The notes under the pieces: generated by a model
The model's input: only the letters and a program-made list of their open reading frames with translations
What the model was told of the DNA's origin: nothing
Databases searched by the model: none
Origin: Halopseudomonas xiamenensis
GTDB taxonomy: Bacteria; Pseudomonadota; Gammaproteobacteria; Pseudomonadales; Pseudomonadaceae
Direction: 5' to 3'
NCBI RefSeq assembly: GCF_014219065.1
Contig: NZ_JACLGO010000025.1
Location: 1 to 64,000 of the forward strand
Length of the DNA: 64,000 nt
Made by a program: the position numbers and the translations under genes
Shown here: positions 1 through 64,000 of the stretch, one piece after another
How positions within the stretch are numbered: position 1 is the first letter of the stretch
How the letters are laid out: each line of letters begins with the position of its first letter

Positions 1-108
1 CGACGCTAGCCCCTCCACCCTGACAGGTCCCATTTTGGACCTGCAGGAAAACCATACAAGCGGCGCCCCGCCGCGATAGCGCAAGACCAGGCAAACAGGC
101 CCGCCGGC

Positions 109-939
109 TCAACCGGGCTTGCGGTCCAGCCCGAAGCGCTTGCGCAGCCGACTATCCAGCACCGAGGTCGGCAGCCAGCGTTTCAGCCGCACCATGCTGC
201 GGGCGCCGGAGCCGATCAGCGCGGTTTCCGGGCGTAGCGGGTTCTTGATGTAGCCCATCAACTCCACGGCGAAATCCCGTGCCGAGGTCGAGCTGGCCTT
301 CTGCGAGGCGTTGGCCCGCGCCTGCACGGCCTTTTCCCAGGGCTTGAACCAGGAGGCATCGGCCATGGTGATGGCGGCGCTGGCATTGTTGCCGAAGTCC
401 GAGGCAATGGCGCCCGGCTGCACGGTCAGGACACTGATGCCGAAGGGCGCCAGTTCCAGGCGCAGGGCGTCGGACAGCGCATGCAGCGCCGCCTTGGAGG
501 CGCAGTACACACCGGAGAACGGGGTAGTGGTGACCCCGGACACGCTACCGATATTGACGATCAGCCCCTGGCTGTCGCGCAGCAGGTCGGCGTTGGCGCG
601 AACCAGTTCCAGCGGCGCGAAGACGTTGGTGTCGAATTGTTTGAGCAAGGTGGCGCGGTCGGCATCCAGTACCGGCCCCATGGCGCCGTAGCCGGCGTTG
701 TTGACCAGCAGATCCAGGCGCCCGGCCTGCTGGCGCAGCAACCCGCTGCAGGCCGCTACCTGAGCGGCATCGTTGACATCCAGGGTCACGGCGATGGCGC
801 CCCGGGCAGTCAGCGGGGCCAGGGTGTCGGGATTGCGTGCGGTGGCATAGACGGTGTAGCCCTCATCCAGGCAGACCTGGGCCAGGGCCTGGCCGATGCC
901 ACTGGAACAGCCGGTGATCAGTGCGACGGGGTTGCTCAT
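109..939 (-). CDS. SDR-family NAD(P)-dependent oxidoreductase
   Basis: Classical short-chain dehydrogenase/reductase of 276 residues. The Rossmann cofactor motif TGCSSGIG lies near residues 9-16, the NNAG motif near residue 80, and the catalytic Tyr-Lys appears as YCASK near residue 145, with a Ser upstream in IGSVSG. This is enough to call an NAD(P)H-dependent carbonyl or alcohol oxidoreductase acting in the cytosol, but the substrate cannot be read from sequence. The start ATG has an AGGGA-like site upstream. A small membrane-protein gene lies just upstream on the same strand, with 36 bp between them, so the two may be cotranscribed. The long plus-strand frames across this gene are antisense shadows. 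Confidence 0.9.
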   Translation of the reverse strand: MSNPVALITGCSSGIGQALAQVCLDEGYTVYATARNPDTLAPLTARGAIAVTLDVNDAAQVAACSGLLRQQAGRLDLLVNNAGYGAMGPVLDADRATLLKQFDTNVFAPLELVRANADLLRDSQGLIVNIGSVSGVTTTPFSGVYCASKAALHALSDALRLELAPFGISVLTVQPGAIASDFGNNASAAITMADASWFKPWEKAVQARANASQKASSTSARDFAVELMGYIKNPLRPETALIGSGARSMVRLKRWLPTSVLDSRLRKRFGLDRKPG

Positions 940-975
940 GGGAGTGGTCCCTTTATCCTTGTTGTAATGGTCGAT

Positions 976-1440
976 TCAATCGTGAAACTCGGCCCGAACG
1001 CGCTCGGCCTGGTATTGCAGGTCGCCGGCCCGATAGCCGCTGCGCAGACGCGGCACGCTGTAGCACTGTTGCCATTGCCCGGCGGCCGGCAGCGGTTGGC
1101 TGAGCTGGTAGATGCCGTCGCTGACGCCGGTATCCAGCAGGTTGGTGTTGTACCCGGGCTGTACCGCGCGCAGGTGCCAGGTGATCTGGGTGGCGGTGCG
1201 CTGGCCGGTATTGCGGATGCTGACCTGCAGTGGCTTGCCGAAATCGCACTGGTCGGGCACATGACGCACGCTGATCTCCAGTTGCTGCACCTGCCGGTCA
1301 TGTCGCCATTGCCATATGCCGACACCGGCTGCCAGCAGCAGGGTGATGGCGACGATGACACCACTGACCGGAAGCATGATGCGCGGGAAGCGCACCAGCA
1401 GTATCAGCCAGATCAGCAACAGGGTGATGCCCAACGGCAT
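976..1440 (-). CDS. small membrane-anchored protein of unknown function
   Basis: A 154-residue protein. The first 45 residues are strongly hydrophobic and form two probable membrane segments (about residues 3-17 and 22-43). A soluble, beta-rich domain follows, predicted to lie outside the cytoplasm, with two cysteines near residues 65 and 126 that could form a disulfide. The start is supported by AAGGAG five bases upstream. Similar pseudomonad proteins sit beside tatD; I do not recognise a function. It lies between the SDR gene and tatD on the same strand, so it may be part of one unit with them. Confidence 0.75.
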   Translation of the reverse strand: MPLGITLLLIWLILLVRFPRIMLPVSGVIVAITLLLAAGVGIWQWRHDRQVQQLEISVRHVPDQCDFGKPLQVSIRNTGQRTATQITWHLRAVQPGYNTNLLDTGVSDGIYQLSQPLPAAGQWQQCYSVPRLRSGYRAGDLQYQAERVRAEFHD

Positions 1441-1496
1441 GGAGTCTCCTTGCGACGGCGTTTGTTCGATGCCCTGACTGTACCAGACCTCTGCGT

Positions 1497-2300
1497 TCAG
1501 GACACCGCCGTCACGGACCAGTCGAACAATTCACAGGTGTTATGCAGGCACTGGCGGGCCAGTTGTTCGGCCGATTCGCCGCGCAGTTCGGCCAGCTCGG
1601 CACAGATCTGTGGCAGGTTCTGTGGGCTGTTGCGCTGATAGGGTCGAAATGCCGGGGCCATGTCCGGGCTGTCGGTCTCCAGCACCAGGCTGTGTGCCGG
1701 CAGCTGGGCAATGACCCGGTGCATGCGCTTGGCCTGCGGCCAGGTGGCCGCACCGCCCAGGCCCAGCTTGAAACCCAGGCGAATATACTCGCGGGCCTCT
1801 TCGGCGCTGCCGGAAAAGGCATGGATGATGCCCGCCCGGCGCAACTGGTAGCGTTTCAACGCAGCGATCACCGGGGCATGGGCACGGCGTACATGCAGCA
1901 GCACGGGCAGCTCGACATCAGCGGCGATCTGCAGCTGGGCTTCGAACAGCCTCTGTTGCCGTTCGCGGTCGGGGTGGTCGATAAAGTAGTCGAGGCCGAA
2001 CTCGCCCACCGCGCAGCAGCGCGGATCGCCGGCGTGTTGCTGCAGACGATCGCGCAGCTGTTGCAGATCTTCCTCGCGGTGCTGGTCGAGAAACACCGGG
2101 TGCAGCCCGAACGCGGCATACAGCCGGGAGTCATCCTCGACCAGTTGCCACAGGCGTTCCCAGTTATCCTGGGTCACGCCCATCAGCAGCAGGCGACGTA
2201 CGCCCAGTCGGTAGCTGTCGGCGAGCACCGCCTGGCGGTCGGCATCGAAATCGGCAAAGTCCAGGTGGGTGTGGGTGTCGATATAGATGTTCATGCCCAT
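1497..2300 (-). CDS. tatD: TatD-family metal-dependent hydrolase / DNase
   Basis: A TIM-barrel amidohydrolase-type protein of the TatD family, whose characterised members are metal-dependent 3'-5' exonucleases. The N-terminal metal motif reads DTHTHLD. Further ligands appear as the Glu of VGEFGLDY, the His of LLHVRRA, the His of IIHAFSGS and the Asp of LETDSPD, so the active site is complete. I place the start at the ATG that begins MGMNIYIDTHTHLD. A longer frame exists, but it would run into the end of the upstream EVE gene and adds no conserved residues. The 267-residue length fits the family. Confidence 0.9.
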   Translation of the reverse strand: MGMNIYIDTHTHLDFADFDADRQAVLADSYRLGVRRLLLMGVTQDNWERLWQLVEDDSRLYAAFGLHPVFLDQHREEDLQQLRDRLQQHAGDPRCCAVGEFGLDYFIDHPDRERQQRLFEAQLQIAADVELPVLLHVRRAHAPVIAALKRYQLRRAGIIHAFSGSAEEAREYIRLGFKLGLGGAATWPQAKRMHRVIAQLPAHSLVLETDSPDMAPAFRPYQRNSPQNLPQICAELAELRGESAEQLARQCLHNTCELFDWSVTAVS

Positions 2301-2341
2301 AGCATCGTCACCGCTGGGCTGATGTGCAAGCGTGACGCTGC

Positions 2342-2800
2342 TCAGCCGGCCTGTTCGAGCAGGATTTGCCATTGTTCCGGAGTCACCGGCATCACCGACA
2401 GCCGGCTGCCGCGCTGTACCAGCGGCAGCCCTTCCAGACCTGCCAGCGTCTTGATCTGCTCCAGCGACAGTACCTGCGCGAAGCGGCGCTCGAAGATCAG
2501 ATCGACCGCCTGCCAGCGGGGCTTGTCGCTGCTGCTGCGCGCATCGAAGTAAGGTGAGGCGGGCTCGAACTGGCTGGGGTCGGGATAGGCGCTGGCGACC
2601 ACCCGGGCGATACCGGCGATGCCGATCTGCCGGCAGCTGGAGTGGTAGATCAGCACCAGGTCGCCTTCGCTCATCTGCATGAGAAAGTTGCGCGCCTGGA
2701 AGTTGCGCACGCCATCCCAGCGAATCGGGGTATCCGGCGCCCGGGCAAAATCATCGATGCTGCATTCGGAGGGTTCGGTCTTTACCAGCCAGTAGCTCAT
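2342..2800 (-). CDS. EVE-domain protein
   Basis: A 152-residue protein starting MSYWLVKTEP, the typical start of EVE-domain proteins (PUA-like fold, proposed to bind modified bases in DNA or RNA). The conserved FLMQMSEGDLVLIYHS stretch and the WQAVDL segment are present. An upstream in-frame extension of 36 residues is open, but it is not conserved in character and crosses the probable promoter. The gene ends about 40 bp before tatD on the same strand. In many pseudomonads the EVE gene lies near zapA and 6S RNA; that context is absent here. Confidence 0.88.
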   Translation of the reverse strand: MSYWLVKTEPSECSIDDFARAPDTPIRWDGVRNFQARNFLMQMSEGDLVLIYHSSCRQIGIAGIARVVASAYPDPSQFEPASPYFDARSSSDKPRWQAVDLIFERRFAQVLSLEQIKTLAGLEGLPLVQRGSRLSVMPVTPEQWQILLEQAG

Positions 2801-3025
2801 GCCATTGATCCATTGAACGGAAAGGGTGATGGGGCAGTGAGCATGATGCACCAGACCCTGCTCGCCCGCCATCGGCAAGGAGGCGGAGTGTGTCAATTTG
2901 TAGCGCATGCGGGAATGCAGGGTTTTTCGCGCTACAATTCCGCGGTTTTGACACTTTTACCGCTAATCTGATTACCGGTCGGCGCTGCCGGCGGGCAGTA
3001 GGTAATCGCTCGCAAGGAGTTGCAC

Positions 3026-4381
3026 ATGTACAGGAAGTTTGGCGTTGCATTGCTGGCCGCTCTGGCCGCTCTGGCCGCTCTGGCCTTCCAGGCCCAGGCC
3101 AAGGTGGACCCGGCCCAAGCGGCCCGTCTGGGTGCCGACCTGACGCCGCTGGGTGCCGAGCGTGCCGGCAACCCGCAGGGCACCATCCCGGCCTGGACCG
3201 GCGGCGTGACACCGCCAGCCCACTACCAGCGCGGAATGCATCACCCCGATCCCTATGCCGCGGATGCGGTGCTCTACCGCGTCGCTGGCGCCGACCTGGC
3301 CCAGCACCGGCCGTTGCTGCCGGCCGGCCTGGCCGATCTGCTGGAGCGCAATCCGGAGTATTATCTGCAGGTCTACCCGACCCGCCGCAGTGCCGCCGCA
3401 CCGCAGCGTATCTATGATGCCACCCGGGCCAATGCCGAACAGGCCGAGCTGATCGCCAACGGCAACGGTATCGCCGGGGCGGTGGCCGGTATTCCGTTCC
3501 CCATCCCGCAGAACGGTATGGAGATCATCTGGAACCATATCCTGCACTACAAGGGTGAGCAGACTCACTTCATCAACAACCAGGCGGTGGTGATCAATGG
3601 TCGCAGCAACCTGATCAAGCGTGAGCGCTATGTCTACTACGTCTACAACCGCGAGGGCATGACCCACGAGGCCATGGACAACACCCTGCTGTACTACCGC
3701 TACCAGGTTACCGCGCCAGCCAAGCTGTCCGGCACCTCGCTGGTGGTGCAGGACCCGCTGGACCAGGTGCTGACCACCCGCCGCGCCTGGCGTTACAGCC
3801 CCAGCGACCGGCGTGTGCGGCGGTTGCCGTCGCTGGCCTACGATTCGATCCAGCCCGACACCAGTGGCCTGGCTACCGCCGACGTGGTGGATTCCTATAA
3901 CGGTGCACCGGACCGCTACGAGTGGACGCTGGTGGGCAAGCAGGAAATGCTGGTGCCCTACAACAGCTATGCAGTCCACCAGCAGGGCATCGACTACGAT
4001 CGCATCGTGCTGCCGAAAACCCTCAACCCCGAACTGCTGCGCTATGAGCTGCACCGGGTGTGGGTGGTGGAGGCCAATCTGCGTACCGGCTACTCCCATC
4101 CCTATCACACACGGCGCTTCTATATCGACGAGGACAGCTGGCAGATCCTGGCGGTGGACCTGCGCGATACCAGCGGTGAGCTGGTGGGCCTGCAGGAAAG
4201 CCATCCCATCAGCTACTACGAACTGCCGATGTTCAACAGCACCCTGGAAACCCTGTATCACCTGAAGACCGGCAACTACTTCGTCGATGGCCTGGACAAC
4301 AACGAGCCGATGTACGACTTTGACTACCCCATGTCACCGCGGGACTTCTCGCCCCAGGCGCTGCGCCGCGCCGGCAACTGA
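3026..4381 (+). CDS. DUF1329 exported protein
   Basis: A 451-residue exported protein of the DUF1329 family, related in fold to outer-membrane lipoprotein-sorting proteins. It has a clear Sec signal peptide (MYRKFGVALLA..., cleavage near AQA-KVDP) and the family pattern, including the PAWTGG motif early and the Tyr-rich central region. The ATG at 3026 follows AAGGAG with normal spacing; a TTG two codons earlier is less likely. DUF1329 genes are often beside DUF1302 and RND-transporter genes, but no such partner is present here, so its role is open. The signal-peptide core is coded by an in-frame 9-bp tandem repeat. Confidence 0.88.
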   Translation: MYRKFGVALLAALAALAALAFQAQAKVDPAQAARLGADLTPLGAERAGNPQGTIPAWTGGVTPPAHYQRGMHHPDPYAADAVLYRVAGADLAQHRPLLPAGLADLLERNPEYYLQVYPTRRSAAAPQRIYDATRANAEQAELIANGNGIAGAVAGIPFPIPQNGMEIIWNHILHYKGEQTHFINNQAVVINGRSNLIKRERYVYYVYNREGMTHEAMDNTLLYYRYQVTAPAKLSGTSLVVQDPLDQVLTTRRAWRYSPSDRRVRRLPSLAYDSIQPDTSGLATADVVDSYNGAPDRYEWTLVGKQEMLVPYNSYAVHQQGIDYDRIVLPKTLNPELLRYELHRVWVVEANLRTGYSHPYHTRRFYIDEDSWQILAVDLRDTSGELVGLQESHPISYYELPMFNSTLETLYHLKTGNYFVDGLDNNEPMYDFDYPMSPRDFSPQALRRAGN

Positions 4382-4399
4382 GCAGGCTGGCGCACCGTC

Positions 4400-4942
4400 C
4401 TAGCGGCGCTTGTGGTCGCGCCAGCGTTCGCTGATGCTGGCGAGCCAGGCGGGGTCCAGGCGCTGTTGCTCGGGGTCCAGGCCTTCGGCCAGCATCTGCT
4501 CGCGGTGCAGGTCCACCGCCTTGACCATATCGCTGATGGCACTGCTGTTGCCGTCGAGCTGGTGCATCTGCAGCAGGCCCAGGTGATAGAAGCGCTGCAC
4601 GCGCATGGCGGTCGCATCCCTGGCGGCGACGCCGGCCTCGACCTGATGCAGGATATTGGTCACCTTCATCAGGTTGCGCTTGAGGCGAAAGCCATAGACC
4701 GCCGGGGCCATCCACGGCTGCTGCCACAGGTACAGGCGTACCACGGCGATGGTCAGCAGCAGTCCGGCCACCACGCCGCCCAGGTTCCAGCGGAAGTTGT
4801 TGCCGCCGGGCTCGCCGAACAGGCTCACCGACAGAGTGGCCAGCGCGATGCACAGGGCAGCCAGGATCGCGCACAGCACCAGTGTGCTGCGGCGGGTCTG
4901 CTGGCGGTACAGTTCGGCATCCATGGGCTGAATCTCGAACAT
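4400..4942 (-). CDS. DUF3087 membrane protein
   Basis: A 180-residue protein matching the DUF3087 pattern. There are two hydrophobic segments (about residues 20-42 and 55-73), then a charged cytoplasmic helical region with the motif GFRLKRNLMKVTNI. Function unknown. The start follows GAGGG with about seven bases of spacing. It is 10 bp downstream of yfaE on the same strand, so it is probably read through from the nrdA-nrdB-yfaE unit, although no functional link to ribonucleotide reduction is known to me. It is convergent with the DUF1329 gene. Confidence 0.82.
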   Translation of the reverse strand: MFEIQPMDAELYRQQTRRSTLVLCAILAALCIALATLSVSLFGEPGGNNFRWNLGGVVAGLLLTIAVVRLYLWQQPWMAPAVYGFRLKRNLMKVTNILHQVEAGVAARDATAMRVQRFYHLGLLQMHQLDGNSSAISDMVKAVDLHREQMLAEGLDPEQQRLDPAWLASISERWRDHKRR

Positions 4943-4952
4943 CGGCTGGCCC

Positions 4953-5213
4953 TCAGAGTTTGCTTTTCAGCGGCACGTTGATGACGATGGGTTCCGCCGG
5001 CCGGCAGCAGCAGGGCAGGATCTCGTCACGCTTGAGAAAGGCCAGCGGTGGTTTCGGGTAGACCACGCTGCCGACCTTGAGTTTGACCCGGCAAGCGCCG
5101 CAGTAGCCACTGCGGCACTGGTACTCGACATGATGGCCGGTACGTTCCAGGCCTTCCAGCAGGCTTTCATCCTCCTCCAGCTCGAAGAAGGTGTCGCGGG
5201 TGAATACCTGCAC
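4953..5213 (-). CDS. yfaE: 2Fe-2S ferredoxin for class Ia RNR cofactor maintenance (YfaE type)
   Basis: An 86-residue plant-type [2Fe-2S] ferredoxin. The cluster-binding loop is CRSGYCGAC, with the fourth ligand in the PCCC stretch near residue 69. E. coli YfaE, the family reference, supplies electrons to reduce the diferric centre of NrdB and so maintains the tyrosyl radical. The gene begins two bases after the nrdB stop, which indicates translational coupling and supports this role. Its length matches E. coli YfaE (84 residues). Confidence 0.92.
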   Translation of the reverse strand: MQVFTRDTFFELEEDESLLEGLERTGHHVEYQCRSGYCGACRVKLKVGSVVYPKPPLAFLKRDEILPCCCRPAEPIVINVPLKSKL

Positions 5214-5215
5214 GC

Positions 5216-6355
5216 CTACAGCTCGAACTCGCCCAGGTCCTCCACCGATACCTCGGAGTCGATCTGGCCGACCAGGTAGGAGCTGACCTCGACCTCCTGG
5301 GGCGCCACCTGCACGTTATCCGAGACCAGCCAGGCATTGATCCAGGGGATCGGGTTCTGCGTGGATTTGGGGAAGATCGGCTCCAGGCCGACCGCGTTCA
5401 TCCGCAGGTTGGTGATGTACTCGACGTACTGGCTGAGGATACTGTAGTTCAACCCGATCATCGAGCCGTCCTTGAACAGGTACTCGGCCCACTGCTTCTC
5501 CTGCTCGGCGGCATGGCGGAACAGCTCGATGCACTGCTCATGGCAGGCCTGGGCGACTTCGGCCATTTCCGGGTCGTCCACGCCTTCCTGCATGATATTG
5601 AGGATATGCTGAGTGCCGGTCAGGTGCAGCGCCTCGTCGCGGGCGATCAGGCGGATGATCTTGGCGTTGCCTTCCATCAGCCGGCGCTCGGCGAAGGCGA
5701 AGGAGCAGGCGAAGCTGACATAGAAGCGGATCGCCTCCAGCACGTTCACCGACATCATGCACATGTACAGCTTCTTCTTCAGCTCGAAGCGCTCGATGGT
5801 CACGCTGCGGCCACCGAGCTGGTGGGTACCCTCGCCGAACTGGTTGTACAGGTTGCCGTACTGGATCAGCTCGTCGTAGTAGTTGGAGATATCGCCGGCG
5901 CGCTCGATGATGTGGCGGTTGCGCACGATATCGTCGAACACCACCGCCGGATCGTTGACGATATTGCGGATGATGTGGGTGTACGAGCGGCTGTGGATGG
6001 TCTCGGAGAACGACCAGGTCTCGATCCAGGTCTCCAGCTCGGGGATGGATACCAGCGGCAGGAAGGCCACGTTCGGGCTGCGACCCTGGATCGAGTCCAG
6101 CAACGTCTGGTATTTCAGGTTGCTGAGGAAGATGTGTTTCTCGTGATCCGGCAGGTTGCGGAAGTCGATGCGATCCTGGGATACATCGACTTCCTCCGGG
6201 CGCCAGAAGAACGACAGCTGCTTCTCGATCAGTTTCTCGAAGATCGGGTACTTCTGCTGGTCATAGCGGGCAACGTTGACCGGCTGGCCGAGGAACATCG
6301 GCTCGCGCATCTGGTTGTTGTCGGTCTGGGAAAAGGTGCTGTATTTCATTTTCAT
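5216..6355 (-). CDS. nrdB: ribonucleoside-diphosphate reductase class Ia, beta subunit
   Basis: The radical-generating small subunit of class Ia ribonucleotide reductase, 379 residues. Iron ligands and the radical tyrosine are in register with E. coli NrdB (376 residues) at a constant offset of three: Asp87, Glu118, His121 and Tyr125 in the [12 protein letters not shown] segment. I chose the ATG giving [10 protein letters not shown] because GAGG lies eight bases upstream; the longer frame would translate a palindromic intergenic repeat into low-complexity Pro/Gly sequence. The protein ends EDLGEFEL, resembling the C-terminal peptide that docks on NrdA. It is followed directly by yfaE. Confidence 0.95.
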
Positions 6356-6413
6356 CAATTGGCCCTCAAGGAACCGGAAAGCTGGAGGTTGCTGGTGGGG
6401 AGGGGGTGGTGGT

Positions 6414-6457
6414 TTCCCCCTCTCCCCCTGCGGGAGAGGGCCGGGGAGAGGGGGGAA
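6414..6457. repeat. nrdA-nrdB intercistronic palindromic repeat
   Basis: Between nrdA and nrdB lies a nearly perfect inverted repeat with outer arms TTCCCCCTCTCCCC and GGGGAGAGGGGGGAA and an inner stem CTCCCC/CGGGAG. The sequence resembles the short palindromic repeats scattered in many proteobacterial genomes that read as LPQGERG-type peptides when translated. In the transcript it would form a strong hairpin between the two cistrons, possibly affecting relative nrdA and nrdB expression or mRNA stability. Confidence 0.7.
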
Positions 6458-6459
6458 CT

Positions 6460-8736
6460 TCAGATCTTGCACGCACCACCAGCGCAGTCATCGGCCATAT
6501 CGCTCTGCGCATCATCGGCGCCATCGCGGGTGTTCTGGTAGTACAGGGTCTTGAGGCCGAACTTGTAGGCGGTCAGCAGGTCCTTGAGCAGTTGCTTCAT
6601 CGGCACACGACCACCCTCGAAACGCTGCGGATCGTAGTTGGTGTTGGCCGAGATCGCCTGGTCGACGAACTTCTGCATGATGCCGACCAGTTGCAGGTAG
6701 CCATCGTTGCCGGGCATCTGCCACAGCAGCTCGTAGGCACCCTTGAGCTCCTCGTAGTCCGGCACCACCTGCTTGAGGATACCGTCCTTGGACTGCTTGA
6801 CGGTGACCAGGCCGCGCGGCGGCTCGATGCCGTTGGTGGCGTTGGAGATCTGGCTGGAGGTTTCCGACGGCATCAGCGAGGACAGCGTCGAGTTGCGCAG
6901 ACCGTGTTCGCGGATGTCGGCGCGCAGCCCTTCCCAGTCCAGATGCAGCGGCTCGGAGCAGATCGCGTCCAGGTCCTTCTTGTAGGTATCGATCGGCAGG
7001 ATACCCTGGGCATAGGTGGTCTCGTTGAAGCCGGAGCAGGCGCCGCGCTCGCGGGCCAGCTGGTTGGAGGCCTTGAGCAGGTAGTACTGGATCGCCTCGA
7101 AGGTGCGGTGGGTCAGGTTGTTGGCCGAGCCGTCGGAGTATTTCACGCCGTTCTTGGCCAGGTAGTTGGCGAAGTTGATCACGCCGATACCCAGGGTGCG
7201 ACGCTTCATCGAGGCTTTGCGTGCCGCTTCGATCGGGTAGTCCTGGTAGTCCAGCAGCGAGTCCAGCGCGCGCACTGCCAGGTCGGCCAGCTCTTCCAGT
7301 TCTTCCAGGCTGTTGATCGCGCCCAGGTTCAGTGCCGACAGGGTGCACAGGGCGATTTCGCCGCTGCCGTCATCCACGCCCTGCAGCGGGCTGGTCGGCA
7401 GGGCGATTTCCAGGCACAGGTTGGACTGGCGCACCGGTGCCACCTTCGGGTCGAACGGGCTGTGGGTGTTGCAGTGGTCGACGTTCTGGATATAGATGCG
7501 ACCGGTGCTGGAGCGCTCCTGCATCATCAGCGAGAACAGTTCGACCGCCGGCATGCTGCGCTTGCGGATCGACGGGTCCTGCTCGTACTTCTCGTACAGC
7601 CGCTCGAACTCGTCCTGATCGGCGAAGAAGGCGTCGTACAGGCCGGGAACATCATGTGGCGAGAACAGGGTGATGTTGCCATTCTTAATCAGGCGCTGGT
7701 ACAGGGTGCGGTTGATCTGCACGCCGTAGTCCATGTGCCGCACGCGGTTCTCTTCGACGCCACGGTTGTTCTTCAGCACCAGCAGCGACTCCACTTCCAG
7801 GTGCCACAGCGGGTAGAACAGCGTGGCTGCGCCACCGCGCACGCCGCCCTGAGAGCAGGACTTGACCGCTGCCTGGAACAGCTTGAAGAACGGGATACAG
7901 CCGGTGTGCTGCGCTTCGCCGCCACGGATCGGGCTGCCGACGGCGCGGATACGTCCGGCGTTGATGCCGATACCGGCGCGCAGGGATACGTACTTGACGA
8001 TCGCCGAGGTGGTGGCGTTGATCGAATCCAGGCTGTCACCGCACTCGATCAGCACGCAGGAGCTGAACTGCCGCGACGGCGAGCGCACGCCGGACATGAT
8101 CGGCGTCGGCAGCGAGATCTTGAAGGTCGAGATGGCGTCGTAGAAGCGCTTGATGTAGCCCAGCCGGCTATCCTGCGGGTAATCGGCGAACAGACACATG
8201 CCGATCAGCATGTAGAGCATCTGCGGGCTTTCATAGACCCGGCGGCTGACGCGGTCCTGGATCAGGTACTTGCCTTCCAGCTGCTTGACCGCCGCGTAGG
8301 AGAAGTTCAGGTCGCGGCTGTGGTCGATGTAGTCGTTGAGGGTGTCGAACTCATCGCGACTGTAGTCGCGCAGAATGTGCTGGTCATAGCGGCTCATTTC
8401 CGTCAGCGTGGTGACGTGGTCGAACAGGTGTGGCGGTTCGAACTGACCATAGGCTATCTTGCGCAGATGGAAGATCGCCAGGCGCGCGGCCATGTACTGG
8501 TAGTCGGGGGTATCCTGGGAGATCAGGTCGGCGGCGGCCTTGATGATGGTCTCGTGGATATCCTGGCTGCGAATGCCGTCGTACAGCTGGATCTGCGATT
8601 TCAGTTCGACCTGGGAAACCGATACATTGTCCAGACCCTCGGCGGCCCAATCCAGCACGCGGTGGATCTTGTCCAGGTCAATGGGTTCCTGACGGCCGTC
8701 ACGCTTGGTTACTTTGAGGGACTGGAAATCGGTCAT
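6460..8736 (-). CDS. nrdA: ribonucleoside-diphosphate reductase class Ia, alpha subunit
   Basis: The catalytic subunit of class Ia ribonucleotide reductase, which reduces NDPs to dNDPs. It has one N-terminal ATP-cone (residues about 5-95). Active-site cysteines are present: Cys227 ([11 protein letters not shown]), the NLCLEI segment carrying the thiyl-radical Cys and its Asn/Glu partners, and the CTLSALNLG Cys. The Tyr-Tyr pair for radical transfer is in LYYQNTRDG, and the C-terminal shuttle pair in CAGGACKI. At 758 residues it matches the E. coli form (761), not the longer form with two ATP-cones that I recall from P. aeruginosa. The ATG for MTDFQSLKV has AGGA about eight bases upstream; a second in-frame ATG nine bases earlier is possible. 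Two NrdR boxes precede it. Confidence 0.95.
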
Positions 8737-8796
8737 GGGGCTCATCCTGGTGATAAAAAGGGCTTGATTCAGACGCAAAATCGATGTATGTGAAAT

Positions 8797-8843
8797 ACAC
8801 AATATATAGTGATGAAAGCTCGAATGAACGCAATATAGAGTGC
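8797..8843. promoter_or_regulatory. pair of NrdR boxes upstream of nrdA
   Basis: Two 16-bp sites are visible: ACACAATATATAGTGA at 8797-8812 and ACGCAATATAGAGTGC at 8828-8843. Both fit the NrdR consensus (acaCwAtATaTwgtgt), and their starts are exactly 31 bp apart, the known three-turn spacing. On the minus strand the proximal site overlaps a TATATA -10-like element and the distal site a TTGCGT -35-like element. That arrangement suits ATP/dATP-responsive repression of nrdA by NrdR. The distal site also ends 19 bp before the divergent DUF1289 gene. Confidence 0.88.
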
Positions 8844-8862
8844 AATGGCGCTGGGGTCAAAT

Positions 8863-9120
8863 ATGAATCAGCTTGAATTTTTCGAAATACCCAGTCCATG
8901 CATAGGCGTCTGCGAAGTCAATAGCAAAGGCTTCTGCAAAGGCTGCTTTCGCTCGCGGGAGGAACGCCTCTACTGGCTGCAACTGTCGGCCGAGCAGAAG
9001 CGCCAGGTGGTGCGCCTGTGCCAGTCGCGCAAGGCGAGAGTGCTGCGGGCGAAGCAGGAAGCGGCATTGCGACAGGACGACGCCAGCAGCACGCAAGCGG
9101 ACCAGTCCGACCTGTTCTAG
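8863..9120 (+). CDS. DUF1289 small cysteine-motif protein
   Basis: An 85-residue protein with the DUF1289 signature PSPCIGVCEVNSKGFCKGC followed by FRSREERLYW. Four cysteines (CxxxC and CxxC) could bind a metal or Fe-S cluster, but the function is not established. I prefer the ATG at 8863, which is preceded by GGGGT at suitable distance; an in-frame ATG at 8845 lies next to the NrdR box and adds six unconserved residues. The C-terminal third is charged and low-complexity. It is transcribed divergently from nrdA. Confidence 0.85.
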   Translation: MNQLEFFEIPSPCIGVCEVNSKGFCKGCFRSREERLYWLQLSAEQKRQVVRLCQSRKARVLRAKQEAALRQDDASSTQADQSDLF

Positions 9121-9172
9121 GTCCTTCCCATGGTCCAACCTCTTCTCTGCAGGTTGCCACCTTCTCTACAGG

Positions 9173-9345
9173 CCGACACCCTCTCTCGTCATCCTCGGCG
9201 TAGGCCGAGGATCCAGGGTGTCGGTTGACTCGGAGTGGCCGGTAGATCCTTCGCCTTCGCGAAGGATGACGGGGAAGCGAAGGATGGCGGGGGAGGCGCA
9301 GGATGACGGGTTTAGTCGTGCGCCGAGGATGACGGTGCGGCTAGG
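9173..9345. repeat. nested palindromes and GGATGACGG repeats
   Basis: The gap between the DUF1289 gene and prfC holds a nested hairpin. Outer arms CCGACACCCT (9173-9182) and AGGGTGTCGG (9215-9224) enclose inner arms TCCTCGGC and GCCGAGGA. After it come a second small palindrome CCTTCGCGAAGG and several copies of a GGATGACGG/GGATGGCGG motif. No gene is supported here. The hairpins could act as a terminator region for both convergent genes or represent a dispersed genomic repeat. Confidence 0.7.
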
Positions 9346-9347
9346 TA

Positions 9348-10937
9348 TCAATGATGCTCGCGGGTGGCGTTGAAGCGGATTTCCGGCCAGCGTTCCTCGG
9401 TCAGGCTGAGATTGACCCGGGTCGGTGCCAGGTAGGTCAGATGCCCACCGCCATCGATGGCCAGGTTCTCCATGGCCTTGCTGCTGAATTCGGCGAGCTT
9501 CTTCTTGTCGGTCGATTCGATCCAGCGGGCGGACCAGACGTTCACCGGTTCGTACAGGCACTCGACCTTGTATTCTTCCTTCAGGCGGCTGGCGACCACA
9601 TCGAACTGCAGTACCCCGACCGCACCGAGAATGATGTCGTTGTTGCGTTCCGGGAAGAACACCTGGGTGGCACCTTCCTCGGCCAGCTCCTGCAGGCCCT
9701 GGCGCAGTTGCTTGGATTTGAGCGGGTCCTTCAGCCGGACACGGCGGAACAGCTCCGGGGCAAAGTGCGGGATACCGGTGAAGCTCATGTTCTCGCCGGC
9801 GGTGAAGGTGTCACCGATCTGGATGGTGCCATGGTTGTGCAGGCCGATGATATCGCCACCCCAGGCCTCTTCCAGGCGTTCGCGGTCACTGGAGAAGAAG
9901 GTCAGGGCGTCGGTGATCTTGATGTCCTTGCCGATGCGCACGTGACGCATCTTCATGCCCTGCTCGTATTTACCGGAGCAGACGCGCATGAAGGCGATGC
10001 GGTCGCGGTGCCGCGGGTCCATGTTGGCCTGGATCTTGAAAACGAAGCCGCTGAAAGTGTCTTCCGTGGGTACCACCTCACGTTCCTGGGTCATGCGCGA
10101 CAGCGGTGCCGGAGACCAGTCGACGAAGGCATCCAGCACATGGTTGACGCCGAAGTTGCCCAGCGCCGTACCGAAGAACACCGGGGTCAGCTTGCCCTGC
10201 AGATAGGCCTCGGCGTCGAATTCGTGACAGGCACCCTGGACCAGTTCCAGCTCTTCCAGAAAGCCGTCGTACATGTCGCCCAGCAGGGCACGGGCGTCGT
10301 CGCTGTCCAGCCCCTGGATGACGGTTTCCTCGGTGCGTTCGTGGCCATGCCCGGCGGTGTAGACGTAGATGCAGTCCCTGGCCAGGTGATAGACACCCTT
10401 GAACTCGCGATAGCAGCCGATCGGCCAGGTAATGGGCGCGGCCTTGATGTCCAGCACCTCCTCGATCTCGTCCAGCAGCTCGATGGGGTCGCGGATGTCA
10501 CGGTCGAGCTTGTTGACGAAACTGATGATCGGCGTGTCGCGCAGGCGGCAGACGTTCATCAGGGCAATGGTGCGCGGCTCCACGCCCTTGCCGCCGTCGA
10601 TCATCATCAGCGCGCTGTCCACCGCGGTCAGGGTGCGGTAGGTGTCTTCGGAGAAGTCCTCGTGACCGGGGGTGTCGAGCAGGTTGATCATGTGCTCGCG
10701 GTAGGGAAACTGCATGACCGAGGTGGTGATCGAGATGCCCCGTTGCTTCTCCATCGCCATCCAGTCCGAGGTCGCATGGCGATCGGACTTGCGCGACTTG
10801 ACCGTGCCGGCGACCTCGATGGCCTTGCCCATCAGCAGCAGGCGTTCGGTGATGGTGGTCTTACCCGCGTCGGGGTGGGAGATGATGGCGAAGGTACGGC
10901 GTTTGGCGACTTCTTGCTGAATCTGCTTGCTGGACAT
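9348..10937 (-). CDS. prfC: peptide chain release factor 3
   Basis: RF3, the translational GTPase that recycles RF1/RF2 from the ribosome after peptide release. At 529 residues from the ATG giving [14 protein letters not shown], it has the same length as E. coli RF3. The G motifs are clear: SHPDAGKTT (G1), DTPGHEDF (G3) and NKLDRD (G4). Beta-barrel and C-terminal domains follow. An upstream in-frame extension of 39 residues is open but not RF3-like. The gene is isolated: about 220 bp separate it from the urea carboxylase gene upstream. Confidence 0.97.
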
Positions 10938-11160
10938 AATGTGCTGTTCGGTTTTTGCTGGGCAGGGAGCCAAGGCAGAGAAACGCGCCAGCCGGCTCCA
11001 GGCGAGGATAAAGGGAATCGGCGCGTATTGTGGCCGATTCGCCGGGGCAAACAAAGCAGAAAATCGACAGATGCTCCTATCGGCGGCGCGGCGGGCTATG
11101 GTGCAGCTTGGGCCGGGCGGCGAAGAGCATGTGCCGGGCCGGCCTCCATCCGCTCACTAT

Positions 11161-14100
11161 TCAAGATTCAAGCACCAACAGCAGGTCGCCGGCATTGACC
11201 TGCCTGCCCGCCGCGCAGTGAATCGCGCTGACCCTGGCACTGCGGTCGGCATGTACGGCAAATTCCATCTTCATCGCCTCGACGATCAGCAGCGGTTGGT
11301 TGATCTCCACGCGCTGGCCGGGTTCCACCAGCAGCTTCCAGATATTGCCGCTGATATCGGCAGTGACCGCATGGCCGTCCACCTCGATGGGGCCGCTGCG
11401 GGCCGGCAGCCGCAGGGCAGCATCGACCTGGGCCTGTTCGTCGGCCTGCCACAGTGCCACTTCCCGGGTGAAGGCGGTCTGCTGGTCGGCCTTGAAGGCG
11501 GCGATGCTGTCGGCGTGGTCGTGCAGAAACCGCTCATGCTCGGCCAGATCGAACCAGCTTTCCTCGATACGCAGGTCCAGGCGGCCCTCGCGGAAGGCCT
11601 CGCGCTGTTCGCTCAGTTCGGCCTCGCTGACCGGGTAGTAACGCACCTGGTCGAAGAACTTCAGCAGCCAGGGCTCGCCGTTGACGAAGGCCGGGCTCTT
11701 GAGGAACTTGTTCCAGATCGGCAGGGTGCGGCCGACCAGCTGATAGCCGCCGGGCGAGTCCATGCCGTAGATGCACATGTACACGCCGCCGATGCCCACG
11801 GTGCCCTCGGCGGTGTAGGTGCGCGCCGGATTGTACTTGGAGGTCAGCAGGCGGTGGCGCGGATCGACCGGCACCGCGCAGGGCGCGCCGAGGTAGACAT
11901 CACCCAGGCCGAGCACCATGTAGCTGGCGCTGAACAGGATGTCGCGTACCTGTTCGATACTCTCCAGGCCGTTGATGCGGCGCATGAATTCGGTGTTGCT
12001 TGGCAGCCAGGGCGCGCTGTCGCGCACCGACTGGCGATAGCGGGCCACGGCATCCAGGGTGGCGGAATCCTCGAAGGCCATGGGCAGGTGGATGACCCGG
12101 CTGGGCACGCGCAGGCTGGCGGCGTCCGGCAATCGGGTTTCCAGGCTCAGCAGCTGCTCGAGCAGTTCGCGCTGGTGGATGACCCGGCTGTCGTAGTTGA
12201 CCTGCAACGAGCGCACCCCGGGTGACAGTTCGATGATGCCGTCGATGGGGTTGGCCTCGAGCACTTCCATCAGCGCATGCACACGCAGGCGCAGGCGCAG
12301 GTCGAGCACGTTGGGGCCGTATTCCAGCAGGATGTACTTGTCGCCGGCCTGGCGGTAGGTAACTTCCGGGCGCGCGCCCTGTTCCGCCAGGCTGGCGAGT
12401 ATGCAGGCGCACAGGGTGCCCGCGGGGCGGTTCTCCATCAGCGCTTCCGGCGCCGGCTGCGCGGCCAGTTGCTCGATGGCACGGTCGGTGGCCAGTTCCA
12501 GGGCCAGCGCGCTGTCGAAGCTCAGGCGCTTGAAGCGGATGCGGTCACCGGGTTTGACCTGGCCGACTTTCCACAGCTCGGCCTTGGCGATGGTCACCGG
12601 ACAGACGAAACCGCCGAGGCTGGGACCATCCCTGGTCAGGATCACCGGCATGTCGCCGGTGAAGTTGATCGAGCCGACGGCGTATTCGGTGTCGTGGATG
12701 TTGGAGGGGTGCAGTCCGGCCTCGCCACCGTCACTGCGGCTCCAGGTCGGCTTCGGGCCGTTCAGGCGGATACCCAGGCGGTTGGAGTTGTAATGCACTT
12801 CCCAGGCGGTGGCGAAGAACATCTCGATGGCGTCGTCGGTGAAGAAGTCCGGCGCGCCATGCGGGCCGTAAAGCACGCCGATTTCCCATTCGCCGGGGTA
12901 CTCGGGAATCAGCGCGGTTGGCGCGGCGGCGGGCTGATACGCCGGCGCAGGCGTGGTGCAGGCGGCGATCCGCGGATCGCTGATCGGCAACATGTCGGTG
13001 GTGCGCAGGGTGCGCCCGGCGTGGCCGCCGAACTGGCCGAGGGCGAAGGTCGAGCGGCTGCCCAGGTAGACCGGTACGTCGAAGCCGTTGCGCACTGCCA
13101 GATAGCTGCGGCAGCCGGTTTCGGCCTTGCCGACGTCCAGCACCTGCCCGGCCTTGACCATGATCGGCACCCAGAAGGGCACGCTTTCGCCATCCAGCCT
13201 GGCATCCGAGCGGGCGCCGGTCAGGGCGATCAGCGTGTCCCTGTGAAAGCGCAGGGTCGGGCCGATCAGGGTGCATTCCAGGCCTGCGGCGCTGGCGTGG
13301 TTGCCGACGATGCGGTTGGCCAGGCGGAAGGCATAGTCATCCATCGGCCCGGAGGGCGGCACGCCGATGCTCCAGTAGCCGGCGCGGCCGGGATAGTCCT
13401 GCACGCTGGTGTAGGTGCCGGGCTGGAGTACCTCCACCACCGGCGGGCGGTAAACGAAGCTGGCCAGCCGGTTGGTGGCCACGTCGCCCCGGGCGAAGAA
13501 ATCGCTGGCGATGATCTGCCGCAGGTAATCCAGGTTGCTGGCGATGCCGGCGACGCGGGTGGCGTCGAGCACCTCGCGCAGCTTGCCGAGGGCCTCGGCG
13601 CGGTCGCGGCCATGCACGATGATCTTGGCGATCATCGGGTCGTAATAGGGCGATACCTCGGTGCCGGTGGCGACCCAGGTGTCGATGCGGGCGCTGGCCG
13701 GGAAGCTGACCTCGGTCAGCACGCCAGGCGAGGGCTGGAAGTCGCGGACCGGGTCCTCGGCATACAGGCGCACCTCGATCGCCGCCCCGCTGGGCTGGAT
13801 ATCGATATCCAGCGCCGGTGGCTGGCCGCCGGCGCTGAGGATCATCCATTCGACCAGGTCGACGCCGGTGCAGGCTTCGGTGATCGGGTGTTCCACCTGC
13901 AGGCGGGTATTCACTTCGAGGAAATAGAAGGCGTCGCGGGTGGCGTCATAGATGTATTCCACGGTGCCGGCGGAGCGGTAATTGACCGCCTTGCCGAGGC
14001 TGACCGAGGCGTCCAGCAGTTGTTGGCGGGTGGCGGCTGGCAACTGCGGCGCCGGGGTTTCCTCGACCACCTTCTGGTTGCGGCGTTGCAGTGAGCAATC

Positions 14101-14778
14101 GCGTTCGCCAAGGGCGATCACGTTGCCCTGGCCGTCACCGAATATCTGCACTTCGACGTGCCGGGCATTGTCGACGAAGCGTTCGAGGAATACGCCACTG
14201 TCGCTGAAGAAGTTCTGGCCCAGGCGCTTGACGCTTTCGTAGGCGTCGATCAGCGCCGTCTGGTCATCGCAGCGGGTCAGGCCGATGCCGCCACCGCCGG
14301 CGGTGCTTTTCAGCATCAGCGGGTAGCCCAGCTGTTCGGCGGCACTGAGTGCCTCGTCCAGCGAGCCAAGCAGCCCGGTGCCGGGCGTCAGCGGCACGCC
14401 GGCCTGTTCGGCGATCTCGCGCGAGCTGTGCTTGAGGCCGAACTGGCGGATCTGTTGCGGCGTCGGACCGCAGAAGGCGATACCGGCGGCTTCGCACTGT
14501 TCGGCGAAGACGGCGTTCTCGGAGAGAAAGCCATAGCCGGGAATGATCGCCTGGGCGCCGCTTTCGCGGGCGGCGGCGAGGATCAGGTCGGTGCGCAGGT
14601 AGCTGTCGGCGGCGCTGTTGCCGCCCAGGCTGATGGCCTGGTCGCAGGCGCCGACATGGGCGCTGTTGCGGTCGGCATCGGAATACACGGCAACGGACCT
14701 TATGCCCATGCGCTTCAGGGTGCGGGCAATGCGGACGGCGATCTCGCCACGGTTGGCTATGAGTACGGTATGCAGCAT
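11161..14778 (-). CDS. urea carboxylase (biotin-dependent)
   Basis: Catalyses ATP- and bicarbonate-dependent carboxylation of urea to allophanate, the first step of the nickel-free urea amidolyase pathway. The protein is 1205 residues. A biotin carboxylase module comes first (MLHTVLIANRGEIAVRIAR, then the ATP-grasp loop STAGGGGIGL and EVNTRLQVEHP). The KipA/KipI-like carboxyltransferase region begins near residue 460 (GTYTSVQDYPGR), and a C-terminal biotinyl domain carries EAMKMEF with the biotinylated Lys near residue 1170. I chose the ATG at 14778 because AAGGA lies nine bases upstream; the ATG at 14787 directly abuts that site. It starts 16 bp after the allophanate hydrolase stop, so the two form an operon. 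Confidence 0.95.
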   Translation of the reverse strand: MLHTVLIANRGEIAVRIARTLKRMGIRSVAVYSDADRNSAHVGACDQAISLGGNSAADSYLRTDLILAAARESGAQAIIPGYGFLSENAVFAEQCEAAGIAFCGPTPQQIRQFGLKHSSREIAEQAGVPLTPGTGLLGSLDEALSAAEQLGYPLMLKSTAGGGGIGLTRCDDQTALIDAYESVKRLGQNFFSDSGVFLERFVDNARHVEVQIFGDGQGNVIALGERDCSLQRRNQKVVEETPAPQLPAATRQQLLDASVSLGKAVNYRSAGTVEYIYDATRDAFYFLEVNTRLQVEHPITEACTGVDLVEWMILSAGGQPPALDIDIQPSGAAIEVRLYAEDPVRDFQPSPGVLTEVSFPASARIDTWVATGTEVSPYYDPMIAKIIVHGRDRAEALGKLREVLDATRVAGIASNLDYLRQIIASDFFARGDVATNRLASFVYRPPVVEVLQPGTYTSVQDYPGRAGYWSIGVPPSGPMDDYAFRLANRIVGNHASAAGLECTLIGPTLRFHRDTLIALTGARSDARLDGESVPFWVPIMVKAGQVLDVGKAETGCRSYLAVRNGFDVPVYLGSRSTFALGQFGGHAGRTLRTTDMLPISDPRIAACTTPAPAYQPAAAPTALIPEYPGEWEIGVLYGPHGAPDFFTDDAIEMFFATAWEVHYNSNRLGIRLNGPKPTWSRSDGGEAGLHPSNIHDTEYAVGSINFTGDMPVILTRDGPSLGGFVCPVTIAKAELWKVGQVKPGDRIRFKRLSFDSALALELATDRAIEQLAAQPAPEALMENRPAGTLCACILASLAEQGARPEVTYRQAGDKYILLEYGPNVLDLRLRLRVHALMEVLEANPIDGIIELSPGVRSLQVNYDSRVIHQRELLEQLLSLETRLPDAASLRVPSRVIHLPMAFEDSATLDAVARYRQSVRDSAPWLPSNTEFMRRINGLESIEQVRDILFSASYMVLGLGDVYLGAPCAVPVDPRHRLLTSKYNPARTYTAEGTVGIGGVYMCIYGMDSPGGYQLVGRTLPIWNKFLKSPAFVNGEPWLLKFFDQVRYYPVSEAELSEQREAFREGRLDLRIEESWFDLAEHERFLHDHADSIAAFKADQQTAFTREVALWQADEQAQVDAALRLPARSGPIEVDGHAVTADISGNIWKLLVEPGQRVEINQPLLIVEAMKMEFAVHADRSARVSAIHCAAGRQVNAGDLLLVLES

Positions 14779-14794
14779 CTGTTTCATTCCTTTA

Positions 14795-16579
14795 TCAACC
14801 GCGCGAGGCGATATAGGCGCGCCAGCCGCCCAGGTGGGTAATATCGGTGGCGCCTTCGATGGCCGCGCCCTCGCAGATAAAGCCCTTTACCTCGCGCCCG
14901 TCCTGCAGGGTCAGGGTACCGATGCCCAGCGGAGCGGGAATCAGAGCGACGAAACTGCCGAACAGGTGGGTCGGCATGTCCCATAGCTCGACGGCGATCG
15001 CTGCGCCGCTGGCCGAGCGGATCAAGCCGGGTTTTGGTGGTGTGGTGTCGGGCAGCGCGAACAGGCGGTAGTTGTCGGCGCTGTAGGTGGCCTCGACGAA
15101 GCGGGCGTGGCGTTCGGTCAGTTGCCAGTTGAGCGGCATGCCGCGCAAATGGGCGCCGACCACGGCCAGGCGTATATGGCCGTCGGGCACCTCGCCGGAA
15201 GTGACTGGTGGCGGCAGTTCGCGGTCGGTGGCGCCGCCTTGCCAGGGGGCATGGAGCTGCCAGCGCCGACCGAACTCGGCCAGCGCGGCATCCTGCCAGG
15301 CGGCGCCGATCAGGGTGATGCCGAAGGGCAGGCCGTCGCTACGGATGCCGGCGGGCAAGGCCAGGGCCGAACAGTCGGCCAGATTGACGAAATTGGTCCA
15401 GATGCCCAGCTGACTGTTGCAGCCGACCGGGTCGGCCGCCACGGCGGCGAGGCTCGGCAGGGTAGGTGCGGTGGGTACCAGCAGGGCATCCACCGACTGC
15501 ATCAGGGTGTGGATCTGGCGGGCCAGATCGGCGCGGTGGTATTCGGCACGGAAGCTGTCGACGGCGCTGAAGTTGCTGGCCTGGGCAAGGATGTTGCGCA
15601 CCACTTCGTTCATCTGTTCGGCATGCGTGCCGAAGAATTCCTTGATGGCGGCATGCCGTTCGGCGACCCAGGGCCCGCCGTAGAGCAACTGGGCCAGCTC
15701 GTGCATGGGGCTGAAATCCAGCTCCTGCAGTACCACGCCCAGGTCACGCAGCCTGGCCAGGCTGGCTGTCCAGGCGGCCTCGGCCTGGTGGTCGCCAAAC
15801 CATTGCGGTTGCGCGGGAATGCCGAAACGCGGCTGCTGGCCCATCAGCGTGGCCAGTAATGGCGCGCTGCGCGAGTAGCTGTCGTCAGGGTCGAAGCCTT
15901 CGAGTACCGCGGCCACCGCTTCGGCATCGGCCACGTTCAGGGCGAATACCGAGACGCAGTCCAGGCTGCGGCAGGCAGGGACCACGCCGCTGGTGCTGAA
16001 ACGACCACGGGTGGGCTTCAGTCCGACGATATTGTTGAACCCGGCGGGCACTCGACCCGATCCGGCGGTATCGGTGCCCAGGCTGAAGGGCACCAGGCCA
16101 CGGGCGACGGCCACGGCGGAGCCGGAACTGGAACCGCCGGAAACGTATTGCGGGTTGAAGCTGTTGGGCACCGCGCCATAGGGCGAGCGGGTGCCCACCA
16201 GGCCGGTGGCGAACTGGTCGAGGTTGGTCTTGGCCAGCACGATGGCACCGGCCGCGCGCAACCGGGCGACACTGGTGGCGTCCCGGCTGGCGATATAGGC
16301 GAAGGCCGGGCAGGCGGCGGTGGTCGGCAGCCCGGCCACATCGATGTTGTCCTTGACCACGAAGGGGATGCCATACAGCGGCAGGTCGGCGGCATCGGGC
16401 TGGGCCTCGAGCTGATCGAGCTGGGCATCCAGTTCTGCGTTGGAGAGAATATGGATCCATGCCGGATCGCTGTTGTGCAAGCAGGCGCGCAATGCGTGCA
16501 GGGCGCTGCGGGGCGAGAGCGAGCCATTTCGATAGGCCTGTCGCCAATCGTCGATAGTCCATCCGGTTTGCTGCGGCAT
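14795..16579 (-). CDS. atzF: allophanate hydrolase
   Basis: Hydrolyses allophanate to ammonia and CO2, the second step of the urea amidolyase pathway. It has 594 residues. The amidase-signature domain carries the Ser-cisSer-Lys triad Lys76 (VVKDN), Ser150 (GGSSSGS) and Ser174 (TAGSGRVPAG). A C-terminal domain (about residues 470-594) matches the allophanate-hydrolase extension that completes decarboxylation. The start ATG follows AGGAGG at a short spacing of four bases, and longer frames upstream lack support. It is the first gene of a two-gene operon with urea carboxylase. The transporter and carboxylase-associated genes often found in such clusters are not adjacent. Confidence 0.93.
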   Translation of the reverse strand: MPQQTGWTIDDWRQAYRNGSLSPRSALHALRACLHNSDPAWIHILSNAELDAQLDQLEAQPDAADLPLYGIPFVVKDNIDVAGLPTTAACPAFAYIASRDATSVARLRAAGAIVLAKTNLDQFATGLVGTRSPYGAVPNSFNPQYVSGGSSSGSAVAVARGLVPFSLGTDTAGSGRVPAGFNNIVGLKPTRGRFSTSGVVPACRSLDCVSVFALNVADAEAVAAVLEGFDPDDSYSRSAPLLATLMGQQPRFGIPAQPQWFGDHQAEAAWTASLARLRDLGVVLQELDFSPMHELAQLLYGGPWVAERHAAIKEFFGTHAEQMNEVVRNILAQASNFSAVDSFRAEYHRADLARQIHTLMQSVDALLVPTAPTLPSLAAVAADPVGCNSQLGIWTNFVNLADCSALALPAGIRSDGLPFGITLIGAAWQDAALAEFGRRWQLHAPWQGGATDRELPPPVTSGEVPDGHIRLAVVGAHLRGMPLNWQLTERHARFVEATYSADNYRLFALPDTTPPKPGLIRSASGAAIAVELWDMPTHLFGSFVALIPAPLGIGTLTLQDGREVKGFICEGAAIEGATDITHLGGWRAYIASRG

Positions 16580-16607
16580 CGAGCCTCCTGGGTTCCTGGA
16601 ATACCAT

Positions 16608-16619
16608 CTTGTATGCAAG
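16608..16619. promoter_or_regulatory. possible GntR-type operator upstream of allophanate hydrolase
   Basis: The sequence CTTGTATGCAAG, a palindrome with 4-bp arms, lies about 30 bp upstream of the allophanate hydrolase start. Its shape resembles operators of FadR-subfamily GntR regulators (TTGTATACAA-like). No regulator gene is adjacent, so this is only a candidate. An AT-rich stretch with T-runs at about 16650-16720 lies further upstream and could hold the promoter. Confidence 0.3.
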
Positions 16620-16785
16620 TGGGTATTCAGCAGGGACTGTGCCAACAGTCGACAATGCCGAGATTTTTGTTTTTATCTAATAAAATCAATCGGTTGGTAG
16701 GTTTTTTTCTGATGCTGATGAAGGCTCGGGCCGGGCACGGGAGATATTGGCTGCGCAACTTTGGTGCCGAGCCGAGGGACTACGG

Positions 16786-17300
16786 CTAACTCTGGTGCGC
16801 TGCGAGCGGTTGCGCAGGTTGGTCGAGCGTGACCGGCTGGCCGAACAGGTGCCCCTGGGCATAATCCACGCCTATGTCGCTGACGGCGGTATGGATGGCC
16901 GCGGCTACCTTGATGAATTCCGTGGGCGGTATGTGTTCGCCGCGCTCATCGACTACCGTCAGCAGGGTCTCGAAGTGCAGCTGTTCGCCGGTGTTGGCCG
17001 GCACCGGAATGATCTGCTGGCAGCGAATCCTGAGACTGTTGGTGTCCAGGACCCGGTTGATGCGGGTGCCCCAGCCCATGACTTCATCGAGTTCCTCCAG
17101 TCGCTCGTCTCCGGGCCGCACCATGCGGATGCCCTGCTGGTTGGCGTAGACCAGGCGGTATCCGTCGGCGGAGATCCAGATCAGCTGTGACAGCTGGGCC
17201 TGCAGATGCTCATGGGTCAGCTCGAACCACTAGGTTGCCGGCACGCTTGATCCAGCGTTGCAGGGAGCGGTCCGAGGCCAGCAGGCTGAAGCTTGGCGCG
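16786..17300 (-). pseudogene. remnant of an EAL-domain (c-di-GMP) signalling protein
   Basis: A broken frame. The 3' part reads QLHFETLLTVVDERGEH then IPPTEFIKVAA, the start of an EAL phosphodiesterase domain, and then jumps to GVDYAQGHLFGQPVTL, which is normally at the domain end. The central catalytic part, about 190 residues, has been deleted. Upstream the frame continues through a beta-rich segment (LIWISADGYRLVYANQQG) to an in-frame TAG at 17230-17232, and similarity seems to resume in another frame (LQRWIKRAGN). With deletion, stop and frameshift, this cannot give an active enzyme. Its 5' boundary is approximate. Confidence 0.7.
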
Positions 17301-17359
17301 GAAAATATCTGCCAGTGTCAACTATCGGCGTAAACGGATGCCGCGCTGCCTGCCTTGCT

Positions 17360-18895
17360 TTAGACCTTGCGCCACTTGCTGCGGATGTCCATGAAGTCCT
17401 GCAGGGCGGCTACGGCATTGCCCTTGATATGCAGGCCCAGTTTGGTCCGCCGCCAGAGCACGTCTTCGGCATCAAGTGCCCATTCCTGCTGGATCAGGTA
17501 GCGGACCTCCTGGGCATACAGGTCGGCGCCGAAATGCCGGCCCAGATCATCCATGCCGTGGCAGCCCTGCAGCAGCTCATGGGTCAGGGTGCCATAGGTA
17601 CGGGCGAAGCGCCGGGCCAGGCTGTCCGGCAGCCAGGGATAGAGCTTGTACAGGTCGGCCAGCAGCGTATCGCGGTCCTGGAAGTCACCGCCGGGCAGCA
17701 CGCTGCCCGCGGTCCAGGCGCGGGCTGGGCTGTGCAGCAGTTCGCACAGCTGATCGGTGGCCTGCTCGGCCAGCCGCCGGTAGGTGGTGATCTTGCCGCC
17801 GAGTACCGACAGCAGAGGTGCCTGCCCCGGCCGGGTATCGACATCCAGGGCGTAGTCGCGGGAGGCGGCCTGGGCCTTGCCGTTGGCATCATCGAACAGC
17901 GCCCGCACCCCGGCATAGCTCCAGACGATGTCGTTGCGGCTGAGCTGCTGGCGGAAATGCGCGTTGACCACCCGCAGCAGATAGTCGGTCTCCTGCGCCG
18001 AGATGCTGGCGGCGGCAGGGTTGCCCTGGTAGTCCACGTCGGTGGTGCCGATCAGGCTGAACTCGTCCTCGTAGGGAATGACGAAGACGATGCGGTTATC
18101 GGTATTCTGCAGGATGTAGGATTCCTCGCCCGGATGCAGGCGCGGCACCACGATATGGCTGCCCTTGACCAGCCGCAGCGGGCGGCGTACCGCTGTCTCC
18201 ACCACCGATGCCAGTACCTGGTCGACCCAGGGGCCGGCGGCGTTGACCAGGGCCCGGCTGCGGTGCTGGCTGCGCTGGCCGGTCTGGCGGTTCTCCAGGG
18301 TGACATGCCACAGGCCATCGGCGCGTTGCGCTGCGATGCAGCCGGTGCGGGTGAGAATCTGCGCGCCATGCCGGGCGGCGGCCTGGGCGGTCAGCACCAC
18401 CAGGCGGGCATCATCGACCCAGGCGTCGGAGTACTCGAAGCCGCGGACGATCTGCGGCCGTAGCGGGCTGTCAGCAGTGAAGCGCAGGCCGCGCGAGCCC
18501 GGCAGGGTCTCCCGGCGGGCCAGGTGGTCATAGAGGAACAGGCCGATGCGGATCATCCAGGCCGGGCGCAGGTGTGGCTGGTGCGGCAGGCGGAAACGCA
18601 TCGGGCGGATGATGTGCGGCGCGTTGCGCAACAGTGTCTCGCGCTCGGCCAGGGCCTTGCCGACCAGACGGAACTGATAGAACTCCAGATAGCGCAGGCC
18701 GCCGTGGATCAGCTTGCTGCTGCGCGAGGAGGTGGCCGAGGCCAGGTCATCCTGTTCACAGAGCAATACCTTGAGGCCGCGTCCGGCGGCATCCATGGCG
18801 ATGCCGCAGCCATTGACCCCACCGCCGATGACCAGCACATCATGAATGTCATCTTCGGCTGCCAGAATGGGCTGGTGAACGGACGCGTCCGGCAT
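17360..18895 (-). CDS. glpD: aerobic glycerol-3-phosphate dehydrogenase
   Basis: An FAD-dependent membrane-associated dehydrogenase that oxidises sn-glycerol 3-phosphate to dihydroxyacetone phosphate and feeds electrons to quinone. It has 511 residues. The FAD-binding motif VLVIGGGVNGCGIAMDA is near residue 20, followed by the family signature SSRSSKLIHGGLRYLE, and the C-terminal DAO domain has the expected helices. The start ATG is preceded by AGAGGA. Other glp genes (glpF, glpK, glpR), commonly adjacent in pseudomonads, are not next to it here. It is divergent from the ornithine decarboxylase promoter. Confidence 0.95.
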   Translation of the reverse strand: MPDASVHQPILAAEDDIHDVLVIGGGVNGCGIAMDAAGRGLKVLLCEQDDLASATSSRSSKLIHGGLRYLEFYQFRLVGKALAERETLLRNAPHIIRPMRFRLPHQPHLRPAWMIRIGLFLYDHLARRETLPGSRGLRFTADSPLRPQIVRGFEYSDAWVDDARLVVLTAQAAARHGAQILTRTGCIAAQRADGLWHVTLENRQTGQRSQHRSRALVNAAGPWVDQVLASVVETAVRRPLRLVKGSHIVVPRLHPGEESYILQNTDNRIVFVIPYEDEFSLIGTTDVDYQGNPAAASISAQETDYLLRVVNAHFRQQLSRNDIVWSYAGVRALFDDANGKAQAASRDYALDVDTRPGQAPLLSVLGGKITTYRRLAEQATDQLCELLHSPARAWTAGSVLPGGDFQDRDTLLADLYKLYPWLPDSLARRFARTYGTLTHELLQGCHGMDDLGRHFGADLYAQEVRYLIQQEWALDAEDVLWRRTKLGLHIKGNAVAALQDFMDIRSKWRKV

Positions 18896-18979
18896 GTCGG
18901 GATTCCTCTGTCAGGTGGGGCGCGAAGGTGCCCGCGGTGGATTATTGCATACTCGACGTCAACTGATGGTCTGCACCTA

Positions 18980-19008
18980 TTGACCGCGAAGTCACTTGGT
19001 TTTATGGT
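18980..19008 (+). promoter_or_regulatory. sigma-70 promoter for the ornithine decarboxylase gene
   Basis: A TTGACC -35 element (18980-18985), a 17-bp spacer and a TATGGT -10 element (19003-19008) make a good sigma-70 match. Initiation near 19015 would give a leader of about 305 nt before the speC ATG. Confidence 0.6.
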
Positions 19009-19014
19009 GCGCAC

Positions 19015-19320
19015 CGAACGTTGAGGCTGGCACGATCCATACGGCTCAAGTACTGACGACGAGACAGCAAGACCGGTTCCCCTGGGGAGCGGACTTATTG
19101 CTTTCGGCGCACGCCTTGGGAAGTAGGCGAACCAAAGTGGGGATACTGATCAGACGTTCGCACCCCCGGGTTGTGTGTTGGCTATACGTTCAGAGTCGCT
19201 TACGGAAGGCGTACCTGTCCTGGCTTTGTGCCGGGCGCATGGGTACGCCTGTCTGCCCTGCATCTGATCCCATGTCCCCACGCGGCCCGACACCAGAACT
19301 ATTGCTTTGGAGCCGACGCC
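19015..19320 (+). promoter_or_regulatory. long structured 5' leader of speC
   Basis: About 305 nt with no supported gene. The most striking element is a compound hairpin at 19207-19250: perfect outer arms AGGCGTACC and GGTACGCCT enclose an inner stem CCTGGC/GCCGGG with a TTTGT loop. Upstream are GCGAAC/GTTCGC arms (19127-19132 and 19156-19161) and a TCCCC/GGGGA stem near 19080. The length and density of paired arms suggest an RNA regulatory leader, perhaps responding to polyamines or ornithine. I do not recognise it as a named family. Confidence 0.45.
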
Positions 19321-20484
19321 ATGACCATCAAGCTGGACGAATATTTTGACCGCGACACCTTCAGCCGCATCCGTGCCTGTGCTGATCAGCATGAAACCCC
19401 TTTCCTGGTGGTTGACCTCAAGACCATCGATCGTGCCTACGACGACCTGGTAGCGGGCTTCCCCTACGCCAAGGTCTACTATGCGGTGAAGGCCAACCCG
19501 GCCAATGAAGTGCTGGGCCTGCTGAAGAACAAGGGATCGAACTTCGACATCGCCTCCATCTACGAGCTGGAGAAAGTGCTGGCACTGGGCGTCAAGCCTG
19601 AGCAGATCAGCTACGGCAACACCATCAAGAAGTCCCGCGACATCCGCGCCTTCTATGAGAAGGGTGTGCGCATGTATGCCACCGACTCCGAGGCGGACCT
19701 GCGCAATATCGCCAAGGCCGCGCCCGGCTCGAAGGTCTACGTGCGCATCCTGACCGAGGGTTCGACCACCGCTGACTGGCCGCTGTCACGCAAGTTCGGT
19801 TGCCAGAGCGACATGGCCATGGACCTGCTGGTGCTGGCCCGGGAGCTGGGCCTGGAGCCCTACGGCGTATCCTTCCACGTCGGCTCGCAGCAGCGCGATA
19901 TCGGCGCCTGGGACGGAGCCATCGCCAAGGTCAAGGTGATCTTCGAGCGTCTGAAGGAAGAAGACGGCATCGTATTGAAGATGATCAACATGGGCGGTGG
20001 CTTCCCGGCCAACTACCTGACCAAGACCAACACCCTGCAGACCTACGCCGAGGAAATCACCCGCTTCCTGCAGGAAGACTTCGGCGAGGAACTGCCGGAA
20101 ATCATCCTCGAGCCGGGCCGCTCGCTGATCGCCAACGCCGGCGTGCTGGTCAGTGAGGTGGTACTGGTCTCGCGCAAGTCGCATACCGCGCTGGAGCGCT
20201 GGGTGTTCACCGACGTCGGCAAGTTCTCCGGCCTGGTGGAAACCATGGACGAGGCGATCAAGTTCCCGATCTGGACCGACAAGCGTGGCGAGTTGGAAGA
20301 GGCGGTGATCGCCGGCCCGACCTGCGACAGCGCCGATATCATGTACGAGAACTACAAGTATGGCCTGCCGCTGAACCTGGCCATCGGTGATCGTATGTAC
20401 TGGCTGTCCACCGGCGCCTATACCACCAGCTACAGCTCCATCGAGTTCAATGGCTTCCCGCCGTTGGAGGCGTTTTACGTCTGA
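19321..20484 (+). CDS. speC: ornithine decarboxylase (fold type III PLP)
   Basis: Decarboxylates ornithine to putrescine; related pseudomonad enzymes may also use lysine. It has 387 residues, with the alanine-racemase-like barrel and C-terminal beta domain of the eukaryote-type ODC family. The PLP lysine is in YYAVKANP (about residue 60). The HVGSQQ segment, the glycine-rich phosphate loop MGGGFPANY, EPGRSL and the cross-subunit GPTCDSAD active-site Cys/Asp are all present. GGAG lies eight bases before the ATG. The gene is monocistronic, with its own promoter and a long leader. Confidence 0.94.
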   Translation: MTIKLDEYFDRDTFSRIRACADQHETPFLVVDLKTIDRAYDDLVAGFPYAKVYYAVKANPANEVLGLLKNKGSNFDIASIYELEKVLALGVKPEQISYGNTIKKSRDIRAFYEKGVRMYATDSEADLRNIAKAAPGSKVYVRILTEGSTTADWPLSRKFGCQSDMAMDLLVLARELGLEPYGVSFHVGSQQRDIGAWDGAIAKVKVIFERLKEEDGIVLKMINMGGGFPANYLTKTNTLQTYAEEITRFLQEDFGEELPEIILEPGRSLIANAGVLVSEVVLVSRKSHTALERWVFTDVGKFSGLVETMDEAIKFPIWTDKRGELEEAVIAGPTCDSADIMYENYKYGLPLNLAIGDRMYWLSTGAYTTSYSSIEFNGFPPLEAFYV

Positions 20485-20490
20485 AGCCGG

Positions 20491-20760
20491 GCAGGGGCAT
20501 GGTGCCCCTGCGCTACGACTGTGGGTTTGCTGTCGCCGACGTCGTCGAGCAGGTGCTCGCCAACCCGAAAGGGCCGGGTTTCATCCCGGCCTGCGCTGTA
20601 TTGCGTGGCACCCTGGGTCGAGATGGAGCTCGACCGCTGATTTCAGGTGGCTGGCTTGCAGCCGCCAATCGGGCCGGGGCGGCCCTCCTACACAGTGCCT
20701 GCCCGGGTTATCGAGCGCCCGCTCGACGACATGCGGACCTGCTGCTGCGCTCGGCGCCTG
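20491..20760. repeat. hairpin-rich REP-like cluster between speC and nagB
   Basis: This 270-bp convergent gap is a string of inverted repeats. There is a perfect 9-bp stem GCAGGGGCA/TGCCCCTGC just after the speC stop, which may terminate transcription although it lacks a U-run. It is followed by CGAGCAGGTGCTCG, GGCCGGG/CCCGGCC, GTCGAG/CTCGAC and CGAGCGCCCGCTCG. Positions 20664-20693 match, in reverse and with one mismatch, the repeat at 27204-27232. No gene is supported. Confidence 0.65.
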
Positions 20761-20761
20761 G

Positions 20762-21484
20762 CTATAACAGTGCCGCCGCGTCCCTATCCACAATCACCGT
20801 CACATCCGCATGCAACCGCAGCGCGGAAGCGGGCATCTGTTCGCTGATCGGACCCTTGATCATGTCGGCGATGCACTGGGCCTTGCCCTTGCCACTGGCG
20901 ATCAGCAGGATGGATCTGGCCTGCAGGATGTTGCTGATGCCCATGGTGATGGCGGTGGTCGGTACTTCATCCAGGGAAGCGAAGAAGCGCTGGTTGTCCT
21001 GGCGGGTGCTTTCCGACAACCGGGTGTGAAAGGTTTCCTGGTCGAAGGGGGTACCCGGCTCGCAGAAGCCGATATGGCCATTGCTGCCGATGCCCAGCAG
21101 TTGCAGGTCCAGCGGGGTGGCGTGCAGCAAGGCGTTGTAGCTGTCGCACTGGGTTTGCAGGTCGTCGCCTTCGGTGCAGGGAATATGAATGTTGTCCGGG
21201 CGGATATCCACATGCCGGAACAGGTTCTGGTACATGAAATGGTAATAGCTTTGCGGGTGACTGCGCGGTAGCCCGCAATATTCGTCCAGATTGAAGGTCT
21301 GCGCCTCGCGCAGGGATATCTCGCCAGCCTGGTAGCGCTGCACCAGGTACTGATAGGTGCCCAGTGGCGTACTGCCGGTGGCCAGGCCCAGCGTACAGGC
21401 GGGCTTGCTGTGCAGCAGCCCGGCAATCATGCGACCGGCTGTACTGCTCAGCTCGGCATAGTCGTTCACGATGATGACATTCAT
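20762..21484 (-). CDS. nagB: glucosamine-6-phosphate deaminase
   Basis: Converts glucosamine 6-phosphate to fructose 6-phosphate and ammonia. It has 240 residues, the length of the short monomeric or Bacillus-type NagB. Visible motifs are the phosphate loop LATGSTPLGTY near residue 34, the catalytic Asp in FNLDEYCGL, and the catalytic His/Glu region GIGSNGHIGFCEPG. No nagA, nagE or regulator is adjacent, so it stands alone between two other units and may serve amino-sugar recycling rather than a full catabolic operon. Confidence 0.92.
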   Translation of the reverse strand: MNVIIVNDYAELSSTAGRMIAGLLHSKPACTLGLATGSTPLGTYQYLVQRYQAGEISLREAQTFNLDEYCGLPRSHPQSYYHFMYQNLFRHVDIRPDNIHIPCTEGDDLQTQCDSYNALLHATPLDLQLLGIGSNGHIGFCEPGTPFDQETFHTRLSESTRQDNQRFFASLDEVPTTAITMGISNILQARSILLIASGKGKAQCIADMIKGPISEQMPASALRLHADVTVIVDRDAAALL

Positions 21485-21555
21485 GGGCTGCGCTTCTGTC
21501 CCTGGCTGACATAAAGCGCGAAATTCTACTGTGCAGGCCCGGACAGGGAAAGCCG

Positions 21556-21590
21556 AAATAAAACGGCCCGCCCTGTTGCCAGGGCGGGCC
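21556..21590 (-). terminator. rho-independent terminator after the fatty-acid SDR gene
   Basis: On the minus strand a perfect 11-bp stem GGCCCGCCCTG/CAGGGCGGGCC with a GCAA-type loop is followed by GTTTTATTT. It sits just past the SDR stop codon. Confidence 0.88.
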
Positions 21591-21608
21591 GCTCACAACC
21601 AGCAGGAA

Positions 21609-22514
21609 TCAGGCGAACTTCTGGATGTTCTGCATCAGTTCCTTCAGCGCCTCGATGTTGTCCTTCGGATGCACGGCATTCTCGAAGCTGCACAGCTGTT
21701 CGAAGTTGGCCTGCACATCTTCCGGGCTGAAGCCTTCGTCGGGGTTGAAGCCGATGCCCAGCGAGCGCTCCCAGCGCACCTTGCCCATCCAGCCGCCGCC
21801 GACTTCGAACAGGCTGCCGGTCTCCTGGCTCTGTTCGGAGCACAGGTAGACCACCAGCGGGCTGACCAGCTCGGGCTTGAGTTTTTCGAAGGCGCCGGGC
21901 GGGAACAGACCTTCGGTCATGCGGGTGCCGCCAGTGGGGGCGATGGCGTTGACGAAGATGTTGTTCTTGCGACCCTCGATCGCCAGGGTGCGGGTGAAGC
22001 CGTACAGCCCCAGCTTGGCCATGCCATAGTTGGCCTGGCCGAAGTTGCCGTAGATGCCGGAGGTGGAGGAGGTAAAGATCACCCGGCCGAAGTTGCTGTC
22101 CTTCATGTATGGCCAGGCGGCGTGGGTTACCTTGTAGGCGCCCTCGACGTGTACCTTGTACACCAGGTCCCAGTCGGCATCGGTCATCTTGACGAAGCTC
22201 TTGTCACGCAGGATGCCGGCGTTGTTGACCACCACATCGACCCGGCCGAAGTTGTCCATGGCGCATTGCACGATCTTGTCGCCATCGACCACGCTGTCCG
22301 GGTTGGCCACCGCAGTGCCGCCGGCTGCCTTGATTTCCTCGACCACTTTCAGCGCCGCTTCACTGTTGGCACCTTCCCCCTGGGTGCTGCCGCCCAGATC
22401 GTTGACGATAACCTTGGCACCGTGCTTGGCGAACAGCAGCGCGTGGGCACGGCCGATGCCACCGCCGGCACCGGTAACGATGACGACCTTGTCTTCAAAA
22501 CGGATATCGCTCAT
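21609..22514 (-). CDS. SDR hydroxyacyl-CoA dehydrogenase-like (MFE-2 type)
   Basis: A 301-residue SDR that resembles the dehydrogenase domain of peroxisomal multifunctional enzyme type 2. Motifs are TGAGGGIGRAHALLFAKHG, NDLGG, NNAGILRDKSF, SSTSGIYGN and YGMAKLG. The extra C-terminal region of about 60 residues (FSPEDVQANFEQLC) fits this subgroup. It is likely to oxidise a 3-hydroxyacyl-CoA with NAD. The ATG follows AGGAGA six bases upstream. It lies 121 bp downstream of a thiolase gene on the same strand, which supports a role in beta-oxidation. Substrate chain length is unknown. Confidence 0.85.
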   Translation of the reverse strand: MSDIRFEDKVVIVTGAGGGIGRAHALLFAKHGAKVIVNDLGGSTQGEGANSEAALKVVEEIKAAGGTAVANPDSVVDGDKIVQCAMDNFGRVDVVVNNAGILRDKSFVKMTDADWDLVYKVHVEGAYKVTHAAWPYMKDSNFGRVIFTSSTSGIYGNFGQANYGMAKLGLYGFTRTLAIEGRKNNIFVNAIAPTGGTRMTEGLFPPGAFEKLKPELVSPLVVYLCSEQSQETGSLFEVGGGWMGKVRWERSLGIGFNPDEGFSPEDVQANFEQLCSFENAVHPKDNIEALKELMQNIQKFA

Positions 22515-22635
22515 GGGGAGTCTCCTGAAAATGGGCAATGACAAAACTGGCTGCTAGTTTCAGACAGTTGTTTGAAGTCGGCAAGATGCCCGTGGCTGGT
22601 GAATGGTTTGTCATAAACCATCACCCTGCGACGCT

Positions 22636-23814
22636 TCAGACCAGCTCGATCGCCACCGCCGTCGCCTCGCCACCACCAATGCACAGTGAAGCCACGCCGC
22701 GCTTGCCGCCGGTCTTCTGCAGGGCATTGATCAGGGTGACGATCAACCGCGAGCCGGTAGAGCCGACCGGGTGGCCCTGGGCGCAGGCACCGCCGAAGAT
22801 GTTGACCTTGGCGTGATCCAGACCGTGTTCCTGCATGGCCAGCATGGTGACCATGGCGAAAGCCTCGTTGATCTCGAACAGGTCGACATCATCCTTGCTC
22901 CAGCCGGTCTTGTTGAACAGGTTGCTCAGCGCACCGACCGGGGCGATGGTGAACTCGCTCGGATCCTGGCTCTGGGTCGCATGGCCGACGATACGTGCCA
23001 GCGGCTTGAGGCCGCGCCGGTTGGCCTCGGACTCGGTCATCAGCACCAGGGCGCTGGCACCATCGGAGATCGAGCTGGCGTTGGCGGCGGTGATGCTGCC
23101 GTCCTTGGCGAAGGCTGGGCGCAGACCGGGGATCTTGTCGAGATTGGCGTTGTGCGGCTGCTCATCGTCCTTGACCAGGCTCTCGCCCTTGCGCGAGGTC
23201 ACGGTCACCGGGACAATCTCGCTGGCCAGGGAGCCATTGTCGATGGCGTTCTTGGCGCGGGTCAGCGATTCGATGGCGTAGGCATCCATCTGTTCACGGG
23301 TCAGGCCGTACTTGTCGGCGGTCTCCTGGGCGAAGGAGCCCATCAGGCGACCGCTGCGGGCATCTTCCAGGCCATCGAGGAACATGTGGTCCTTGATCTC
23401 GCCATGGCCCATGCGCAGGCCGCCGCGGGCCTTTTCGATGATATAGGGGGCATTGGACATGCTCTCCATGCCGCCGGCCAGCATCACCTGGTTGGAGCCG
23501 GCCTTGAGCGCATCATGCGCCTGCATCACCGCCTTCATGCCGGAGCCGCACAGCTTGTTGATGGTGGTGCAGCCGGCGGAGGAGGGCAGGCCGGCATTCA
23601 GCGCTGCCTGGCGTGCCGGGCCCTGTTTCAGGCCGGCGGGCAGGACGCAGCCCATGATCACTTCCTCCACATCGGCCGCCGCGATGCCGGCACGGGCCAC
23701 GGCTTCGCGGATTACCAGTGCGCCGAGATCGACTGCGGAGAGGCTCGACAGGCTGCCCTGGAATCCGCCCATGGGCGTACGCGCGCCGCTGACGATGACG
23801 ATGTTTTCCGACAT
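22636..23814 (-). CDS. acetyl-CoA C-acyltransferase (thiolase)
   Basis: A 392-residue thiolase, either beta-ketothiolase or acetyl-CoA acetyltransferase. The nucleophilic Cys89 is in INKLCGSGMKA, the His is in GGACAQGHPVGSTG, and the second catalytic Cys is in SLCIGGGEATA near residue 380. The start (MSENIVIVSGARTPMG) follows AGGAGT four bases upstream; an upstream extension is open but unconserved. It is divergent from an acyl-CoA ligase gene and upstream of a hydroxyacyl-CoA dehydrogenase-like SDR, so I read it as part of a fatty-acid or acyl-CoA degradation unit. Confidence 0.93.
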   Translation of the reverse strand: MSENIVIVSGARTPMGGFQGSLSSLSAVDLGALVIREAVARAGIAAADVEEVIMGCVLPAGLKQGPARQAALNAGLPSSAGCTTINKLCGSGMKAVMQAHDALKAGSNQVMLAGGMESMSNAPYIIEKARGGLRMGHGEIKDHMFLDGLEDARSGRLMGSFAQETADKYGLTREQMDAYAIESLTRAKNAIDNGSLASEIVPVTVTSRKGESLVKDDEQPHNANLDKIPGLRPAFAKDGSITAANASSISDGASALVLMTESEANRRGLKPLARIVGHATQSQDPSEFTIAPVGALSNLFNKTGWSKDDVDLFEINEAFAMVTMLAMQEHGLDHAKVNIFGGACAQGHPVGSTGSRLIVTLINALQKTGGKRGVASLCIGGGEATAVAIELV

Positions 23815-23891
23815 GTTCACTCCTGGAAATATGACTGATTGTTTATTTGTGGTCATCAATCGACTTTATACGCGCTTTTTCCCCTTATTGT

Positions 23892-23915
23892 CGATCGCAA
23901 AGCTTTGTATGATCG
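23892..23915. promoter_or_regulatory. palindromic candidate operator in the thiolase / acyl-CoA ligase divergon
   Basis: The divergent promoter region holds the perfect palindrome CAAAGCTTTG (23898-23907) flanked by CGATC on the left and GATCG on the right, giving an extended two-fold site of about 24 bp. Its position between two divergent acyl-CoA genes suggests an operator for one regulator serving both directions. The regulator is not encoded nearby. Confidence 0.35.
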
Positions 23916-24024
23916 AGTCACACAACGGCCATGGTCGCCACCTCGCTGCCTCGCTATAGTTGAGCGAACAGGCAAGGCAGCATCGCTACCTGACCCGGAC
24001 AAGCCCAATAAAAAAGGTCGCATC

Positions 24025-25707
24025 ATGTTGAATACACGGATCTTACCGCCCACCGAGCAAGCCCATTCCACGCCTTTGTTGATCAAGAACCTGCTGTTGT
24101 CCGGGGTGCGTTATGAAGCCTCGCAGGAAATTGTCTACCGCGACATCAGCCGTTACGACTATGCCACCTTCAATCAGCGCATCTGCCGGCTGGCCAACGC
24201 GCTGACCAATGCCGGGGTCAAGGCGGGCGATACCGTGGCGGTACTGGATTGGGACAGCCACCGCTACCTGGAATGCATGTTCGCGGTGCCGATGATCGGC
24301 GCGGTGCTGCATACCGTCAACGTGCGGTTGTCGCCGGAGCAGATCGTCTACACCATGAATCACGCCGATGACATCATGGTGCTGGTCAACAGCGAATTCC
24401 TGCCGTTGTACCAGGCCATCGAGCCGCAACTGACCACCGTGACCACGACCATCCTGCTGACCGATGGCGATGACAAGTCCGCCGAGCTGCGCGGTTTTGC
24501 CGGTGAGTATGAGCAACTGCTGGCCGCCGCCGACAGCACTTATGAGTTCGCCGACTTCGATGAGAACTCGGTAGCCACTACCTTCTATACCACCGGTACC
24601 ACCGGCAACCCCAAGGGTGTGTACTTCACCCATCGCCAACTGGTGCTGCACACCCTGACCCAGGCCGGCATGCTCAATGGCCTTGGACATGAGCAGATGA
24701 TGAGCAATCGCGATGTGTACATGCCGATCACGCCGATGTTCCATGTGCATGCCTGGGGCATGCCCTATACCGCGACCCTGCTCGGTGTGAAGCAGATCTA
24801 CCCGGGGCGTTACGAGCCGGAGTTGCTGGTGAAACTGATCCAGCAGGAGAAGGTGACCTATTCACACTGCGTACCGACCATCCTGCAGATGTTGCTCAAT
24901 GCCAAGGCGGCCGAGGGCTATGACTTCGGCGGAATGAAGGTCATCATCGGCGGCAGCGCGCTGACCCGTGGCCTGTACGAGACGGCTGGCGCCCGGGGTA
25001 TCCGCTTGTCTGGCGCCTACGGCATGTCGGAGACCTGCCCGCTGATTTCCGCCGGCTACAACAATCTGCAGGTCGAGGCGGGCAGTGAGGAGCAGCGCGT
25101 CGCCTACAAGATCAAGGCGGGCGTGCCGGTGCCGCTGGTGGAAGCGCGGCTGATGGACGAGCAGGGCAACTTCCTGCCCCATGATGGCCAGACCCAGGGA
25201 GAGCTGGTGTTGCGTGCGCCCTGGCTGACCCAGGGCTATTTCAAAGAACCGGAGAAGAGCCGCGAGCTGTGGGAACATGGCTGGATGCACACTGGTGACG
25301 TGGCCAGCATCGACCATACCGGTAGCATCGATATCCGTGACCGCATCAAGGATGTGATCAAGACTGGTGGCGAATGGCTGTCCTCGCTGGAGCTGGAAAG
25401 CCTGATCAGCCTGCATCCGTCCATCCGCGATGTGGCGGTGGTCGGCGTGCCGGACCCGCGCTGGGACGAGCGGCCCTTCGCCCTGGTGGTGGTCAAGCCG
25501 GGACAGCAGATGAACGCCAGTCTGCTGGCCGAGCATCTGCAGCCGTTTGTCGAGGAAGGGCGCATCAACAAGTGGGCGGTGCCGACGCAGATCGCCGTGG
25601 TTGAAGAAATCCCCAAGACCAGTGTCGGCAAGTTGGACAAGAAGCGCATTCGCGTGGAAATTGCCGGCTGGCTGGAGCAGCAAGCGGACTGTATTTCCTC
25701 GATCTGA
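24025..25707 (+). CDS. fatty acyl-CoA ligase (AMP-forming, AlkK-like)
   Basis: Activates a fatty acid to its CoA thioester through an acyl-adenylate. It has 560 residues. The AMP-binding P-loop reads YTTGTTGNPKG near residue 192, the adenylate motif GAYGMSETCP near residue 333, and the hinge and acceptance region DRIKDVIKTGGEWLS with the catalytic lysine in TSVGKLDKKRIR. It resembles the medium-chain AlkK group more than FadD. The ATG has only a modest AAGG site. It is divergent from thiolase and SDR genes, which fits coordinated fatty-acid use. Confidence 0.9.
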   Translation: MLNTRILPPTEQAHSTPLLIKNLLLSGVRYEASQEIVYRDISRYDYATFNQRICRLANALTNAGVKAGDTVAVLDWDSHRYLECMFAVPMIGAVLHTVNVRLSPEQIVYTMNHADDIMVLVNSEFLPLYQAIEPQLTTVTTTILLTDGDDKSAELRGFAGEYEQLLAAADSTYEFADFDENSVATTFYTTGTTGNPKGVYFTHRQLVLHTLTQAGMLNGLGHEQMMSNRDVYMPITPMFHVHAWGMPYTATLLGVKQIYPGRYEPELLVKLIQQEKVTYSHCVPTILQMLLNAKAAEGYDFGGMKVIIGGSALTRGLYETAGARGIRLSGAYGMSETCPLISAGYNNLQVEAGSEEQRVAYKIKAGVPVPLVEARLMDEQGNFLPHDGQTQGELVLRAPWLTQGYFKEPEKSRELWEHGWMHTGDVASIDHTGSIDIRDRIKDVIKTGGEWLSSLELESLISLHPSIRDVAVVGVPDPRWDERPFALVVVKPGQQMNASLLAEHLQPFVEEGRINKWAVPTQIAVVEEIPKTSVGKLDKKRIRVEIAGWLEQQADCISSI

Positions 25708-25737
25708 ACCGCACTGGCGGTGGATACCCCTGGGGGT

Positions 25738-25804
25738 GTAGCGCGCCGACGCTACGCCTGGGGTTCAGCAGCAGCTGATATCTATCGGCGAGCAGGTGCT
25801 CGCC
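25738..25804. repeat. REP-type hairpin pair
   Basis: There are two hairpins: GTAGCGCGCCGACGCTAC (25738-25755) and GGCGAGCAGGTGCTCGCC (25787-25804). The same pair occurs, with minor changes, in the tandem array at 61.5 kb and in diverged form at 48.35 kb. The GTAG head followed by a palindrome is typical of REP elements mobilised by RAYT-type transposases, but no such transposase gene is in the window. Confidence 0.72.
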
Positions 25805-25907
25805 AACCCCGGCAACCCCCTGCTTCTGCAATCTGGTAACCCTGCGCTGGATGCTGGGGCTGGGCCTATGAGGTATTCTTTCCCGCTCACAGTAAAGGAG
25901 AGTGACC

Positions 25908-27155
25908 TTGCCCAGTCTCAACCGTCTGATCTTCATCGCCGCCGGTATCGGCATACTTGTCGGCTGGCTGCTCGGCCTGCTGCCGCAGGAGGCAGGGCTG
26001 CGCGACGGTGTGCTGTATGCCAGCACCCTGGTCGGGGCCGTGTTCATCGGCCTGCTGAAGATGATCCTGATCCCGCTGGTATTCACCTCCATCGTGGTCG
26101 GTGTGGCCAGCCTGCAGGCGCACCATCAGGTGCACCGGGTGTGGATCACCACCTTGCTGTATTTCATGCTCACCTCGGCGCTGGCCATGCTCCTGGCGCT
26201 GGTGGTGGCCAACGTCCTCAAGCCTGGCAGCGGCATGTCGCTGGCCATGTTCGCCGATGCCATGGCGTCGTTCGAAGCCAGGCAGATGACCATGCCGGAA
26301 TTCTTCCAGCATTTCCTGACCGGCCTGTTCAAGAACCCCTTCGAGGCGTTCACCAACGGCGATATCCTCTCGGTCCTGATGTTCGCCCTCTTCGTCGGCG
26401 TGGCCCTGGTTGCCGGCGGCCAGCGCTACCAAACGATATTGCAGTTGATGCAGGAGCTGCTCGACATGCTGCTGCGTATCATTGGTTGGATCATGTGGCT
26501 GGCGCCGCTGGGCATCATGGCGCTGTTGATCCGCCTGGTCGCTGAGCAGGATGTGGCGCTGCTGGTCAGCATGCTCGGCTTTGTCGTGCTGATCTTCGGT
26601 ACCACGCTGTTTCACGGGGCAGTGGTGTTGCCGGGCATTCTCTATGCGGTTACCCGCAAGTCGCCGCTGTGGTTTTGGCGTGGCTCACGCGAGGCGATCA
26701 TCACCGCCTTCGCCACCAGTTCCAGCTCGGCAGCCTTGCCCATCTCGCTGCGCTGCGCCCAGGAAAATCTCGGAGTCAAACGCCGTATAGCGGGGTTTGT
26801 GCTGCCGCTGGGTGCAACGGTGAACATGGACGGTACCGCGCTCTACGAAGCCGCCGCCGCCCTGTTCGTCGCCAACCTGATCGGTGCGGAGCTGTCACTG
26901 GTGCAACAACTGGTGGTGTTCATGACCGCGATGATCGCTTCAAGCGGAGCGCCGGGCATTCCCAGTGCCGGAATGGTGACCATGGTCATGGTGCTGCAGG
27001 CGGTGGGCCTGCCGGCCGAAGCCATTGCCATCCTGCTGCCGATCGACCGTTTGCTGGACACTGTCCGTACCGCGGTCAACGTGGAAGGGGATCTGGTCGG
27101 CAGCCTGGTAGTGCAGGAGCTGGCCGACGACGGTGCCGAATACCAGGGCGCCTGA
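25908..27155 (+). CDS. dicarboxylate/amino acid:cation symporter (DAACS family)
   Basis: An inner-membrane secondary transporter of 415 residues, probably sodium- or proton-coupled uptake of dicarboxylates or acidic amino acids. It has eight or so membrane helices, the serine-rich re-entrant loop TSSSSAALPISL, and the second hairpin region with the NMDGTALYEA motif typical of the glutamate transporter fold. I place the start at TTG 25908 because AAAGGAG lies seven bases upstream; the GTG six bases earlier is only one base from that site. No regulatory genes are adjacent. Substrate cannot be fixed from sequence. Confidence 0.9.
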   Translation: MPSLNRLIFIAAGIGILVGWLLGLLPQEAGLRDGVLYASTLVGAVFIGLLKMILIPLVFTSIVVGVASLQAHHQVHRVWITTLLYFMLTSALAMLLALVVANVLKPGSGMSLAMFADAMASFEARQMTMPEFFQHFLTGLFKNPFEAFTNGDILSVLMFALFVGVALVAGGQRYQTILQLMQELLDMLLRIIGWIMWLAPLGIMALLIRLVAEQDVALLVSMLGFVVLIFGTTLFHGAVVLPGILYAVTRKSPLWFWRGSREAIITAFATSSSSAALPISLRCAQENLGVKRRIAGFVLPLGATVNMDGTALYEAAAALFVANLIGAELSLVQQLVVFMTAMIASSGAPGIPSAGMVTMVMVLQAVGLPAEAIAILLPIDRLLDTVRTAVNVEGDLVGSLVVQELADDGAEYQGA

Positions 27156-27203
27156 CTAGCTACCATACAGACCCCGCGGACCTTTTTGTTGGGGCGCATA
27201 CCT

Positions 27204-27232
27204 TGTGGGAGGGCCGCCCCGGCCCGATTGGC
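27204..27232. repeat. GTGGGAGGG-type REP copy
   Basis: A 29-bp element beginning TGTGGGAGGGCCGCC with internal arms GGGCCG/CGGCCC. A second copy lies in reverse at 20664-20693 with a single mismatch. The head resembles the common pseudomonad REP class starting GTGGGAG. It sits between two convergent genes. Confidence 0.65.
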
Positions 27233-27253
27233 GTCCGTAGGCACCTATGCCGT

Positions 27254-28636
27254 TCAGCCCGCCCTGCGCCCCTTGAACCGGAAACACAGCCAGATCAACC
27301 CTATCCACACTGGCAGGGCGAATGCCGATAGCCTGGTGCCGCTATCCAGTGTCAGCACCACCAGGATGAAAGCCACGAACGCCAGGCACAGATAATTACC
27401 GAACGGCGACCATAAAGCCCTGAAGCTCGGGATGACGCCGCGCTCACGCATGGCCTGGCGGAACATCAGGTGCGACAGGCTGATCATCGCCCAGTTCAGC
27501 ACCAGCGCCGCTACCACCAGCGACATCAGAATGATCAGCGCGCCCTCCGGCAGCACATAGTTCAGCGCCACGCACAGCAGGGTGATGGCGCCGGACACCA
27601 GGATGCCAAGCATAGGTACACCGCTGCGGCTGAGCCGGGTGAATACCCGTGGCGCGTCGCCCTGCTCGGCCAGGCCGTAGAGCATGCGGCTGTTGCAATA
27701 CACGCCACTGTTGTAGACCGACAGGGCCGCGGTCAGCACCACGAAATTCAATACATGCGCGGCAGTGTCGCTGCCGATCAATGAGAAAATCTGCACGAAG
27801 GGGCTGCGGGCGTAAGGATCGTCACCGCTGGTCAGCGTCTGCACCAGGCTGTCCCAGGGGTACAGCGACAGCAGCACGCCCAGCGCCAGGATGTAGAACA
27901 GCAGAATCCGGTACACCACCTGATTGATCGCCCGGGGAATCACCTTGCGCGGGTTCTGCGCCTCCGCTGCGGTGATACCGACCAGCTCCAGACCGCCGAA
28001 GGAGAACATGATCACCGCCATGACCACCACCAGCCCGCTGACGCCGTTGGGGAAGAAGCCACCATGGCTCCACAGGTTGCTGACGCTGGCCTGCGGCCCA
28101 CCCGCACCGGATATCAGCAGGTACAGTCCCAGCGCGATCATGCCGAGAATGGCGCCGACCTTGATGATGGCGAACCAGAACTCCGCCTCGCCGAAGGCCT
28201 TCACATTGGTCAGGTTGATCAGGTTGATCAGCACGAAGAATGCCAGCGCGGTGGCCCAGGTAGGGATATGCGGGTACCAGTACTGCACGTACTTGCCCAC
28301 CGCCGTCAGCTCGGCCATGCCCACCAGGATATACAGCACCCAATAGTTCCAGCCCGACAGGAAGCCGGCGAACGGCCCCCAGTACTGATGCGCGAAATGG
28401 CTGAAGGAGCCGGCCACCGGCTCCTCGACGATCATCTCGCCCAGCTGGCGCATGATCAGGAAGGCAATCAGACCACCGATGGCATAACCCAGCAGCATCG
28501 ACGGCCCGGCACTGCTCATCACCCCCGCCGAGCCCAGGAACAGCCCGGTGCCAATGGCACCGCCCAGGGCGATCAGTTGAATGTGGCGATTGGTCAGGCC
28601 ACGCTTGAGCTGGCCTTGCTGTGCGGGTGCAGTCAT
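27254..28636 (-). CDS. amino acid permease (APC family, AroP/PheP/LysP-like)
   Basis: A 460-residue inner-membrane amino acid transporter with 12 predicted helices. The N-terminal signature GLTNRHIQLIALGGAIGTGL and the consensus amphipathic region of the amino acid transporter subfamily (FSFGGLELVGITAAEAQNPRK) are present. I chose the ATG for MTAPAQQGQLKRG, which is the usual short N-terminus of these proteins, although the ribosome site is weak. It may import an aromatic or neutral amino acid; the sequence alone does not decide. It is convergent with the DAACS gene. Confidence 0.9.
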   Translation of the reverse strand: MTAPAQQGQLKRGLTNRHIQLIALGGAIGTGLFLGSAGVMSSAGPSMLLGYAIGGLIAFLIMRQLGEMIVEEPVAGSFSHFAHQYWGPFAGFLSGWNYWVLYILVGMAELTAVGKYVQYWYPHIPTWATALAFFVLINLINLTNVKAFGEAEFWFAIIKVGAILGMIALGLYLLISGAGGPQASVSNLWSHGGFFPNGVSGLVVVMAVIMFSFGGLELVGITAAEAQNPRKVIPRAINQVVYRILLFYILALGVLLSLYPWDSLVQTLTSGDDPYARSPFVQIFSLIGSDTAAHVLNFVVLTAALSVYNSGVYCNSRMLYGLAEQGDAPRVFTRLSRSGVPMLGILVSGAITLLCVALNYVLPEGALIILMSLVVAALVLNWAMISLSHLMFRQAMRERGVIPSFRALWSPFGNYLCLAFVAFILVVLTLDSGTRLSAFALPVWIGLIWLCFRFKGRRAG

Positions 28637-28820
28637 GAAAAAGGGTCCGTGGCGGCCGGATGGCGAAAAAACGGGCAATTGTACACGGAATAGTCAGGTA
28701 CCGCAGACTGCTGGTCCGACATTCGGGTAGCGTGGATGCGCCATCAAACAATGGTTGAAGCGCAGGGTGGATACGGCCATGCTGTGCAACTGAGACTCCG
28801 TAACCTGGTCAGAGAATGCC

Positions 28821-29465
28821 ATGCAAGCTACAACTCCCACGCTAATCCGTGAAACCTTCCCTGTTGGTCCGTTGCAGTGCAACTGCACCATCATCGGCGA
28901 CCCCATCAGCAAAAAGGCCATCGTGGTCGACCCGGGTGGGGATCATCAGTTGATTCTGAACCGTCTGGACCAGTTGGGGTTGAAGGTGGTCAGTATCATC
29001 CATACCCATGCGCACCTGGATCACTTCCTCGCCTCGGGCGAGATGAAGAAGGCCACCGGGGCTACCTTGCATCTGCACAAGGAGGACCAGTTCCTGTGGG
29101 ACAACCTGGAGATGCAGTGCAAGCTGTTCGGTGTGCCCTACACGCCAGTGCCGGCGCCGGACCAGTGGTTGCAGGACGACGAGGAACTGGCCTGCGGCTG
29201 TGGCGTGGCGCTGCATACGCCAGGGCACACGCCTGGGTCGATGAGCTTCTGGTTTCCGCAGGCCAAGCTGCTGATCGCCGGTGATACGTTGTTCCGCCGG
29301 GGTATCGGCCGTACCGATCTATGGGGCGGAGACCATGCCAGCATCGAGAAGTCGATCCGCACCCGGCTGTATACCCTGGACGAGGAAGCGGTGGTGGTGA
29401 CCGGGCATGGACCCGACACTCGGATCGGCGACGAGATTCGCGAGAATCCTTTCATTCGTGGCTGA
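28821..29465 (+). CDS. metallo-beta-lactamase fold hydrolase (glyoxalase II-like, YcbL type)
   Basis: A 214-residue MBL-fold hydrolase. The metal motif HTHAHLDH (around residue 61) is followed by the further ligands His (TPGHTPGS), Asp (AGDTLF) and His (VTGHGPDT). The short length without a C-terminal glyoxalase II helical domain suggests the YcbL-type group of thioesterases. Cytosolic. It is preceded by about 180 bp of non-coding sequence and followed by the OmpA-like lipoprotein gene. Confidence 0.9.
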   Translation: MQATTPTLIRETFPVGPLQCNCTIIGDPISKKAIVVDPGGDHQLILNRLDQLGLKVVSIIHTHAHLDHFLASGEMKKATGATLHLHKEDQFLWDNLEMQCKLFGVPYTPVPAPDQWLQDDEELACGCGVALHTPGHTPGSMSFWFPQAKLLIAGDTLFRRGIGRTDLWGGDHASIEKSIRTRLYTLDEEAVVVTGHGPDTRIGDEIRENPFIRG

Positions 29466-29585
29466 ATCGACCATAATTGTCTGACTGCGGGATAAAAATC
29501 CGGGCTCCGGTGGTCATACTTCCGGAACTGGGCATCCGGCTCTGGATGCCACGCTGCGATGACGACGTCAATTAAGGAAAAACGC

Positions 29586-30239
29586 ATGAAAATCAAAGCA
29601 CTGATTGCCGCTTCTGCCTGTGTTGCGCTGCTGGCTGGTTGCACCAACAACCCATATACCGGTGAACGTGAGGCTGGCAAGGCGGGTGTCTATGGTGGTG
29701 GTGGGGCCGCGGCCGGAGCGCTGATCGGGGCTGCCACCTCGAGCAAGAAGGACCGCGGCAAGGGCGCACTGATCGGTGCCGTGGTCGGTGGTGCAGCCGG
29801 CGCCGGCTATGGTTACTACGCGGATCGGCAGGAGCAGCGCCTGCGCCAGGAGTTGACCGGTACCGGTGTGCAGGTGGTGCGCAATGGCGACAACCTGCAA
29901 TTGATCATGCCGGGCAATATCACCTTTGCCAGCAGCTCCTCGGACATCTCCAGCAGCTTCTACCCGACGTTGAATTCGCTGGTCAAGGTGTTCAAGGAGT
30001 TCGACCAGAACGGTATCGACATCGTCGGGCACACCGACAGCAGCGGCTCGCTGGAGCTGAACATGCGCCTGTCCCAGGAGCGTGCCACCAGCGTGGCGTC
30101 CTACCTGACCGGCCAGGGCGTTTCCGGTGCGCGCATCAGCAGCCGTGGTGTTGGCCCGAGCCAGCCGATCGCCAGCAACGACACTGCTGCCGGCAAGGCG
30201 CAGAACCGCCGTGTGGAGATCAACCTGCGTCCGCTGTGA
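29586..30239 (+). CDS. OmpA-family lipoprotein (YiaD-like)
   Basis: A 217-residue outer-membrane lipoprotein. The lipobox LLAGC puts the acylated Cys at residue 19. A glycine-zipper segment follows (residues about 40-85, with [14 protein letters not shown] and [17 protein letters not shown]), then a C-terminal OmpA domain that binds peptidoglycan, with the motif [25 protein letters not shown] lies upstream of the ATG. It probably tethers the outer membrane to the cell wall. A strong terminator follows, so it is likely monocistronic. Confidence 0.93.
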
Positions 30240-30258
30240 GCCGCCGCCGGTTGATGTG

Positions 30259-30288
30259 AAAACGGGACGCCAGGTGCGTCCCGTTTTT
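30259..30288 (+). terminator. rho-independent terminator after the OmpA-like lipoprotein
   Basis: A stem AAAACGGGACGC/GCGTCCCGTTTT with the short loop CAGGT, ending in a T-run. The A-tract on the left arm means it may work in both directions, also terminating the convergent acyltransferase gene. Confidence 0.92.
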
Positions 30289-30302
30289 TATTCCGAGGAA
30301 GG

Positions 30303-31208
30303 TTAGCTCTGCGGCGGATAGTCCCGGTGCAACTGCTCCAGCAGGGCGTCCTTCTCTGCCCACAGCTGGTTGATCCAGGCCTGGAACTCGGCGCGGAAGG
30401 CCGCGTCGTGCTGATAATCCTTGCCCAGGAACCCGGCGGGGATGGGGCGCGTCTGCACACGCATCACCACCTTGCGAATCCGGCCGCTGAGCAGGTCCCA
30501 GAAGGTCGGGCTGCCATCGGGGTAGTGGATGGTGATATCGACCAGTGAGCGCAGCTGCTCGCCCATGGCGTCCAGCACGAAGGCAACGCCGCCGGACTTG
30601 GGGCGCAGCAGGTAGCGGTAGGGTGATTGCTGTTCGGCATGCTTTTCCGTAGTCAGCCGGGTGCCTTCGAGAAAGTTGAACACCGCCACCGGGGTGGTCT
30701 TGAACTTTTCACAGGCGCGCTGGGTGGCCAGCAGGTCCTGGCCGGCCTTTTCCGGATGCCTGGCCAGATAGGCCTTGCTGTAACGCTTCATGAACGGAAA
30801 ATCCAGCGCCCACCAGCAGATGCCGATGACCGGCACCCAGATCAGCTCCTGCTTGAGGAAGAACTTGAGCATCGGCATGCGGCGGTTGAGGTTGTGCTGC
30901 AGTACCAGGATATCGACCCAGCTCTGATGGTTGCTGGTCACCAGGTACCAGCCGTCATGGTCCAGCCGTTCGTGCCCCTGGACATCCCACTGGGTACGTC
31001 CGGCCAGCCGCATCCAGGCGCTGTTACCGAGCATCCAGGTTTCGGCGATGCGGATCATGACCCTGGTGAGAAAGGCCTGCAGCGCCGGTATCGGCAGCAG
31101 TTTGATCAGTGCGCAGGGGAACAGCAGGCTGAACCAGAACAGCGTGTTAAGGATCAGCAGCAGGAGCGAAATGGCTCCGCGTATCGAGGCAGGCAAAAAA
31201 GACAGCAT
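30303..31208 (-). CDS. acyltransferase of the PlsC/LPLAT superfamily (YihG-like)
   Basis: A membrane-bound 1-acyl-glycerol-3-phosphate acyltransferase-like protein of about 301 residues, close in pattern to E. coli YihG. An N-terminal hydrophobic segment is followed by the HX4D catalytic motif in SNHQSWVDI, the ALDFPFMKRYSKAYL segment and the EGTR motif. The start is uncertain: I use the ATG giving MLSFLPASIRGAI, while an ATG 48 bases upstream has a better-looking GAGG site. It follows pta by 78 bp on the same strand. Confidence 0.87.
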   Translation of the reverse strand: MLSFLPASIRGAISLLLLILNTLFWFSLLFPCALIKLLPIPALQAFLTRVMIRIAETWMLGNSAWMRLAGRTQWDVQGHERLDHDGWYLVTSNHQSWVDILVLQHNLNRRMPMLKFFLKQELIWVPVIGICWWALDFPFMKRYSKAYLARHPEKAGQDLLATQRACEKFKTTPVAVFNFLEGTRLTTEKHAEQQSPYRYLLRPKSGGVAFVLDAMGEQLRSLVDITIHYPDGSPTFWDLLSGRIRKVVMRVQTRPIPAGFLGKDYQHDAAFRAEFQAWINQLWAEKDALLEQLHRDYPPQS

Positions 31209-31286
31209 TGTCTGGTGGCTCGTCCGTGGTGGCCCAGTGGCCTGTGAGGTGGTCATAATCAGACAGGCCACCTCACCAGTTCCTGG

Positions 31287-33419
31287 TCAGTTGTCGGTAT
31301 CGGCCTGTATGGCGGTCAGTGCGATAGTAAACACGATATCGTCCACCAGCGCACCCCGGGACAGGTCGTTCACCGGTTTGCGCAGTCCCTGCAGCATGGG
31401 GCCGACGCTGATCACGTTGGCACTGCGCTGTACCGCCTTGTAGGTGGTGTTGCCGGTGTTCAGGTCGGGGAAGATGAATACCGTGGCCTTGCCGGCGACC
31501 GGGCTGTCCGGCGCTTTCTGCTGGCCGACGCTGGCAATCGCGGCGGCATCATACTGCAGCGGTCCGTCGATCAACAGCCCCGGCTGGCGCTCACGGGCCA
31601 GCCGTGTCGCTTCGCGAACCTTTTCCACATCTTCGCCGGTGCCGGAGCTGCCGGTCGAGTAGCTGATCATCGCCACCCGTGGCGGGATGCCGAAGGCTTC
31701 GGCGGAGCGGGCGCTCTGGATGGCGATTTCCGCCAGTTCCTCGGCGTTGGGGTCAGGGTTGACCGCGCAGTCGCCATACACCAGCACCTGGTCGGGCAGC
31801 AGCATGAAGAACACCGAGGACACCAGGCTGTAGTTGGGTGCGGTCTTGATCAGCTGGAACGCCGGACGGATGGTGTTGGCGGTGGTATGGATGGCGCCGG
31901 AAACCAGCCCGTCGACCTCATCCAGTGCCAGCATCATGGTGCCCAGCACGACGTTATCCTCCAGTTGCTGCAGGGCCATCGGCGCAGGCAGGCCGCGGTC
32001 CTTGCGCAGCTCGACCATCGGTGCCACGTAGCTGTCGCGCACCAGGTCCGGGTCGATGATCTGCAGCCCTTCCGGTAGGCTGATGTGGTGAGCGCGGGCG
32101 ACCGCTTCCACTGCCTCGGGCTTGGCCAGCAGGATGCACTGGGCGATGCCGCGACGTTGGCAGATGGCTGCGGCCTGCACGGTGCGCGGCTCGTCGCCCT
32201 CGGGCAGGACGATGCGCTTGCCGGCCTGCTGCGCGCGGTTGACCAGGTCGTAGCGGAACGCCGGCGGCGACATGCGCCGCTCGCTGGGTTGGCCGCAGCG
32301 GTGCTGCAGCCAACCATGGTCGATATGCGAGGCGACGAAGTCGGTCACCAGGGTGGCTCGCTCGCTGTCATCGACCGGGATCTCGCGGTTCATGCGGTCG
32401 AGCTGCGAGGCGGTGGCGAAGCTGCCGGTGCCGACCAGGAAGATCGGCAGACCGTTGTCCAGCGCCGGCTGGCACAGCTGCATGACGCGCTCGTCGGGCA
32501 TGATGTCGCCGGTCAGCAGCAGGCCGGCCAGCGGTGTACCGGACAGTGATGCCAGGCTGCTGGAGATGATGATGTCGTCGCGATCACCCGGTACCACCAG
32601 CAGCGTGCCGGGGCGGTACAGGTGCAGGGTGTTGGGCACGGTACGGGCGCACAGGATGATGTCCAGCACGCGGCGCTGGCGCATTTCGCCGGGATGCAGG
32701 ATCCTGGCATTGAGCAGCGCGGCGACGTCGGAGCTGCGCGGGGCGCTGAGCTCGTTTTGCCAGGGCACGCAACCGATCAGGCGGAAGCCTTCGGTATCCA
32801 GCACCTTGGATTCCTGCTTGAGCGCGATGGCATAGTCCTTGAGCGTGCGCTTGAGTTCGCTGCGATCGGTCGGCACATCACCGCCCAGATCCAGGTTGCG
32901 CACCTTGTTGATGATCACCCCCAGCACCTTGGGATCCTGTGGGCCGCCGAAACCCTGGGCATGCAGTTCGACACGATGCGCCAGGGTCGCCAGGTTGTCA
33001 TCGTCCGGTGCGCTGACCAGGATCACATCGGCATCCAGGCTCTTGGCGATGTGCTGGTTGATACGCGCGGCATAGGCGGCCTGGCGCGTTGGTACCATGC
33101 CCTCGACCACCACCACGTCGGCATCGCGGGCCGCCTCGCGGTAGCGGCTGACGATATCCTCCAGCACTTCGTCCAGTTCGCCATTGGCCAAGCGCCGCTC
33201 GACCTCGGGCAGCGCCAGCGGGGTCGGCGGTTCCAGGCCCATGGTCCGGCTGATCAGCGCGGTGGAGCGCTCCGGGCCATCGTCACCGGGGTGCGGCTGG
33301 GCGATCGGCTTGAGGAAGTGCACGCGCAGGCCGTTGCGTTCGAGGGCGCGAATCAGGCCCAGGCTGACCGAGGTCAGGCCGACGCCGAATCCGGAGGGTG
33401 CGAGAAAGAAGGTATGCAT
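31287..33419 (-). CDS. pta: phosphate acetyltransferase
   Basis: Interconverts acetyl-CoA and acetyl phosphate. It is the long form, 710 residues, close to E. coli Pta (714). An N-terminal AAA/BioD-like domain (MHTFFLAPSGFGVGLTS) and a central DRTGG domain are followed by the C-terminal catalytic PTA domain (from about residue 390), with the signature region DCAVNPDPNAEELAEIA and FPDLNTGNT. Its start is three bases past the ackA stop, so it is translationally coupled to ackA. Confidence 0.96.
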   Translation of the reverse strand: MHTFFLAPSGFGVGLTSVSLGLIRALERNGLRVHFLKPIAQPHPGDDGPERSTALISRTMGLEPPTPLALPEVERRLANGELDEVLEDIVSRYREAARDADVVVVEGMVPTRQAAYAARINQHIAKSLDADVILVSAPDDDNLATLAHRVELHAQGFGGPQDPKVLGVIINKVRNLDLGGDVPTDRSELKRTLKDYAIALKQESKVLDTEGFRLIGCVPWQNELSAPRSSDVAALLNARILHPGEMRQRRVLDIILCARTVPNTLHLYRPGTLLVVPGDRDDIIISSSLASLSGTPLAGLLLTGDIMPDERVMQLCQPALDNGLPIFLVGTGSFATASQLDRMNREIPVDDSERATLVTDFVASHIDHGWLQHRCGQPSERRMSPPAFRYDLVNRAQQAGKRIVLPEGDEPRTVQAAAICQRRGIAQCILLAKPEAVEAVARAHHISLPEGLQIIDPDLVRDSYVAPMVELRKDRGLPAPMALQQLEDNVVLGTMMLALDEVDGLVSGAIHTTANTIRPAFQLIKTAPNYSLVSSVFFMLLPDQVLVYGDCAVNPDPNAEELAEIAIQSARSAEAFGIPPRVAMISYSTGSSGTGEDVEKVREATRLARERQPGLLIDGPLQYDAAAIASVGQQKAPDSPVAGKATVFIFPDLNTGNTTYKAVQRSANVISVGPMLQGLRKPVNDLSRGALVDDIVFTIALTAIQADTDN

Positions 33420-33422
33420 GAA

Positions 33423-34640
33423 TCAGGCTTCCTGTTCCACGGGCTGGGTGGCGGCAAGGTCGAGCAGGGCCAGGCACTCCTCGGTGATCTGGCGTTCCTC
33501 GTCGGTCGGTATGACCAGGATGGCGGGGGAGTTGTCCGCCTGGATCTGTCGGGCCGGGTTGCCGGGCGGGGTGGCGTTGGCCGCCGGATCGATGGCCAGG
33601 CCGAACAGCGCCAGGTGGCGCACGGTCAGCTCGCGCACCAGCGGCGAGTTCTCACCGATGCCGCCGGTGAAGATCACCCCGTCGATGCGTGGCAGCGCCA
33701 CCGCCAGGCCGGCCAGCGAGCGGGCCAGGCGATAGCAGAACACTTCCACCGCCAGGGTTGCGCCGGCGTGGCCCTCGGCGCGGGCGGCCACCAGGGTGCG
33801 CATGTCGTTGGACAGGCCGGACAGTCCCAGCAGGCCGCTTTCGCGGTTAAGCATGTGGTCGATACGCTCCAGGTCCCAGCCCAGGGTCCGGGCCAGGTGC
33901 GAATGCAGGTTGGGGTCGACGTCACCGCTGCGGGTGCCCATGACCAGGCCTTCCAGCGGGGTCATGCCCATGCTGGTGTCCAGGCTTCTGCCGTCGAGGA
34001 TGGCGCAGGTGGAGCAGCCGTTGCCCAGGTGCGCGGTCAGCCAGGCGCCGTGGCCGGGCTCCATGCCCATCAGCAGGCTGGCCTGGGTCGAGACGAAGCG
34101 GTGGCTGGTGCCATGGAAGCCATAGCGACGCACGCTATGCTTGGTATACAGCTCCTCGGGCAGGGCGTAGCGGTAGGCGTGCGCTGGCATGCTTTGGTGG
34201 AAGGCGGTATCGAAAATGGCGATGTGCGGAATATCGGTGAACACCGTCATAGCTTCGTTGATGCCGGTCAGTTGCGCCGGGTTGTGCAGCGGTGCCAGCG
34301 GCGAGCTGTCCTCGATGGCGGCGATCACTTCGTCGTCGATGACGCGCGCTCCGGTGAAGTGCTCGCCGCCATGCACCACGCGGTGCCCCACTGCGGTCAG
34401 CGGCTGCTGGGCGAAGCGCGCGATCAGTGGTAGCAGGCTGGCCATGGCGGAGCTGTGCCTGCCGTCCGGGAGCTGGACCTGCTCGCCGGCGTCACCGGCC
34501 TTCCAGTTCATCACGCCCTCAGCCGTACCCAGGCGCTCGGCCAGTCCACTGAGCAGCGGCTGCCTGGCAGACTCGCTGCGCAGGGCGAACTTGAGTGATG
34601 AGCTTCCACAATTTATGACAAGTACCAGGCGATCAGTCAT
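33423..34640 (-). CDS. ackA: acetate kinase
   Basis: Interconverts acetate and acetyl phosphate with ATP. It has 405 residues. The ASKHA fold begins with [15 protein letters not shown]; the second signature [12 protein letters not shown] and the catalytic Arg/His/Asp environment are intact. The ATG follows GGAG by four bases; a 16-residue upstream extension is not conserved. It is the first gene of the ackA-pta pair and is divergent from slyD. Confidence 0.96.
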
Positions 34641-34788
34641 GGTGCTCCATTTTTTTCCTGCGTGGGAGGATGGGTTCTCTGCCGTCAACTTATACCCCAG
34701 CCTCCAGCGTAGTGGAACCGTCCGTGCGTTTCCGCCTATTTATGCGTAAACTGACGACTTCCTAGCCCGAAAAACACAGGATTTTTTT

Positions 34789-35274
34789 ATGCAGATTGCT
34801 GCCAACAAAGCCGTATCGATTGAATACACCCTGACCAACGATGCAGGCGAAGTGCTGGATACTTCTGCTGGCGGCGAGCCGCTGGTGTACCTGCATGGTG
34901 CTGGTAACATCATCCCCGGCCTGGAACGGGAGCTGGTCGGCAAGCAGGTGGGCGACGAGCTGAAGGTGACTGTCGAACCGGAAGACGCCTATGGCGAATT
35001 CAGTGCCGAGCTGGTCGCCGTACTGGGCCGCAACATGTTCGAAGGTGTCGACGAGCTGGAAGTCGGCATGCAGTTCCATGCCTCTGCGCCGGATGGCGGC
35101 ATGCAGATCGTTACCATCACCGCGCTGGACGGCGATGAAGTCACCGTCGATGGCAACCACCCGCTGGCTGGGCAGCGCCTGACCTTCGAGGTCAAGGTCG
35201 CCGATATCCGTGATGCCTCCGAAGACGAACTGGCCCATGGGCATATCCATGGCGAAGGTGGCGTTCACCACTGA
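34789..35274 (+). CDS. slyD: FKBP-type peptidyl-prolyl isomerase, SlyD family
   Basis: A 161-residue SlyD-type prolyl isomerase and chaperone. The FKBP core is interrupted by the insert-in-flap chaperone domain (residues about 70-125), as in SlyD. The C-terminus is short and His-rich (HGHIHGEGGVHH), matching the metal-binding tail of SlyD, which can pass nickel to hydrogenase or other targets. Cytosolic. It is divergent from ackA; a GC-rich GGCCGG/CCGGCC hairpin follows the stop but lacks a clear U-run. Confidence 0.93.
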   Translation: MQIAANKAVSIEYTLTNDAGEVLDTSAGGEPLVYLHGAGNIIPGLERELVGKQVGDELKVTVEPEDAYGEFSAELVAVLGRNMFEGVDELEVGMQFHASAPDGGMQIVTITALDGDEVTVDGNHPLAGQRLTFEVKVADIRDASEDELAHGHIHGEGGVHH

Positions 35275-35444
35275 GGTCGTCACCCGCAGGTCCGAGGGCC
35301 GGTTCCCGTCAGGGGCCGGCCTTCTGCATTTGTGGGTTCTGATGGCAACGGCTTCTATCCTGCCATCAATTACATCAATTCAACTGCTGAACAAGTATTC
35401 CGCCCTTATAGTGGCCATCCGAAAACATTTGCAGGAGTTGATCG

Positions 35445-36557
35445 ATGTCTGCCCACGCCAGCCCTCTGTTCGAGCCCGTGGTACTGGGCTCACTGAGCCT
35501 TCCCAGCCGCCTGGTCATGGCGCCCATGACCCGCAACTTTTCGCCCAATGGCGTACCCACCGAGCAGGTGGTCGAGTACTACCGTCGCCGCGCGGCGGCC
35601 GGGGTCGGCTTGATCATCACCGAGGGCACCACGGTCGATCACCGCGCCGCCAATGGTTATCCGGATGTACCGCGCTTCCATGGCGAGGATGCCCTGGCCG
35701 GCTGGAAGAAGGTAGTGGATGCGGTACATGCCGCCGGCGGCAAGTTCGCTCCGCAATTGTGGCACGTCGGTAACGTGCGTCGCCTGGGTACCGGACCTGA
35801 CGGCACGGTGCCGGGTTACGGTCCGATGGACAAGTTCAAGGACGGCAAGCAGATAGTGCACGGCATGACCGCCGAGGATATCCGTGACGTGGTCAACGCC
35901 TTCGCCCAGGCGGCCCGCGATGCCAAGGCCATCGGCTGCGATGCGGTCGAGCTGCATGGCGCGCATGGCTATCTGATCGACCAGTTCTTCTGGGAAGGCA
36001 GCAACCAGCGTGATGACGAGTATGGCGGCAGCCTGGATAACCGCGGTCGTTTCGCGGTGGAGATCATCCGCGCGGTGCGCGAGGCGGTCGGCCCGGCGTT
36101 CCCGATCATCTTCCGCTTCTCCCAGTGGAAGCAGCAGGACTACAGTGCCCGTCTGGTCGATACGCCCGAGCTGCTGGAGCAGTTCCTCAAGCCGCTGGCC
36201 GAGGCGGGCGTGGATATCTTCCATTGCTCGCAGCGCCGCTACTGGGAGCCGGAATTCGAGGGCTCTGCGCTCAATCTGGCTGGCTGGACCCGCAAGATCA
36301 CCGGCAAGCCGTGCATCACCGTGGGCAGTGTCGGCCTGGACAGCGAATTCCTCGAATACATGGTCAAGACCGACAAGGTGGCCAAGACCGAGGCCAATAT
36401 CGATGACCTGCTGCAACGGCTGGCGGAGCGTGAGTTCGACCTGGTGGCGGTCGGACGGGCGCTGATCGTCGATCCGCAGTGGCCGGCGAAGCTGCGTGCC
36501 GGGCGTTTCGACGAAGTATTGCCCTACAGTCGCGAGGCTCTGAAAGAGCTGGCCTGA
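35445..36557 (+). CDS. NADH:flavin oxidoreductase (old yellow enzyme family)
   Basis: A 370-residue FMN-dependent TIM-barrel ene-reductase. The flavin and substrate region PMTRNFSPNGVPT, the LWHVGNV segment and the active-site pair in the ELHGAHGYLIDQFFW motif are typical of OYE-type enzymes. The C-terminal phosphate-binding part (VAVGRALIVDPQWPAK) is complete. It likely reduces activated alkenes or xenobiotics with NAD(P)H; the physiological substrate is unknown. It stands alone between slyD and a convergent glycosyltransferase gene. Confidence 0.92.
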   Translation: MSAHASPLFEPVVLGSLSLPSRLVMAPMTRNFSPNGVPTEQVVEYYRRRAAAGVGLIITEGTTVDHRAANGYPDVPRFHGEDALAGWKKVVDAVHAAGGKFAPQLWHVGNVRRLGTGPDGTVPGYGPMDKFKDGKQIVHGMTAEDIRDVVNAFAQAARDAKAIGCDAVELHGAHGYLIDQFFWEGSNQRDDEYGGSLDNRGRFAVEIIRAVREAVGPAFPIIFRFSQWKQQDYSARLVDTPELLEQFLKPLAEAGVDIFHCSQRRYWEPEFEGSALNLAGWTRKITGKPCITVGSVGLDSEFLEYMVKTDKVAKTEANIDDLLQRLAEREFDLVAVGRALIVDPQWPAKLRAGRFDEVLPYSREALKELA

Positions 36558-36571
36558 GGTGGCCGCCCCGG

Positions 36572-37771
36572 CTACTTGCCGGGGATAGCCTGGGACAGCG
36601 GCCGTGCTGGATGGCAGCAGCGCTGCAGGTAACCCTCGAAGCGCTGCAATACCGACGGCCAGCCCAACTGGCAGGCACGGTGCCGGGCATGCATACGGAT
36701 GCCGCGGCGTCCTTCCGCATCGCTGACCAGCCAGCGCAGGTTATCCAGGAACAGCTCTTCATGCGCTGGCGGCGCCAGGCAGCCACTGTAGCGATCGCGG
36801 ATGTGCTGATGGGCGGCGGCGGTGTCGAAGGCATTGACCGCCAGACCCGAGGCCATGGCTTCGGTGACCACGTTGCCGAAGGTTTCCGTCAGGCTGGGAA
36901 AGACGAATACGTCGGCGCTGGCGTAGACGGTCGCCAGCTCGGCGCCGGACAGAGCGCCGGTGAAGTGCGCCCCAGGCATGTCCTTTTCCAGTGACTGACG
37001 CAGCGGACCATCACCCACCACTACCATGTGCAGGCGTGTGCCGGTTGACTGGTTCTCCCGCAGGTTCTGCCAGCTGTGTTGCAGCAGTTGCAGGTTTTTT
37101 TCCGCCGCCAGGCGCCCCACATGCAGCAGCACGATATCGGTATTGCCCGCACCCCACTGGCGGCGCAGTTCGGTATCGCGGTGCGCCGGATGAAACAGCT
37201 CGCAATCCACCCCGCGCCCGAGCAGCATCAGGTTGTTGATACCCAGGCGTGACAGCTCGCGCTGCTGGGTGGTGCTGGCGGTCAGGGTCAGCAGCGTCTG
37301 GTTGTGGAACCAGCGCAGGTAGGCCACCACCGGGCGGTACAGCAGGCTGATGCGGTAATGTTCGCTGTACTGCTGGAAGTTGGTATGGAAGCCGCTGATC
37401 ACCGGAATGCCCAGCCGCCGCGCAGCGCGCAATGCCGACCAGCCCAGTGGCCCTTCGGTGGCCAGGTAGACGGTATCGGGGCGGCTGTTGCGCCAGTGTG
37501 CCAGCAGCCGCCGGTAGGCTGGCAGACCGAATTGCAGCTGGCTGTAGCCGGGAATAGGCAGGCCACGCACCAGCAGCTCTTCCATCAGGCCGCTGGTAGC
37601 CAGGCCGACGGTCTCGCCGGGCTGGGCCGGGCGTACCAGTTGCAGGCGGTTATTGTTCTGCAGCAGTCCGTCACACAGGCGACCGAGGGTATTGGCCACG
37701 CCATTGATCTGGGGCCGCCAGGTTTCGGTGACCAGGGCGTAGTGTCGGTCTTGGGAGCTGAGTGTCGTCAT
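36572..37771 (-). CDS. glycosyltransferase family 4
   Basis: A GT-B fold glycosyltransferase of about 399 residues. The N-terminal acceptor domain starts YALVTETWRPQINGVANT. The C-terminal donor domain carries LLHVGRLAAEKNL and the GT4 EX7E motif in PSLTETFGNVVTEAMASG. The similarity is to mannosyl- or glucosyl-transferases acting on lipid acceptors. The start is uncertain between two in-frame ATGs (37771 and 37792), neither with a strong ribosome site. A CCCCGGC/GCCGGGG hairpin overlaps its stop codon and the gap to the OYE gene. Confidence 0.88.
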   Translation of the reverse strand: MTTLSSQDRHYALVTETWRPQINGVANTLGRLCDGLLQNNNRLQLVRPAQPGETVGLATSGLMEELLVRGLPIPGYSQLQFGLPAYRRLLAHWRNSRPDTVYLATEGPLGWSALRAARRLGIPVISGFHTNFQQYSEHYRISLLYRPVVAYLRWFHNQTLLTLTASTTQQRELSRLGINNLMLLGRGVDCELFHPAHRDTELRRQWGAGNTDIVLLHVGRLAAEKNLQLLQHSWQNLRENQSTGTRLHMVVVGDGPLRQSLEKDMPGAHFTGALSGAELATVYASADVFVFPSLTETFGNVVTEAMASGLAVNAFDTAAAHQHIRDRYSGCLAPPAHEELFLDNLRWLVSDAEGRRGIRMHARHRACQLGWPSVLQRFEGYLQRCCHPARPLSQAIPGK

Positions 37772-37825
37772 GACACCCAGTATGGGTGCCATTGGTGATC
37801 GCGTTGTTACCGGGAGATGACCGAT

Positions 37826-38575
37826 TTATGGCAGTGGCGGCCGGCGGGGACCTTCGCGTACCCAGAGCAGGGTCGAGCCGGCTACCGCCGACGGCATCAC
37901 CAGCAGGTTGACCAGGGGAATCAGCATGCCGATATACACCGGCAGACCGAATCCCAGCGACAGGCTCCTGCGGCTGCGCATCCAGCGCAGCATATCGATG
38001 AAGCCGACCTGGTCATTGTCAGCCTGATAATCGATGTACTGCACCGCCATCATCCACACGCCGAATACCAGCAGCAGCGGCGAGGCGACCAGGTTCACCA
38101 CCGGCACCAGCGTCAGCAGCAACAGGCCGAGCAGACGCGGCAGGTAATAGGCGATCTTGCGGCACTCCCGGCCCAGGCTGCGTGGCACCACCATGGCGAT
38201 GTCCTGCCAGCTGGTCGGCGGGCTGACCAGGCCGCGTTCCTGCTCGGCGATCTTTTCTGCCAGGAAACCGTAGAAGGGGGAGGCGATCAGGTTGGCGATC
38301 ATGCTGAAGCCGAAAAACAACACCAGCAGTACCACCAGTGCGAACAGCGGCCACAGCAGCCACTCGACGAAGCCGGCCCACTCCGGCATGTGCGGCATCA
38401 GCCGGCCCATCCAGTAGTTGAACTGCCGCGCGCCCCAACCGATCAGCGCTATGAACAGCACCAGGTTGAGCAGCAGCGGGATGACCAGGAAACGCCGCAA
38501 CCCCGGCTGGCGAATGCGCTGCCAACCTTCGCGCAGATAGCCCGAGCCACGCAGGGGAGCCAGTGGCTGTGTCAT
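37826..38575 (-). CDS. cysZ: CysZ-like sulfate uptake membrane protein
   Basis: A 249-residue integral membrane protein of the EI24/CysZ family, which supplies sulfate for cysteine synthesis. It shows the expected hydrophobic segments, including two long hairpins (around residues 30-50, 65-95, 140-180 and 205-235) and the family SPFYGFLAEKIAEQE motif. Length matches CysZ (about 250). The start follows AAGGA. It lies downstream of a possible small gene on the same strand and is divergent from trxB. Confidence 0.9.
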   Translation of the reverse strand: MTQPLAPLRGSGYLREGWQRIRQPGLRRFLVIPLLLNLVLFIALIGWGARQFNYWMGRLMPHMPEWAGFVEWLLWPLFALVVLLVLFFGFSMIANLIASPFYGFLAEKIAEQERGLVSPPTSWQDIAMVVPRSLGRECRKIAYYLPRLLGLLLLTLVPVVNLVASPLLLVFGVWMMAVQYIDYQADNDQVGFIDMLRWMRSRRSLSLGFGLPVYIGMLIPLVNLLVMPSAVAGSTLLWVREGPRRPPLP

Positions 38576-38649
38576 GCAGAGTCCTTATTCAATTGGCGTT
38601 ATAGGGATAAACTATGCGCCTGATATAGTGACAGCGGTAGGCATCGCCT

Positions 38650-39821
<1,172 letters not shown>

Positions 39822-39830
39822 GCTGCTTGG

Positions 39831-39866
39831 CGCTGTCGTCGTCGGTGGGTGCTGGCGACGACAGCG
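39831..39866 (+). terminator. hairpin after trxB, possible terminator
   Basis: Perfect 11-bp arms CGCTGTCGTCG and CGACGACAGCG around a 14-base loop begin eight bases past the trxB stop. There is no U-run, so termination efficiency is uncertain; mRNA 3'-end stabilisation is an alternative. Confidence 0.5.
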
Positions 39867-39956
39867 TCTGGGTATCAATGAAGAGTTCTTATATGTCTTA
39901 AAAGACTTTTAGGGGAGTTCTAATTTTCGTCGTTGCCTGCTGGGCAGCTCCAAGAG

Positions 39957-41825
39957 CTACCAGTACAAGCCCAGGCCGATACTGAACTGTCTGCCGCCGT
40001 TCTGCTCCAGCAGTAACCGGATATCACTATTGACTGAGAGGGAGCGCCTGGCTTCCAGCTCTATCATGCTGAATGCGGGCCGATCGCCGTCTACTGGTAT
40101 CCCCAGCTTGTAGGAGGCGCGTCCCGACCATTCCGCATGGCGGTATATGGCGCGACCACCCACCTGCATAAGTCCGTTACCATAGCCCATACGACTGTCC
40201 TGTAAGGCTCCGCCGATGTGAAATGCGGTCACCAACTGATCGGAGAAACGCGTTGCGGTGCCTATATCCCCATGAAGACGAGCAACCAGACAATCGGCAC
40301 AATCCAACCGCAGACTATGGAAACCTGCACCGAGACTCCACATGGAGCCATCATCTCCTGGCAGGCCGGTGACGCCTGGGTTTAGATTTTCTATTGAGAA
40401 GAGGGTGAGGCGAGACAGGGAGAAGTTGTCCTTTGTCATCCTGATGGTCATATCTCCCATCGACAGCGAAGCATTTGGCACATGTCCGCTAGTGCCGTCG
40501 AGTGCATCATAGTATGCAGGCCTGATTCTGAGTTGAGTCAAGGGACCATGTGAGCCGTTATAGCCCAGGCTGGCCTGGATCCAGCCGGGAGCACGGCTGG
40601 AGTGGGGTGAAGACGGAGCGGGTATATCGAATGTTCCTCTACCAGGTGGTAATTGGTATCTCTTCGCCAGAGCCTCTCTGTAGCGTCTCTCAAGTACATC
40701 AGCATCATCTACCTTGCTTCGTATGGCGAACTGATAATAGTCAAGTGTTGTATCGATAATAGCGTGTTGAGAATCAAGTGGTAATGACTCGAACTCTACT
40801 GAATTGAACCAGTCGGCGTCAGCTATCGCTGTGGTTAAAAGCATCTTCTCATGTGCTTTAAGCTGTCGGAAGCGGTGATATAGACGGGACTGGCGCGACG
40901 GGTAGTAGCGTATCGCCTCGGTGTTAAAGTTAGCTCTCTTATCAGTATCGAGGTGCTGGATTACGCTTTGGGGAATTGTCCAAGGGCGGTTGGCTGGGAT
41001 CGCCTCCACCTCGGTGGCCATTTCCAGCAGCTCCGCCATTCGAAACGCGCAGTTACGGCGGAAAAAATAATAGGTGTAGCGCATGCCTAGAACTTCCCAG
41101 GCATGATTTACAATGAATCGTGCATCTTCAGGAGAAAGCTCCAGGGGATACTCCCAGAGATCACGTAACTCTGCTTCGCCGTAGTTGTGATTATGAAAGT
41201 AGTATCTTATATGGCTGAACCCTCCATCGTAGCCGCCAAAGATTCCCTTTGCTATATAGCTTAATGGATCGGTACGGCCCTCCAGAATCGCTCCATAGTT
41301 GACGCTTACATCGAGAAGTTTAGTGGGGCTGACAAGGTCGGCGTCCGTTGCTGAATTCAGCTTCAGCAAAGTGTGTCCATAGTAGGATGCCGGATTACCG
41401 AGAAAACCTGTGGCGAAGATGACGCTTACGGAGTCAATGCTCTGGTCTTTTGTCCACTCATCCAATGTCGGGCAGGGATGCGTGTAAATGGAAGCCGCTG
41501 TTCCCAACTGGGCCTTGAGCCATTGCGCTCTGGCCGGAAAGCGACAGTAGGCATGTTGGTCTAAATCAGTGGTGGGCGGTTTCTCTAGATCGTGCAGAGT
41601 AGCGCGCAATTCGGCAAGAGCATTAGTCTGCCCAATGGGAGAGAGAAAAAAAGCAGGGCTATGGATAGCGCTACGCAAGCTTCCCAAGAAACTACGTTCA
41701 TAATGCAGCAGCTCCAGCCACATGGGGTGTTGTGCTAGCTTCTGCAACGACTCCTCGGATGGCTTGGATGCATCGGCAGCAGGGCTGATCAGCAATGCAA
41801 AGACCAGCCAGAGTGGCTTTTTCAA
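39957..41825 (-). CDS. DUF4105 envelope protein with C-terminal beta-barrel-like domain
   Basis: A 622-residue exported protein with a signal peptide (first about 19 residues, cleavage near ADA-SKP). The region from about residue 120 to 290 matches DUF4105, a papain-like fold related to the N-terminal domain of Lnb-type lipoprotein acyltransferases. A likely catalytic pair is His151 (YYGHTLLKL) and Cys259 (RRNCAFRMAELLE). From about residue 410 to the end the pattern alternates like outer-membrane strands and finishes with aromatic residues (LGLYW), as expected for a barrel C-terminus. The gene is visibly AT-richer than its neighbours, suggesting transfer or relaxed codon use. It follows the DUF3015 gene by 55 bp. 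Confidence 0.82.
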   Translation of the reverse strand: MKKPLWLVFALLISPAADASKPSEESLQKLAQHPMWLELLHYERSFLGSLRSAIHSPAFFLSPIGQTNALAELRATLHDLEKPPTTDLDQHAYCRFPARAQWLKAQLGTAASIYTHPCPTLDEWTKDQSIDSVSVIFATGFLGNPASYYGHTLLKLNSATDADLVSPTKLLDVSVNYGAILEGRTDPLSYIAKGIFGGYDGGFSHIRYYFHNHNYGEAELRDLWEYPLELSPEDARFIVNHAWEVLGMRYTYYFFRRNCAFRMAELLEMATEVEAIPANRPWTIPQSVIQHLDTDKRANFNTEAIRYYPSRQSRLYHRFRQLKAHEKMLLTTAIADADWFNSVEFESLPLDSQHAIIDTTLDYYQFAIRSKVDDADVLERRYREALAKRYQLPPGRGTFDIPAPSSPHSSRAPGWIQASLGYNGSHGPLTQLRIRPAYYDALDGTSGHVPNASLSMGDMTIRMTKDNFSLSRLTLFSIENLNPGVTGLPGDDGSMWSLGAGFHSLRLDCADCLVARLHGDIGTATRFSDQLVTAFHIGGALQDSRMGYGNGLMQVGGRAIYRHAEWSGRASYKLGIPVDGDRPAFSMIELEARRSLSVNSDIRLLLEQNGGRQFSIGLGLYW

Positions 41826-41880
41826 TGTAGGCCTATGGTGTGATGAGTATGCTGCCGAATATCTCCGGCAGCAAAAGAGA

Positions 41881-42381
41881 TCAAACTGAGCAGTTCAGGG
41901 CTGCAGAGGATTCGATTATCGAATAGAAGCTTGCAGCCTTTGCCAGTTGGCTCTGACTGGAGTACTCGGCTGAGATAACCTGCTGGGTCATTGCAGCGCG
42001 TGCCGTTTGTGTGGCAGCTGCATGGCGCGAACTGTCGCATTCCATCATGTTCAAGACGGTTGCAAGGTGTTCGCCCTCACCGCGGGCTGTTTCTTCAACC
42101 AAGGTATCATAGGTATCGCGAATGAATAGCGCTGTTTCAACTGTCTTGCCGCTACAGGTTTGCGGGCTGGCAGTTGCTGACGTAACTGCAGTAATGCCGA
42201 TATCCCAGATGACATTGGATGTCACGGCTGCCCAATGCGTATTGGGAAACAGTGCAGCACCAATACCACAATCGGTGAAGGGGTTGGGGCCTGAACCGGG
42301 AGTCTTGTTTTGAGCAATTGCCGAGGAAGCGGCGGCTGTACAGGTCAGCAGTGTGAATACAGCCAGTTTTTTCATGATCAT
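41881..42381 (-). CDS. DUF3015 exported protein
   Basis: A 166-residue secreted or periplasmic protein with a signal peptide (cleavage near AIAQ-NKT). It matches DUF3015: NPFTDCGIGAALFPNTHWAA near the start, then a second conserved Cys (PQTCSG), a third (MMECDSS) and a C-terminal Cys, so two disulfides are possible. Function unknown. AAGGA lies eight bases before the first ATG. Transcribed toward and probably with the DUF4105 gene, a pairing I recall from other gammaproteobacteria. Like its partner, it is AT-richer than the housekeeping genes around it. Confidence 0.82.
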   Translation of the reverse strand: MIMKKLAVFTLLTCTAAASSAIAQNKTPGSGPNPFTDCGIGAALFPNTHWAAVTSNVIWDIGITAVTSATASPQTCSGKTVETALFIRDTYDTLVEETARGEGEHLATVLNMMECDSSRHAAATQTARAAMTQQVISAEYSSQSQLAKAASFYSIIESSAALNCSV

Positions 42382-42552
42382 GTCCGTGATCCTTGGGAAA
42401 TATAATATCGGAGCGATGGGTTAATCGCTGCTGGACTATATTTCAATATCATTAAGCTATCAATGGCTCGGAGTGAAGATGATCGTGCTTGCGCTCAAGC
42501 GTCAAAGCTTGCGTCATTTTGTGTGAACTGGAACAGGATTAAAAAGGCACAT

Positions 42553-42575
42553 AAAAAAACCGGCTCAAGGCCGGT
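42553..42575 (-). terminator. terminator of tRNA-Leu
   Basis: On the minus strand the stem ACCGGC/GCCGGT is followed by a run of seven Ts, about 40 bp beyond the tRNA 3' end. Confidence 0.88.
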
Positions 42576-42616
42576 CTGTCATGCTTGACACTCTATGTGC
42601 ACCATTCATCGCTGAA

Positions 42617-42703
42617 TGGTGCCTCGGGGGAGAATCGAACTCCCACTCTGTCACCAGAAGCGGATTTTGAATCCGCCGCGTCTACCAATTCCGCCACCGA
42701 GGC
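42617..42703 (-). tRNA. leuX-like: tRNA-Leu (anticodon CAA)
   Basis: An 87-nt class II tRNA. The acceptor arm is GCCTCGG/CCGAGGC, the D-loop region GGAATTGGTAGAC, and the anticodon stem GCGGA/TCCGC with loop TTCAAAA gives anticodon CAA, reading UUG. A long variable arm and the TTCGATTC T-loop follow, and CCA is encoded at the 3' end. It has its own promoter and terminator. Such leucine tRNA genes are frequent integration sites, but no integrase or direct repeat is visible here. Confidence 0.97.
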
Positions 42704-42721
42704 TTTCTGCAAGCCGCGCGG

Positions 42722-42751
42722 AGTATACGGAGCCTTGCTTGTTCAGGTCAA
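42722..42751 (-). promoter_or_regulatory. sigma-70 promoter of tRNA-Leu
   Basis: On the minus strand: TTGACC, an 18-bp spacer, TATACT, then the GC-rich discriminator CCGCGCGG before the tRNA start 18 bases later. A GC-rich discriminator is the known signature of stringently controlled stable-RNA promoters. Confidence 0.85.
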
Positions 42752-42823
42752 TGCTTTGCATGGCCGAAAAGGCGGTTTTCCGCTACCATATGCGCCCTTT
42801 TTGTCATGCCGGATATTCTTGCT

Positions 42824-44997
<2,174 letters not shown>

Positions 44998-45055
44998 ATA
45001 GCGGTCAGGAAGCCCCATTATTTTTTCTTGCGAGTATATAAAACAGGAGTTTTGC

Positions 45056-45391
45056 ATGAGTTTCTTCATCCCCACCGCTATGGCCCAGAGTGCAGGCGCC
45101 GCTCCGGCTGCTGGTTTCGATCCGATGAGCCTGATCTTCCTGGTCGGCTTCGTGGTCATCTTCTACCTGATGATCTGGCGTCCCCAGGCCAAACGTGCCA
45201 AGGATCACAAGAACCTGATCGGCAGCCTGAGCACCGGTGATGAGGTGGTGACCAATGGTGGCATCCTCGGCAAGGTCAAGAAAGTCACTGATGAATTCAT
45301 CGTTCTGGAAGTGAGCGAAGGTCAGGAACTCAAGTTCCAGAAGGGCGCTGTCGTTGCTGCGCTGCCCAAGGGCACACTGAAAGCCATCTAA
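45056..45391 (+). CDS. yajC: preprotein translocase subunit YajC
   Basis: A 111-residue single-span inner-membrane protein that associates with SecDF. The membrane helix (residues about 22-42, MSLIFLVGFVVIFYLMIWRP) is followed by the RPQAKRAKDHKNL motif and the small cytoplasmic domain GDEVVTNGGILGKV. Length and context between tgt and secD match the family. Confidence 0.96.
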   Translation: MSFFIPTAMAQSAGAAPAAGFDPMSLIFLVGFVVIFYLMIWRPQAKRAKDHKNLIGSLSTGDEVVTNGGILGKVKKVTDEFIVLEVSEGQELKFQKGAVVAALPKGTLKAI

Positions 45392-45448
45392 CCTTCCAAG
45401 ACTTGTATCCGGGCGCATTCAGCGCCCGGTTCACTATCGGGCCCTGAC

Positions 45449-47329
45449 ATGCTCAATCGTTACCCGCTGTGGAAATACCTGCTTATCGTGGCCGTGCTCG
45501 CGCTTGGCCTGGTATACGCAACCCCCAACCTGTACCCCGACGATCCAGCCATCCAGATCTCCGGCATCAGCTCCACCCAGACCATCCAGCAGAGCGACCT
45601 TGCGCGCATCGAGCGGGCGTTGAACGACGCCGGCATTGCTACCAAGGGTGTCGAGCTCAGTGCCAATGCCAGTTCCGGTCTGGTGCGCCTGACCGAGCTG
45701 GGAGACCAACTGCCCGCCCAGGATATCGTCCGTCGCGTACTGGGCAACGAATTCGTGGTGGCGCAGAACCTGGCCGCGACCACCCCTGACTGGCTGCTGA
45801 ATATCGGCGCCGGGCCGATGAAGCTCGGTCTGGACCTGGCCGGTGGTGTGCACTTCCTGCTGGAAGTGGACATGGAGAAGGCCATCGAGGCACGCATCAA
45901 TGTCTACGACAGCGAATTGCGCACCCTGTTTCGTAACGAGCGTATCCGTTATCGCAGCCTGCCCAAGCAGGGCAACGTGCTGCAGTTCGGTTTCACCGAG
46001 AGTGCCGACCTGAGTGCGGCGCAGCGCCAGTTGGCCAGCAAGTACAACGAGTTCCAGGTGACCAGCACGCGCCGCGACAACATGGACGTGCTGCGCCTGA
46101 CCCTGACTGACGCCAAGATGACCGAGATTCGCGAGTACTCGGTACGCCAGAACCTGACCACGGTGCGCAACCGGGTCAACGAACTGGGTGTGGCTGAGCC
46201 ACTGGTTCAGCGCCAGGGTGCCAACCGTATCGTTGTCGAGCTGCCCGGCGTACAGGATACCGCCGAAGCCAAGCGTATCCTCGGTAAGACTGCCAACCTC
46301 GAGTTCCGCCTGGCGGCCGAGCCCAATGCGCCGCGCGCCACCATCGAGACCTTCGAGTTCCGGGACGGCATGAATCGCCCGGCGGCGGATGTCGAGCGCA
46401 GCATCATCCTCACCGGTGACCAGGTCACCGATGCCCAGTCCAACTTCGACGAGAACGGTCAGCCCCAGGTCAACATTCGCCTGGACGGCCATGGTGGCGA
46501 GCTGATGACGCGCGCCACGCGCAATAATGTCGGTCGAGGTATGGCGGTGCTATTCATCGAGCAGCGCGAAGTGCCCAGCACGGTGATGCAGGAAGTCGAC
46601 GGGGTGATGCAGGAAGTGTCGGCACCGACCTTCGTCGAGGAAAAGACCATCATCAGCCTGGCGACCATCCAGAGTACCCTGGGCAACCAGTTCCGTATCA
46701 CCGGCCTGGGTTCGCCGGCCGAGGCTTCCGAGCTGGCGCTGCTGCTGCGTGCTGGTGGCCTGGCCGCGCCGATGTACTTTGCCGAGGAACGCACCATCGG
46801 GCCGAGCCTGGGTGCCGAGAACATTGCCAACGGTGTCGCCGCGACCCAACTGGGTTTCATTCTCGCCATGCTGTTCATGGTGGTGGTGTACCGCGGCTTC
46901 GGCTTCCTGGCCAGTATCGCGCTGAGTTTCAACCTGGTGCTGTTGCTCGCGCTGATGTCCCTGTTGGGGGCAACCCTGACGCTGCCGGGTATCGCCGGTA
47001 TCGTATTGACCCTGGGCATGGCGATCGACGCCAACGTGCTGATCTTCGCCCGGGTGCGTGAAGAGCTGGCCGCCGGCTCCTCGGCGCAGCGGGCAATCCA
47101 TGAGGGCTTCGACAAGGCTTTCTCCGCCATTCTCGACAGTAACCTGACCACGCTGCTGGTGGGTGTCATCCTGTTTGCCATGGGCTCGGGGCCGATCAAG
47201 GGCTTCGCCGTTACCCTGTCGCTGGGCATCGTGACCTCGCTGTTCAGTGCCATTCTGGTAACCCGCGCGTTGATCAACCTGTTCCTTGGTGGGCGTACCA
47301 GTAGAACGCTCAGCAAGCTGTGGCTGTGA
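45449..47329 (+). CDS. secD: protein translocase subunit SecD
   Basis: An RND-related Sec accessory subunit, 626 residues, that uses the proton gradient to promote late export. One N-terminal helix (KYLLIVAVLALGLVYATPN) precedes the large periplasmic P1 domain with the GLDLAGGVHFLLEVD motif, and five C-terminal helices begin near residue 455. The conserved TM4 region GMAIDANVLIFARVREEL is present. It is followed directly by secF with 11 bp between them. Confidence 0.97.
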   Translation: MLNRYPLWKYLLIVAVLALGLVYATPNLYPDDPAIQISGISSTQTIQQSDLARIERALNDAGIATKGVELSANASSGLVRLTELGDQLPAQDIVRRVLGNEFVVAQNLAATTPDWLLNIGAGPMKLGLDLAGGVHFLLEVDMEKAIEARINVYDSELRTLFRNERIRYRSLPKQGNVLQFGFTESADLSAAQRQLASKYNEFQVTSTRRDNMDVLRLTLTDAKMTEIREYSVRQNLTTVRNRVNELGVAEPLVQRQGANRIVVELPGVQDTAEAKRILGKTANLEFRLAAEPNAPRATIETFEFRDGMNRPAADVERSIILTGDQVTDAQSNFDENGQPQVNIRLDGHGGELMTRATRNNVGRGMAVLFIEQREVPSTVMQEVDGVMQEVSAPTFVEEKTIISLATIQSTLGNQFRITGLGSPAEASELALLLRAGGLAAPMYFAEERTIGPSLGAENIANGVAATQLGFILAMLFMVVVYRGFGFLASIALSFNLVLLLALMSLLGATLTLPGIAGIVLTLGMAIDANVLIFARVREELAAGSSAQRAIHEGFDKAFSAILDSNLTTLLVGVILFAMGSGPIKGFAVTLSLGIVTSLFSAILVTRALINLFLGGRTSRTLSKLWL

Positions 47330-47340
47330 GGAGTCATTCG

Positions 47341-48252
47341 ATGCTCAATAAAACCATCAACTTCATGCGCTGGCGTAAGCCTTTCTACGCCATTGCACTC
47401 CTGTTCAGCCTGTTCTCCATTGGCAGCCTGGCGGTCAAGCAGCTCAACTTCGGTCTGGAGTTCACCGGCGGTGCCCTGGTGGAGCTGAACTACAGTGAGC
47501 CGGTCGAGCTGGAATCCATCCGCCAGACGCTGCATGGCGCTGGCTGGGGGGATGCCATTGTGCAGAACTTCGGTTCCACCTCGGATGTGATCATTCGCCT
47601 GGCCAGCGAGGATCCGGAGCTGGGTAACCAGATCGCCCGACTGATCCAGCGTGAGGATGCCGAGCAGGACGTGACCATCAAGCGTGTCGAGTTCATCGGT
47701 CCGCAGGTGGGCGAAGAGTTGCGTGACCAGGGCGGCTTGGGCATGCTGCTGGCCCTGGCCGGGATCATGCTCTATGTCGCGCTGCGTTTCCAGCTCAAGT
47801 TCGCCGTGGCCGGTCTGGTGGCGCTGTTGCATGACGCCATCTTCACCCTGGGGTTGCTGTCCTTCTTCGGCGTTCCCTTCGACCTGACGGTGCTGGCGGC
47901 GCTGCTGGCGGCGGTCGGCTACTCGCTGAACGATACCATCGTAGTGTTCGACCGGATCCGCGAGAACCTGCGGCTGATGCGCACCTCAGACCTGACCCAT
48001 GTGATCAACGTATCCACCACCCAGACCCTGGCGCGTACCCTGGCTACCTCGGTCTCGACCATTCTGGTGCTGATGTCGTTGCTGATGGTCGGTGGTGAGT
48101 CACTGCAGGGCTTTGCCATCACCCTGATCATTGGCGTGGTGATAGGTACCTACTCGTCGATCTACGTGGCCAACGGCCTGCTGATCAACCTCAAGCTGAC
48201 CCGTGAGGATCTGATTCCCAAGCAGTTGGAAGAGGTGGACGACCGGCCCTGA
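47341..48252 (+). CDS. secF: protein translocase subunit SecF
   Basis: Partner of SecD, 303 residues, six membrane helices. It starts MLNKTINFMRWRK after GAGGAG seven bases upstream. The FGLEFTGGALVEL motif lies in the first periplasmic part, and the conserved helix region reads GYSLNDTIVVFDRIRENL. The YcfJ-like gene I recall between secF and suhB in P. aeruginosa is absent; a terminator and REP elements fill that gap. Confidence 0.97.
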   Translation: MLNKTINFMRWRKPFYAIALLFSLFSIGSLAVKQLNFGLEFTGGALVELNYSEPVELESIRQTLHGAGWGDAIVQNFGSTSDVIIRLASEDPELGNQIARLIQREDAEQDVTIKRVEFIGPQVGEELRDQGGLGMLLALAGIMLYVALRFQLKFAVAGLVALLHDAIFTLGLLSFFGVPFDLTVLAALLAAVGYSLNDTIVVFDRIRENLRLMRTSDLTHVINVSTTQTLARTLATSVSTILVLMSLLMVGGESLQGFAITLIIGVVIGTYSSIYVANGLLINLKLTREDLIPKQLEEVDDRP

Positions 48253-48269
48253 GTTCAGGGGCGTGCATG

Positions 48270-48304
48270 AAAAACCCGGCTGCCGCGAGGCGCCGGGTTT
48301 TTTG
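48270..48304 (+). terminator. rho-independent terminator of the secF transcript
   Basis: A stem with arms AACCCGGC and GCCGGGTT closes about 40 bp past the secF start of the gap and is followed by a run of six or more Ts. An A-run on the left arm may also allow termination from the other side. Confidence 0.9.
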
Positions 48305-48352
48305 TGGCCTGCCGTCCGTGGCGGCAAGTGGGTTGCGATGGGGGCTGGGGGT

Positions 48353-48420
48353 GTAGCGCCCCTGCGCTACGCCGAGTCTCGGCGGGCAGGGAGGTTGTCG
48401 TCGAGCGGGGGCTCGACAAC
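48353..48420. repeat. REP-type hairpin pair between secF and suhB
   Basis: GTAGCGCCCCTGCGCTAC (48353-48370) followed by a second hairpin with arms TCGAGC/GCTCGA extended by GTTG/CAAC (about 48394-48420). The first hairpin is identical in form to the array units at 61.5 kb; the second is diverged. Confidence 0.7.
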
Positions 48421-48487
48421 CCCGGCAAAGACCATCCCGGCGCAGATGCCGCGCCCTGGGGTGTGGAGGCGCTTCAGGGTCGGTCGA

Positions 48488-49303
48488 TCAGCGCTTCATC
48501 GCCGGTGTCAGGTGCGGCTGGATGGCAGTCAGCACGGCCTTGAAGCACTTGGGGTTGCCGGCTACGACATGACCCTTTTCCAGGAACTGGTGGCCACCGG
48601 TGAAGTCGCTCAGCAGGCCGCCGGCTTCCTGGATCAGCAAGCTGCCTGCGGCCATGTCCCACTCGGCCAGGCCGAATTCCCAGAAGGCGTCATAGCGACC
48701 GGCGGCCACGTAGGCCAGGTCCAGGCTGGCGGCGCCGCAGCGGCGAATGCCGGCGGTCTGGCCGACCAGGCTGCGGAACATGCCCAGGTAGTTGTCCAGC
48801 GACTCGATCTGGTCTTCCTTGAACGGAAAGCCGGTACCGAGCAGGGCGCCTTCCAGGCTCTTGCGTGGGCTGACGCGCAGGCGCTTGCCATTCAGTGCGG
48901 CGCCGCGGCCACGGCTGGCGGTGAATTCTTCCTGGCGCACCGGGTCCAGTACCACGGCATGTTCGATACGGCCCTTGATGCGGCAGGCGATGCTCACGGC
49001 GAAATGCGGTACGCCACGCAGGAAGTTGGTGGTGCCGTCCAGCGGGTCGATGATCCAGACGATATCGGCGCCTTCGCCATGCCCGGGTTGGAAACCCGAT
49101 TCCTCGGCGTGAATGCCGTGGTCCGGATAGGTCCGGCGCAGTTGCTGGATGATTGCCTGTTCCGCAGCCCGGTCGACCTCGCTGACGTAGTCGTTCGCTT
49201 CCTTCTCGTTGACGGTCAGGACATCCAGCCTTTCCATGGAGCGGTAGATCAATTCTCCGGCGCTGCGCGCAGCGCGCAGGGCGATATTCAACATGGGCTG
49301 CAT
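48488..49303 (-). CDS. suhB: inositol-1-monophosphatase family protein SuhB
   Basis: A magnesium-dependent phosphatase, 271 residues, whose E. coli homologue also acts in rRNA antitermination and ribosome assembly. Metal-binding motifs are EESGF, DPLDGTTNF and the WDMAAG signature near residue 213. The ATG giving MQPMLNIALRAARSAGE is the family start; the open extension upstream is not conserved. It is divergent from trmJ, the usual order in pseudomonads. Confidence 0.95.
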   Translation of the reverse strand: MQPMLNIALRAARSAGELIYRSMERLDVLTVNEKEANDYVSEVDRAAEQAIIQQLRRTYPDHGIHAEESGFQPGHGEGADIVWIIDPLDGTTNFLRGVPHFAVSIACRIKGRIEHAVVLDPVRQEEFTASRGRGAALNGKRLRVSPRKSLEGALLGTGFPFKEDQIESLDNYLGMFRSLVGQTAGIRRCGAASLDLAYVAAGRYDAFWEFGLAEWDMAAGSLLIQEAGGLLSDFTGGHQFLEKGHVVAGNPKCFKAVLTAIQPHLTPAMKR

Positions 49304-49463
49304 ACGGGGTATCTCTGATAGGGGTACGGAAAAGCCGGACATTATAGCAGAGTTGTCGGGCGACTTGCACAAACGATCATGCCGCCATCGTAGGCAGCGA
49401 CAGCCGAATTTTAGTAAGATGCGGGTCTTTCCTTTTCCGCATCGCTGCAACTCTGGAGTGTCC

Positions 49464-50243
49464 GTGTTCGATAAAGTACGTGTGGTCCTGGTGAACACCA
49501 GCCATCCCGGCAATATTGGTGGCGCAGCGCGGGCCATGAAAAACATGGGCCTGAGTCAACTGGTGCTGGTCGATCCCGAGCGTTTCCCGGACCCTGAAGC
49601 GGTATCGCGTGCCTCCGGGGCGGATGACCTGCTGAGCAATGCGCGGGTGGTCGCCACCTTGGAGGAAGCACTGGCCGATTGCGTGCTGGTGCTCGGCACC
49701 AGTGCCCGTGACCGGCGCATTCCCTGGCCGGTGGTCGATCCGCGGGAAGCGGCCGACAAGGTGCTCGACCAGCTCGAAGGGCCGGCCAGCGGCCCGGTGG
49801 CGCTGGTCTTCGGTCGCGAGGATTCCGGCCTGACCAGTGACGAGCTGCAGCGTTGCCGCTTCCATGTGCACATCCCGTCGAACCCGGAGTTCAGCTCGCT
49901 GAACCTGGCGACCGCAGTCCAGGTGCTGGCCTACGAACTGCGTATGCAGAGCCTGCAGCGCCAGGGCCAGCCGACCAAGATGCAGAAGATCGAAACCACG
50001 GCGCCGGACAATGAAGTACCGGCCACGGCCGAGCAGATGGAGTTGTTCTACCAGCATCTGCAGCAGGTGCTGGTTGAAATCGGCTTCCTCGACCCCCAGC
50101 ATCCGAGGAAGCTGATGTCCCGCCTGCGTCGCCTGTATGGGCGCAGCCAGCCGAATGTGGTGGAGATGAACATCCTGCGCGGCATCCTGACCGAAACCCA
50201 GAAAGCCATCGGCGTACAGGCGTCCGGTGCGCGGAGACATTGA
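49464..50243 (+). CDS. trmJ: tRNA (cytidine/uridine-2'-O-)-methyltransferase TrmJ
   Basis: A SPOUT-fold methyltransferase modifying position 32 of tRNAs, 259 residues. The N-terminal motif [20 protein letters not shown] and the SAM-binding knot motifs ([11 protein letters not shown] and [16 protein letters not shown]) are clear, with a C-terminal helical extension. The start is GTG at 49464, with TGGAG five bases upstream. The cysE gene starts two bases beyond its stop. Confidence 0.95.
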
Positions 50244-50245
50244 GT

Positions 50246-51061
50246 ATGTTCGACAGCATGAAGGAAGATATCGCCAGCGTATTTCACCGTGACCCCGCTG
50301 CGCGTACCCGGCTCGAAGTGCTGCTCTGCTATCCCGGCCTGCATGCCATCTGGCTGCATCGCCTGGCCCACTGGTTCTGGCGTCGCGATGCGCGGCTGCT
50401 GGCGCGCATGGTGTCGAACCTGGCGCGCTGGTTGACCGGTATCGAGATCCATCCCGGCGCCAGGCTCGGCCGGCGCTTCTTCATCGATCATGGCATGGGC
50501 GTGGTGATCGGTGAGACCGCCGAGATCGGTGATGACGTGACCCTGTACCAGGGCGTGACCCTGGGCGGCACCAGCTGGAACAAAGGCAAGCGCCATCCGA
50601 CCCTGGAAGACGGCGTGGTGGTCGGGGCCGGGGCCAAGGTGCTCGGCCCCTTCACCGTCGGCAAGGGCGCCAAGATCGGTTCCAACGCGGTGGTCACCAA
50701 GGCGGTGCCGGCCGGTGCCACGGCGGTGGGCATTCCCGGCCGCATCATCATCAAGGAGGAGACTCGGGATGATGAGCAGCAGGTCAAGCGCCAGGCCATG
50801 GCCGAGAAGATCGGTTTCGATGCCTACGGCGAGACCCGCGACATGCCGGACCCGGTGGCCAAGGCCATTGGGCTCATGCTGGATCACATGCATGCCGTCG
50901 ATGGCCGTATCGAGGGCATGTGCAAGGCACTGAACGAGCTGGGCAGCGACTACTGCGCCCGTGATCTGCCGAAACTGGATACCGAGGATTTTGAAGCGCT
51001 CATGGAAGACGCGGACATCGAACCGTCCGCGCAGGATGCTGATGCCTCCAAGTCGCGCTGA
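50246..51061 (+). CDS. cysE: serine O-acetyltransferase
   Basis: Makes O-acetylserine from serine and acetyl-CoA, the committed step of cysteine synthesis. It has 271 residues. An N-terminal helical region is followed by a left-handed beta-helix of hexapeptide repeats ([19 protein letters not shown], then GVTLGGTS and [18 protein letters not shown]). The C-terminal tail (about 90 residues) is longer than in E. coli CysE, as is common in pseudomonads. It is ten bases upstream of iscS, tying cysteine supply to sulfur mobilisation. No iscR separates them. Confidence 0.94.
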
Positions 51062-51070
51062 GGTTTTACC

Positions 51071-52225
51071 ATGAAGTTACCGATCTATCTCGATTACGCT
51101 GCCACCACTCCGGTCGATCCGCGGGTGGCGCAGAAGATGTGTGCCTGCCTGACCATGGACGGCACCTTCGCCAATCCCGCGTCGCGCTCGCATCTGTATG
51201 GCTGGCAGGCCGAGGAGGCGGTGGAGCTGGCACGGCGGCAGGTGGCCGATCTGGTCGGTGCTGACCCGCGGGAGATCATCTGGACCTCCGGGGCTACCGA
51301 ATCCGACAACCTGGCGATCAAGGGCGCCGCGCATGCCTTCGCCGAACGCGGCCGGCATATCGTCACCTCGCAGATCGAGCACAAGGCAGTGATCGACAGC
51401 TGTCGCCAGCTGGAGCGCGAAGGCTTCGAGGTCACCTACCTCAAGCCCGGTGCCGATGGCCTGATCACGCCCGAGCAGGTTAGCGCGGCGCTGCGCGAGG
51501 ACACCATCCTGGTGTCGCTGATGCAGGTCAATAACGAGATAGGGGTGATCAACGACATTGCTGCCCTGGGCGCGATGGTGCGCGAGCGGGGCATCCTGTT
51601 CCATGTCGATGCCGCCCAGTCCACCGGCAAGTTGCCGATCGACCTCAAGCAGTTGCCGGTCGATCTGATGTCCTTCAGTGCGCACAAGAGCTACGGCCCC
51701 AAAGGTGTCGGCGCGCTCTACGTACGGCGTTCGCCGGATGTGCGCATTGAGGCGTTGATCCACGGTGGTGGCCATGAGCGTGGCATGCGTTCGGGCACCC
51801 TGGCGCCGCACCAGCTGGTCGGCATGGGTGAGGCCTTTGCCATGGCGGGGGCGCAGATGGTGAGCGAGACCCGGCGCATTGCCGCACTGCATGCGCAGCT
51901 GCTGGAAGGCCTGGCCGGACTGGATGGGGTATCGCTCAATGGCTCGGCCGAGCACCGCGTGCCGCACAACCTGAACCTGGCGTTCAGCGGGGTGGATGGC
52001 GAGCTGTTGCTGCTGGCCCTGCGCGACCTGGCGTTGTCCACCGGCTCGGCCTGCACCTCGGCCTCGGTCGAGCCGTCCTACGTGCTGCGCGCCATTGGCC
52101 TGCCGGACGGTCTGGCGCACAGTTCCATCCGTCTGTCGCTGGGTCGCTACACCACCGAGCAGGACGTGCAGCAGGCTGCCGAGATCCTGTGCAAGGCGGT
52201 GACAAGGCTCCGCCAGACCGGGTAA
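51071..52225 (+). CDS. iscS: cysteine desulfurase IscS, lacking the C-terminal tail
   Basis: A PLP enzyme that takes sulfur from cysteine as a persulfide. The protein is collinear with E. coli IscS from [20 protein letters not shown] onward: His104, the PLP Lys206 ([10 protein letters not shown]) and the persulfide Cys328 (GSACTSAS) are in the same numbered positions. It ends at residue 384 (RLRQTG), so the last 20 or so residues of the E. coli protein (404), which contact the scaffold IscU, are missing. The usual neighbours iscR, iscU, iscA, hscB, hscA, fdx and iscX are absent; ndk follows after 120 bp. The enzyme looks active but may serve thiolation or another scaffold. Confidence 0.92.
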
Positions 52226-52256
52226 TACGGCGTTTCAACTCGATTGTCGGGGGCTG

Positions 52257-52286
52257 TTACGCATTTGCGGTCAACCTGCGTATAAT
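52257..52286 (+). promoter_or_regulatory. likely sigma-70 promoter for ndk
   Basis: A perfect -10 TATAAT (52281-52286) with a weak -35 TTACGC 18 bp upstream, in the gap between iscS and ndk. It suggests ndk has its own promoter. In the usual gene order this position follows iscX. Confidence 0.5.
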
Positions 52287-52345
52287 CTGCGGGTTAACAA
52301 TTCCTGTTATCCCAAATCCACCTTTTTTACCTTCTGGAGAGTTTC

Positions 52346-52777
52346 ATGGCCGTAGAACGCACCCTGTCCATCATCAAGCCCGATGCCGTCGCCAAGAACG
52401 TGATCGGCCAGATCCTGAGCCGCTTCGAGCAGGCCGGTCTGAGCATCGTTGCGGCCAAGATGGTGCAACTGTCCCAGGCTGACGCCGAAGGCTTCTACGC
52501 CGAGCACAAGGAACGCCCCTTCTTCAAGGACCTGGTCAGCTTCATGACCTCCGGCCCGGTCGTGGTACAGGTGCTGGAAGGCGAAGGCGCGGTACTGAAG
52601 AACCGTGACCTGATGGGCGCCACCAACCCGAAGGAAGCCGCTGCCGGCACCATCCGTGCCGATTTCGCCGAGTCGATCGACGCCAACGCCGTACACGGCT
52701 CCGACTCCGCGACCTCCGCTGCCCGTGAAATCGGCTACTTCTTCGCCGAAACCGAGCTGTGCCAGCGTACCCGCTGA
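52346..52777 (+). CDS. ndk: nucleoside diphosphate kinase
   Basis: Balances NTP and dNTP pools through a phosphohistidine intermediate. It has 143 residues. [13 protein letters not shown] is the N-terminal signature, and the active-site histidine is in NAVHGSDS near residue 118. GGAGAG lies just upstream of the ATG. It is followed by rlmN after 34 bp, the conserved order in pseudomonads. Confidence 0.98.
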
Positions 52778-52811
52778 GCCAGCCGCAGACACCAACGAGT
52801 GATGTATCGCC

Positions 52812-53960
52812 ATGACTGACACGACCGGCAAGATCAACCTGCTGGGCCTGACCCAGGCCAAGCTGGAGGCCTTCTTCGAGGAGCTCGGGGAAAAGCGCTT
52901 TCGTGCCGGGCAGGTCATGAAGTGGATCCATCACTTTGGTGTCGACAATTTCGATGACATGACCAATGTCGGCAAGGCCCTGCGCGACAAGCTCAAGGCC
53001 TGCGCCGAGATTCGCGGCCCGGAAGTGGTCAGCGAAGATATTTCCAAGGATGGCACGCGCAAGTGGGTGGTGCGCGTGGCGTCCGGTAGTTGCGTCGAGA
53101 CCGTGTATATCCCGCAGAATGGCCGCGGCACGCTGTGCGTGTCCTCGCAGGCCGGCTGCGCGCTGGACTGCAGCTTCTGCTCCACCGGTAAGCAGGGCTT
53201 CAACAGCGACCTGACCGCCGCCGAGATCATCGGCCAGGTATGGATTGCCAACAAGTCCTTCGGCACGGTGCCGGCCAAGGTCGACCGAGCCATCACCAAC
53301 GTGGTGATGATGGGCATGGGCGAGCCGTTGCTCAACTTCGACAATGTGGTCGACGCCATGACCCTGATGATGGACGACCTCGGTTACGGTATTTCCAAGC
53401 GCAAGGTGACACTGTCCACCTCCGGCGTGGTGCCGATGATCGAGAAGCTGGGGCAGGTGACCGACGTGGCCCTGGCGCTGTCGCTGCACGCGCCGAACGA
53501 CGAACTGCGCAACCAGTTGGTGCCGCTGAACAAGAAGTATCCGTTGTCGGTATTGCTGCCGGCCTGCAACGCCTACATTGCCGGGCTGGGCGAGAAGCGC
53601 TTCCTGACCATCGAGTACACCCTGCTCAAGGACGTCAACGACCAGCCGGAACACGCCCGGCAGATGATCGAGCTGCTGCGCGAGACGCCGTGCAAGATCA
53701 ACCTGATTCCCTTCAACCCCTTCCCGTATTCTGGTTACGAGCGGCCGAGCAACAATGCCATCCGCCGTTTCCAGGACCTGTTGCACAACGCCGGCTACAA
53801 CGTCACCGTGCGCACCACCCGGGGAGAGGATATCGATGCAGCATGCGGACAACTGGTCGGCCAGGTCATGGACAGGACCCGGCGCAGTGAACGCTATATC
53901 GCGGTACGCCAGCTTGCCGATGAGCAGGCCGGCGTGACCGTACCGACAAATCGCCGATAA
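52812..53960 (+). CDS. rlmN: dual-specificity 23S rRNA/tRNA adenine-C2 methyltransferase RlmN
   Basis: A radical-SAM methyltransferase acting on A2503 of 23S rRNA and A37 of some tRNAs. It has 382 residues. The Fe-S cluster cysteines are Cys116, Cys120 and Cys123 (GCALDCSFC), and the substrate-linked Cys lies near residue 357 in [11 protein letters not shown]. It requires a [4Fe-4S] cluster, so Fe-S assembly must exist in this genome despite the missing isc genes here. Start as given. Confidence 0.96.
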
Positions 53961-53983
53961 CATCCAATCGAGGAACGAGGGTG

Positions 53984-54742
53984 ATGAGCAAGCACATTGT
54001 CGTGATCGGATTGCTGGCTGTGCTGCTGGGTGGCTGTGTGACCACCAGCGACCAGCCCCGACGCAAGACCAACCCGGACGAGGCGCGGGATGCCTACATC
54101 CAGCTTGGCCTGGGCTACCTGCAGAAGGGCGAGACCGAAAGGGCCAAGGCGCCACTGAGTGAAGCGCTGAAGATCGACTCGCGCTCGGAGTCGGCGCATG
54201 TTGCCCTGGCCCTGGTGTTCCAGCAGGAGGGCGAGAACAAGTCGGCGGAAAAGCACTTCCGTGCGGCCCTGGCCAGCGCGCCCAACAATGCGCGCATCCT
54301 GAACAATTACGGTGCCTTCCTGATGGAGCAGCAGCGCCATGGCGAAGCGCTGGAGTATTTCCGCAAAGCCTCGGAAGACACGCTCTATGCCGAGCGCTCG
54401 CGGGTGTTCGAGAACCTGGGGCTGGCCTATCGCAGCCTCGGCAATACTGACGAGGCCAGGGCCAGCTTCGAGCGTGCGCTGCGGCTGAACAGTCGCCAGC
54501 CGCTGGCACTGCTGGAGCTGGCGCAGATGGAATTCGAAGCACAGAACTTCGTGCCGGCCTGGAACTATTACCTGGGCTTCACCCAGATGGCCCCGCAGAG
54601 CGCTTCCAGCCTGTGGCTGGGCGTACAGCTGGCGCGGCGCTTCAATGATCACAACCGGGCGGCCAGCTATGCCTTGCAACTGCGCCGACTGTATCCGGCC
54701 ACGCCGGAAGCCCGGGCCCTGCTTGAGTCGGAGTCGTCCTGA
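53984..54742 (+). CDS. pilF: type IV pilus biogenesis lipoprotein PilF (PilW)
   Basis: An outer-membrane pilotin for the PilQ secretin, 252 residues. The lipobox LLGGC gives the acylated Cys at residue 18. Six or so TPR repeats follow (from DAYIQLGLGYLQKG onward), as in the known PilF structure. The start follows an AGGAACGAGG stretch; a GTG one codon earlier is possible. Its stop overlaps the rodZ start by one base. Presence implies type IV pili elsewhere in the genome. Confidence 0.94.
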   Translation: MSKHIVVIGLLAVLLGGCVTTSDQPRRKTNPDEARDAYIQLGLGYLQKGETERAKAPLSEALKIDSRSESAHVALALVFQQEGENKSAEKHFRAALASAPNNARILNNYGAFLMEQQRHGEALEYFRKASEDTLYAERSRVFENLGLAYRSLGNTDEARASFERALRLNSRQPLALLELAQMEFEAQNFVPAWNYYLGFTQMAPQSASSLWLGVQLARRFNDHNRAASYALQLRRLYPATPEARALLESESS

Positions 54743-55728
54743 TGGTGGAAGAACTGGGAGCGGGGGCCGGCACCGAGACCGGCCCAATCAATCCGGGCGA
54801 ACTGCTGCGCAGTGAACGGCTGCGGGTGGGTTTCAGCGCCGAGGAGGTAGCCACCCACCTGCACCTGTCGAAAACCACGCTGGGTTATCTGGAGGAAGGG
54901 CGTTTCGACCGTTTGCCGGGTGACACCTTCGCCCGCGGCTATGTGCGTGCCTATGCACGGCTGCTCAAGCTGGACCCCAACACCCTGGTCAAGCATTACG
55001 ATCGCTACGTGGGTGCCGATACCCGCGAGCAGCGGGTCAGCAGCATCGACAAGGTAGTGGTGCCCCCGCGGCGCGGCGCGCGCCTGGTCATGGCGCTGAC
55101 CACCCTGCTGGTGGTTGCGGTGATGCTGTCGCTGGGTCTGTGGTGGTGGAGCGTGAGCCGAGACGGTGCGAGCCAGCCCGAGGACGCTGGCGTCCGGGCG
55201 TTGATCGATGATGTGCAGATCGATTCCATGGCCCTGCCGGAAAGTTTTGCCAATCCCTCGGCCGTCGAGCCGCTGGCACCGCTGCCGGCGGACCCGGCGC
55301 AGCCAGAGCAGCCAGAGCAGCCGGCGTCCGACGAGGAGCAGGACAGCGTTGCCGAAGGCGGCAGCGCGCAGACGGACCTCAACAACACTCCGGCGACGGC
55401 CACCGATACCCCGGCGCCAGCGCCGGCGCCGCAGGCCGCTGCGCCTGAAACAACAGCGCCGGCAGAGACCGCCGCAGTGAATACGCAGAGCGGCCTGGTG
55501 ATGACCTTCTCCGGCAATTGCTGGGTGCAGGTCAGTATGCCCGGCGGGCGGGTATTGCACAGCGCGCAGATGCAGCAGGGCCAGACCCTGAACATCAGCC
55601 AGCAGGGCCCGCTGGATCTGGTGATCGGCGCGGCCAGTGCGGTATCGACAATCGAGTTCAACGGCCAGCCAGTGCAGCTCAACGCCAACAGCCAGTCCGG
55701 CGTGGCGCGGCTGCGTGTCGGCCAGTAA
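54742..55728 (+). CDS. rodZ: cell-shape protein RodZ
   Basis: A bitopic inner-membrane protein linking MreB to the elongation machinery, 328 residues. A cytoplasmic HTH_25 domain (residues about 18-90, [20 protein letters not shown]) comes first, then one membrane helix at about 114-138, a Pro/Glu/Ala-rich periplasmic linker, and a C-terminal DUF4115 beta domain ([14 protein letters not shown]). The linker shows an EQPEQP-type repeat, common in the family. The ATG overlaps the pilF stop by one base. Confidence 0.95.
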
Positions 55729-55739
55729 GAGGTAAGCCA

Positions 55740-56852
55740 ATGCATCAGGAATCTCCTGTCAAACGAAGAAAGTCCCGCCAGATACGGGTCGGCTCGGTAC
55801 TGGTCGGTGGTGATGCGCCGATCTCGGTGCAGAGCATGACCAACACCGAGACCTGCGATGTTGCCGCAACGGTGGGACAGATTCGCCAGCTGGAGGCCGT
55901 GGGTGCCGATATCGTCCGGGTATCGGTACCGAGCATGGAGGCGGCCGAGGCCTTCGGCCAGATTCGCCAGCAGGTGAAGACACCGCTGGTGGCGGATATC
56001 CACTTCGACTACAAGATCGCCCTGCGGGTGGCCGAGCTGGGCGTCGACTGCCTGCGCATCAACCCCGGCAACATCGGTCGCGAGGACCGGGTCAAGGCGG
56101 TGGTCGACGCGGCGCGTCACCATGGCATTCCGATCCGCATCGGCGTCAACGCCGGCTCGTTGGAGAAGGACCTGCAGAAGAAGTACGGCGAGCCGACCCC
56201 CGAGGCGCTGGTCGAGTCGGCGCTGCGCCATGTCGATCATCTCGACCGCCTGGACTTCCAGGACTTCAAGGTCAGCGTCAAGGCCTCCGACGTGTTCATG
56301 GCGGTCGGTGCCTATCGGCTGCTGGCGCAGCAGATCGAGCAGCCGCTGCACCTGGGGATCACCGAGGCCGGCGGCCTGCGCTCGGGTACCGTCAAGTCCT
56401 CGGTGGGCCTGGGCATGCTGCTGGCCGAAGGCATCGGCGATACCATCCGCATTTCCCTGGCGGCTGATCCGGTGCAGGAGATCAAGGTCGGCTTCGATAT
56501 CCTCAAGTCCCTACGCCTGCGCTCGCGTGGCATCAACTTCATCGCCTGCCCCAGCTGCTCGCGGCAGAACTTCGATGTGGTCAAGACCATGAACGAGCTG
56601 GAGGAGCGCCTGGACGACGTGCTGGTGCCGATGGACGTGGCGGTGATCGGCTGCGTGGTCAACGGCCCGGGCGAGGCCAAGGAAGCTGACATCGGCCTGG
56701 CCGGCGGCTCGCCCAACAACCTGGTCTACGTGGATGGCGCGCCGAGCGAGAAAGTGACCAATGACAACCTGGTGGATCGGCTGGAGCGGCTGATCCGCGA
56801 CAAGGTCGCCGCCAGAAAGGCCCTGGACGACAACACCATCGCCCGCGGCTGA
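55740..56852 (+). CDS. ispG: 4-hydroxy-3-methylbut-2-enyl-diphosphate synthase
   Basis: The penultimate enzyme of the MEP isoprenoid pathway, using a [4Fe-4S] cluster. It has 370 residues. The TIM barrel part begins [19 protein letters not shown]. The Fe-S binding C-terminal region has [10 protein letters not shown] and the third Cys in [14 protein letters not shown]. The start is 11 bases past rodZ. Like RlmN, it needs Fe-S cluster supply. Confidence 0.97.
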
Positions 56853-56877
56853 GTGCCCGATTGAAAGGAAACGACAC

Positions 56878-58155
56878 TTGAAGAACCTGCAAGCCGTGCG
56901 CGGCATGAACGACATCCTGCCTGCCGACAGCGCGTTGTGGCAATACCTGGAAAGCACTGTGGCCAAGGTCCTGGCCGGCTATGGTTACCAGCAGATCCGC
57001 CTGCCGATCGTCGAGCCCACCGAGCTGTTCAAGCGCTCGATCGGCGAGGTCACCGATATCGTCGAGAAGGAAATGTACACCTTCGCCGACCGTAACGGCG
57101 ACTCCCTGACCCTGCGCCCGGAAGGCACCGCCGGTTGCGTGCGCGCCATGCTCGAGCATGGCCTGCTCGGCGGCGGCGTCAGCCACAAGGTCTGGTATAC
57201 CGGACCGATGTTCCGCCACGAACGTCCGCAGAAGGGCCGCTACCGCCAGTTCCACCAGGTCGGCGTGGAGACTTTCAACCTGACCGGGCCGGATATCGAT
57301 GCCGAACTGATCATCCTCAGCTGGCGTCTGTGGCAGCAGCTGGGTCTGGACCAGGCCGTCACCCTGGAACTCAACAGCCTGGGCTCCAGCGCTGACCGTG
57401 CCCGCTACCGCGAGGACCTGGTGACCTACCTGCGTGCGCGGTTCGAACAGCTGGATGAGGACAGCCAGCGCCGGCTCGACAGCAACCCGCTACGCGTGCT
57501 GGACAGCAAGAACCCTGACACCCAGGCGCTGTTGGCCGATGCGCCGAAGCTGGCGGACTACTTGAATGACGAGGCCCGCGCGCACTTCGACGGGCTGCGC
57601 GCCTTGCTGGATGCCGCCGGCATCCCCTACGTGATCAATCCGCGCCTGGTGCGTGGGCTGGACTACTACGGCCTGACGGTGTTCGAATGGGTCACCGACA
57701 AGCTCGGCGCCCAGGGCACCGTGTGTGCCGGTGGCCGCTATGATGGCCTGGTCGAGCAACTGGGCGGCAAGCCGGCACCGGCGGTGGGCTTCGCCATGGG
57801 TATGGAGCGCCTGCTGCTGCTGATCGAGACCCTCGACAAGGTGCCGGCCGAACTGTCCCGGCAAGTCGATGTCTATCTGGTCACGCTTGGCGATGGCACC
57901 CAGCAGGCGGCGATTCGCCTGGCCGAACAGCTGCGCGACGCCTTGCCCGGCATACGCCTGGTAGTGCATTGTGGCGGTGGCAGTTTCAAGAGTCAGTTCA
58001 AGAAGGCTGACAAGTCCGGGGCGCTCTATGCGCTGATCCTCGGTGAAGAGGAAGCCGCCGCCGGACAGGTGGGGCTCAAGCCCCTGCGTGGCGATGGCGA
58101 GCAACTGAACCTGGCATGGGACGCCGTGCCGCAGCAGCTGCGCAGCCTGCTGTAA
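56878..58155 (+). CDS. hisS: histidyl-tRNA synthetase
   Basis: A class II aminoacyl-tRNA synthetase, 425 residues. Motif 1 is in the [17 protein letters not shown] region, motif 2 in [17 protein letters not shown], the histidine-specific signatures are [15 protein letters not shown] and AGGRYDGL, and motif 3 is [11 protein letters not shown]. The start is TTG at 56878, with AAGGAA seven bases upstream; no ATG lies nearby in frame before conserved sequence. Followed by yfgM. Confidence 0.97.
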
Positions 58156-58192
58156 GAATACGAACCAAACTGACGCGGTAAAGGAGAGCAGG

Positions 58193-58837
58193 GTGAGTTA
58201 CCAGACGGAAGAAGAACAGGTAGAACGCATCAAGGAAGTCTGGCAGCGCCACGGTGTGCCCGTGCTGACCGGTGTGGTATTGGCACTGGCCGGCGTATTT
58301 GGCTGGAATGGCTGGAACAATTACCAGGAAACCAAGGCCGCCAACGCCTCCGCCGTGTACCAGAGCATGCTCGAAAGCGTGTTGCAGGATGACAGCGAAG
58401 CCAGTCGTACCCGTGGCGCCGAGCTGGCCGAGCAACTGCGCAGTGACTATCCCGGCACCCGCTATGCCCGTTTCGCCGCGCTGATGCAGGCGCGGCTGGC
58501 GGTGGAGGCGGGTGATTTCGCCGCCGCCGAAACGCTGCTGCGGGATGTCGCCAAGGAGGGCAAGGATGCGGCCCTGCAGGAAGTTGCCCGGCAGCGCCTG
58601 GCCCGTGTACTGGCCCAGCTGGAACGTGCCGAGGAAGGACTGGAACTGCTGTCCGCACCGGTGACCGGCGAGTTGCTGGCCGGTCGCGAGGAAGTACGCG
58701 GCGACCTGCTGCTGAGTCTCGGCCGCCTGGCCGATGCCCGCCAGGCCTATCAGGCCGCACTGGATGCCACCACCGATCAACGTGCGCGTCCGCAACTGCA
58801 GTTGAAACTGGATGACCTGGCGGAGGAAGCCTCTTGA
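58193..58837 (+). CDS. yfgM: YfgM-family TPR membrane protein
   Basis: A 214-residue protein with a short cytoplasmic N-terminus (TEEEQVERIKEVWQRHG), one membrane helix at about residues 21-39, and a periplasmic TPR-like domain. E. coli YfgM associates with the SecYEG translocon and the chaperone PpiD. The start is GTG after AAGGAGAG. It lies between hisS and bamB as in E. coli, and overlaps the bamB start by four bases. Confidence 0.92.
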   Translation: MSYQTEEEQVERIKEVWQRHGVPVLTGVVLALAGVFGWNGWNNYQETKAANASAVYQSMLESVLQDDSEASRTRGAELAEQLRSDYPGTRYARFAALMQARLAVEAGDFAAAETLLRDVAKEGKDAALQEVARQRLARVLAQLERAEEGLELLSAPVTGELLAGREEVRGDLLLSLGRLADARQAYQAALDATTDQRARPQLQLKLDDLAEEAS

Positions 58838-59979
58838 AGTTGATGACCCGAACTCTGGCTGCCGGGCTCGCCGCCCTGTTGCTGGCCGGTTGTGGCAGCT
58901 CCTCGAAGAAGGAATTGCCGCCGGCGGAACTGGAAAAATTCACTGCCGAAGTGCAGCTCGAGCGTAACTGGAAACGCAGTGTCGGCGTGGGCCAGGGCGA
59001 GCTGTTCAACAACCTGCAGCCAGCGCTCGATGGCCTGACGTTGTATGCCGCCGACGCCAAGGGGCGGGTGGTGGCGATGGACCGCGACACGGGCAAGACC
59101 AACTGGCAGGTCAAGCTCAAGGAGCCGCTGTCCGGTGCCGTGGGCGTGGGCGGTGGCCGGGTGATGCTCGGTACCCTGGATGGCCGCGTAATCACCCTCG
59201 ATGAAAACGATGGCAGCGAGCTGTGGCGCGCGCAGGTATCCAGCGAAGTGCTGGCGCCGCCGCAGACCAATGGCGACATCGTGGTGGTACAGAGCCAGGA
59301 CGACAAGCTGGTGGCCCTGGATATCGGCACCGGCGAGCAGCGCTGGATCTACGAGTCCAGCCTGCCAGTACTGACCGTGCGCGGTCACAGCACCCCGGTG
59401 GTGTCCCTGCACCGGGTCTATGCCGGCCTGGCCAGTGGCCGGGTGGTGGCGCTGGATGCCGAGAACGGCATTCCGCTGTGGGAGCAGCGTATCGCCCAGC
59501 CCCAGGGCCGCTCGGAGCTGGAGCGCATGGTCGACATCGACGGCCGTCTGCTGCTCGATGACCAGACCCTGTATGCCGCCACCTACCAGGGTAACCTGGT
59601 GGCCATCGACGCCGAATCCGGCAACATCCGCTGGCAGCGTCCGACCTCCAGTCACGCCGGCCCCGGCGCGGGTTTCGGCAGCGTCTACCTGAGCAAGGCC
59701 GACGGCAGCGTCGAGGCCTACGACCAGAACCGCGCCACCCCGCTGTGGACCAACGACAGCCTGCTGCGCCGTCAGCTCACCGGACCGGTGGCGTTCAGCA
59801 GCTATGTGGCAGTGGCTGACTTCGAAGGCTATCTGCACCTGCTGGCACAGACCGATGGTCGCCTGGTCGGTCGCGTTCGCGTCGACCGCAAGGGTGTCCG
59901 GGTAGCGCCGATCGTACAGGGCGGCGTGCTGTATGTGTATGGCAACAGCGGCGATCTGGCAGCCTACCAGCTGCGCTGA
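58834..59979 (+). CDS. bamB: outer-membrane assembly lipoprotein BamB
   Basis: A 381-residue beta-propeller lipoprotein of the BAM complex that inserts outer-membrane proteins. The lipobox LLAGC gives Cys20. Eight PQQ-like WD blades follow, for example DGLTLYAADAKGRVVAMD and PIVQGGVLYVYGNSGDL. The likely start is TTG at 58834, with GGAGGAA five bases upstream; the ATG nine bases later is poorly spaced. It overlaps yfgM, which indicates coupling. A terminator follows. Confidence 0.95.
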   Translation: MKLMTRTLAAGLAALLLAGCGSSSKKELPPAELEKFTAEVQLERNWKRSVGVGQGELFNNLQPALDGLTLYAADAKGRVVAMDRDTGKTNWQVKLKEPLSGAVGVGGGRVMLGTLDGRVITLDENDGSELWRAQVSSEVLAPPQTNGDIVVVQSQDDKLVALDIGTGEQRWIYESSLPVLTVRGHSTPVVSLHRVYAGLASGRVVALDAENGIPLWEQRIAQPQGRSELERMVDIDGRLLLDDQTLYAATYQGNLVAIDAESGNIRWQRPTSSHAGPGAGFGSVYLSKADGSVEAYDQNRATPLWTNDSLLRRQLTGPVAFSSYVAVADFEGYLHLLAQTDGRLVGRVRVDRKGVRVAPIVQGGVLYVYGNSGDLAAYQLR

Positions 59980-60002
59980 AGCCGAAACAGGTTATACTTT
60001 CC

Positions 60003-60042
60003 GGCCGCTGCCCGCTGAAGGCGCAGCGGCCTTTTTGTTTTT
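60003..60042 (+). terminator. rho-independent terminator after bamB
   Basis: The stem GGCCGCTG/CAGCGGCC with a 13-base loop is followed by TTTTTGTTTTTG. It separates the hisS-yfgM-bamB transcript from der, which begins 30 bp later and would need its own promoter or read-through. Confidence 0.88.
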
Positions 60043-60072
60043 GTTTGGCACCACAAGGTGCGCGGAGTAAGC

Positions 60073-61518
60073 ATGGTTCCTGTTATCGCCCTGGTGGGCC
60101 GACCGAATGTCGGTAAATCCACGCTGTTCAACCGTCTGACCAAAAGTCGTGACGCCATAGTCGCCGACGTGGCCGGGTTGACCCGCGACCGCCAGTACGG
60201 CGAAGCGGTCTGGCAGGGCAGGCCCTATATCGTCGTCGACACCGGCGGCCTGACCGGGGATGAGCACGGTATCGACACCATCATGGCCGGGCAGTCGCTG
60301 CAGGCCATCGAGGAAGCCGACGCGGTGCTGTTCCTGGTGGACGCGCGGGCGGGCCGTACCGCCGGCGACGAGATGATTGCCGAGCATCTGCGAAAGCGTG
60401 ACAAGCACACCTTCCTGATCGCCAACAAGATAGATGGCGCCGACCCGGACTCGATCATCGGCGAGTTCGCTGCGCTGGGCCTGGGTGCGCCGATCGGTAT
60501 CGCCGCTGCCCATGGGCGCAACATCAATCCCATGCTCGAAGCGGTACTGGTCGAGGGTGACATCCAGGCCGAGCCGGAGCTGGATGAAGAGGGCAACCCG
60601 GTCGAACGCCTGCCGGTCACCCCGATTGGCACCAAGATCGCCGTCATCGGCCGGCCCAACGTCGGCAAATCGACGCTGGTCAACCGCATGCTCGGCGAAG
60701 ATCGGGTGGTGGTGTTCGACCAGGCCGGCACCACCCGCGACAGCATCTACATTCCCTACGAGCGCCATGACAAGCCTTACACCCTGATCGACACCGCCGG
60801 TGTACGGCGTCGCGGCAAGGTGTTCGAGGCGATCGAGAAGTTCTCGGTGATCAAGACCCTGCAGGCGATCCAGGATGCCAACGTGGTGATCTTCGTGGTC
60901 GATGCCCGCGAAGGCATCGTCGAACAGGACCTGCACCTGCTGGGCTTCGTGCTGGATGCCGGTCGCGCGCTGGTGGTGGCCATCAACAAGTGGGATGGTA
61001 TGGAGCCGGGCGAGAAGGAATACGTGAAGAAGGAGTTGGAGCGCCGGCTGATCTTCACCCAGTTCGCTGACCAGCACTTCATCTCGGCGTTGCATGGCAG
61101 TGGTGTCGGTCTGCTCTACAAGTCGGTGGATCAGGCCTATGAAAGCGCCATGACCAAGATCCCGACCAAGCGCATGACTGAGATCCTTGAAGCGGCGGTG
61201 GCCGAACACCAGCCACCGCTGGTCAATGGTCGTCGGATCAAACTGCGCTACGCCCACCTGGGCGGCTCCAACCCACCGATCATCGTCATCCACGGCAACC
61301 AGGTGGACGCGGTACCGCGCTCCTATACGCGCTACCTGGAGAACATCTTCCGCAAGGTGCTGAAACTGTCGGGCACGCCTATCCGCATCGAATACAAGGG
61401 CAGCGACAACCCCTATGCGGACAAGAAGAACAAGCTGTCGGAGCGCCAGGTGAACAAGAAGCGTCGCCTGATGAGCCACCACAAGAAGGCGGAAAAGAAG
61501 CGCAAGGACAAGAGCTGA
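60073..61518 (+). CDS. der: ribosome-assembly GTPase Der (EngA)
   Basis: A 481-residue GTPase with two tandem G domains needed for 50S subunit maturation. The P-loops are [11 protein letters not shown] (near residue 8) and [11 protein letters not shown] (near residue 195). G3 motifs are DTGGL and DTAGV, and G4 motifs NKIDG and NKWDG. The C-terminal KH-like domain is followed by a Lys/Arg-rich tail ([11 protein letters not shown]). The ATG follows GGAG with five bases of spacing; the longer frame is not needed. Confidence 0.97.
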
Positions 61519-61530
61519 TCCCCCTCGGGG

Positions 61531-61944
61531 TGTAGCGCCCCGGCGCTACGCCTGCAGCCTTGCAGCGGCTGATGCCCGTCGGCGAGCAGGCGCTCGCCAA
61601 CCCGTTGCAGTGCGGTGCGAGGGTATAGAGGTGCGGCGTTCAGGGTTCGGGGTGTAGCTCCCCTGCGCTACGCCTGCAGCCTTGCAGCGGCTGATGCCCG
61701 TCGGCGAGCAGGCGCTCGCCAACCCGTTGCAGTGCGGTGCGAGGGTATAGAGGTGCGGCGTTCAGGGTTCGGGGTGTAGCTCCCCTGCGCTACGCCTGCA
61801 GCCTTGCAGCGGCTGATACCCGTCGGCGAGCAGGTGCTCGCCAACCCGTTGCAGTGCGGTGCGAGGGTATAGAGGTGCGGCGTCGGGGGTTCGGGGTGTA
61901 GCGCCCCTGCGCTACGCCTGCGATCTTGCATCAGCGACAATCCG
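61531..61944. repeat. tandem REP array, 122-bp unit, three full copies plus a partial
   Basis: Units start at 61531, 61653, 61775 and 61897, exactly 122 bp apart; the fourth is cut after about 30 bp of similarity. Each full unit holds hairpin A (GTAGCGCCCCTGCGCTAC and variants), an imperfect linker CTTGCAGCGGCTGAT, hairpin B (GGCGAGCAGGCGCTCGCC), and about 50 bp of unpaired spacer. Units two and three are almost identical; units one and four differ in hairpin A. The array is a BIME-like cluster downstream of der, related to single copies at 25.7 and 48.35 kb. No gene is supported in this 430-bp gap. Confidence 0.88.
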
Positions 61945-61949
61945 TACTC

Positions 61950-62333
61950 TCACTGCAACAGAAACCCCGCCGCCCGCTCACCTTCAAGCACCACCCGCGC
62001 CAGGCTGTCATCCCCGCCATCGGCGAAGCTGATCTTCCACAGGTCCACCCGATACCCCTGTTGCTGCAGCGAGGTCAGGTACTGGGCCTGGTAACCCTGT
62101 TCGATGCGTGCGCCCACTATCTGCGCGACCTGACCGAACTGGTCCTGGCTGATGCCGGCCTGGAATTCGCTGGTGCCCAGTTGCATGAATTGCTGGTAGT
62201 CCTGGTTGGCCACCGTCTCCAGCAGTTGGGCAAGCATCTGCCGGGCCGGCGCCGGTTCGCTGTCGGCGACGCTGCCAAACGACAGCAGCAGGCTTGCCGC
62301 AAGCAGGACGCAACGTGACATGGAAAGGTGCAT
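61950..62333 (-). CDS. small exported protein of unknown function
   Basis: A 127-residue protein with a signal peptide (MHLSMSRCVLLAASLLLSFG, cleavage near VADS). The mature part is helical, then a short beta region, with the pattern QMLAQLLETVANQDYQQFM followed by GYRVDLWKISFADGGDDSLA, reminiscent of small periplasmic proteins of the DUF3887/DUF4019 or NTF2-like kind, but I cannot assign a family. The ATG has GAGG eight bases upstream; a 19-residue extension is open but unconvincing. It is convergent with the REP array and divergent from the ATPase gene. Confidence 0.7.
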   Translation of the reverse strand: MHLSMSRCVLLAASLLLSFGSVADSEPAPARQMLAQLLETVANQDYQQFMQLGTSEFQAGISQDQFGQVAQIVGARIEQGYQAQYLTSLQQQGYRVDLWKISFADGGDDSLARVVLEGERAAGFLLQ

Positions 62334-62570
62334 GGGGTTGGCCTCATGAGGGTGGTGAAGGAACTGAGTATAGTCAGCGTGCCAGGGCAAGCCTAACGAC
62401 AGGACTCGCGAACCCGGGCCTCGGGCTGGTAATGATCTGTATCAAGCTGACGGGCTTTTCCTGGCCATCCCGGTGGACAGTCAGCTCGGGCGACTTGTAG
62501 TCTTTGCCGAGGCCTGTCTCTGCGGGCAGGTCTTGCAGTACATCTTTCCAGCCAGCGAAGGCCTGATTGC

Positions 62571-64000
62571 ATGACTGACCAAGCACCGGATCGCACCCTG
62601 TCGACAACAGCCTGGCATACCCTGGAGCGGGAGGCGGTCGAGCAGCGACTGGATACCGGCCCCAGCGGACTGCCGGACGTGGAAGCCGCGCGGCGGCTGG
62701 CCGAACACGGTCCCAATCGCCTGGCGCCACCCAAGCGCCGTGGTCCCCTGCTGCGCTTCATGCTGCAATTTCACAACATCCTGCTGTACGTGATGCTGGG
62801 TGCCGCGCTGATCACCGCGCTGCTCGGCCATTGGGTCGATACCGGGGTTTTGCTCGGGGCGGTGGTGATCAATGCCATCATCGGTTTCATTCAGGAGGGC
62901 AAGGCCGAGGCCGCCCTCGACTCCATTCGCACCCTGTTGTCCACCCATGCCACGGTGCTGCGCGATGGCTCCCGTCGAGAGATCGATGCTGCCGACCTGG
63001 TGCCGGGTGATGTGGTGCTGCTGGCCTCAGGCGACCGTGTTCCGGCTGACCTGCGACTGGTCGAGGTCAAGGACCTCAAGGTGGAGGAAGCGGCGCTGAC
63101 CGGTGAGTCCCTGGCGGTGGAAAAAGGCACCGGCGCTGTTGCCGACGACGCGCCCCTGGGCGATCGCTACGGCATGGCCTATTCCGGCACCCTGGTGGTC
63201 TATGGCCAGGCCCGGGGAGTCGTGGTGGCTACTGCCGGCGCCACCGAGCTGGGCCGGATCAACCGCATGCTGGCCAGCATCCGCAACCTGTCCACGCCGC
63301 TGCTGCGCCAGATCGACCGTTTCGGGCGGATACTGGCATTGGTGATCCTGGCTTTCTGCGCCGTCACCTTCGTCATCGGTACCCTGCTGCGTGGCCATCC
63401 GCCGTCGGACATGTTCATGATGGTGGTGGCGCTGGCGGCTTCGGCGATTCCCGAGGGCTTGCCGGCGATCATGACCGTGACCCTGGCCCTGGGTGTGCAG
63501 CGCATGGCTCGGCGCAATGCGATCATCCGCCGCCTGCCGGCGGTCGAGACCCTGGGTTCGGTCACCGTGATCTGCTCCGACAAGACCGGCACCCTGACCC
63601 GTAACGAGATGACGGTGCAGCGCGTGGTCTGCGCCGACGCGGTATTCGATGTGGACGGTGTCGGTTACGCCCCGGTCGGCAATTGCAGTATTGCCGGGCA
63701 GGTGGTCGATCCGGCGCACTATACCGCGCTGAGCCTGGCGGTGCGGGCCGGCGTGCTGTGCAATGATGGTCGGTTGCGTCAGACCGACGGTCACTGGCAT
63801 ATCGAGGGTGACCCCACCGAAGGTGCGCTGCTGGCGCTCGGCGGCAAGCTCGGCCTGGCCCAGGACGAGACCGCCACGGCCTGGCCGCGCCTGGATTCGA
63901 TCCCGTTCGAGTCGGAGCATCGCTTCATGGCAACCCTGCACCATGATACCGAGGGGCAGCCGTGGACCTTCGTCAAGGGTGCGCCGGAGCGGATCATGGA
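62571..64000 (+). CDS. cation-transporting P-type ATPase (partial at window end)
   Basis: The N-terminal 476 residues of a P2-type ATPase, continuing beyond the window. The cation-ATPase N domain (WHTLEREAVEQRLDT) is followed by membrane helices, the actuator-domain TGES at residues 177-180, the ion-site motif PEGLP at 294-298, and the phosphorylation motif DKTGTLT with Asp337. The nucleotide domain then begins (KGAPERIM near the end). The pattern fits calcium, manganese or sodium pumps of the PMA/SERCA-like group rather than heavy-metal CopA types; no Cys-rich metal-binding domain is present. The ATG has GAAGG about nine bases upstream. Confidence 0.9.
   Translation, partial: MTDQAPDRTLSTTAWHTLEREAVEQRLDTGPSGLPDVEAARRLAEHGPNRLAPPKRRGPLLRFMLQFHNILLYVMLGAALITALLGHWVDTGVLLGAVVINAIIGFIQEGKAEAALDSIRTLLSTHATVLRDGSRREIDAADLVPGDVVLLASGDRVPADLRLVEVKDLKVEEAALTGESLAVEKGTGAVADDAPLGDRYGMAYSGTLVVYGQARGVVVATAGATELGRINRMLASIRNLSTPLLRQIDRFGRILALVILAFCAVTFVIGTLLRGHPPSDMFMMVVALAASAIPEGLPAIMTVTLALGVQRMARRNAIIRRLPAVETLGSVTVICSDKTGTLTRNEMTVQRVVCADAVFDVDGVGYAPVGNCSIAGQVVDPAHYTALSLAVRAGVLCNDGRLRQTDGHWHIEGDPTEGALLALGGKLGLAQDETATAWPRLDSIPFESEHRFMATLHHDTEGQPWTFVKGAPERIM

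Follow-up and report, generated by a model that had tools for sequence, protein, structure and literature searches.

The iscS gene of Halopseudomonas xiamenensis encodes a type-I cysteine desulfurase that, judged from sequence comparison, is most probably a remnant of an iscRSUA-hscBA-fdx-iscX operon, retained to supply sulfur for tRNA thiolation once the SUF system had taken over the assembly of clusters. The encoded IscS lacks the C-terminal tail of its E. coli counterpart, and the absence of the tail characterizes the genus as well as many other families and is not confined to one strain. The gene was found in the window, which denotes here the whole analysed stretch of 64,000 nucleotides (positions 1 to 64,000 of contig NZ_JACLGO010000025.1, assembly GCF_014219065.1).

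Gene arrangement around iscS

All genes described here are on the forward strand of the window. The gene trmJ for the tRNA Cm32/Um32 methyltransferase (49449..50243, start approximate; NF011694, 291 bits vs. a cut-off of 280) is the probable first gene of a trmJ-cysE-iscS unit. It is followed by cysE for serine O-acetyltransferase (50246..51061; TIGR01172, 261 bits vs. 210.65), a gap of 9 nt from which iscR is absent (51062..51070), iscS for a protein of 384 amino acids (51071..52225; NF010611, 627.6 bits vs. 548; TIGR02006, 614 vs. 643.2), a gap of 120 nt without a tail-like reading frame (52226..52345), and ndk for nucleoside diphosphate kinase (52346..52777; NF001908, 221 bits), which was assigned also by synteny, its place in relatives with ISC being after iscX. 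The 382-amino-acid ORF at 52812..53960, which we take to be rlmN, was used as a synteny marker and belongs to the right flank common to the isc loci of relatives.

The original prediction, made from the DNA sequence of this region, had placed cysE, iscS and ndk nearly adjacent with gaps of 10 bp and 120 bp; the near-adjacency and the second gap stand, and the first gap is corrected to 9 nt. It had also taken cysE, iscRSUA-hscBA-fdx-iscX and ndk as the usual order in pseudomonads, and this order was indeed seen in Pseudomonadaceae loci. Among 18 long loci of this family, cysE was found upstream of iscRSUA-hscBA-fdx-iscX in 13 and ndk-rlmN downstream of the isc operon in 16; in four, the trmJ-iscR interval gave no cysE, and the locus of G047 had no neighbour on either side. 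In the window, the gaps on the two sides of iscS (9 and 120 nt) are too short for the genes of HscA, IscA and IscX.

The gap between cysE and iscS ranges from -1 to 26 nt in the 33 Halopseudomonas loci measured, so that iscS immediately follows cysE and iscR does not intervene. The gap between cysE and iscR is 94-132 nt in the six ISC Pseudomonadaceae measured, and just 18 and 23 nt in two ISC genomes from outside Pseudomonadaceae. We infer that iscS may be co-transcribed with trmJ-cysE and may thus have escaped from IscR. A promoter scan of 48200-53000 gave no sigma-70 site; a TATAAT is present at 52281-52286 in the iscS-ndk gap, for which the scan gave no fitting first hexamer.

The tail-less IscS

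As originally predicted, IscS of the window is collinear with E. coli IscS, with His104, Lys206 and Cys328 aligned and present, and it ends at residue 384, without the tail formed by E. coli residues 385-404. Its match to TIGR02006 spans model positions 1-380 of 402. A tail hidden by a frameshift was considered and rejected, as none of the three forward frames over 52170-52349 contains an LSPLWDMYK-like tail. An intact IscS of 382-384 amino acids was found in 35 of the 37 Halopseudomonas genomes (H. xiamenensis included), and a local frameshift is therefore excluded. Of the remaining two genomes, G016 (83% complete) gave no IscS, and G003 has a split IscS, whose 5'-cut piece has the same end. 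The iscS gene is flanked by trmJ-cysE and ndk-rlmN in all 36 loci of the genus, except that in G003 and G008 the contig ends on one side. IscS of the relative Pseudomonas sp. MYb185 (G036) is 95% identical to that of the window.

ISC, SUF and tRNA-thiolation genes in the genome

The genome of H. xiamenensis (4.28 Mb, 82 contigs) is rated 100% complete. The joint loss of the ISC parts, which had been proposed for scaffold, chaperones, ferredoxin and regulator together, held for IscU, HscB and the Isc-type ferredoxin and failed for the regulator. No NifU_N (PF01592) match, indicative of IscU, was found in the genome, while the same search was positive in 12 of 14 control genomes; the best matches for HscB and for the Isc-type ferredoxin were 26.7 bits vs. 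a cut-off of 46.75 and 52.4 bits vs. 132.1, respectively. A genome without IscR was rejected: an IscR-type gene heads the suf operon, with a TIGR02010 score of 206.8 bits, just below the cut-off of 207.55.

The proposal that another system assembles the clusters agrees with the presence of a complete suf operon on a separate contig (C9), where iscR-sufB-sufC-sufD-sufS-sufA-sufT-sufE are arranged in one run. Each of sufB, sufC, sufD and sufS is above an NCBIfam cut-off, and SufE is above the Pfam cut-off (162.9 vs. 27). A second IscS elsewhere in the genome was also rejected, the other matches being SufS, an unassigned class-V enzyme and an O-succinylhomoserine sulfhydrylase. The class-V enzyme, a PLP enzyme of 385 amino acids encoded at L006:5014-6171 of H. 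xiamenensis, is nearest to SufS and far below every desulfurase cut-off.

Genes for tRNA thiolation are encoded in the same genome: TusA (112.6 bits vs. 78), MnmA (439.5 bits vs. 284, for a partial frame of 340 amino acids) and ThiI with its C-terminal domain, which passes the cut-off. The genes iscS and mnmA are on contigs C17 and C9, respectively. A TusA-family gene was found in 114 of 116 relatives, including every tail-less genome, and the two relatives without it are ISC genomes; confirmation of TusA by NCBIfam applies to the H. xiamenensis genome, and the count elsewhere is of TusA-family matches. ThiI was not above the cut-off in 12 of the 22 tail-less families outside the genus and in six of the 37 genus genomes.

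Coupling of the tail to IscU

Among the 116 relatives, IscS reaches position 402 in 57, and NifU_N was found in all 57 of these. Of the other 59, in one of which no IscS was found, 58 have no NifU_N match, and G099 has SufU inside its suf operon. HscB and Fdx were above the cut-off in 56 and 57 of the 116 relatives, respectively, all of them ISC genomes. SufB was above the cut-off in 34 of the 37 genus genomes (the remaining three are 75-81% complete), in G075 and, within the order, in each of the 22 tail-less families. Because G075 has both ISC and SUF and keeps the IscS tail, the tail tracks IscU, not the absence of SUF. The G075 loci L127 and L256 comprise a complete isc operon together with a suf operon, and a search with the H. 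xiamenensis SufA found no sufA between sufS and sufT.

A class-level sample of 143 genomes, two of which are also in the set of 116 relatives, contains 61 intact tails (to position 401 or 402). A NifU_N match with E of about 1e-39 or better (weakest 1.3e-39) was found in the same 61 genomes, this line having been drawn after the scores were seen, and with G252 set aside (its strong match is a NifU-like frame of 303 amino acids, without an intact tail) and G146 kept (its strong match is a NifU-like frame of 306 amino acids, and a split IscU is located behind iscS). Some NifU_N match was present in 60 of the other 82 class genomes and was read only where it stood beside iscS. Intermediate states were seen as well: the IscS of G217 has a worn tail that extends to position 399, and no NifU_N match was found in this genome, and other worn tails occur in G128 and G179. 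In 80 named loci, which overlap in part with the genomes of the set of 116 relatives, iscU is in the fetched flank of all 61 loci with an IscS of 404-405 amino acids and of none of the 19 with an IscS of 382-391 amino acids, although in one of the latter (L156) only 64 bases follow. A chance coupling of tail and IscU was rejected on the counts in the 116 relatives and the 143-genome class sample. As predicted, loss of the tail tracks loss of IscU in the sampled genomes.

Several loci show other surroundings of a clipped IscS. In E. coli, pepB follows the isc operon. In Rahnella laticis, trmJ-iscR-iscS are followed by a probable pepB, and the genes from iscU to iscX are missing there. The Rahnella loci L190, L195, L200, L201 and L208 have a clipped iscS of 389-391 amino acids without an adjoining iscU, the flanks (trmJ-iscR and probable pepB) being those read in L190. 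Operons of suf are joined to iscR-iscS or iscS in L087, L088, L092, L094 and L271, behind trmJ in L088, L092 and L094 and before ndk in L271, an arrangement that would result if SUF took the place of iscUA-hscBA-fdx. A clipped IscS adjoins an IscU-like protein in ten loci (L236, L237, L238, L239, L240, L241, L242, L244, L245 and L248), which belong to the class-level genomes G119, G228, G243, G179, G214, G138, G154, G134, G143 and G141. These neighbours have lost cluster-binding cysteines (C37 in ten, C63 in seven and C106 in five of the ten), and such a cysteine-poor protein may be a pseudo-scaffold kept beside the clipped IscS.

Frataxin without ISC

CyaY is above the cut-off in H. xiamenensis (G000:C15:1297-1599, L279) and was found in 29 of the 37 genus genomes, though these are without IscU; the 22 other tail-less families gave no CyaY. 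Fifteen CyaY sequences of the genus share motifs unlike those of eight ISC sequences and represent a derived, well conserved form. According to the available text of PMC11446229, CyaY of E. coli binds SufS, and such binding would offer a candidate reason for the survival of CyaY without ISC.

Footprint of the lost partners on IscS

The contacts of IscU and TusA on E. coli IscS have been mapped, and removal of residues 376-404 abolishes IscU binding, as given in the accessible part of PMC2854127; the sites of IscU, TusA and CyaY are likewise found in the portions of PMC2854127 and PMC11302665 available. Taking the sites from the accessible part of PMC2854127, we aligned approximately one IscS per family, 24 full-length and 25 tail-less; the set of TusA sites includes E49 and D52, though E49 is below the 90% line. 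At the 200 positions conserved in the full-length set, the tail-less set keeps 84% of the residues, which gives the background level. Against this level, 49% is kept at the CyaY/IscX sites (P 5e-5, by resampling of positions irrespective of solvent exposure) and 59% at the IscU sites (P 0.007, by resampling); TusA sites are kept at 91%, which is not above the 84% background (P 0.25), and catalytic sites at 100%.

His104, Asp180, Gln183, Lys206 and Cys328 are all present in the window IscS and in 25 of 25 tail-less sequences. For the TusA sites, W45, R55 and R220 are present in all 25, R237 in 24 and E49 in just 15. K221 is found in none of the 25, F89 in two, R112 in four and R223 in six. The picture is not a simple one, since the ISC-site residues G234, M239, A327, G310, E311 and L313 are kept in 20 or more. 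The window IscS has the changes F89A, K221S, R223D, E309D, S312L, M315L and E347G and still has the patch residues R112, R116, R225, E227 and R340. Its TusA contacts W45, E49, R55, R220 and R237 are present, and D52 is replaced by E, as in 23 of the 24 full-length sequences. In the tail-less families, many contacts for IscU, CyaY and IscX have been eroded, and the catalytic residues and most TusA contacts have not. K221, R223 and R225 are present in all 52 full-length sequences, including those of genomes in which CyaY was not found, which points to a function of the patch beyond CyaY. It would seem that the tail exists solely for IscU and the arginine patch for ISC helpers.

History of the tail-less gene

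Since iscS is located in the host's own locus, loss of the tail in place is favoured. The other possible history is that SUF and a tail-less iscS were acquired together by horizontal transfer, the incoming iscS displacing the native one, so that no tail was lost in this lineage, and we regard this as unlikely. It draws on two observations. In a tree of IscS without the tail columns, all 38 tail-less sequences are on one side of a branch (99/90), the tree having been balanced by leaving out 20 of 36 genus sequences and 10 of 31 sequences of the ISC members of the family; and the Halopseudomonas SufBC adjoin those of two other families. Because of this placement of SufBC, and since no SufB match was found among the 35 other Pseudomonadaceae genomes sampled, SUF itself has probably been acquired. 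The tail-less IscS can group together in this way if the surfaces of the lost partners changed convergently, or because of long branches. In the AU test, Halopseudomonas IscS placed with other Pseudomonadaceae was not rejected (p 0.198), and after the partner-surface columns were dropped the tree holding the genus with its family had the higher likelihood (p 0.818; short free search), this comparison omitting seven fast sequences and the dropped columns including stretches already seen to differ.

The neighbouring genes also speak against replacement. The iscS gene is still between trmJ-cysE and ndk-rlmN, and in a tree of rlmN, trmJ and ndk Halopseudomonas adjoins the remaining Pseudomonadaceae (support 82), with a single stray among the 17 sequences of the family. 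The family member G038, represented by trmJ alone, falls at the base of this tree. On the best neighbour-gene tree, with 72 of the 80 sequences and 13 of these having less than half of the columns, at least 14 changes of the tail state were counted, five of them on starred branches. In an independent-pairs test on this tree, five of five supported pairs agree, though with p 0.0625, and 14 pairs are obtained when all branches are used. The clipped IscS of Rahnella is at E. coli's own isc site and groups with that of E. coli. A single clade of all tail-less IscS, Rahnella included, was not rejected by the AU test (p 0.465; the two long sequences G128 and G217 removed first), and therefore the IscS tree alone cannot prove several losses.

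Proposed function

Under the favoured reading, in which the tail was lost in place and IscS serves tRNA, IscS would move cysteine sulfur onto Cys328, and this sulfur would be passed to TusA and then to MnmA for 2-thiouridine 34, as well as to ThiI, where present, for 4-thiouridine 8 and thiamine. SufS-SufE would feed SufBCD for all clusters. Transcribed with trmJ-cysE and with no iscR beside it, iscS would be tied to cysteine supply, not to IscR. This role in tRNA thiolation is inferred from gene content and conserved sites.

A role of the tail-less IscS as an auxiliary sulfur donor of SUF, charging SufE or SufB directly with the tRNA link being secondary, appears to us quite improbable. Such a role would fit the location of iscS within a suf operon or adjacent to one in five genomes (G076, G077, G088, G091 and G096); in G113 the adjoining suf operon has the opposite orientation, and in two Nitrincola loci sufB is close by. 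However, the suf operons with iscS in these G-numbered genomes already have SufS, and most have SufE, while in Halopseudomonas iscS is directly behind cysE and suf is on a different contig. In G088, where IscS ends with LRELSPQWRVFKEKQAAGH, the order trmJ-iscR-iscS-sufBCDSATE-ndk can be read as SUF landing where iscUA-hscBA-fdx stood. That iscS is a decaying leftover without an important role is highly implausible: several surfaces are eroded, but at 127 of the 200 positions at least 90% of the tail-less sequences retain the conserved residue, 25 of 25 have the five catalytic residues, and the reading frame of 382-384 amino acids is maintained in 35 genus genomes.

Returning to the tRNA-serving IscS, we tentatively suggest, as a possibility we would not yet favour, that any lineage losing IscU remakes IscS, by steps that recur each time, into a desulfurase for tRNA only. 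Loss of the tail would come first (the Rahnella stage), followed by that of the arginine patch and of the IscU face (in Halopseudomonas and next in the other families). The frataxin of Halopseudomonas would outlive ISC and be redirected, perhaps to SufS, and elsewhere the cysteine-poor pseudo-IscU would be a non-scaffold partner of the clipped IscS.

Significance and comparison with known systems

IscS is the textbook example of a sulfur hub, with overlapping sites for which its partners compete, and lineages without some of the partners provide a natural mutagenesis of this hub. The TusA face belongs to what survives on the tail-less IscS. Tail loss can serve to recognize, from sequence, genomes in which ISC has been abandoned, the tail-less IscS is a clean enzyme for the study of TusA transfer without competition by IscU, and Halopseudomonas is a genus for the study of frataxin without ISC.

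Two parts of this picture are already in print, namely the SUF-only state of Halopseudomonas and a solitary IscS, that of M. tuberculosis. The window IscS is distant from PDB 4isy, which we take to be the M. tuberculosis enzyme (254 bits vs. 580 for E. coli 1p3w). In the available text of PMC10848736 and PMC8300815, M. tuberculosis has a solitary iscS; this IscS (Rv3025c) is likewise encoded by the only isc gene of an organism with a complete SUF, and its operon has trmU (PMC10848736, same part). It differs from the present IscS in acting on Fe-S proteins as well, according to the same part of PMC10848736. Halopseudomonas and P. phragmitis have been described as having only SUF in the accessible part of PMC11559095, which concerns the same genus and gives the same SUF-only finding as ours; its available text on SUF-only genomes makes no mention of a kept iscS, a missing tail or surface erosion. 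In the accessible text of the openly licensed literature searched, no description was found of IscS tail loss coupled to IscU loss or of the surface footprint.

E. coli IscS is of the same family as the window IscS, shares its catalytic residues and most of its TusA contacts, and is 66% identical to the MYb185 IscS. It differs in having residues 385-404 and K221, R223, F89, E309, S312, M315 and E347, which are lost or changed in the window IscS, and in its ISC setting, of which IscU, HscB and the Isc-type ferredoxin are absent from the H. xiamenensis genome. YrvO of B. subtilis hands sulfur straight to MnmA, and the yrvO gene is paired with mnmA. Unlike this system, H. xiamenensis has TusA, and its iscS (C17) is not paired with mnmA (C9). 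Under the favoured reading, IscS would nevertheless resemble YrvO, which, in the available text of PMC8300815, is a desulfurase serving s2U of tRNA.
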